The position numbers and the translations under genes were made by a program. A stretch of 32,335 bases of DNA from Candidatus Hermodarchaeota archaeon (GTDB lineage: Archaea > Asgardarchaeota > Hermodarchaeia > Hermodarchaeales > Hermodarchaeaceae), in contig JAEOUH010000007.1 in the NCBI GenBank assembly GCA_016839365.1, positions 1 to 32,335 of the forward strand, given 5' to 3'. Positions 1 through 32,335 of this stretch are shown here, piece by piece (the first letter of the stretch is position 1; each line of letters opens with the position of its first letter). A model generated the notes under the pieces. That model saw only the letters and a list, made by a program, of their open reading frames with translations. It was not told the origin of the DNA and ran no database searches.

Positions 1-3000
1 AGGTGGGTTGATTTACCTTTACCCAGGTCAGTTGACATCTTCCGCATCTTACGGACCAGCCATGGAATGGCAAACACTCGGGTGTAAGCGAGCCAAGCGA
101 TGAGGATGATGATACCAATTATGGCAGCGATCAAACCCAGTCGGAGGCTGACTACGACGATGGGATGAAGGGCGACATTAACATTGACTTGACGTGTGGC
201 AACAGAGTAGATTAAGCCGGTTTCTGCTCGGAATTCCATAAGATAAGTGGTTTCGCCAGGAAAAGTGACCGAGGGCAGTGTATAGGTTCCATCTCCGTTA
301 TCCGTGAGAACCCAGCCGTGTTCATCGGTAACGAAGGGAATTATTACGGTAACCGTAGAACCAGAAATCGAGGTGTTATGATCCATATCCCAAAGGGTTA
401 TTGTGAATGTGTAAGCAGTACCGGTGATAGCTTGGATGTTTTGTTGAATTCCTCGGATTTCTGTTCGAACCAAAGTGACGGTGACTGGGAGTTGTAGGAT
501 TTGGGCGGTTTGATAGTTTTGCCGCGATAATGTGACATCGAGGTAGTAGTGGGCGGGAGAAACCTGGGTCATGTTGATTACAGTATAGTAAAGGCCAGTT
601 TCGCCATCGTAAGCTAGGGTACCACTTCCCAGTAACCAAGAATATGATCCGATTGCGCTTAATACCGTGTTGTTAGCATAATCGGTGTAGTTGAAGTAAA
701 GGTAAAGAACATCACTACGTGGGACGGTCCAAGGCTGGGAAATATTCAGCCAAGTGATGGCGCCGGTGTCGGGGAAGTACATCCAGGCATTCACAAGATT
801 TAGCTGAGTGGGTCGTGATTCGATGTAGATGGTGGCTGAACTGACTACGAATTCAAAACTGGGTGGATTCGCAGCAAAGGTTGCCATATAGACTGAACCG
901 GATGAAAAGGCCGTACTGGGCAACGTAATTGTGTACCATCCGGGTGTCCCATTCGCAAGCATGATGCCGGAGAACGGACCCCAGAAGTATTCAACAGCAG
1001 CCCCTGTGATTGGAGTGTCGTTGAATAGATTTCGGAAGTAAATATTTACTGTGAAGTTTAACCCCCAATAGACAACATAGGTGGTAGTTTCGGGCTCGAG
1101 GGCAGCTGGAAGCAGGGTAAGAATCAAGCTAATTGCCCGAGATTGGGAATTAACATTGGGGGAGGAAGCCGTGATGTAGATAGTATAGGATCCAGCAACT
1201 AATCCGGTGGTGTCAATTGTGACATTATAGATCCCCCCACCTACTTCAAAGTAGATGCCGTTTAGAGACCCAACGGAATAAGTGACGACTGCGCCTAGGA
1301 CTGGACCCCCCAGTAAAGTAGTATAATTCACCGGGAGACTGAAGGAGGATCCAATGGAAAAGTTCAGTGAATAGCGACCCGTTGGCACCGTATCGAGGAA
1401 ACTGGGAATTTGCTTGACATTGACGACTATCGATGCAAAGCTTTGAGCACAATTTGTACGGTTGACAAAGGCAGTCACATAGTGAACACCAATCGTTCCT
1501 GAAGAGGATAAGAACCAGGTGCCATAATAGCCTCCAGGTCCACTGGTATTACTGAAAGCACCTCCGATCCAGGAGAAGGTGACGTTGGCATCTGTGACAG
1601 GGTCACCGAAGATGGTTTCCACATAGATTTCAACCCAGAAGTTTTCACCATAGACAATATTAATGGGATCTGCCACCGTGACAGTCAGGTCAAGAGGGAG
1701 GGGATTAACGTAGAATTGGACAATGATTTGGCGGGTATTATAGAACGTTTTACTTACTGTTATAGTGACCGTATGAAGCCCAATACCGATGTTATCAGTT
1801 CTGAGGGTGAGAACGTACATGTCAGTAACATAGTATACATCTCCCCAGTCGCATGTAACCAGTGCCCCGGTAATGCCGATGCCCCCGTGATCTGTGTCAT
1901 TGTAGAAGAGGGGAATGCTGGTGTTTTGGCTCCAATAGATATTGGTCGGGTTGGTGAAGTCCAGATCGGTGAGAATTTCGCGAACGGTGACAGTAATATA
2001 GAATTGCTGAAATTGGTACCGTTCTTTGTAAATGGTGATATTGAGCACGAATGAGCCTAGGGAACCCGGACCAGTGCTGTTCAGCTCAATCTCATACCAG
2101 CCACTTCCAGTCTCAGTGATAGTATAATATCCAGCGGTCCAATTCGCAGTGACTTCTAGGTAAGGGACACAGCCAGTAATTCCCAAACTGTCAGCTTTTC
2201 GGAGATATTCAATTTGGATCGTAGCATTGTCCCGCCAGGGGACATAGACACCTGCGGCTTGTGGTGAATTAACTATGGTTTCAGCTACAACATCTATGAG
2301 GATGAAGCACGAAGCATCATCATAATGGCTTTTACTCGCATTCACGCGAATCCAAAACTGTCCCACATCACCGGCTTCAAGGGCATTAATCTCAGCTTCC
2401 CAGTATCCAGTTCCCGATACATAATGGAAGCTGATTGTGCCAGTTGTCCAGTTACCTTCAACTACCGCTGGGGGTTCAAGCCAATCATCGCTATCGATGT
2501 CTAAGTAACGGACTTTGGGGAACAAGGGCTGGTCTTCGTAGAAGGTTTCAATAATTGGCTCACGGGGTGTGAGACTTGTTGAATGGCGTACTGTGTAGGA
2601 GTAACTCAATTCTCCTGCTTCAGTCGAATTATCCCATCTTACGTAGATGCTATAGGTTCCTCCTGTTGTGTTCCAGCCATCATTATAGATGTTGGAAGAA
2701 TACACCCAACCGGCTGCAGTGGGAACAACCAGTTCAGTGTACCAGATGGCACCACCTGGTTGAAGGATTGTTATGTTGGCTTGGGTACCTGTTACACCAA
2801 AAGGAGGATTATCTGATCCATCAAGAATCCGAGCGGCAACACGAGTTGTATTATCTGCTCGGATTGCGGATGTAGGGGACCAGCCTCCGTCCCAAATTTG
2901 TAGTTCAGTTGAGTCAACATAGTTATGTGACTTTGCTTGAATCATCCAGTAACCATCAGGGCTAATGGTGATCGTTGTCGCTGGTATTGAGAAATAACCA

Positions 3001-4349
3001 TCTCCAAGATCCCCCCCTTGACATTGTCCTACTTTGTTAATGGTTGGAAGTTGGGGTTCGGAAAGAAAAGTGATGTCCCAGTCAACGGGGATGGTGAAGT
3101 TGAATACATCATTCCAGTATTTAGATGGCAAAGCAAGTTGATAATAAAAGGTCCAGGTTGTGTTTTGACCACTTTTGGCATTAAACCCTACACCAATCGC
3201 AGAGGGGTTTTGAGCATATACGGTTGAAGAGGTTTTGTTAGCAAAAAGGTTCAGGTCACATAAAGCGGTGACTTCAATATCCAAATCGGGATTGGGTGGA
3301 TTTGGAGTGGGTGCCCAGACTAGATTCGATAGGACCGGACTGGATGTCCACACGGAAGCGGGGATCTGTCTAATAAAACCGGTACCACGGCTGCCTTGAT
3401 CTTCAACAGCCAGTCCGTTCATGTAAAGATTAATTTCTGAAGGATAGACTTTGGTTTGCATGTAGAGCCAGACATTATCAAATTCGACGCGCATCCAGTT
3501 GTTGGAGCTGTAGCCGACGCTCATTGTAGAGAACATCCCGATCTCGAGTTCAACTGCACTATTGGGGAGATCAAATAAACCAGTATTAAGTTCGAGAAAA
3601 CCAGTATTATGCCAACTAGTATCTCCAACGGATTGAAAGCCTTTGGCCCAAACTTGTGAGCCATTAATGCGAACATACACATTGAAGAGGGCATTGCTTC
3701 CCCACGCACTGTCTACACGATAATCCATCTTCACAGCGATCCAAGCGAGATCGGATCGATTAACCGAAAAGGTTTGAGTCCACCAAGTTCGATCATTATT
3801 ATCATACCGATAATAGGAGCCATCCCAACGACCATCTTCTTGAACTCGAACGTATCCGTTACCATCAGGTCCACCACTTTGCCATGTTTGTGTGAACGTG
3901 TTGGCGCCACCTAAGTCATTGTATCCGCTAGTCCAGGAGGTAGCGGCCCCGTTGAAACTGGGATTTAACGCCCAAGTTCTATTTTCATATAGATCATAAA
4001 TGGAATAATCAAGCTGGTAACCGGTCCATCCCGGTGGGAGCACGACACTGGCAGAGTCTGTTCCAGGTGTCTGAGTCGCACTATCATAGAATAGAAATAC
4101 ATCTTGAGATCCGTCGGTTCGGTTTGCGACTTCATGAACTGATCGAGCTGTACCGATTCCATTGTAATCCGGACCAGGTACGGGAGGTGAGTTTCCCGGA
4201 GAAGAAGGCGCATATTCTGGTGCGGCGAGGGGATTATTGGTTGGAGAAGGCTGGAAAGCCTCGGGGGATGTCATTGAATGTACTGGTTGAGCCAGTAATG
4301 GAATTAGAAAACAACAAATAGCAAGGAGTATCATATACCGGGATTTCAT
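1..4349 (-). CDS. Giant single-pass surface protein, copy 1 (C-terminus cut by window edge)
   Basis: A long open frame on the minus strand runs off the left edge. I checked the frame at the start and near positions 4019, 2060, 410 and 89, and it stays open at each. The ATG at 4349 follows a GGTGGG site about 9 nt upstream and opens a signal peptide (MKSRYMILLAICC...). Residues about 60-300 look like a jelly-roll or carbohydrate-binding-like module rich in Trp, Tyr, Asn and Gly. The rest is many Ig-like beta-sandwich modules of about 90-110 residues with frequent N-glycosylation sequons. A membrane helix lies near residues 1400-1421 (LGLIAAIIGIIILIAW), followed by the basic segment FAIPWLVRKMRKMS. 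The protein is therefore probably anchored in the cell membrane with its bulk outside. The membrane and juxtamembrane parts are nearly identical to those of the next gene (4545-8732), so the two are paralogues. The ligand is unknown; adhesion or an S-layer-associated role is inference. The cytoplasmic tail lies outside the window. Confidence 0.85.
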   Translation of the reverse strand, partial: MKSRYMILLAICCFLIPLLAQPVHSMTSPEAFQPSPTNNPLAAPEYAPSSPGNSPPVPGPDYNGIGTARSVHEVANRTDGSQDVFLFYDSATQTPGTDSASVVLPPGWTGYQLDYSIYDLYENRTWALNPSFNGAATSWTSGYNDLGGANTFTQTWQSGGPDGNGYVRVQEDGRWDGSYYRYDNNDRTWWTQTFSVNRSDLAWIAVKMDYRVDSAWGSNALFNVYVRINGSQVWAKGFQSVGDTSWHNTGFLELNTGLFDLPNSAVELEIGMFSTMSVGYSSNNWMRVEFDNVWLYMQTKVYPSEINLYMNGLAVEDQGSRGTGFIRQIPASVWTSSPVLSNLVWAPTPNPPNPDLDIEVTALCDLNLFANKTSSTVYAQNPSAIGVGFNAKSGQNTTWTFYYQLALPSKYWNDVFNFTIPVDWDITFLSEPQLPTINKVGQCQGGDLGDGYFSIPATTITISPDGYWMIQAKSHNYVDSTELQIWDGGWSPTSAIRADNTTRVAARILDGSDNPPFGVTGTQANITILQPGGAIWYTELVVPTAAGWVYSSNIYNDGWNTTGGTYSIYVRWDNSTEAGELSYSYTVRHSTSLTPREPIIETFYEDQPLFPKVRYLDIDSDDWLEPPAVVEGNWTTGTISFHYVSGTGYWEAEINALEAGDVGQFWIRVNASKSHYDDASCFILIDVVAETIVNSPQAAGVYVPWRDNATIQIEYLRKADSLGITGCVPYLEVTANWTAGYYTITETGSGWYEIELNSTGPGSLGSFVLNITIYKERYQFQQFYITVTVREILTDLDFTNPTNIYWSQNTSIPLFYNDTDHGGIGITGALVTCDWGDVYYVTDMYVLTLRTDNIGIGLHTVTITVSKTFYNTRQIIVQFYVNPLPLDLTVTVADPINIVYGENFWVEIYVETIFGDPVTDANVTFSWIGGAFSNTSGPGGYYGTWFLSSSGTIGVHYVTAFVNRTNCAQSFASIVVNVKQIPSFLDTVPTGRYSLNFSIGSSFSLPVNYTTLLGGPVLGAVVTYSVGSLNGIYFEVGGGIYNVTIDTTGLVAGSYTIYITASSPNVNSQSRAISLILTLLPAALEPETTTYVVYWGLNFTVNIYFRNLFNDTPITGAAVEYFWGPFSGIMLANGTPGWYTITLPSTAFSSGSVYMATFAANPPSFEFVVSSATIYIESRPTQLNLVNAWMYFPDTGAITWLNISQPWTVPRSDVLYLYFNYTDYANNTVLSAIGSYSWLLGSGTLAYDGETGLYYTVINMTQVSPAHYYLDVTLSRQNYQTAQILQLPVTVTLVRTEIRGIQQNIQAITGTAYTFTITLWDMDHNTSISGSTVTVIIPFVTDEHGWVLTDNGDGTYTLPSVTFPGETTYLMEFRAETGLIYSVATRQVNVNVALHPIVVVSLRLGLIAAIIGIIILIAWLAYTRVFAIPWLVRKMRKMSTDLGKGKSTH

Positions 4350-4424
4350 TTAGGTGCACCCACCGTTATGGAAGCCTGCAGACTAATTGCTGGCGTAGCC
4401 ACTTAAGCTAGACTCACGAAGGGA

Positions 4425-4434
4425 ATTTAAATAG
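4425..4434 (-). promoter_or_regulatory. Candidate TATA box for surface protein copy 1
   Basis: The minus strand reads CTATTTAAAT about 80 nt upstream of the ATG at 4349, in an AT-rich stretch of the gap between the two surface-protein genes. Transcription would start near 4400 and leave a leader of about 50 nt. This is a motif match only. Confidence 0.3.
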
Positions 4435-4544
4435 ATTTCCTGAAGTTTCTAATTGAAAAAAGCCGATTCAAATTTCGCATCTTTCACTTGCGCTAGTTTT
4501 CTTCTGAGATGATTGCCCCCTCTAATGTGAACCACGCATTAGCT

Positions 4545-7500
4545 CTATTCTTCGTCCTCATCAAGCGTCTCATACTGTTCTTTGAGGGTTTCGAAGACCT
4601 CTTCGCGTTCTTCAGGCGGTAAGCTGCTTATCTGTTTAAAGAGCGTCTTCTTCTCGCGTTCACTGAGTGCAGGAATAGCGTCGAGTCGGGCTTGGATGAT
4701 CTGCTCTTCCGCAGTTGTGTCCAGGAGACCCTCAGGTAGTGTTCTTGGCGCGCGTTCGAAACGGGTTCCATCGGCCATCTGGCGTTTCAGGTCTTCAAGG
4801 AACCAGACCCGGTCCTTGACGGGGATGCGCTTCATTTCTTCGAAGAGTTCAAGTTTTTGATCTCGGCCAAGGCCTTCGAGTTGGTCGAGTTCATGCCAGA
4901 TATCGATTTCTTCGGCTTCGCGTTCATCCACAGCTATGGCTAGGGGGACAGCTGTGGCGACGAAGGTGATTTTTACGCTATCATAGGCATCTTCCATGAA
5001 TTCGGTCATTTGATCAGGGCGCGTGGAAATACGGCGTTGGTCGCTACCGGACAGTTTGGGAGTCTTTCCTTTGCCAAGGGTAGTGGACATTTTCCGCATC
5101 TTTCGGACCAGCCATGGAATCGCAAAGATTCGAGTGTAAGCCATCCATGCGACGAGGAGGAGGATTCCGATGATGGCGGCAATGAGTCCGTAGGTAATGA
5201 TGTTACGAGTATATTCTGGGGTTCGTACGACTAATTGAAGGTTGTAGGTTCCGGTTTCGTGGTTATCCATAATGGCATTGATATTGAGTTCCCACACCCC
5301 CTCAAAGAAGACAGAAAGCCCTACGGCCTCATAAACGCCAGGTTCAATTTCTAGCATTTGGATGGGCTGAGGGTTAATGCCTGATATTTGAAGGTAAACA
5401 GATGCCCCTGAAATTGGAATCTGGTGAGCAAGGTCAGTAAAGTTAATTCGGACTCGAAAGAGATCACCGACATTGAGTTGATAAAATGATGTATTGAGGC
5501 TGGGATGAAGAAGATAGACTTCTGTGGGAATATTACGAACTTCAATCGTGAAACTCAGAATTGCTACCTCAAAGTTTTGCCCGCCAAAGCCCGCTGCAGC
5601 CGCATATGAACCGATGGGCACCGTGCTTGAATTGATGACGACCTGATAGAGGCCATTGCCGATGTATTCAATATTTTGATAGCCCACAATGTAGCTGATT
5701 TGCCCAGTTGCATCATGAATCGGTTGACCATTCATCCCAGTATAGTTGAATGTTAAAACAAGCAGGTCATTAATGGGCACCCATATCTCGTCAAGAGGTG
5801 TTTGGCGCATGCCCCAAATGCTTTGAGTGTATGCGTCGATAAGATTGGCTTCGGTGGGTTGCGGGGAGATTAGAAGCAGGATTTGGGCTGTGGCATCTTC
5901 ATAGGCGGCGATTTGAGCACGTATAGTGATGGTATAGGTTCCCACAGATTGATTCTCAACTTGAATGGTTATCGAATACCATCCATCTGTTCCATTGGGG
6001 AGTAAGGTGCCAGAAAAGCCTATTCCAAAATATTGGGGTGTTGCACCAAGAATTGGTTGGTTTTCCGCCGTATCGTTAAGATACACCGCGAATGTGAACG
6101 TGTCGTTCCAAAACACATTATGAGAAGTGAATTCGGGAATAATTTGCACCTCTCGGCCACGGATGAGAATGCTAACAGAAAGAAAAGCTTGCCAATAATC
6201 AACAGGTGCATTGGCATCTAGGAAGAAGCGAAGCTGGTAAGTCTCGTTGACCAGATATTTCGATGCCTCAAAGACCATCGAATAGTTACCAACCTCACTA
6301 GGGACAGAGGTAAGTTTGCCATAATCTACCATGTCTGCTGTTGAATTAAATATTATCCAAGTCGCAGTACCAAGAATAGAGGTTGCATTTACATCGATTC
6401 CTTGGCCAGATGGTGTTGAATCCAAATCCTTGTAAAAGACAACGAATGTTCGGCTTACATTATATGGGACTTCGACGAAGGGGACGGTTGTTGGCGCCTT
6501 AAGCTCTATTTCTGTTCGATGTTCTCGGGCTACGATCCCAATTGCCACATAGGTGTTTCCGGTATCACTCACAGTAATTGGAGCTGTTTGGTTATGATTC
6601 CGGAATTGATTGATGTAGCGAACATTGATATCATATTGATCGGGGGGAAGGTAGGCTGAAGCGGAGGGAGTGGTGTTCAAAGCAAAAACGGGAGCCGTTG
6701 ATGTGGCGTTATCGAGGAAGACTTCTGCGTATGTTGGAAGCAGACTATCATCAAACCAATCCCTAACCTCCAACGTCACGTAACTTAGTTGGCATTCAAT
6801 GGTAAGGGACCAGCCACGTTGGATGGTATGATCTAAGGCTATACTTGTGGTGTTTACGGTAAAGGTAATGCTTCCACCATAAGTCGAAAGGAGAGAATAG
6901 TTGGAAATTACCGTGTAGGTATCCGACGGTAATTTGAGAAAGACGATTGTGGCAACATCAGTCATGCCAGTCCGAACGAGGTGGCTTGTACTATTATAAA
7001 CGTAGATTGACACATTCGAGATATCGGTCCCCGCAACATCCTTGGTGATGCATGTCAGAACATTGTGTGCATAGAACTCCTCTTCACCGAGTTCTAACGA
7101 AATGGGTTGATTGACCTGCATTGAAAGAGAACGAGTTTCAGTAAAGTTGGTGCCAAAGGCTGAGGTATACAGGGTGTAATCATAGACGAAATGGTCTCCG
7201 TCGGGCATTACGAAGAAATCACCTTGGTGTCCTTCACGCAGAATCTGCTGCAACATAGTATTGTCTCCCATTCCTGTTACGGCAAGGGAGAGTACTTCCC
7301 AACCGACAGGGTTGACTTTCGCTATGAGTCCAACGGAGGGATCACTTCCACTTGCATTATCATACCAAGTCATCCAAGGCTCAACAGGAAAGTCTCGGCG
7401 ACGTCCATCTACAGATTCATTGTAGAGCCCGTATTTGGAGCCGTACCATGATTTACGGTTTTGTAGGGCATCAATGATGCCAGGGGTTCCAATCCCACAG

Positions 7501-8732
7501 GTAAAGGTCATAATGTGTGGCCAGTCCCCATAGTTTTTGACAGCACATTGTTGACCCGATTCTTGAGGATTAGCTTCAATATCGAGGAGTATTTTTACAA
7601 ACAGATTATCCCCGTGCCAATAGAAGGTGTAGGTAATGGTATAGTTAAAGAACCCATGGCTTCCCCAGCTCCTCGAATAAGAGTCTTGATACGGATCGGA
7701 GGGATAAACGGAGGAGCTGGTTTCGTAGCCTCCATCACTCGTGACAATCTTGATTCGGGTGAAGAGTGGTCCATCATCAAGGATCCAGACACCCGCCCCA
7801 TCCACCCAGGCTTCAGCTGGGTTATCTGGGGCAACGTTTGCACGGTTATTTGATTCCATTCCTGGATTGACCAAATATGGGTCAAGGGCGAATTCTCCTA
7901 AAAGCATGTATTGATCGGCGGATGTGCCGTTAGAAGTATCGAACGCGTCAGCATCACCATATCTAGCGGTGATTAAGCCACAGCAAGGTCCACCCCAATC
8001 AGATCCCCCACGGAGGGTGTCGACGAGGAGGATTGCTGAATGTTCGTATTGGCTGGCTGATGATCGGATGAAGATTGTGTCAACCCCAGTGTAATTTGTT
8101 GAGGTGACATCAGAATAGACCCAGGGCATGATAGTATCATCTGTTACGGGCCCATCAGCGGGTATGGCGTCAATGTGGTCAGTATAGGAGGGAGGTGTGA
8201 TTGGGTCATCGTCATAGTAGAGGTAGAACACTTCTTGGTGGTTCTGAGTGATGTTAACAAGGAAACAAACTGTACAGGAATCATAATAGCTACCTGTTTT
8301 GGAGACGTTCCAGATTTGGGATGGGACCTCATGCCAGGTTGTTAGATCCCAATAGGCAACTGCAATGATATTTTCCCGGGCTGTGTTAGGCGAAAAAGTA
8401 AGGTAGACATGGACGGGTTCCATTGTTCGGGAGGCGAGATTAGGTTCGAGGATTGTGATTTTCCGGCGATAATCGTATGAAGTGTTCCACCACTCTACAA
8501 GTGTTTCCCGTCCGGTTCCAAGTGGATTATCGGGTAATGGTGGTGAATTTTCATTAGTCGGCATGACAATGAGAACGTCAGATGGAGGGACAGGTTGCGT
8601 ACCAGGAGCGGAGGGGGTATACAATCCGCTTTCTGATAAAGTGGTTTGCTCAGGTAGAGTAAAAGTTGGAACTATAAACTGGCCTAGAAAGAATACGAGA
8701 AAAAGCCCGAGGGCTAGATGATTTTTACGCAT
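4545..8732 (-). CDS. Giant single-pass surface protein, copy 2, with duplicated cytoplasmic tail module
   Basis: About 1395 residues. I chose the ATG at 8732 over the upstream ATG at 8777 because AAAGGAG lies about 9 nt before it and the protein then begins with a clean signal peptide (MRKNHLALGLFLVFFLG). Residues about 75-150 (WWNTSYDYRRKITI) resemble a DUF2341-type beta module. A large Trp/Tyr/Gly-rich beta-sandwich region follows to about residue 540, then repeated Ig-like modules with many N-glycosylation sequons. The membrane helix is near 1180-1198 (YGLIAAIIGILLLVAWM), followed by basic FAIPWLVRKMRKMS. The remaining ~195 residues face the cytoplasm, are acidic and helical, and contain two copies of a ~41-residue unit (about 1279-1319 and 1347-1387). 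It is a paralogue of copy 1 immediately downstream. The architecture suggests a surface sensor or adhesin linked to an inner partner; the function is unknown. Confidence 0.9.
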   Translation of the reverse strand: MRKNHLALGLFLVFFLGQFIVPTFTLPEQTTLSESGLYTPSAPGTQPVPPSDVLIVMPTNENSPPLPDNPLGTGRETLVEWWNTSYDYRRKITILEPNLASRTMEPVHVYLTFSPNTARENIIAVAYWDLTTWHEVPSQIWNVSKTGSYYDSCTVCFLVNITQNHQEVFYLYYDDDPITPPSYTDHIDAIPADGPVTDDTIMPWVYSDVTSTNYTGVDTIFIRSSASQYEHSAILLVDTLRGGSDWGGPCCGLITARYGDADAFDTSNGTSADQYMLLGEFALDPYLVNPGMESNNRANVAPDNPAEAWVDGAGVWILDDGPLFTRIKIVTSDGGYETSSSVYPSDPYQDSYSRSWGSHGFFNYTITYTFYWHGDNLFVKILLDIEANPQESGQQCAVKNYGDWPHIMTFTCGIGTPGIIDALQNRKSWYGSKYGLYNESVDGRRRDFPVEPWMTWYDNASGSDPSVGLIAKVNPVGWEVLSLAVTGMGDNTMLQQILREGHQGDFFVMPDGDHFVYDYTLYTSAFGTNFTETRSLSMQVNQPISLELGEEEFYAHNVLTCITKDVAGTDISNVSIYVYNSTSHLVRTGMTDVATIVFLKLPSDTYTVISNYSLLSTYGGSITFTVNTTSIALDHTIQRGWSLTIECQLSYVTLEVRDWFDDSLLPTYAEVFLDNATSTAPVFALNTTPSASAYLPPDQYDINVRYINQFRNHNQTAPITVSDTGNTYVAIGIVAREHRTEIELKAPTTVPFVEVPYNVSRTFVVFYKDLDSTPSGQGIDVNATSILGTATWIIFNSTADMVDYGKLTSVPSEVGNYSMVFEASKYLVNETYQLRFFLDANAPVDYWQAFLSVSILIRGREVQIIPEFTSHNVFWNDTFTFAVYLNDTAENQPILGATPQYFGIGFSGTLLPNGTDGWYSITIQVENQSVGTYTITIRAQIAAYEDATAQILLLISPQPTEANLIDAYTQSIWGMRQTPLDEIWVPINDLLVLTFNYTGMNGQPIHDATGQISYIVGYQNIEYIGNGLYQVVINSSTVPIGSYAAAAGFGGQNFEVAILSFTIEVRNIPTEVYLLHPSLNTSFYQLNVGDLFRVRINFTDLAHQIPISGASVYLQISGINPQPIQMLEIEPGVYEAVGLSVFFEGVWELNINAIMDNHETGTYNLQLVVRTPEYTRNIITYGLIAAIIGILLLVAWMAYTRIFAIPWLVRKMRKMSTTLGKGKTPKLSGSDQRRISTRPDQMTEFMEDAYDSVKITFVATAVPLAIAVDEREAEEIDIWHELDQLEGLGRDQKLELFEEMKRIPVKDRVWFLEDLKRQMADGTRFERAPRTLPEGLLDTTAEEQIIQARLDAIPALSEREKKTLFKQISSLPPEEREEVFETLKEQYETLDEDEE
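4572..4898 (-). repeat. Two copies of a ~41-residue helical repeat in the cytoplasmic tail
   Basis: Within the tail of the surface protein, 4776-4898 and 4572-4694 encode two units that align without gaps. Shared positions include LD near the start, an L followed by a charged stretch with K, the pair LF, then IP or LP, an R, and E-x-LK-x-Q at the end. A linker of about 27 residues separates them. The pattern predicts two pairs of amphipathic helices. The duplication is visible by eye in the protein; I cannot assign it to a named family. Confidence 0.7.
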
Positions 8733-8892
8733 CCCAAATCGCTCCTTTATGGAGTTGTGTGGAAGGTCGGTATCCACTAGCCGTGAAATGCGCTTTAACG
8801 CTTTTGTCTGCGTAGAGCAAAGATTTCGAATACTGTGGAATCTGCGAGGTATCGAATAGGGCTAGTTGAGTGTGAATTGGTTATGGAAGAGC

Positions 8893-9657
8893 CTATTTAT
8901 CCACCACTTTGGGATCACGTTTTTCAAAGAAGGCTTTGACTCCTTCTTTGGCATCTTCGGATTCAAAGGCTTCGCCGAAGTAGCGAGCTTCGAGCTTCAA
9001 ACCGTCTTCGATTGGCATATACAAAGCGCGTTTCATGGCTTTCTTTACGAGCTTGATTGCGACAAGACCCCGTTGCGCAATCCTTTCGGCTAAGTGCATT
9101 GCGATTGGAATGAGTTGGGATTGTGGAACGACTTTGTGAACGAAACTACCCATTTCAGCTGCGGGAACGATATCGCCGGTGAAGATGAGCTCCCTGGCGC
9201 GTTGGGGATCCATCCAGCGTTGGAGTCGTTGGGTTCCACCCCATCCTGGGATGATACCGAGTTTAATTTCGGTTTGTCCAAAACGGGCGGTTTCTGATGC
9301 TATAACGAAGTCGCAGGCTTGGCAGAGCTCCATCCCACCACCTAGACAGAATCCGTTCACGGCCATGATGAGGACTTTGCTATGGTTTTCTAAGAAAAGA
9401 GTAAACTCTTGACCCATCCGAGCGGTTTTTTCAGCACCCTTCGCATCCAAGCCTTTGAACTGTTTAATGTTTGCACCGCCAATGAAGAATTTGTCTCCAG
9501 CACCAGTGATGATGATGACTTTCGTGTCATCTTGATCCAATTCGGTAAGCATCTCTTTGAGAGTGGTGAAAATCTCTTGATCAAGGGCGTTTGCAGGTGG
9601 ATTATTGATAGTAATAAGCGCAATTTGGTCCTCTTTCTTTAATTCAACTTTAGACAT
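8893..9657 (-). CDS. Enoyl-CoA hydratase/isomerase family protein (crotonase)
   Basis: 254 residues, full family length. Crotonases hydrate trans-2-enoyl-CoA to 3-hydroxyacyl-CoA in the cytoplasm, as in beta-oxidation or butyrate-type pathways. The oxyanion-hole segments GGANIKQF (60-67) and NGFCLGGGMEL (101-111) are present. Both catalytic glutamates are at the expected places: E110 in GGGMEL and E130 in FGQTEIKLGIIPGWGGTQRL. A hydratase is therefore more likely than an isomerase lacking one Glu. The ATG at 9657 has AGGAG about 11 nt upstream. The gene lies just downstream of, and in the same direction as, a TnpB element, so its natural promoter may have been displaced or replaced. The surface-protein gene follows in the same direction after a ~160-nt gap and looks unrelated. 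Confidence 0.92.
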   Translation of the reverse strand: MSKVELKKEDQIALITINNPPANALDQEIFTTLKEMLTELDQDDTKVIIITGAGDKFFIGGANIKQFKGLDAKGAEKTARMGQEFTLFLENHSKVLIMAVNGFCLGGGMELCQACDFVIASETARFGQTEIKLGIIPGWGGTQRLQRWMDPQRARELIFTGDIVPAAEMGSFVHKVVPQSQLIPIAMHLAERIAQRGLVAIKLVKKAMKRALYMPIEDGLKLEARYFGEAFESEDAKEGVKAFFEKRDPKVVDK

Positions 9658-9697
9658 CTGATAGTGTCTCCTGAAAGGTATATGATGGTCTTACCGG

Positions 9698-9900
9698 TTC
9701 AATGTCCCTTTTACCTGTTTGGTTTGCTAAAGGGATGAATAACCGTTGTCCGAAACTTACCCATCTAGGACACCCGAATGGCGCTCGGTTCCTGCATCAT
9801 CGATGGGCATTGGTCCAGAGGACCTGTAACCTCCCACCTCATGACAGGCGTTTAACGTCTCCGCCCAACTGGCGGCGACCCCTGCTAAATTATTACTAGC
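9698..9900 (-). ncRNA. Putative TnpB guide RNA (reRNA/omega RNA) region
   Basis: In characterised TnpB systems, the guide RNA scaffold overlaps the 3' end of tnpB and runs to the element's right end, with the guide read from adjacent host DNA. The corresponding region here is the last ~140 nt of tnpB plus the hairpin at 9705-9735. Its extent is inferred from the family, not measured. Confidence 0.35.
9705..9735 (-). repeat. Right-end stem-loop of the TnpB element
   Basis: TCCCTTT (9705-9711) and AAAGGGA (9729-9735) form a perfect 7-bp stem around a 17-nt loop. It lies between the tnpB stop and the crotonase ribosome site. On the minus strand it is followed by ACATTGAA, a plausible element end. 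Confidence 0.5.
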
Positions 9901-10974
9901 ATTCAGGTCACGATCTATTGTAAGTCCACATTGGTCACATCTATAAACCCGTGTAGATAACCGCAGATTGGTCTTAACGTAACCACACTGTGAACACCTC
10001 TTCGATGAGGGGAAAAATCGTGGTGCTATTATCAGACTCGATCCATACCAAGCTGTTTTATATTCGAGCTGGCGCCGAAATTCATAAAAACTCGCATCTG
10101 CCACCGCATTTGCTACTTTATGGTTCTGCAATAAACCTCTCACATTTAGATTTTCAAGAACCACTACTGACTTGGTTTTCGCCAGCAGGGTCGTCGCTTT
10201 GTGAATAGCATCTTTACGAATGTTCGCAACCCGCGCATGGAGCTGCTGTAGCTTGCGTATTAACTTAGAACGATTCTTGCTCATTCCCTGTTTTCGTGAC
10301 ACGGACCTATTCAGCCTTTTGAGCTTCCGTGCGAAGGCTTGTAGTGCTCGGGGATTCTCTACGACGGTGCCATCAGACACTGTAGCCAAATGATGAATTC
10401 CAACGTCTACCCCTATAATTGGACCTGAATTTTCCACATCATTAATCCTTTCTTTTACCTGAAGCGACACAAACCAGCGACCAGCCTTTTCTGAAATGGT
10501 GGCCGAGAGGATATGAATGCGATCTGACTCGGAAGGCAGATAACTGCGTTCCTTCAAACGGAGCTGTCCAAGGCGTGGTAATTGAATGGAATTCTTGAAC
10601 ACGCGGATGACTCCTGTCAAACGGAAGGATCCAAGACCTTCCTTCCGGGACTTGAATTTCGGAAATCCCGGGGGCCCTCCATTTTTAACTCGACGAAAGA
10701 AGTGGTGAAACGCTCGGTCTAAATTGCGGAGTGCTTCTTGGGGTGCGCATTTGGATACCTCATACATCCAAGGAAAATGAGTCTGTTTAAGCTGGTTGAG
10801 TTTGCGGTGTAAGGCTATAGCATTGGGTGATTTCCCAGTCTGTTGGTAATCATTTATTTTTCGCTGTAGACCCCAGTTGTAAGCAAACCGGGCACAACCG
10901 GCATGCTTTCGGCAGAGGGTCTTCTGCCGATTATTCAGCTTGAGTTCGGTTTTATAACCACGCTGAATAATCAT
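9757..10974 (-). CDS. tnpB: TnpB RNA-guided nuclease (IS605 OrfB family)
   Basis: 405 residues, a normal length for TnpB, with all parts present. The N-terminal helix-turn-helix/WED-like region includes GGPPGFPKFKSRK at about 99-111. The split RuvC nuclease has D190 in GVDVGIHHLA, E274 in VVLENLNVRGL and the DRDLNASNN motif at 354-362. The zinc ribbon cysteines are C327, C330, C346 and C349. The nuclease looks catalytically intact, not a dead TldR-type derivative. The ATG at 10974 has AGGAGGG about 9 nt upstream; an earlier ATG there meets a stop after three codons. TnpB cuts DNA next to a short target-adjacent motif using an RNA guide and helps its element persist; it does not itself transpose. 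No tnpA is present, so movement would need a transposase in trans. Confidence 0.95.
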   Translation of the reverse strand: MIIQRGYKTELKLNNRQKTLCRKHAGCARFAYNWGLQRKINDYQQTGKSPNAIALHRKLNQLKQTHFPWMYEVSKCAPQEALRNLDRAFHHFFRRVKNGGPPGFPKFKSRKEGLGSFRLTGVIRVFKNSIQLPRLGQLRLKERSYLPSESDRIHILSATISEKAGRWFVSLQVKERINDVENSGPIIGVDVGIHHLATVSDGTVVENPRALQAFARKLKRLNRSVSRKQGMSKNRSKLIRKLQQLHARVANIRKDAIHKATTLLAKTKSVVVLENLNVRGLLQNHKVANAVADASFYEFRRQLEYKTAWYGSSLIIAPRFFPSSKRCSQCGYVKTNLRLSTRVYRCDQCGLTIDRDLNASNNLAGVAASWAETLNACHEVGGYRSSGPMPIDDAGTERHSGVLDG

Positions 10975-11031
10975 AGTTTCATCCCTCCTGTTTCCTAGTC
11001 TTTGCCTTCATTCGATGTTTCATATTGTGAG

Positions 11032-11039
11032 TATAAAAG
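11032..11039 (+). promoter_or_regulatory. Candidate TATA box (TATAAAAG) upstream of the 11119 gene
   Basis: TATAAAAG matches the archaeal TATA consensus 80 nt upstream of the ATG at 11119. A second candidate, CTTTATAG at 11072-11079, would give a shorter leader of about 17 nt. I cannot choose between them from the sequence. Confidence 0.3.
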
Positions 11040-11118
11040 GACCAAGAAAAATTACCTGTTAATACCCTGACCTTTATAGAAGAAATATGGGGATTCATTA
11101 ACAGCGAGGTGTACTTCA

Positions 11119-12012
11119 ATGCGTTTTGGGATAACAGCTTTGGATTGGTCGACGGTGTTGAGCCAGCTCTCGTCGGATGGATTCTTCGATTTAAACAAGT
11201 TCGACTTTGCTGAGATAGCCCGAATAAACTACGAGCAGGGATTTTCTCTCTTGGAACTCACTCTTGATATCGGTTATGTGATTCCCGGAGCGTTATCCGA
11301 ACAACAGGTTTCAAAATTACAAGCTTTGAAAGAGGAACTAGATTTGACTTACACAGTCCATCTGCCCTTGTGGTCGATTGAACCCTCTAGTCCCAATCCC
11401 TTTATCCGTGAGGCCTCAGTCGCATGTCATATTGATGCCGTTCGCTTAATTGAACCATTGGAACCTGAAGTTTATGTAGTTCACAACGCGGGGTGGATTG
11501 GAGCCGAATTCGGGGAATTCGACATTGGCGGAAAGGATCAACCAATCATACCGATGATATTAGGGGATATAGCTGAACAGAGTATTCGTGAACTCATTCA
11601 ACAAACAAATGTGCCATCACGGAAATTTGCCTTAGAATCAATCGAATTTCCATTTGAAGTAACATGGAAGATTGCAGAAAGGTTGGACACATCGATTTGT
11701 CTTGATACTGGCCATATACTCTCTGGACAGTCAGGAGCAACTGATGTCGTCGATTTCGTCAACCGATACCATAACCGGTTATTGGAAATCCATCTGCATG
11801 ATGGAGATCTAAGGAAAATGGCTGGAAGAAAATTTCCGTATTATGATCATCGAGTTTTAGGCGAAGGTGATTTACCCACAGTCGAGTTTCTCACTGCCCT
11901 TGAGGACCGAGGATTTCTTGGGCCGATAATCTTCGAATTGAACCGTAAAGATGCCCTGAAATCCTTGGAAGTTATCCGAAAACTTTTACCTAATCTGGCG
12001 ATTGAGTGTTAG
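11119..12012 (+). CDS. TIM-barrel AP-endonuclease-2/sugar-isomerase family protein, possibly CbiR-like
   Basis: 297 residues with the conserved strands of the xylose-isomerase-like/endonuclease IV superfamily. Visible metal- or phosphate-binding motifs are TVHLPLW (H81), YVVHNAGW (H122), ALESIE (E173), CLDTGHIL (D196, H199), EIHLHDGD (H225, H227), DHRVLGEGDL (H244) and IIFELN (E273). Members act as DNA endonucleases, sugar isomerases or cobamide-processing phosphodiesterases. The HLPLW plus EPLEPEVYVVH pattern recalls the cobamide-remodelling phosphodiesterase CbiR, but that is recollection rather than proof. The ATG has GAGGTG 8 nt upstream. The PHP gene follows directly, so the two are probably co-transcribed. 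The fold assignment is firm; the substrate is open. Confidence 0.8.
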   Translation: MRFGITALDWSTVLSQLSSDGFFDLNKFDFAEIARINYEQGFSLLELTLDIGYVIPGALSEQQVSKLQALKEELDLTYTVHLPLWSIEPSSPNPFIREASVACHIDAVRLIEPLEPEVYVVHNAGWIGAEFGEFDIGGKDQPIIPMILGDIAEQSIRELIQQTNVPSRKFALESIEFPFEVTWKIAERLDTSICLDTGHILSGQSGATDVVDFVNRYHNRLLEIHLHDGDLRKMAGRKFPYYDHRVLGEGDLPTVEFLTALEDRGFLGPIIFELNRKDALKSLEVIRKLLPNLAIEC

Positions 12013-12035
12013 TAGGTTGTGGGGGAAACCCGTCG

Positions 12036-12935
12036 GTGAAACGCTTCGTTGATTTACATACACATACAACAGCTTCTGATGGAACTGAGTCGCCGACACA
12101 AGTGGTCAGCAAAGCCCATGCTGTTGGATTAGTGGGGGTCGCAATTACAGATCATGATACGATTCACGGCGTCGAGGAAGGATTACGCGCAGGCACAAAT
12201 CTGGGAATTGAAGTCGTCCCCGGAGTAGAAATCAGCTGCAATTGGCACACTCACCACGTCCATTTACTTGGTCTTTACCTTGACAATCAAAACCAAGAGT
12301 TACTTAGCTTGCTTGAATGGATGCGACTTGGACGTGAACAACGCTTACCCAAAATGATTGCTAAACTCCGAGAGTTGGGCATCGATGTTGATCAGAGGGA
12401 AGTAGAAAGAGAGGCGAGGGGTGAATCCTTTGGGCGCCCTCACCTTGCGAGGGTTCTACTCCGTCACAACTATGTGACCTCCATCGAGGAAGCGTTTGAC
12501 AAATACCTTGGATATGGTCGTCCTGCATATGTGGAGCGCCCACGACCCACTATTGATCAAGGCATTCAAATTATACTCAATGCCAAAGGGGTTCCCGTAG
12601 TTGCTCATCCTCTCACTGTTGACGTGGGACCAAAGGACTTAATCACTGATTTAGTGGGTTTACGCGTCCAAGGCATCGAGTACTACTACCCATACGAGCA
12701 AGTTGCCGGGAAACCTGAGACGTGGTATTCCAACATTGAACCCAATTGTGCAGACCTCATGCAACTGGCCAAACAGAATAATCTGATCATCACGGGTGGT
12801 TCAGATTACCATGGCCGAGCCCCGAACAAAGCGGATTTGGGTTCACTTCCGGTCCCCGTTGAAACACTGGAAATGCTTCGACGCCGGTACAAAGAGCTGT
12901 TTGGTTTCCTACCGACATCGCGTGGACCGGCTTAG
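12036..12935 (+). CDS. PHP-domain metal-dependent phosphoesterase (TrpH/YciV type)
   Basis: About 300 residues. I chose the GTG at 12036 because the protein then begins MKRFVDLHTHTTASDG, as family members do; a GTG at 12006 overlaps the previous stop and adds ten unrelated residues. The PHP metal site is complete: H8 and H10 in DLHTHTTASD, D15, D39-H40 in ITDHDT, E65 in VPGVEIS, H191 in VVAHPL, and D257/H259 in GGSDYHG. The GRPHLARVLL motif after the first PHP half is typical of the TrpH/YciV (RNase AM) group. Known relatives are 5'-3' exonucleases on short RNA or 3',5'-nucleotide bisphosphate phosphatases. With the TIM-barrel protein before it and the beta-CASP nuclease after it, it forms a run of phosphoester hydrolases. 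Confidence 0.88.
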   Translation: MKRFVDLHTHTTASDGTESPTQVVSKAHAVGLVGVAITDHDTIHGVEEGLRAGTNLGIEVVPGVEISCNWHTHHVHLLGLYLDNQNQELLSLLEWMRLGREQRLPKMIAKLRELGIDVDQREVEREARGESFGRPHLARVLLRHNYVTSIEEAFDKYLGYGRPAYVERPRPTIDQGIQIILNAKGVPVVAHPLTVDVGPKDLITDLVGLRVQGIEYYYPYEQVAGKPETWYSNIEPNCADLMQLAKQNNLIITGGSDYHGRAPNKADLGSLPVPVETLEMLRRRYKELFGFLPTSRGPA

Positions 12936-13208
12936 AGGATGGCAAGGTTTAAAAACCCCTGTTGATTTGACAAATCCAGACAAGAGATACGTGTTCCACG
13001 TCGTGTCTCGATTATTTGATTTACATGATTGGAATCGAGACGTAACGACGGTAATTCACCTGCACGAAGACTTGGTGAGAACTGTGTCTTCAGATGAGGT
13101 AGCGTGAAAGAAACACCTAGCTTACCCGGTTCACCTGAATCAGTAGAGCTCGATTCAGAGTTGTGGGTTTACTTGTCACACTTACCCAACCAGAGGGAAT
13201 GAAAGATC

Positions 13209-14522
13209 ATGACCAAAGTAACCTTCCTTGGCGGATGCCGCCAAGTTGGAGCATCAGCGGTTCTCGTTGAACAAGCAGGTGCCCGTGTTGTTATGGATTA
13301 TGGCACCGCCTTCAATGGAGTCCAACGTGTACCCCTACCTGTCTCCACACGTAACCTCACTAGCGTCTTGACGCATGCGCATTTAGACCATAGTGGGAGT
13401 CTGCCGCTAATTACAGGGAGTCAAACTAATCAAGTTCCCATGTATTCAACGGCGTTAACAAAAGAGCTAGTAAGACTACTTCTCATGGATATGCTTCGGA
13501 TCGGAGGAGACTCTTTGGCCTTCGAACAGCCAGAAATCCAAGCCCTTCTCCAAAACACACAGATTTTAGGCTATTGTAAACCAGTTCAAATTCACCCGAA
13601 AGTCCAAGTCACACTCCACGATGCGGGACATATTCCTGGCAGTGCCACAATCCTTGTTGAAACCGAAGCTAATGGCGGTGGCGATGCCCGCATCCTGTAC
13701 ACAGGTGACCTGAACACAACCGATACCCGTTTAGTCAAAGGAGCTCCAAATCTACGGGGTTTAGGCGAGCTCGATGCGATTATCATTGAAAGCACTTATG
13801 CTCGAGAAAATCATCCATCACGTCGTAGTGTTGAGAGGGAGTTTACTGACACCGCGCGTTCAACATTAGAATCGGGAGGCACAGTATTAGTGCCATCCTT
13901 TGCCGTTGGACGGGCTCAGGAAATTCTGACAGTCCTTAACGAGCATCGGCATCGAGGGTTAGACTATCCTATCTTCATCGATGGGATGGCCAAAAAAGTC
14001 ACAAGGATCATGCAACAACACGCCAAGTCCTTTACAGGCGGTATAAAAGTTAGCAAAGCGGCCCAACGAGCTTCCTTTATCCGCAACCAAGCCGATCGAA
14101 AAGCAGTGCTTGATGAGCCAGCAATTATCATCGCCCCCGCTGGAATGCTCAAGGGTGGAACCGCACAGATATATTTGAAAGGTATCGCTAGCAAGTCCCA
14201 AAGCAGTGTTTTGCTTGTTGGAAAACAGCTTCCAGGGACACCTGGCTTAGAATTGGTCGAAACAGGTAAAATAACATTACGTCACAAATATGCCGAACCC
14301 AAAGTTCTCAAGGTGAAAGCCCAGGTGAAATCCTTTGATTTCTCCTGTCACGTTGGGCGCCGAGAAGTATTAAACTACCTCAAAGGGGCACAGGGGAATC
14401 CTAAGATCTTCACGGTGCATGGAGAACCCGCATCCTGTGAAAACCTCGCTCAGACACTCCAAAGGCATTTTGGTTTCGATGCACAAGCGGCGACCTGTGG
14501 GGAATCGATTCTATTCAACTAG
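13209..14522 (+). CDS. Archaeal beta-CASP metallo-beta-lactamase ribonuclease (aCPSF2-like, no KH domains)
   Basis: 437 residues, the length of the short archaeal CPSF-like nucleases without N-terminal KH domains. The zinc motifs are HAHLDH (56-61), H141 in DAGHIPGSA and D167 in YTGDLN. The beta-CASP motifs are E194 in IIIESTYA (motif A), H381 in SCHVGRRE (motif B) and H404 in FTVHGEP (motif C). SFAVGRAQE (230-238) is the usual start of the CASP segment. The enzyme is expected to cut or trim RNA in the cytoplasm, for example in 3'-end maturation or decay. The ISGYQAxGT segment common in the family is altered to VGKQLPGTPG, a mild divergence near the active site. It ends 21 nt from the convergent acyl-CoA ligase stop. 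Confidence 0.9.
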   Translation: MTKVTFLGGCRQVGASAVLVEQAGARVVMDYGTAFNGVQRVPLPVSTRNLTSVLTHAHLDHSGSLPLITGSQTNQVPMYSTALTKELVRLLLMDMLRIGGDSLAFEQPEIQALLQNTQILGYCKPVQIHPKVQVTLHDAGHIPGSATILVETEANGGGDARILYTGDLNTTDTRLVKGAPNLRGLGELDAIIIESTYARENHPSRRSVEREFTDTARSTLESGGTVLVPSFAVGRAQEILTVLNEHRHRGLDYPIFIDGMAKKVTRIMQQHAKSFTGGIKVSKAAQRASFIRNQADRKAVLDEPAIIIAPAGMLKGGTAQIYLKGIASKSQSSVLLVGKQLPGTPGLELVETGKITLRHKYAEPKVLKVKAQVKSFDFSCHVGRREVLNYLKGAQGNPKIFTVHGEPASCENLAQTLQRHFGFDAQAATCGESILFN

Positions 14523-14543
14523 TAAACTTTGAATCGCTAGCTG

Positions 14544-16199
14544 TTAAGCGTCACGGAGCTCTCGACGAAGAATCTTTCCAACTGCAGATTTCGGTAGATC
14601 TTCTCGAAATTCGATGATGCGTGGGTATTTGTAGGCGGCCATTTCTTGTTTAGCCCAGTCTCGAATTTCGTCTTCACTGATTGATCCTTTGAATTCAGGT
14701 TTTAGAGAGATAAATGCCTTGACTTCCTCTCCTACACGTGGTTCGGGAATGCCAACAACGGCACATTCAGCAACTGCGGGGTGCCGATACAGTAGGGCCT
14801 CAACTTCAGCGGGAAATACCGAGTACCCACTGCGTTTTATAAGGTCTTTTTTCCGGTCGCCAATATACAGATAACCTTCATCGTCAAATCGTCCCACATC
14901 ACCGGTATGGAGCCATCCTCCTCGAAGCGTCGCTGCAGTAGCTTCGGGGGCGTTCCAATAGCCTTGGAAGATTTGTGGTCCCTTCGCTAGTATTTCTCCC
15001 CATTCTCCTATTGGGAGTTCTTTAGTGTCGTCAGTTTGGTCAACGATTTTGATGTCAGTATTGAAGGTGGGAATTCCAACTGCTCCTGGACGCAGAACCC
15101 CTTGAGGGATGAGAGTGAGAATGGGTGAAGTTTCAGTCATTCCATAACCTTCAACAATGTAGCTTCCGGTCTCGTTTTGGAATTGCTCCAACACCTCAAC
15201 GGGTAATGAGGCGGCGCCTGAGAAACAGTTTTCGAGACTACTGATATCATATTTCTTTAGCAGAGGACTAGCTAGCAACGATACATACAGAGTTGGGACA
15301 CCCACTAACACAGTTGCTTGGTACTGTTGGATACTTTTCAGAATCTCTTTAACATCTGGGCGGGGAATGAGCACAACGGAGGCTGCGATGAGAGCAGAGA
15401 GCACGATGATGCACGAAAATCCAAAGGCATGAAAGGCCGGTAATACTCCGATGAAACATTCTTCACCTTCCCGCACAGTAAACCATTGACTTCCAACTTT
15501 TGCATTGAACATGAAGTTTCGATGGCTAAGCATCGCGCCCTTTGGGGGTCCCGTGGTTCCCCCCGTATATAACAAAGCAGCAGTGTCATTTTTGGTGACA
15601 GCAACCGATGGAGCACGAATGGAGTGGCCTTGTATCAGATCTTGAAAGAGACGAATATCATTGCCTGAGGGTAACTTGGGATAGGGAATCTTGCGAGCTA
15701 GCCGTCCTAGAATTGCTTTTGTCTTACTCAGGTATTCTCCAGTTCGCGTATAGATCACTGACTGAAGAGATGTATCTTGTTTCCCCGCCTCGATAACCTC
15801 ATGAAAGAGATCCAAGCCAACGAGATGTTTAACCTCAGCCGAGTTGAGTTGGTAATGTAATTCATGTTGCTTGAAAAGAGGATTAATGGGGGTGACAATG
15901 GCACCTGCTTTGAGTATTCCAAAAAGTGTCAATGGGGCTTGGGGAATGTTTGGGAGCATGAAAGCTACACAGTCTCCTTTTTTCACACCCAAATCGATGA
16001 GCGCATTTGCGAGCCGGTTGGAAATTTGATCAATTTCCCGAAAAGTAAGGGTCTTACCCTGGAAATGATAGGCAGGATGATTTGGGTACTGCCTTGCGGT
16101 AAAGCTCAAAGTTTCATGAATGGTTGTGTCAGGTACCTCTATGTCAAAAGGGAAGCCTTCTGGCCAGCTTCTATGCCAAAATCGGTTTATATTTCTCAC
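14544..16199 (-). CDS. Long-chain fatty-acid-CoA ligase (ANL superfamily, FadD-like)
   Basis: 551 residues, full length. It activates a carboxylic acid to acyl-AMP and then acyl-CoA. The phosphate loop YTGGTTGPPKG is at 211-221, the adenine-binding YGMTETSP at 352-359, the hinge GDRKKDLIKRSG at 447-458, and the catalytic lysine is K542 in PKSAVGKILRREL. There is no signal or membrane segment, so it is cytoplasmic. The start is a GTG at 16199; an ATG two bases upstream meets a stop at once. With the two crotonases and the canonical thiolase in the window it forms a fatty-acid activation and beta-oxidation set. The chain length of the substrate cannot be read from the sequence. Confidence 0.93.
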   Translation of the reverse strand: MRNINRFWHRSWPEGFPFDIEVPDTTIHETLSFTARQYPNHPAYHFQGKTLTFREIDQISNRLANALIDLGVKKGDCVAFMLPNIPQAPLTLFGILKAGAIVTPINPLFKQHELHYQLNSAEVKHLVGLDLFHEVIEAGKQDTSLQSVIYTRTGEYLSKTKAILGRLARKIPYPKLPSGNDIRLFQDLIQGHSIRAPSVAVTKNDTAALLYTGGTTGPPKGAMLSHRNFMFNAKVGSQWFTVREGEECFIGVLPAFHAFGFSCIIVLSALIAASVVLIPRPDVKEILKSIQQYQATVLVGVPTLYVSLLASPLLKKYDISSLENCFSGAASLPVEVLEQFQNETGSYIVEGYGMTETSPILTLIPQGVLRPGAVGIPTFNTDIKIVDQTDDTKELPIGEWGEILAKGPQIFQGYWNAPEATAATLRGGWLHTGDVGRFDDEGYLYIGDRKKDLIKRSGYSVFPAEVEALLYRHPAVAECAVVGIPEPRVGEEVKAFISLKPEFKGSISEDEIRDWAKQEMAAYKYPRIIEFREDLPKSAVGKILRRELRDA

Positions 16200-16243
16200 A
16201 TCCTATAAGAAACCAAATCTGTTTATTCTTTGAGTCACATTGA

Positions 16244-16252
16244 CTTTAAATG
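16244..16252 (-). promoter_or_regulatory. Candidate TATA box for the acyl-CoA ligase
   Basis: The minus strand reads CATTTAAAG about 48 nt upstream of the GTG start, leaving a predicted leader of about 20 nt. The gap otherwise shows no gene. Confidence 0.3.
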
Positions 16253-16366
16253 CTGATGAATCCGTCTTTTGGACTCCAGCACTGCTTTTCTTGAATCGAT
16301 TAGTACTTGTAGAATGAAGAAAAGAGCGGGGGAGGACTTGGTATCCTCCATTTGACCAGGCAAGTT

Positions 16367-17146
16367 TTATGACAGCGTTGCCGTTACGGAGCCAATATCA
16401 GCATGGGCTGTGATGTCAATCGAATTAAAGGTTGACCCAAAGTCTGAGGTTTCGTATTCGGTTGCACTCACTTCTGACCATGGGCTACTTGGAGTGATAT
16501 CTACGAATCCGATATCAGAGGTGCCTGTGAAGCTGCCACTTGCACCAGAGGGAAGCGCCACATCAATGTTAATCGAACCTGTAGTTGTTGATAGAGTAAG
16601 GGTAATGTTTCCGTTAAGGGTCGCGGTACTTGTAAGGTCGAATTGGACAATGCCTGCTGTGGCTTCGAGGCTGACATCATCCAGATGCGCATATTGGCCT
16701 GCAATCACGTGGATGCTGCCTGCGTTTGTGTCAGTATTGATTGTATAATTGGCACCACTACCAAGGAAGATATCTGCCGCAGCTGCAGCATAGGTAAAGG
16801 TAATCGTGTTCGATGCATAGGACACTGTGGGATCTCCATGTTGATCAACTGTCAACTGATTCGCAGTCACTTCCATCCTGTAAATCAGAGTGGCGTTATC
16901 AACGAAAGTAATATTCACTGCACCGGCTGCAAGATTAATATTTAGCGTGATTAACTCGGGTGGTGTTGGTGCCGCTTCATCGAAGTGATACTCTATCGGT
17001 TGATTTTCGTATTGCCATCGTAGGGCATTTTGCCAGAATAACCAACCACCGATGGCTCCAGCACTGATGATCACAATGGCAACGACGGCAACAATAATGT
17101 AGATTGTCCGGTTGCTCCCAGTTGTCTGAGTCGTTTCATTTGACAT
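16367..17146 (-). CDS. Membrane-anchored toast-rack-like (DUF4097-type) beta protein
   Basis: About 259 residues from the ATG at 17146, preferred over the ATG at 17188 because AGGTG lies upstream and the extra N-terminal residues look non-coding. A short polar N-terminus is followed by one hydrophobic helix at about 15-37 (IYIIVAVVAIVIISAGAIGG). The remainder is about 200 residues of Thr/Ser/Asn-rich short beta strands with regular T-A-G-x-I/V turns (AGSIHVIAG, TAGIVQFDL, TTGSINIDV). This is the look of the DUF4097/DUF2154 toast-rack fold of putative adhesins and envelope-stress proteins. The C-terminal part would lie outside the cell. The function is unknown. The gene is divergent from the crotonase-thiolase operon and shares its upstream region. 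Confidence 0.7.
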   Translation of the reverse strand: MSNETTQTTGSNRTIYIIVAVVAIVIISAGAIGGWLFWQNALRWQYENQPIEYHFDEAAPTPPELITLNINLAAGAVNITFVDNATLIYRMEVTANQLTVDQHGDPTVSYASNTITFTYAAAAADIFLGSGANYTINTDTNAGSIHVIAGQYAHLDDVSLEATAGIVQFDLTSTATLNGNITLTLSTTTGSINIDVALPSGASGSFTGTSDIGFVDITPSSPWSEVSATEYETSDFGSTFNSIDITAHADIGSVTATLS

Positions 17147-17277
17147 GATAAATTTACACCTGATCGGTGTGTGATTACCGGGGGGCATCGAAAATCGTCA
17201 TTAAAAACATTCGCTATTTCCATATACCCCAGTATTGATGATTGGGTAATTCCTTTTGACATTCGTAACCCTTTTCG

Positions 17278-17285
17278 TTTTTAAG
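17278..17285 (+). promoter_or_regulatory. Candidate TATA box for the crotonase-thiolase operon
   Basis: TTTTTAAG lies about 60 nt upstream of the ATG at 17343 in the divergent gap of about 200 nt. It would give a leader of about 30 nt that includes the GAGGT ribosome site. This is a motif match only. Confidence 0.25.
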
Positions 17286-17342
17286 CCTCCTTTCATTTGT
17301 TAATCCTACCCCCAAAATCATTCTAGCTTTGAGGTTGAACTG

Positions 17343-18131
17343 ATGACGGAAACTGTCCTGTTAAAAAAGGAACCACAACAAAAAATTGCTTGGTTGATTT
17401 TAAATCGTCCCGAAAAACTGAACGCCATCAATGAGGAGCTCGCCCTTCAGCTTCAGCAAACGCTGGCAAAGGTTGAACTTGACAAAGAGATTCGTGTTCT
17501 GATAATAACTGGCGCAGGAGAGAAAGCATTCTCCGTTGGTGCCGACTTGTCCGTTTTCATGAGTGGGGTAACCCCACTTTATGCCCAATATATCGCCTCT
17601 AAGGGTCATGAGCTGCTTGCGATGATAGATCGGTTACCTCAACCAGTCATAGCCGCAGTCAACGGTTATGCGTATGGTGGAGGCTGTGAAATCGCTTTGG
17701 CGTGTGATTTTCGCTTGGCTTCCCAGCGAGCGAAAATTGGACTTACTGAAGTTAATTTAGGGTTACTTCCAGCATGGGGAGGAACCCAACGATTGCCCCG
17801 GATCATCGGATTGACAAAGGCCCGTGAGGCAATCTTGTTTGGAAAACAATTCAATGCTGAAGAAGCGTTGAAAATCGGGTTGGTCGATCGAGTCTACGCG
17901 GATGAATCCTTTGAAAAAGAAGTCAGAACTTTTGCACAAGCCCTCGCAGAACGAGCACCAATTGCAATGCAACTGGCAAAACAATGTCTTCATTATGGCA
18001 CACAGGTTCCGCTTGAAATCGGCTTGGCGTATGAAGCGCAAGCATTTGCGAAAACGTTCACAACAAAAGACATTTTTGAGGGAATGACAGCATTCTTGCA
18101 AAAACGCAAACCTGAATTCAAAGGCGAATAA
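17343..18131 (+). CDS. Enoyl-CoA hydratase (crotonase family)
   Basis: 262 residues, full length. The oxyanion-hole segments are FSVGADLSVF (63-72) and NGYAYGGGCEIA (107-118). Both catalytic glutamates are present: E116 in GGGCEI and E136 in GLTEVNLGLLPAWGGTQRL. It is expected to hydrate 2-enoyl-CoA, for example crotonyl-CoA to 3-hydroxybutyryl-CoA. The ATG has GAGGT about 8 nt upstream. The thiolase starts 13-22 nt after the stop, so the two form an operon, with the hydratase two steps before the thiolase in beta-oxidation. It is a different subtype from the crotonase at 8893 and is not a recent duplicate of it. Confidence 0.93.
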   Translation: MTETVLLKKEPQQKIAWLILNRPEKLNAINEELALQLQQTLAKVELDKEIRVLIITGAGEKAFSVGADLSVFMSGVTPLYAQYIASKGHELLAMIDRLPQPVIAAVNGYAYGGGCEIALACDFRLASQRAKIGLTEVNLGLLPAWGGTQRLPRIIGLTKAREAILFGKQFNAEEALKIGLVDRVYADESFEKEVRTFAQALAERAPIAMQLAKQCLHYGTQVPLEIGLAYEAQAFAKTFTTKDIFEGMTAFLQKRKPEFKGE

Positions 18132-18152
18132 ACATCCGTAAAGGTGACTTGT

Positions 18153-19322
18153 TTGAAAGAACTCCGAGAAACTGTAATTGTCGATGCTATCCGAACACCC
18201 ATTGGACGGAAAGATCGTGCATATGCACATACCCGGCCCGATGAATTAGCGTCTCATGTCCTTCGTGAAATCACGAAACGAACGAAGGTTGATCCCAAAG
18301 ACGTTGACGATGTGATAATGGGTTGTAACACTCAAACTGCCTGGCAAGGGGCAAATATTGGTCGCTTAGCGCTGTTGGGTGCTGATTTTCCATATACTGT
18401 ACCTGGCTGCTCAATCAATCGAGCTTGTGGTTCGTCCCAGCAAGCAGTGAACTTCGCTGCCCAGTCTATATCCACATACAACGCGGACATCATTATTGCA
18501 GCTGGGGTAGAGCATATGTCTTGGCTTCCCATTGGTGCTGATTTTGGTGAAGCTTGGGCAGCTTTCAATCCCGAGCTCCTCAAAAAATACCAGTTCATTC
18601 CAATGCCTATGAGTGCGGAACGGATGGCTGAAAAATATGAGATTCCCCGAGAGGACCTTGATAAGTTCGCCTTGTGGAGTCATCAGAAAGCCGTGGCTGC
18701 TTGGGAGGCTGGCAAATTTACGAACGAAGTCGTGCTAACGCCTGCAAAGCAGGAGGATGGAAGCTGGATCACAATCGAGAAGGACGAAAGTCCACGTCCC
18801 ACAACCTCATTGGAAAAGCTGGCAACGCTTCCTCCGCTGTTTGGTGGCGTAATAACCGCAGGAAATAGCTGCCCGATCAACGATGGGGCAGCAGCAGTTA
18901 TGCTCATGTCACGAGAAAAGGCAGATGAACATGGACTGAAGACCCGCGCAATTGTGAAATCACAGGCTGTGGTTGGCACTGAGCCCGTCATCTGCTTGGA
19001 GGGTCCAATCTTCGCTACACCACCTGCCTTAGATCGGGCAAATCTCACCATTGATGATCTTCATGCGATTGAGGTTAACGAAGCATTTGCGAGTGTTGTA
19101 ATCGCAGCCGGTAAGATGTTGGGCTTTGACCCCCTCACCGACCCGCGTTTGAATGCCCATGGAGGATCGATTGCGTTGGGTCATCCACTAGGTGCATCCG
19201 GTGCTCGAGTAATCACAACCCTACTCAATGTCATGGAACATAATAACGGCCAGTTTGGACTAGCCACGTTTTGTTGTGGGCTCGGACTGGGAACAGCAAC
19301 GATAATTGAAAGGGAAAAATAA
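18153..19322 (+). CDS. Acetyl-CoA acetyltransferase / 3-ketoacyl-CoA thiolase (canonical)
   Basis: About 389 residues. I prefer the TTG at 18153, since AAAGGTGA sits at ideal spacing before it and the protein then begins MKELRETVIVDAIRTPIG. The GTG at 18144 lies inside that ribosome site. All thiolase residues are present: the nucleophile C92 in INRACGSS, NEAFA, the general base in GHPLGASGAR, and the second Cys in FCCGLGLGTA. It cleaves 3-ketoacyl-CoA with CoA or condenses two acetyl-CoA. It is a useful internal control for the two thiolase-fold proteins at 25099 and 26286, which lack these residues. It is co-transcribed with the crotonase upstream and probably with the membrane protein downstream. 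Confidence 0.93.
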   Translation: MKELRETVIVDAIRTPIGRKDRAYAHTRPDELASHVLREITKRTKVDPKDVDDVIMGCNTQTAWQGANIGRLALLGADFPYTVPGCSINRACGSSQQAVNFAAQSISTYNADIIIAAGVEHMSWLPIGADFGEAWAAFNPELLKKYQFIPMPMSAERMAEKYEIPREDLDKFALWSHQKAVAAWEAGKFTNEVVLTPAKQEDGSWITIEKDESPRPTTSLEKLATLPPLFGGVITAGNSCPINDGAAAVMLMSREKADEHGLKTRAIVKSQAVVGTEPVICLEGPIFATPPALDRANLTIDDLHAIEVNEAFASVVIAAGKMLGFDPLTDPRLNAHGGSIALGHPLGASGARVITTLLNVMEHNNGQFGLATFCCGLGLGTATIIEREK

Positions 19323-19355
19323 GTGAACACCCCTTAGGAAAGGGACGTGGAAGCT

Positions 19356-20558
19356 ATGCTGAACGCGTCATCGAAGCGAGTGAAGATTGTTGCTATCATA
19401 TTCATTGTTGTATTTGTCGGAGTTGGTTTCGGACTCGGTCTGTTTGTTAACGACTTTTTAGCAACTAGCTTCGAGGAAAAAGACCTCCCCCCAATTCCGA
19501 AGTACCAGGTCGTGGAACGTGATCACCCGTTACCAATCAAAGGCACGATTGCATCAATAACGGTTCCGTCTGGCACTCAGACAGATGACCATGATAACCG
19601 GTCAGCTTCGTTGTTTCAGGACACCATAATGACTCAAACAGTGTACCAATTTGTGGAAGCTGAACTGGCGATTCAGCAAAATGTGACCGATAGTCTCCCA
19701 GCTTGGGTGGCACGTGGTTTGGTGATCGTCGTCATCATTATGTTCATTTTGGGCATGGGTCCAGTTCAACAGCGAATGCCTAACTATCCGGGGAAACCCG
19801 TTGCTCGGTTGCTCTGGCTTGCCACGTTCTCCCCCTGGCGTATACAAGAGCAGGGGACTGATTTCCTCCGACAGGGATTTCCTATCCTCATTTGGGTATT
19901 CTCCGTGATTCTACTCGGTGTTGGTGCGTTGACCTTCTTCATGGCACCCTTACTCCTGCTCACACTTTTCCAAATCATCCTCTTTGTCGTGGTGATGCTC
20001 CTTGTCTTCTTCGTGGCTAATCGCATCAACGAAAAAGGCTCTTACATGATGGCGGCGCTTGCGCCGATGACCCTGCTGATCGCTGTGCTAATGGTCCTGG
20101 GTGGTATTCAGGGCTTTTCTTTCTTCTTCTACCTCTTCTGGACCAACCCCAGTATCCAGGTACTTCTCATTTCTATCGGATTGCTGACCATTGGGTGGCA
20201 GCTGTTCACCATAATCGTCATCAGCATGAAGAGTCTCGAATTTAGCCTTGTGTCTTCGCTAGGAAGACTCCTGATTGTCCTTGGATTCCTGTTCATGATG
20301 ATCGGAGTTTTCATTGGTTCGATTGGCTTAGAAATAACAATCACAACATTGATCCCTGAACTCGTCTTCTTACCCTTAGGACTCTCCGAAATCTTGGGAA
20401 TTGTCACCCACCTTAACATCCCCACATTCTTGCCCTGGTACATCACCATCGCAGGTGCAGATCTACTCATCATTGGTGTAGTTCTATGGGGAATTGATTA
20501 TCTATGGCGTCGCCGCCAACAACAAGAACCCACAGAAGCCCCCAAAATCGGAGGCTAA
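19356..20558 (+). CDS. Polytopic membrane protein of unknown function
   Basis: About 400 residues. The ATG at 19356 is preferred over the GTG at 19347 because GAAAGGGA is then correctly spaced. One N-terminal helix (about 10-33) is followed by a polar loop of about 85 residues containing acidic and Pro-rich parts (EEKDLPPIPKYQ). A second helix at about 117-135 and roughly six or seven further hydrophobic segments follow, ending in a short basic and Pro/Glu-rich tail. I recognise no family and see no transporter signature. It begins about 33 nt after the thiolase stop and in the same direction, so it is probably in that operon. A role linked to lipid or acyl-CoA metabolism is a guess from position alone. 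Its stop overlaps the convergent MBL gene by 4 nt. Confidence 0.8.
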   Translation: MLNASSKRVKIVAIIFIVVFVGVGFGLGLFVNDFLATSFEEKDLPPIPKYQVVERDHPLPIKGTIASITVPSGTQTDDHDNRSASLFQDTIMTQTVYQFVEAELAIQQNVTDSLPAWVARGLVIVVIIMFILGMGPVQQRMPNYPGKPVARLLWLATFSPWRIQEQGTDFLRQGFPILIWVFSVILLGVGALTFFMAPLLLLTLFQIILFVVVMLLVFFVANRINEKGSYMMAALAPMTLLIAVLMVLGGIQGFSFFFYLFWTNPSIQVLLISIGLLTIGWQLFTIIVISMKSLEFSLVSSLGRLLIVLGFLFMMIGVFIGSIGLEITITTLIPELVFLPLGLSEILGIVTHLNIPTFLPWYITIAGADLLIIGVVLWGIDYLWRRRQQQEPTEAPKIGG

Positions 20559-21241
20559 CTGATCTGCGCGAGTAGTCCATGAATGAATTGCCGGACAGCG
20601 GATTTCCCCCGATACACTCCGTAGTGCCCTTCACAGAGGATGTCTGCTTGCAAGGCTTGGACTAACTTCATGGAGGTCCGCCACTGTTTAACATCACTCC
20701 CCCATGCCGTATTGAAAGGGCCATGCAGATCTTGCCCAAAAAGCACTCTTCGGTCTCCGTCTTTGAAATACAGTACAATACTTCCAGGTGTATGTCCAGG
20801 AATATGGAGATACCGGAGTTCTCCCTTACTAATAGGTACTTCACCAGCATCCTTGCGGAGGGGAACATCAATGGGGGTTGGTGGAACATTCATATGATAA
20901 TAATTCGCCGCCGTGGCAATGGGATCCCCCTGACTGATGGCACGAACAGCTAGTTCATGGGCTGCAATTTTGAACTTCAACCGTGCCTGAAGGGGAGCCG
21001 CACCCCCAACATGGTCTGCATGTTCATGCGTTAACACCAACAGCTCAATCTTACTCGGGTCCAAACCCAACGTTTTGATATTGGCCAGTATTCGGTCTGT
21101 GCTGCGTCCAAGACCTGCATCAATCAAAACAAGATGTCCGTTCAAGTCGACGAGGTAGACAAACGCATCTTCTGGGTCTGTAATGTTTGGTCCACCAATA
21201 CAGTAAGTATTGCGTGTGATTCGTTGAGGTGTAGTGTCCAC
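20555..21241 (-). CDS. Metallo-beta-lactamase-fold hydrolase (glyoxalase II-like)
   Basis: 228 residues, the size of a single MBL domain. The metal motifs are complete: HEHADH (72-77), H150 in PGHTPGS, D171 in FGQDLHG and H206 in CEGHYG. Members of this group hydrolyse thioesters, lactones or other esters; glyoxalase II cleaves S-lactoylglutathione. The substrate here cannot be named. No signal peptide is seen. The start is a GTG at 21241 with GAGGG 8 nt upstream. It is divergent from a second MBL hydrolase across a 119-nt gap. Confidence 0.88.
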   Translation of the reverse strand: MDTTPQRITRNTYCIGGPNITDPEDAFVYLVDLNGHLVLIDAGLGRSTDRILANIKTLGLDPSKIELLVLTHEHADHVGGAAPLQARLKFKIAAHELAVRAISQGDPIATAANYYHMNVPPTPIDVPLRKDAGEVPISKGELRYLHIPGHTPGSIVLYFKDGDRRVLFGQDLHGPFNTAWGSDVKQWRTSMKLVQALQADILCEGHYGVYRGKSAVRQFIHGLLAQIS

Positions 21242-21360
21242 GGATTTAACCCTCGATTCATTAATGGCAGGAAAGGAATTATGTTCTTCAAGGTGCTGAA
21301 GAGCAAAAAGCCTTTTCTAGCTTCGAAGTAAATTGACCACCTCACAGGTGAGCGAATCGA

Positions 21361-22284
21361 ATGCCCTTCATCATGTGCCCACAATCGTTAACGGATCACA
21401 TAGATTTGATTGACGTTCAAGGATGGGATTTTCAACACACAACCGCCAGCCTCATAATCCGAGGGAAGGAAACGGCGATTATTGAAACTGGACATCATCG
21501 GTGTGGTGAACAAATCCTTGCAGCATTACAGTTACGGACGATTCCCCTAGATACTGTTCGCTTCATCTGTGTGACCCACCGGCACGGGGATCATTGTGGC
21601 GGAGCCACACCCTTAGCATCTGCGTTAATAGAAGCACAAGTTGTGGGACATAAGTATGCCATTGCGACACTCTATGAGCCCAGCCGGTTAAATCGTGGTG
21701 CCCAGGAATTATTTGGTAAATTCGCTCAACCGATTCACCCCCTTCCGGATTCTGTCGCAACCTGGGAGGTTGATAATGGTGATCAATTCGAGCTCGGGGA
21801 TGACGTAAGTGTCGAAATCATTGGCACACCCGGTCATACCTCCGATCATCTTGCCTATCTCGAGGATAGCTCTCGAACCCTGTATATGGGTGATGCGATG
21901 GGCTTGTTGGGTCCCAAGAATTTCACCGTGACTCCGACTTCCTTTCCTCCGAGCTTCAAGTTTGATGCTTACAAAGCATCCATTGAGAAATTACAAGGAT
22001 ATGATCCTGCAGTCCTTGTATTCTCGCATTTCGGCGCCGTCACAGGGTCGGATATTCCCGTGATTTTCCATCGCGCCTTAGCGACCTTGGATTCGTGGAA
22101 AGAAACCATTGAGCAAGCCTGGCATACCGAACCAACCAAGGTAGCGGTAATGGATGCGATTCGAGACCGGTTCCTTCAGGAACTCGAAGTCTTTCCCCCA
22201 GAAGCTCGCTCCCTCTTCATCGAAGTAATGGCCAAAGGGCTAGCCAAGAGCCTCATTCCGAACAGCGATGAACTAATAGGCTAA
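21361..22284 (+). CDS. Metallo-beta-lactamase-fold hydrolase with C-terminal extension
   Basis: 307 residues. The MBL motifs are HRHGDH (73-78), H159 in GTPGHTSDH, D178 in MGDAMG and a late His in FSHFGAV near 237. After the MBL domain, a C-terminal helical extension of about 60 residues follows, as in the longer thioesterase-like or winged-helix-tailed MBL proteins. The substrate is unknown. AGGTGA precedes the ATG at 21361; an in-frame ATG at 21373 is a less likely start. It is followed after about 50 nt by a small CxxC protein in the same direction, probably co-transcribed. It is only distantly like the neighbouring MBL gene, so I see no recent duplication. Confidence 0.88.
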   Translation: MPFIMCPQSLTDHIDLIDVQGWDFQHTTASLIIRGKETAIIETGHHRCGEQILAALQLRTIPLDTVRFICVTHRHGDHCGGATPLASALIEAQVVGHKYAIATLYEPSRLNRGAQELFGKFAQPIHPLPDSVATWEVDNGDQFELGDDVSVEIIGTPGHTSDHLAYLEDSSRTLYMGDAMGLLGPKNFTVTPTSFPPSFKFDAYKASIEKLQGYDPAVLVFSHFGAVTGSDIPVIFHRALATLDSWKETIEQAWHTEPTKVAVMDAIRDRFLQELEVFPPEARSLFIEVMAKGLAKSLIPNSDELIG

Positions 22285-22335
22285 AATTGGTAAAACCGAA
22301 GCGCTCAAAACCAGAAATTCAGAGGAATGTATGTT

Positions 22336-22626
22336 ATGCCAACACCACCAGATGCCATTACACGGGCCATTGCTAATTTCAATCGACTCCGTAGCCCTGA
22401 AGCTTTCGCCGAGTTCATCGGCTTTGACAACAACGAAATCTACATCCGATTCACTGGATCATTTTGCCGAACCTGCGGTATGCTGGACTACTTTGAAGAT
22501 CTAATTTTTGAGCTCGATGACCGCTCACCTATTAGCCTTGCCGTCGTTGACTTCGAAGCCGAAGATGATGTGACCTTTCAGGTCCGATACCGGCTCACAT
22601 ATCAGAAACCAAGTTGTGCTCGCTAG
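22336..22626 (+). CDS. Small CxxC protein, unknown family
   Basis: 96 residues from the ATG at 22336, chosen because GAGG lies 10 nt upstream; the ATG at 22327 would be only 1 nt from it. It is acidic, with one CxxC (C44, C47) in the segment FTGSFCRTCGMLDYFEDLIF. A beta strand before the CxxC and a helix after it, then two more strands, resemble the layout of the NifU C-terminal (Fe-S scaffold) domain. The sequence match is weak and I do not assign it. It may bind metal or an Fe-S cluster, perhaps as a dimer. It follows the MBL hydrolase closely. Confidence 0.65.
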   Translation: MPTPPDAITRAIANFNRLRSPEAFAEFIGFDNNEIYIRFTGSFCRTCGMLDYFEDLIFELDDRSPISLAVVDFEAEDDVTFQVRYRLTYQKPSCAR

Positions 22627-22866
22627 ACATCCTGATGTTTTTTCCAGAATATGCAATAATCATTGTATTCTACCAAATAGTGTCACAATAACATGTGAAA
22701 GGGTCAGAATAGCACGATTCCTCTTGTTTCATGCGAATTTTAGTTGCTGCACAGGTGCTGTATTCCTTTAGCACTTCAGTTGTTAGGACATTTTCTGACA
22801 GAAAAAAATTAATTCTTGTAGGAGTGGACTTAATAATAGAAAAAGGCTCCTCTGTTGGAAGGCTGA
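22627..22866. other. AT-rich gap with no convincing gene
   Basis: This stretch is AT-richer than its neighbours and carries only short, unrecognisable frames on both strands. It ends abruptly where the ABC ATPase remnant begins at about 22867, so it may hold an insertion or deletion junction. I see no terminal inverted repeats. Confidence 0.4.
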
Positions 22867-23013
22867 CGCGTCGTCTTTGTGATAGAGGAAGCCAACCGCA
22901 ACAATCCCCCCATCGTTCGTGCACTCATTGAAGCTGGTCTGCGTATCGTGGAGCTCCATGAACGCGTGCCCAGTTTTGAAGATGCTTACATAAAAGTCAC
23001 CAGCGGTCGATGA
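22867..23013 (+). pseudogene. C-terminal remnant of an ABC transporter ATP-binding protein
   Basis: The frame ending in TGA at 23011-23013 encodes NNPPIVRALIEAGLRIVEL, then PSFEDAYIKVTSGR. This is the characteristic C-terminal end of ABC-2-type ATPases (the region after the nucleotide-binding domain: ...IVRALVEAG...EVRPSLEDVFLKLT). An in-frame stop at 22864 cuts it off. The Walker A, signature and Walker B parts are absent from all frames upstream, where only unrelated AT-rich DNA is found. The remnant sits 4 nt before the permease gene, where the intact ATPase would be expected. It has no good ribosome site, so I treat it as a truncated gene. Confidence 0.7.
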
Positions 23014-23017
23014 ACAT

Positions 23018-23758
23018 ATGCTGAAAAAAGCGTGGGTAATGGCTCGTACTGAAATCCGTATGGTCTTCAAGAGTCGCCAAGTTAAATCCATCCCTGTGAT
23101 GATAGTCATATCCTCTGTCATGTTTTCTGTGTTTATGGTGTGGTTTACCATTGCCATGCCTGCACTCCCGGATCCTTTCCTTTACCGTTTAATGATGGCT
23201 TCCACAATGGGTCTGGTCGTCGTCATGTTGCCGGTGATATTACCCGTAATGATTGCGGCTGATTCCATTGTAGGCGAGAAGGAGCGACGCACCCTAGTTC
23301 CCTTACTGGCTACGCCGCTTACCGATTCAGAGCTGTTACTTGGCAAGTGCCTTACCGCCATTGTTCCGGGTTTGGTAGTCGCTTATGCTAACTTCGTCTT
23401 GGCCATTGGCATAATGAACGGGATGTTCCTCTTTATGGCACCCTTCTTATTGTGGGTGTGGCCCACTCTACTGGATGTCGTCCAAGGGTTAATTATGCCC
23501 CCACTCTTCTCGGCTCTGGCTGTTGGGTTTACTGTCATCATCTCGGGTCGGGTCAGTACGGTCTATGAAGCATATCAAATCAGTACACTCATAGTTCTTC
23601 CCGCAATGCTCGTTCCCTACATTGGACTCCTTCAAGGTTCAGGATTCGATTGGCTAATCCTGATCCTCGTCGCTGGTATCCTTGGCATCGCGGACTATGC
23701 GGTCTTCCGGTTGTCTCTTAACCTTTTCAGTCGTGACCGCCTTATCAGTCGTCTCTAA
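23018..23758 (+). CDS. ABC-2 type transporter permease
   Basis: 246 residues with about six hydrophobic helices. The cytoplasmic segment after the second helix, GEKERRTLVPLLATPLTDSE (about 87-106), is the hallmark of ABC-2 permeases of the NatB/YhaP type, where the conserved E-x-GT/RTL-x-x-LL-x-x-P motif contacts the ATPase. The start ATG at 23018 follows the ATPase remnant by 4 nt, with only a weak ribosome site, as expected for a downstream gene once translated by coupling. With its ATPase truncated, it either uses an ATPase encoded elsewhere or is decaying. Its substrate is unknown. Its stop overlaps the end of the opposite-strand small frame by 4 nt. Confidence 0.88.
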   Translation: MLKKAWVMARTEIRMVFKSRQVKSIPVMIVISSVMFSVFMVWFTIAMPALPDPFLYRLMMASTMGLVVVMLPVILPVMIAADSIVGEKERRTLVPLLATPLTDSELLLGKCLTAIVPGLVVAYANFVLAIGIMNGMFLFMAPFLLWVWPTLLDVVQGLIMPPLFSALAVGFTVIISGRVSTVYEAYQISTLIVLPAMLVPYIGLLQGSGFDWLILILVAGILGIADYAVFRLSLNLFSRDRLISRL

Positions 23759-23946
23759 CTGAGAACGGCGCCGTTTGCGGCGGATTTAATTATAACCGAT
23801 CTTGATACCCCAAAGGCAACATAATCGTTTAAAAATTGAACTTCATAGAACCCGCGATAAGGAATGCCACCCAAAAGACCACACACAACACCGAGTTCAG
23901 GGTGTGGCGAAGCCTGACGATGCTCAGCCAGTGTGATATGTGACAT
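23755..23946 (-). CDS. Possible small protein of 63 residues, unrecognised
   Basis: An open frame of 63 codons on the minus strand ends tail-to-tail with the permease, sharing 4 nt at the stop. The same geometry is seen for the real gene pair at 20555-20558. Its composition is protein-like (GVVCGLLGGIPYRGF, then alternating polar and hydrophobic residues), with mixed codon use. There is no Shine-Dalgarno site before the ATG. TATA-like stretches lie about 40 nt upstream (near 23980) and at about 24057-24065. I do not recognise a family; it may be a small gene or a fragment. Confidence 0.3.
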   Translation of the reverse strand: MSHITLAEHRQASPHPELGVVCGLLGGIPYRGFYEVQFLNDYVAFGVSRSVIIKSAANGAVLS

Positions 23947-24060
23947 GGGCTAACAAGTGCGTTTCTGCTGGGCTTGGGTTCGCAAGGACTTATAGTTCGG
24001 AGTGGCACGGGCTGGGCTCATCAACCCAAAAGTGTCATAATACACTTTTCCAGAGCTATA
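23947..24060. other. Intergenic stretch with a perfect 8-bp palindrome
   Basis: I see no gene here. AAAAGTGT (24028-24035) and ACACTTTT (24042-24049) form a perfect inverted repeat with a 6-nt centre (CATAAT). A TATA-like element follows at 24055-24064. This spacing suits an operator beside a promoter in either direction, or an RNA hairpin. Confidence 0.4.
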
Positions 24061-24097
24061 AAAAGAGAAGAGCGGAGCAACCCGGGGGGGGCTGCTC
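24061..24097 (-). terminator. Likely terminator of the thiolase-DUF35 operon
   Basis: Just after the TAG of the last DUF35 gene, the minus strand forms a GC-rich hairpin (24075-24097; 9-bp stem with one mismatch, C-rich loop). A pyrimidine tract ending in five T residues at 24061-24065 follows. Archaeal termination needs mainly the T-tract; the hairpin adds support. Confidence 0.5.
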
Positions 24098-24098
24098 A

Positions 24099-24569
24099 CT
24101 AAGCGGGCTTGAAGTACTTGATATCGGTTAGGGCACCCTTCCGTTCCTTCTTCGCCTCAAAGACAGCTGTGACCTTGGAGCCAATTTTGAGTGATTCAGG
24201 CTTGATTTCACCAATACGATGAATTAGCCCACCATCGGTCTTGTCAATTTTCACAAAGGCCAAGATTTCTGGTTCTGGAAGGGCTTGTCCATCACGATCA
24301 AAGTAGGTAATCGTGTATGATTCGATAACCCCCTTGGAGGGCACTTCCATGAAGCTAGCGAGTTCAGTAAAGCAGTTGTCACAGTAGAGGCGCGGAGGCA
24401 TGAAGGTGATGTTACATTTCTCACACCGAGTTGCCAGCAGCTTCTCCTCATCCCGCAAGGCGATGTAGAAGCGTTCGCCAGCTACCCCAGCCGTGTAGAT
24501 GTAGTCACATTCCATGTCTCCGATTTGATGACGGATTTTCCGTGGATCGCGGATTTTATCAAACGACAT
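24099..24569 (-). CDS. DUF35 Zn-ribbon/OB-fold protein, copy 1 (acyl-CoA-associated)
   Basis: 156 residues. The rubredoxin-like zinc ribbon is CEKC (C49, C52) and CDNC (C63, C66), with MPPR between the two knuckles. An OB-fold of about 85 residues follows. DUF35 proteins pair with thiolase-fold enzymes and help position acyl-CoA; examples are ChsH2 with Ltp2, and the DUF35 bridge of the archaeal thiolase/HMG-CoA synthase complex. An N-terminal helical extension of about 45 residues precedes the ribbon and is shared with the neighbouring DUF35 gene. The ATG at 24569 lies 4 nt after the upstream stop, with GGAGG 9 nt before it inside the upstream gene. It is the last gene of a four-gene operon. 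Confidence 0.9.
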   Translation of the reverse strand: MSFDKIRDPRKIRHQIGDMECDYIYTAGVAGERFYIALRDEEKLLATRCEKCNITFMPPRLYCDNCFTELASFMEVPSKGVIESYTITYFDRDGQALPEPEILAFVKIDKTDGGLIHRIGEIKPESLKIGSKVTAVFEAKKERKGALTDIKYFKPA

Positions 24570-24573
24570 TGTC

Positions 24574-25086
24574 TCAGTCCTCCATAGGTTCCCAGTAGAG
24601 AATGTCAGTCACGGCGCCTTCCCGTTCTTCGGGAGGCTTCCAGACCGCTTTCACTTTCATCCCGACATCGATTTTCTTCGGGTCAACATTGCCCAGTAGG
24701 TGCAGAATACCAACTCCTGGACTGGCACCATCGATGTCAATCACTGCAACGAGAATCGGCTCTTTGATCCGGTTGGCATCAGCATCAAGATACGATAGGG
24801 AAAACGTGTTCACTGTTCCCGTGTCCTTACAGTACACCCATTCATCGGTCGCGACGAAACACTGTTCGCAGAACATCCGCGGAGGTACAATAATCCGCTT
24901 GCAACGACTACACCGACGACCGATAATGCGACCTTCTTTGAGTTCATCGAGATACCGTCCATAAGCTATTCCGGCGCTCCACGCATACTTCGCATTCGGC
25001 CGCCATTCGAAGGTAATGATTTTATCCGATTTGAGTTCCTTCCCAGAGACGGGTGTTCCCGGGAGTTCTTTCATGTCTTTACTCAT
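24574..25086 (-). CDS. DUF35 Zn-ribbon/OB-fold protein, copy 2 (acyl-CoA-associated)
   Basis: About 170 residues from the ATG at 25086, chosen over that at 25092 because GGAGG is then 7 nt away. The zinc ribbon cysteines are C59, C62 (CSRC) and C73, C76 (CEQC), with VPPR between them, followed by the OB-fold ending in an EGAVTDILYW strand. The N-terminal extension shares a Y-x-x-x-G-x-A-Y/G pattern with copy 1, so the two are paralogues that have diverged well. It lies 12 nt after the second thiolase-like gene, which implies translation of all four chains from one message. It is expected to bind acyl-CoA at the interface with one of the thiolase-fold partners. Confidence 0.9.
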   Translation of the reverse strand: MSKDMKELPGTPVSGKELKSDKIITFEWRPNAKYAWSAGIAYGRYLDELKEGRIIGRRCSRCKRIIVPPRMFCEQCFVATDEWVYCKDTGTVNTFSLSYLDADANRIKEPILVAVIDIDGASPGVGILHLLGNVDPKKIDVGMKVKAVWKPPEEREGAVTDILYWEPMED

Positions 25087-25098
25087 TGTCATCCCTCC

Positions 25099-26268
25099 TT
25101 AGCTATCCCTCTTGAAGACGCAGACCGTTCCGACCTGCATCAAATCACCCCATGCCTGACACACACCTGTTTCTGCCTTGGGGACTTGGCGCTTCCCAGC
25201 CTCATCACGAAGCTGCCAGAAGGCTTCACAACACTTCATCAGTCCAGCTGCGGCAATCGGATTACCCACACCGAGTAACCCACCTGAAGGGCAAATAGGC
25301 AAATCACCGTCACGCGCGGTGACCCCCTCCACTGTCAACTTTGGCGCCTGCCCCTTCTCCGCCAGCAGCAGACCCTCCATATGATGCAGCTCCTTATAGG
25401 TAAATGGATCATAGGGTTCAGCGAAGCTGACTTCTTGGGGTGGGTCATTGATTTTCGCCATTTTGTAGGCCATTTTGGCGGCTTTGGCGACGTATTGGGG
25501 GAAGTAGAGGTCGCGGTTGGTCCAGTAGGCGCTGTCGAGTGACCATCCGACGCCATCGAGCCAAACGGGTGCATCAGTGTATTTGCGGGCGACATCTTCG
25601 GAAGCAAGGATGAGAGCTGCGGCGCCGTCGCTGGGCGGGCTGATGTCAAGGCGGTTGACTGGGTAAACCATGATTTCGGAGTTGAGAACATCATCAACGG
25701 TGATTTTGGCAGCAAGTTGTGCGCTGGGATGGTCCAGAGCGTTCCCCTTGTTTTTAACAGCCACTTGGGCGATGTGTTCTTTGGGGATGCCGTGAACCTT
25801 CATGTAGCGGTGCATTTCTAGGGCGAAGATCCAGACGAGGTTAGGGTTGAGTGGTCGGCTGATGATTGGGTCCCAGATACTGCGGAAGGCGGTTTGTGGG
25901 TGGGGGAAGCAGGGGCTCATTTTTTCTTCGCAGACCACGAGGCAGGTGTCGTGCATACCTGAGGCGATGTGCCACCAGCCACCGATTGGTGCAAAGACAC
26001 CAGTGCCACCGCCGACGTAGACGTGAGTATATGGTTTTTGGGTTGCACCTGCACCGTCGAGGAGGTTTTCCGATTTCATATGGATACCATCGAAGGCATC
26101 GGGGGCGGTTCCCATAACCACGCTGTCGATTTCGTTGCGAGACATGCCAGCGGATTCGAGGGCCATGTTGGCGGCGTAAAATGAGAGTTCCTTGCCGGAT
26201 TCTTTAAGGCGTCGGCGATAGAGGGTGATTCCGGCGCCTATGACGGCTACGCGTTTTCTAATGTTCAT
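25099..26268 (-). CDS. Thiolase-fold protein B, lacking catalytic Cys and His (SCP2-thiolase/Ltp2-like)
   Basis: 389 residues from the ATG at 26268, where GGAGG lies 9 nt upstream; the longer frame starting at 26316 runs into the previous gene. The thiolase fold is clear: IASGMHDTCLVVCEEKMS, DISPPSDGAAALIL, then PYDPFTYKELHHME and SGGLLGVGNP. Aligned without gaps to the thiolase nucleophile region (CxSG...SGxxD), the Cys position is G87 (GGTG, 87-90), and no Cys occurs before residue 109. The HDCF position is Y286-DPF, and the GHP position is G335-N336-P337. It cannot work as an ordinary thiolase. Ltp2-type aldolases, also paired with DUF35, likewise lack the thiolase Cys and carry Tyr at catalytic sites. 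Retro-aldol cleavage of an acyl-CoA is the best guess. Confidence 0.88.
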   Translation of the reverse strand: MNIRKRVAVIGAGITLYRRRLKESGKELSFYAANMALESAGMSRNEIDSVVMGTAPDAFDGIHMKSENLLDGAGATQKPYTHVYVGGGTGVFAPIGGWWHIASGMHDTCLVVCEEKMSPCFPHPQTAFRSIWDPIISRPLNPNLVWIFALEMHRYMKVHGIPKEHIAQVAVKNKGNALDHPSAQLAAKITVDDVLNSEIMVYPVNRLDISPPSDGAAALILASEDVARKYTDAPVWLDGVGWSLDSAYWTNRDLYFPQYVAKAAKMAYKMAKINDPPQEVSFAEPYDPFTYKELHHMEGLLLAEKGQAPKLTVEGVTARDGDLPICPSGGLLGVGNPIAAAGLMKCCEAFWQLRDEAGKRQVPKAETGVCQAWGDLMQVGTVCVFKRDS

Positions 26269-26285
26269 TCTATATTCCTCCTTGG

Positions 26286-27437
26286 TTAGTTTTCGTTGCT
26301 TAATACAGCGACACAACCGCTTGCGGTAGGAACGCCACGCCAGCTCTGAGCGAGAGCAGTTTTAGCGTTTTTAATTTGTCGTTTGCCAGCGTGTCCACGC
26401 AGCTGATATACACACTCTAAGACCGACTGTAATGCGGAGCCTTCGAGGAGGTTTCCTGCGCCTAGTCGTCCGCCTGAAACGTTGACGGGGAATGCGCCAT
26501 CGCGATTGAATTCGCCGGCTTCTGCGAGTTTCCCGGCTTTGCCAGGTTCGCACAGTTGAAGGGCTTCAAGGTGTTGAAGTTCCTTGTACGAGAAATAGTC
26601 ATCAACTTCAGCAAAGTCGAATTCTTTGCGGGGGTTTTTAATGTCTGCGCGTTTGTATGCACGATCCCGTGCGAGGTTGGTATATCCCGCAGCGCCCCAA
26701 TCTCGTGCTTCGAGCCACGGTGTATCAGAACACCAACCCAGTCCCTTGATCCAAATAGGATGATCGGAGAGTTCTTTGGCTTTCTTTTCGGAAGCGAGGA
26801 CTATGACGATCATGCCATCGGCCAGTGGGCTGATGTCGCGTTGGGTTAGGGGATGGGAGACCATCGTGGAGTTGATGACTTCATCAACTGTCATATCTGC
26901 AGGAAATGCAGCCAACGGATTGTCCATGGCGTTGCGTTTGTTTTTCACAACGACGGCTGCGCATTGTTCCCGCGTTGTTTTGGTCTCATGCAAGTATCGT
27001 TGCATTTCCAATCCCGCGATAAAGTAGGGGTGGACGTTGAATGCACGATTATAGACTGGGTCTAAGGCATGAGTCAAAATACCATCAAAGGTGAGCATAT
27101 CCGAGGCCTTGCTATGCGCCTCGATTGCTACCACGTCAAATAATCCGGTTTCAATCTGCATGGTACCGTTTGCCAGTGCAAGCAGACCGTCACCTCCAAT
27201 CGTACACACGGATCGGAGAACGGCACCGAGTTGGTCGGGGACAAACTCATCAAAGATGGAATACCCTTCCCAGTAGTCTTCAGCTGCAGTAAGGAAGCTG
27301 CCAATGTCTTCGCGGGCGTTGACGCCTGCATCCGCGTAGGCTTTAACAGCTGCTTCAAACATCTGTTCCTTAAACGAAACCTCTGCCGTTACCGAATTAA
27401 ATGATGTGCACCCAATTCCAATTATTGCCACTGTCAC
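26286..27437 (-). CDS. Thiolase-fold protein A, lacking catalytic Cys and His
   Basis: 383 residues, GTG start at 27437. It is a paralogue of the next gene: both share VKNK-x-NA, DISP-x-DG, Y-KEL-x-H-x-E, SGG-x-LG-x-GN and AGKRQ. A gapless alignment to the thiolase active site puts G81 (GGDG, 81-84) at the nucleophile, D279 at the HDCF histidine (DDYF) and N329 at the GHP histidine (GNL). C78 lies three residues before the nucleophile position and is unlikely to replace it. It is the first gene of the operon A-B-DUF35-DUF35. Chain A may be an inactive partner, or may carry half of the site in an A-B heteromer. That is inference; the loss of all three catalytic residues is seen directly. Confidence 0.87.
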   Translation of the reverse strand: MTVAIIGIGCTSFNSVTAEVSFKEQMFEAAVKAYADAGVNAREDIGSFLTAAEDYWEGYSIFDEFVPDQLGAVLRSVCTIGGDGLLALANGTMQIETGLFDVVAIEAHSKASDMLTFDGILTHALDPVYNRAFNVHPYFIAGLEMQRYLHETKTTREQCAAVVVKNKRNAMDNPLAAFPADMTVDEVINSTMVSHPLTQRDISPLADGMIVIVLASEKKAKELSDHPIWIKGLGWCSDTPWLEARDWGAAGYTNLARDRAYKRADIKNPRKEFDFAEVDDYFSYKELQHLEALQLCEPGKAGKLAEAGEFNRDGAFPVNVSGGRLGAGNLLEGSALQSVLECVYQLRGHAGKRQIKNAKTALAQSWRGVPTASGCVAVLSNEN

Positions 27438-27907
27438 AATAGATCACTCTGAATTTGTTAATGAAATTGGAACATTATTTCGAGTAGTCGGGTTGAGGGT
27501 TGGGTTCTCTCTTTTCAAAAGTCTTATGGCTGGTTCTCATTTTCTTTGAGTGAAGCTTTCGCTTCTTTACATCTGAGTTTCATTTGTTATCTCAAAGAGT
27601 TCAATTTATTTTTTGTTATCCTCTCCTTCTTTTAGCGCATATAAAGAGTTCAAATCATGTGAAGAATTTAGATAGAATAACGTGTTTCGGGAGTTTTGAG
27701 AATATCATGAAAACGATTTGAATAAAGAATGAATGGCTTTGGACTCAAAGTTTAGCAATGATCCAACAACTTGTAAAATTGCAACCTCTATCTCTGTGTT
27801 AATACTGAAAGTCTTTATAGCCCATTTGGATACTAGGCTTCGAGTTCGTCTTGGATAACAAGAGTCGTACAAATTTTTCTTGATACAGATTTGGGAGCAG
27901 ATTATTC
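27438..27907. other. AT-rich divergent intergenic region
   Basis: 470 nt with no convincing frame. It must hold the promoter of the thiolase/DUF35 operon (leftward) and that of the stress-protein gene (rightward). A 5-bp hairpin, GAAGC-TTTC-GCTTC, is at 27552-27565. No tRNA, repeat array or recognisable operator is seen. Confidence 0.5.
27813..27820 (+). promoter_or_regulatory. Candidate TATA box for the USP-permease operon
   Basis: CTTTATAG lies about 95 nt upstream of the ATG at 27908. The same octamer occurs upstream of the 11119 gene (11072-11079). The predicted leader is about 60 nt. Confidence 0.3.
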
Positions 27908-28792
27908 ATGAACTTTTTGTTCTCTGAAGAATGGAAAGAGCCAAGGATGAATCGTATTCTTGTCCCGGTTCAAGGATTTCCTGCAGAAGTGAGTGCGATT
28001 AATTTAGCATTCTACTTGGCAGAATTTTCAAAGGCAAGAATTTCCGTCTTACATTGCAAAGAACGCTTTAGCCAAATAAGTGAATATTGGCTTAATCGTT
28101 TATCAGGACACGTAAAATCTCTTTCTGTTCTTTTGCAAGTTCCATTCAGTTTTGAGGAAATAACACGTTTTCGAGCTTCGGATGCTATTCTGAAATCAAG
28201 TCATAAACAAGAATGCGATTTGATTATCATGACAGCTGCACAAAAGTCTCATCACAAGTACATATACGGATCCACAGCTCGTCGAGTTGCAAGGAAAACT
28301 AATGTTCCACTGTTAGTCATTGCATCGTGGTTGGAGGATTTCGCTAAACACCAAGAACCAGTACTTCGAAAAATCCTAATTCCGATTCGAAGTAAACGTC
28401 AAGACTTTTCAGCTCTTCAATTAGCTGCGGCTTTGAAGAAAAGTTCTGCTGCCAAAACAGCTGAACTAATTGCACTGAATATTACCCTTTTACCTTTGGT
28501 AACAAGTTTAACAGCAACAGATGCACCTGAAATCCGGATTGAACGAGAACGCTTTATCCAGGATGTGACTGTTTTTTCCAAACAAACCGGAATCAAAATT
28601 TCACCTGTACATGTAGCAGCTAGGGAACTTAGTGATGCAGCCATTGAGATTGCAACCGAAAAACAAGTTGATCTAATTATTTTAGGCATTCATCAGAAAC
28701 CACACAGATTTGGTGGTTTTCTGGGTAGAGTATCTCGTAAAATTGCGACCGAGTCTAACGCGGCGGTTGTCATGATTTTTGGAATGAATTAA
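27908..28792 (+). CDS. Tandem universal stress protein (two UspA domains)
   Basis: 294 residues. Two UspA domains lie head to tail. The first starts at NRILVPVQG (about 15) and ends near residue 140, with DLIIMTA and a GSTARRVARKTNVPLLVI segment that matches the G-x-x-S-x-x-V nucleotide/phosphate loop region. The second starts at RKILIPI and ends with DLIILGIHQ and GRVSRKIATES-AVVMI. Universal stress proteins bind ATP or AMP and modulate other proteins. The start may instead be the ATG at 27947, which begins exactly at the domain; GGGAG upstream supports 27908. It lies 30 nt before an APC permease, a common pairing in which the Usp protein is thought to regulate the transporter. Confidence 0.85.
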   Translation: MNFLFSEEWKEPRMNRILVPVQGFPAEVSAINLAFYLAEFSKARISVLHCKERFSQISEYWLNRLSGHVKSLSVLLQVPFSFEEITRFRASDAILKSSHKQECDLIIMTAAQKSHHKYIYGSTARRVARKTNVPLLVIASWLEDFAKHQEPVLRKILIPIRSKRQDFSALQLAAALKKSSAAKTAELIALNITLLPLVTSLTATDAPEIRIERERFIQDVTVFSKQTGIKISPVHVAARELSDAAIEIATEKQVDLIILGIHQKPHRFGGFLGRVSRKIATESNAAVVMIFGMN

Positions 28793-28822
28793 TCAAGCCA
28801 AATAAATCCGAGCTGAGCAAAC

Positions 28823-30250
28823 ATGACTCCTAGAACTCAAAAGTCCAAAGAAGAAAAAGAACAAGTGAGTTTGGTTAGGACACTTGGGTTTTGGGGGAGT
28901 TTTGGAATGGGATTTGCTGATATTGGTGCAGATATTTTCCTAGCTCTCGGAGTCGTTGTTGTGTGGGCTATGGGTGCGGCCCCACTTGCGTTTCTCATTG
29001 CATCCATACTGTATGCGTGTACAGGTCTCAGCTATACTGAACTTGCATCCACTTACCCTATTGCTGGTGGAGGGTCTGTATATGCGCGAAAAGCATTTGG
29101 AGACATCGCAGGCTTCATTGCAGGATGGGGATTACTTCTTGATTACACCATCTGCATCCCACTATTTGCTTTAATCTCAATTGGCTATCTAGGATTTTTC
29201 TTTCCAACAATTATATTCGCGCATATCCTAATCGGACCCTTTCCTATCAGTGTGATGGGTATGATAGCCGCCATTCTCATGGTTTTTCTTATCTTCTTGA
29301 ATTATCTAGGAATTCGAGAAAGTGCAAACCTAAATATTGTGTTTGTAACCCTCTGCCTTGTAGGACTCGGTCTCCTATTGGTTATTGGATTTGTGACCGT
29401 ATGGAACTGGGCATTTTTATTATCGCAAATTCAGTGGGGAGTGGCTCCCACAGTTAGCAGTTTTCTTTACTCAATTAGTGTTGCCACAGTTAGTTTCATC
29501 GGACTAGAATCTATTTCAGAAGCTGCTGAAGAGACTAAAAATCCTGGAAAAACAATTACCCGATCAACACTTGCCCTTATCGTTTGTATAATTTTTTTCA
29601 CTGTGACCGTGTCACTTCTTGCATTGGGGATTGTGCCATGGCCACTCATCGCTGAAGGAACAGCAAATCCCTTGGCAGTTGTTGCAAGCTACTTACCTTG
29701 GGCGTTTATTCTTGCCCCTTTCATTGCGATTATTGGTGTAACAATTAGCTATGTTAGTGCTAATGCTGGAATTGTGGGTGTAAGTCGAGTATCCTATGAG
29801 ATGAGCCGATCTAAGCTTATTCCTCAATGGTTTAATAAATTGCATTCAAAATATCGTACACCTTACCGCAGCATAGTTCTTTTCTCTGCAATTGGTGTAG
29901 GATTTGCATTTCTTGGTGATCTAAATTTACTGGTTGACTTGTATGCCTTTGGGGCTTTGATTAGCTACATTATGGTGAATCTTGCATTAATTCAACTCCG
30001 GAATACTCAACCTAATATACATCGACCCTGGCGAGTCCCAGGTACAATCACCATACCATGGCGTGATGGCAATAAAATAGAAGTACCCCTACCAGCGGCG
30101 ATTGGCGTTATTTCATGTGCGGCTGTGTGGCTAATTGTTGTTTTGTTTAAGGAATTCGGACGCTTAGCGGGATTTGTCTGGTTTCTAGTAGGCTTCTTAC
30201 TTTATGTTATCTATCGAAAATCTCGTGGCATGTCATTACAGACCCATTAA
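28823..30250 (+). CDS. APC-family amino acid/polyamine permease
   Basis: 475 residues with about 12 hydrophobic helices and short loops. The first helix carries GFWGSFGMGFADIGADIF, the broken-helix substrate-binding region of APC transporters (usual consensus G-x-G-x-x-x-G). The second carries YTELASTYPIAGGGSVYAR, the conserved E-L-x-x-x-x-P-x-A-G-G motif, and SFIGLESISEAAEET-NPGK is the helix 6 motif. It should take up amino acids or related amines by cation symport or exchange. The long soluble C-terminus seen in some APC-USP fusions is missing; the stress-protein domains are encoded by the gene just upstream. Codon use and base composition look AT-richer than in the genes to the left. Confidence 0.92.
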   Translation: MTPRTQKSKEEKEQVSLVRTLGFWGSFGMGFADIGADIFLALGVVVVWAMGAAPLAFLIASILYACTGLSYTELASTYPIAGGGSVYARKAFGDIAGFIAGWGLLLDYTICIPLFALISIGYLGFFFPTIIFAHILIGPFPISVMGMIAAILMVFLIFLNYLGIRESANLNIVFVTLCLVGLGLLLVIGFVTVWNWAFLLSQIQWGVAPTVSSFLYSISVATVSFIGLESISEAAEETKNPGKTITRSTLALIVCIIFFTVTVSLLALGIVPWPLIAEGTANPLAVVASYLPWAFILAPFIAIIGVTISYVSANAGIVGVSRVSYEMSRSKLIPQWFNKLHSKYRTPYRSIVLFSAIGVGFAFLGDLNLLVDLYAFGALISYIMVNLALIQLRNTQPNIHRPWRVPGTITIPWRDGNKIEVPLPAAIGVISCAAVWLIVVLFKEFGRLAGFVWFLVGFLLYVIYRKSRGMSLQTH

Positions 30251-30440
30251 CTCACGTAAGGGTTGTTTGTCTTCATGGAATTGATATTTGTATATCGATT
30301 TATCGACGAATACATCATAATTGGTTGTTCAAGAAGGCACATACGCCTTCCTAGTGAGGAGGTTTTGAGAGACAACGCAAATGATTATATGACCGCTTCT
30401 TTGTCTTGTGTAGCAACCAACGACCGAGGTTGGTCTGAAT

Positions 30441-31511
30441 ATGGTTGATCAACGAATCAAGGAACACGCTCGTATCTTGGTTGAATATTCCACGAATGTG
30501 CAGGCAGGGGATATGGTTTACCTGATTTCAGCCCTAGACGCACATCAATTAGCAGTTGAAGTTGTCAAGAAATGTGCTGAGCGAGGAGCAGCAACTTTGA
30601 CGATAATGGATTCGTCAGAAATTAACCACGGTTATATGGATACAGCGACAGATGAAGCATTAGATGTGTTTCCGAAGCACCAGATGGAGGCCATTAAGGC
30701 TTCAGATGTTCTCATCAGATTGGCTTCGCCATCGAATACTCGCGCAATGGCTGGAGTGGACCCGAAACGGCTTATGCGGCGGCAAATAACTACTAAGTCC
30801 ATCTCCGAGGAAGTACTCAACAAGCGTTGGTGCTTGACTCTTCACCCGAATCAAGCCCTTGCCCAGGAGGCAAAAATGAGCTTGACAGAGTATCAGGACT
30901 TTGTTTATGGAGCGACATTGCTGGACTGGGAAAAGGAGGCAAAATTGATGCGAAAGCTGCGAGACAAACTTCAGGAACACTCAACTATTCGATTTATTGG
31001 GAAAGACACCGACTTGAAGGCCTCAACTAAAGACCGATTATGGGTGTCTGCTGAAGGCACAAACAATATGCCTAGTGGTGAAGTGTTCACCAGCCCCAAG
31101 GAAGAAACCGTTGAAGGGAAAATCTATTTCGATATCCCCTTTCTCTACGCAGGCACCGAAATTCAAGGAGTCTATCTCGAATTCGAAAAAGGGAAAGTCA
31201 TCAACCACTCCGCAGAGAAAGGACGAGAAGCCTTGGAAGCAGCGCTCAATTCTGATAATGGCTCCCGGTATATGGGAGAAATGGCGATAGGGACGAACCG
31301 GGGAATCAAAAAATATACCTTGAACATGCTCTTTGACGAAAAAATCGGTGACACAATTCATTGTGCATTGGGAAATGCATACCCCGAATGTAAGGGAACC
31401 AACCAAAGTGCCGTTCACGTTGACATCATCAAAAGCATGAAAGACGACGGGAAGATCATGGCCGGTGATTTTGTCATCTACAATCGAGGTAAATATTTTT
31501 GGGAAAAATGA
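30441..31511 (+). CDS. M29-family metalloaminopeptidase
   Basis: 356 residues, slightly shorter than most members (about 370-410). M29 enzymes (AmpS/AmpT) remove N-terminal residues from peptides using two metal ions. The metal-site region is intact: E214 in NMPSGEVFTSP, E280 in GEMAIGTN, H307 in GDTIHCALG, and H326/D328 in SAVHVDI. The 66-residue spacing between the two glutamates matches the family as I know it. It is cytoplasmic, with no signal peptide. GAGGT lies 10 nt before the ATG. A TldD/PmbA-type protein follows in the same direction, suggesting a small peptide-breakdown locus. Confidence 0.93.
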   Translation: MVDQRIKEHARILVEYSTNVQAGDMVYLISALDAHQLAVEVVKKCAERGAATLTIMDSSEINHGYMDTATDEALDVFPKHQMEAIKASDVLIRLASPSNTRAMAGVDPKRLMRRQITTKSISEEVLNKRWCLTLHPNQALAQEAKMSLTEYQDFVYGATLLDWEKEAKLMRKLRDKLQEHSTIRFIGKDTDLKASTKDRLWVSAEGTNNMPSGEVFTSPKEETVEGKIYFDIPFLYAGTEIQGVYLEFEKGKVINHSAEKGREALEAALNSDNGSRYMGEMAIGTNRGIKKYTLNMLFDEKIGDTIHCALGNAYPECKGTNQSAVHVDIIKSMKDDGKIMAGDFVIYNRGKYFWEK

Positions 31512-31521
31512 ACAGCTATCC

Positions 31522-31537
31522 TGAGAATACATTCTCA
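31522..31537. repeat. 16-nt palindrome between the peptidase genes
   Basis: TGAGAAT-AC-ATTCTCA is a perfect inverted repeat with a 2-nt centre, 11 nt after the aminopeptidase stop. The loop is too small for a good RNA hairpin, so a protein-binding site is more plausible than a terminator. It lies about 35 nt before the TldD TATA candidate. Confidence 0.35.
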
Positions 31538-31571
31538 TCTTTCTGTGTGAAAAACCAGTAGATGAGTACCG

Positions 31572-31579
31572 CTTTTATG
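31572..31579 (+). promoter_or_regulatory. Candidate TATA box for the TldD-like gene
   Basis: CTTTTATG is centred about 32 nt before the ATG at 31608, which lacks a Shine-Dalgarno site. This fits a leaderless or near-leaderless transcript, as is common in archaea. Confidence 0.35.
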
Positions 31580-31607
31580 GGTTGAACATGCATTTCGCTT
31601 TGATTCT

Positions 31608-32335
31608 ATGACGTTTCATGACTTGGTGCACCATGGTGTCGATTACGGCACCACTCAAGGAGCCAAATACATCGAGCTTCGCTACGTGAACAACGTGGTG
31701 GAAGGATATAGTACGCGAAATGGTGATATCCTTGCAGCAGGATTAACCGAGACTGCAGGAATCGGCATCCGTGCACTGGCTAGTGGTGGCATCGGCTTTG
31801 CTGCCACATCACGATTAGTAAAACCCGGAATTGAACGTGCTGTGGATGCAGCCATTCAACTAGCTCGAGCCTCTAAACGAAAAACGCCTTTACAGTTCTC
31901 TGAAGAACCGAGTGTTCAGACGAAATGGGAGGTTCCTGTCAAAACTCCGTTTATAGATATTCACTCCGAGGACAAACTAAATCGGGTCTTAGAAGTGGAC
32001 AAAGAACTCACAAGTACAGTCGGCGACAAGACCCTTCCCTACCGCGTAATTGTCACCGCACTAGAGACCCAGCGAAAATACATTGCAACGAGTGAAGGAA
32101 CCCGAATAGAATCCAATTTGAGCCTTGCCCGATACCTTGGATTACTCACAGCACAAGGAGAGAAGGGAACCGAACAACGCAGTGTAATGCATGGAGAAAC
32201 TGGCGGATGGGAATTTATTGACTCCCCAAAATTCGTCCAACGAATTATTGCCGAAGCAAAGGAAGTGAAAGAAGTTGCAGACAAAGCGGAACATATCACC
32301 TTTGACCAACCCATCGACATGCTCATCGGTCCAGA
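31608..32335 (+). CDS. TldD/PmbA-family metalloprotease-like protein (3' end cut by window)
   Basis: The first ~242 residues are inside the window and the frame runs off the right edge. The N-terminal TldD domain is clear: an early GAKYIELRYVN helix-strand, then ETAGIGIRALASGGIGFAAT (the G-x-G-x-R-x-x-x-x-G-x-x-G-F-A-x-T signature). The sequence stops near PIDMLIGP, just before where the HExxxH metal site would lie, so activity cannot be judged. TldD and PmbA form a protease that matures peptides such as microcin B17 in bacteria; archaeal copies are of unclear use. I chose the ATG at 31608 because the following residues match the family start. It lies about 97 nt after the aminopeptidase. Confidence 0.87.
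   Translation, partial: MTFHDLVHHGVDYGTTQGAKYIELRYVNNVVEGYSTRNGDILAAGLTETAGIGIRALASGGIGFAATSRLVKPGIERAVDAAIQLARASKRKTPLQFSEEPSVQTKWEVPVKTPFIDIHSEDKLNRVLEVDKELTSTVGDKTLPYRVIVTALETQRKYIATSEGTRIESNLSLARYLGLLTAQGEKGTEQRSVMHGETGGWEFIDSPKFVQRIIAEAKEVKEVADKAEHITFDQPIDMLIGP

Follow-up and report, generated by a model that had tools for sequence, protein, structure and literature searches.

A duplicated helical unit in the predicted cytosolic tail of giant surface proteins from a Hermodarchaeota-type archaeon and other Asgard genomes

The giant surface protein analysed here has, behind a single membrane helix, an inner tail in which one short unit occurs twice; this tail is more conserved than the adjacent outer part and occurs widely among Asgard genomes. 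Here it is proposed, with somewhat better than even confidence, that the tail is a cytosolic docking module, which would couple varied outer arms to a shared inner partner through a putative binding activity. The gene is located in a window (the whole stretch of DNA that was analysed) of 32,335 bases, which is an entire contig of an incomplete genome of 2.2 Mb.

Topology of the giant protein and the repeat in its tail

The open reading frame (4545-8777, minus strand) has a GTG start and encodes 1410 amino acids; an alternative ATG at residue 16 (8730-8732, minus strand) gives 1395 amino acids, matching the numbering used in an earlier, sequence-only reading of this DNA. The layout includes a signal-peptide-like start, an outer part of ~1.15 kaa, one membrane helix and an inner tail of ~190 residues. 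Hydropathy windows of 19 residues exceed 1.8 only at residues 20-41 and 1190-1221, corresponding to the N-terminal, signal-peptide-like hydrophobic stretch (8655-8720, minus strand, residues ~20-41 by hydropathy) and to the membrane helix (5121-5186, minus strand, residues 1198-1219), which is also a helix in the AlphaFold model, with pLDDT of 96 and 91 in its first two ten-residue blocks. Residues 41-1196 contain 29 glycosylation sequons and 8 cysteines, with neither past residue 1219, and the repeat follows the membrane helix, as expected for the inner tail assumed in the sequence-only reading. Hydropathy and the distribution of sequons and cysteines together give good support to the order signal peptide, outer part, membrane helix and cytosolic tail. 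No family of Pfam or NCBIfam reached its cut-off over the whole giant protein, and no S-layer family was among its matches (Pfam E ≤ 0.1, NCBIfam E ≤ 0.01).

Immediately after the helix comes the basic juxtamembrane motif IPWLVRKMRKMSTTLGKGKTPKLS (5049-5120, minus strand), in which all 24 aligned tails share P25 and R29 (tail numbering). It is followed by unit 1 (U1; 4779-4913, minus strand, residues 1289-1333), a linker (4710-4778, minus strand) and unit 2 (U2; 4575-4709, minus strand, residues 1357-1401), which is close to the C-terminus. The window protein thus has both features by which the two-unit tail group is defined here, namely an I/V-P-x-x-(V/I/L)-R juxtamembrane motif behind a single membrane helix, and the order U1, linker and U2 close to the C-terminus.

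Local self-alignment of the last 122 residues gave a single gapless 45-residue match, pairing EEIDIWHELDQLEGLGRDQKLELFEEMKRIPVKDRVWFLEDLKRQ with EEQIIQARLDAIPALSEREKKTLFKQISSLPPEEREEVFETLKEQ, with 15 of the 45 positions identical and a score of 60 against 28.5 ± 4.9 for shuffled sequences, none of which (0/500) scored as high. The gapless two-unit repeat described in the sequence-only reading therefore survives a proper self-alignment, and the motifs named for its units are all present in the order given; the unit, however, is 45-47 residues long instead of 41, and the interval given for the duplication (4572-4898) starts five residues inside U1.

Since the units are rich in Glu, Lys and Leu, and the A3 unit profile weakly and falsely hits an SMC-like protein (G009:C52, E 0.0025), the likeness could be that of any two low-complexity helices brought together by chance. 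This explanation is hardly credible in view of the shuffles and of the profile comparisons. A profile built from U1 only, using 18 tails of the host's family (f1), finds the U2 of the window at E 1.5e-5 among 2541 frames, the best decoy among reversed sequences being at E 3.7, and the profile-profile score of U1 against U2 in f1 is 46.1, with a maximum of 13.2 over 100 column permutations (0/100 as high). For the host's family, a chance repeat was rejected on these three grounds, and the restriction of matches at E ≤ 1e-6 to one phylum (see below) also stands against it. In other f1 tails the cross-match to U2 is weaker or absent, with E ≤ 1e-3 in four of the 13 f1 locus rows listed (L005, the window's own, L001, L002 and L037). 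Homogenisation of the tails by gene conversion was considered as well and is not needed, as the DNA of paralogues in the same genome is 70-89% identical over pieces of 28-497 bases.

In family f3, direct likeness between U1 and U2 is absent by profile-profile comparison (13.7 in the wrong register, permutation maximum 13.6), and U2 is strongly diverged (3-12 bits where found). As judged from these comparisons, the two f3 units are no longer recognisable as copies and are linked only via the host-family units. The f1 U1-only and U2-only profiles give E 0.2-0.9 or no match on the f3 units listed; the link to f3 is based on the window tail as sole query (best E 7.2e-7), the 24-tail profile, which already contained f3 rows, and f1-f3 unit profile comparisons of 26.7, 29.2 and 31.3, while f1 U1 against f3 U2 failed (11.3). 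Selection by the U1 motif gave 51 tails, and after removal of two with too little sequence ahead of U1, the remaining 49 (18 f1, 31 f3) were aligned over both units, with a linker of 21-175 residues in the f1 tails and 26-97 in the f3 tails.

The tail is also the more conserved side of the membrane. Over 115 residues past the helix and 300 residues ahead of it, mean identity was 45.5% inside and 30.0% outside, the inner value being higher in 101 of 105 pairs (15 sequences; the downstream paralogue described below and its copy L009 were left out, as their tails are cut). Similarly, in 32 sequences with the f3-type motif, which overlap the previous set by a few sequences, the values were 48.3% and 31.9%, with the inner higher in 479 of 496 pairs. 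The window protein and L003 share 70% identity inside and 30% outside; the nearest relative (in L001) shows 76% identity across 1398 residues. Columns of U1 that are invariant or nearly so in the 24 tails include R127, F130 and Q137 (tail numbering). Higher inner conservation alone is no proof of a partner, given that fast divergence is common on the outer side of surface proteins.

Predicted structure and structural look-alikes

The AlphaFold prediction on the 24 aligned tails agrees with the helical units of the sequence-only reading and contains three helices per unit, with boundaries matching between units: residues 1285-1298, 1305-1317 and 1320-1336 for U1 and residues 1354-1366, 1373-1384 and 1388-1409 for U2. 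Mean pLDDT is 76, with 78-88 for the U1 blocks and 82-87 for most of U2; because pTM is 0.32, the packing of the two units is not fixed by the model. No longin fold is present in the window tail model, which has helices and no strands (tail residues 51-90 are of low confidence, pLDDT 53-68).

Compared with structures in the PDB, the predicted U2 is most similar to protein A repeats (Z 6.1, Foldseek E 0.53) and also to the X domain of the Sendai virus P protein (Z 5.4). Both have a three-helix arrangement like that of U2, at low identity and with Z values typical of common arrangements, U2 itself being known from a model only; the Foldseek and VIA-align matches were accordingly set aside as generic three-helix bundles, with no sign of a new fold. 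When the unit profile was run against PDB sequences, the matches below 0.07 were limited to HeliScrew4, a designed helical protein (one stretch, 1.9e-6), and three engineered constructs of protein A repeats (from 1.2e-6 to 3.9e-5, none with a single stretch that passed); these are read as three-helix composition in common and probably not as homology. Likeness to Pfam FliG_C, BET, CSTF_C and DUF3106 is weak, over short helical segments, and below the curated cut-off in all cases, as with CSTF_C (13.4 vs 24.3) and BET (13.4 vs 24.5) on the window and, on L071, a relative with three units, FliG_C (20.1 vs 23.3). The generic nature of three-helix bundles and the weakness of the PDB matches count against the docking reading.

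Occurrence and tail architectures among Asgard genomes

The named records with relatives of the tail (4/4 loci) are Hermodarchaeota or 'Hermod' metagenome-assembled genomes, and the host, which the sequence-only reading considered as possibly an Asgard archaeon, is an Asgard archaeon of Hermodarchaeota type. With the window tail as sole query, 22 of 59 genomes match, counting its own; with the 24-row tail profile (E ≤ 1e-4), 124 of 227 genomes of the phylum match. These include all eight genomes seen of f1, one of them (G005) by a C-terminal fragment only (L033), and 44 genomes of f3 among the matches listed; the matches in f5, f11, f12, f18 and most f2 genomes are known by profile score only. 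An 18-row unit profile (E 1e-4) matches 92 of 225 genomes. In a search of 392 genomes, with at most 17 first-look candidates scored per genome, 72 match the unit at E ≤ 1e-6, every one in the host's phylum. Of the 392, at least 165 should lie outside the phylum, because a request for 300 genomes in the phylum search yielded 227, and these outsiders gave no match at E ≤ 1e-6. The profiles were built partly from these same families, and the match totals are therefore member counts and not independent tests.

Other carriers of the unit are Odinarchaeum, Loki-like genomes and three additional families. Many Asgard families are without it; f17 has no matching genome among the matches listed for either the tail or the unit profile, with at least 15 f17 genomes searched with the tail profile. 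The sequence-only reading considered a long, repeated inner tail unusual for a protein of this kind and held that its complete absence from homologues would speak against the observation. Within this lineage the first does not hold, as the tail is found throughout f1 and is common in the second large family, and for the second the opposite was found, with relatives carrying the tail widely. Earlier descriptions of a duplicated three-helix tail module were not found in the literature searched, which had no preprints and few subscription journals. Family f3 probably corresponds to Thorarchaeia, since gelsolin-family matches are present in all five f3 genomes tested and the best solved match of one of them is 2DGel3 (7c2g, E 3.5e-105), which we take to be a thorarchaeotal entry.

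The host-family tails have the juxtamembrane motif, U1, linker and U2, with a third unit in one paralogue type (L006, L035, L036 and L071); one frame (L037) reaches 7129 residues and has a linker rich in Pro and Glu. Across all frames read with a match to the unit profile, 45 have one match, 44 have two and nine have three, although four of these nine are f3 frames in which the weak second unit is split. Odinarchaeum has a 1569-aa protein with two units and proteins of 701 and 868 aa with one each, and a member of its genus (G019) has two units in 1609 aa; families f26 and f27 have one unit in 1021 aa and two in 3586 aa. The f1 U1-only profile missed most Odin and Loki-like units, and the f1 U2-only profile finds several of them (e.g., L092, 6.2e-5; L096, 1.4e-6; L161, 4.3e-10) but not all (L094, 0.074; L093, 0.0093).

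Families f2 and f29, which appear Loki-like from their longin-type content, have a single unit mid-way in a tail of ~420 residues, the f29 tails being read from sequence only. The AlphaFold model of a Loki-like f2 tail (19 rows, pLDDT 80.7) has, in this order, a predicted longin domain, the unit at 232-277 as three helices, and TPR-like helices. Its longin is closest to Sec22b (Z 11.3, rmsd 2.6, 113 residues), with COPI and AP small subunits close behind, and reaches Z 10.3 with a Lokiarchaeal longin (8yqg); Foldseek gave one match below 1e-3 (best E 4.6e-4). These tails share with the window protein the unit, once, in a cytosolic tail behind one membrane helix; the window protein differs in having two units and neither a longin domain nor a TPR part. 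With an f2 tail as query, all 31 f2 genomes searched match, mainly via the longin-type part, with 6 to 25 matches per genome, many of them on frames of 450-800 aa. Separately, two Loki-like proteins with several hydrophobic stretches (L099 and L100) have C-terminal ends that weakly resemble two tandem units (8.6 and 17.4 bits in L099; E 0.36 and 0.11 in L100).

Some f2 proteins (L025, L026, L030 and L031) have the juxtamembrane motif and a short tail, and the surface proteins L025, L026 and L030 gave no profile match to the unit. This bears on the possibility that the tail is a structural stop, in which a folded domain and its basic flank would act as a plug, setting the topology and resisting pull-out from the membrane, and the sequence of the tail would matter for folding only. 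The basic juxtamembrane segment, the generic three-helix fold and the strongly variable linker would all suit such a plug; however, these three f2 proteins have a short tail with no match to the unit, so that a plug is not always needed, the polar residues R127 and Q137 are conserved, and the inner part is the more alike in nearly all pairs compared, so a structural stop is considered quite improbable.

Gene neighbourhood and function of the tail

Downstream of the giant gene is a paralogue (3-4349, minus strand; 1449 aa read) that shares the membrane helix and the juxtamembrane motif and runs off the contig end. A 'tailless' paralogue was rejected, as the contig end cuts the frame just behind the juxtamembrane motif, and in its relative L034 (52% over 548 aa) the frame goes on to a tail with two units. 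The contig end is thus inside the juxtamembrane-coding stretch of this second giant gene (window 1-140), and the corresponding stretches of both genes are 81% identical over 119 bases. Assemblies may be broken by paralogous tails. In G004, an end of 127 bases is identical between two contigs (L109:3364-3490 = L110:1-127), which suggests that they are neighbours with a tandem pair resembling that of the window. G001 has two giant genes in a row followed by nitroreductase-family, 180-aa and CoA-ligase-like genes, and in G007 the same kinds of gene come after one giant. The genes beside the giants vary by family, with local synteny only, and gave no pointer to a partner. In one genus (two genomes), multi-PAS proteins with eight PAS_9 stretches each are downstream of the giant (L081:14738-18175, L074:6950-10009); a weak match inside a multi-PAS protein adjoining a giant gene (E 0.029) was unconfirmed by the unit profile and was discarded. 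Elsewhere, the window has a stand-alone IS200/IS605 TnpB of the RNA-guided endonuclease family (9757-10974, minus strand; guided_TnpB, 291.8 bits vs cut-off 100) just upstream of an enoyl-CoA hydratase gene, and two adjoining thiolase-domain genes with overlapping frames (25099-27437, minus strand), of which 25099-26316 scores 660.7 against the PRK06065 cut-off of 455 and 26286-27437 scores 480 against the PRK06066 cut-off of 516.

In f3, two tails are 7.6-7.9 kb apart on the same strand in at least 18 of the 44 matching genomes, and in each of the five stretches read (L083-L087) the giant frames share 1-4 bases. Such pairs, together with the sharing of the tail by several paralogues of one genome and the two units per chain, which permit chain-wise pairing, would fit the main rival, in which the units pair with each other and cluster the giants on the inner face with no further partner. 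This rival is regarded as fairly unlikely, given that copy number varies, that Loki-like tails carry one unit along with other domains, and that a G006 protein (L101:5048-6982, plus strand, running off the contig) has a U1-type unit by its N-terminus (E 3.5e-8) and TPR repeats above the Pfam cut-off at its C-terminus, without a strong hydrophobic stretch (19-residue maximum 0.93).

In the preferred docking reading, the basic juxtamembrane segment behind the membrane helix is followed by two homologous units, predicted to have three helices each (one to three units in relatives) and joined by a flexible linker, and it is proposed that these would present one or more binding faces to a cytosolic protein or complex. 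Matching tails are on four contigs of the window's genome. Several different giants of one cell could use a common partner, so that varied outer arms would lead to one inner machine; both the binding of a protein by the units and the sharing of a partner by the paralogues are presumed. What kind of partner this might be is hinted at only by the longin company in Loki-like genomes: because the unit there sits between a predicted longin and TPR-like helices, small-GTPase-type membrane signalling is a possible partner class, which for the window's protein is only a lead. The sequence-only reading, which is partly supported overall, had the tail as one that could dock a cytoskeletal or signalling partner; docking fits the conservation and the domain company of the relatives, but no such partner was found for the window's tail.

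Integrins and cadherins are adhesion receptors with a docking tail. The window protein is like them in its large outer arm, built of repeated modules, in its one membrane helix and in its conserved inner tail, a likeness of architecture only, and differs in its duplicated three-helix units, no relation in sequence or fold being claimed. In an extended version of the docking reading, which is considered unlikely, the two-unit tail would form the inside half of a transmembrane adhesion system in Asgard archaea: several giant adhesins in each cell would connect, via a three-helix adaptor unit specific to the phylum, to small-GTPase/longin-type membrane machinery, and contact at the surface would thereby be registered within the cell. 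Tomography of Lokiarchaeum ossiferum describes cells with one membrane, no ordered S-layer, many protruding complex surface proteins and an actin-based cytoskeleton (PMC9834061); this Asgard cell-surface setting is alike, and the part of that source drawn on here names no genes or tails. Asgard genomes encode many small GTPases, roadblock proteins and longin proteins, according to the portion of PMC10933270 used here. An account of the outside-to-inside wiring of the Asgard surface was not found in the literature searched.

In several Asgard groups, the tail module may connect the cell surface with cytosolic proteins. It is a conserved and countable inner module on giants of several Asgard families, and it is short enough for expression and for use as bait; if it binds a partner, a link between surface contact and the cytoskeleton or GTPases would become directly testable. 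The adhesion-system reading, if true, would mean integrin- or cadherin-like logic in archaeal relatives of eukaryotes.
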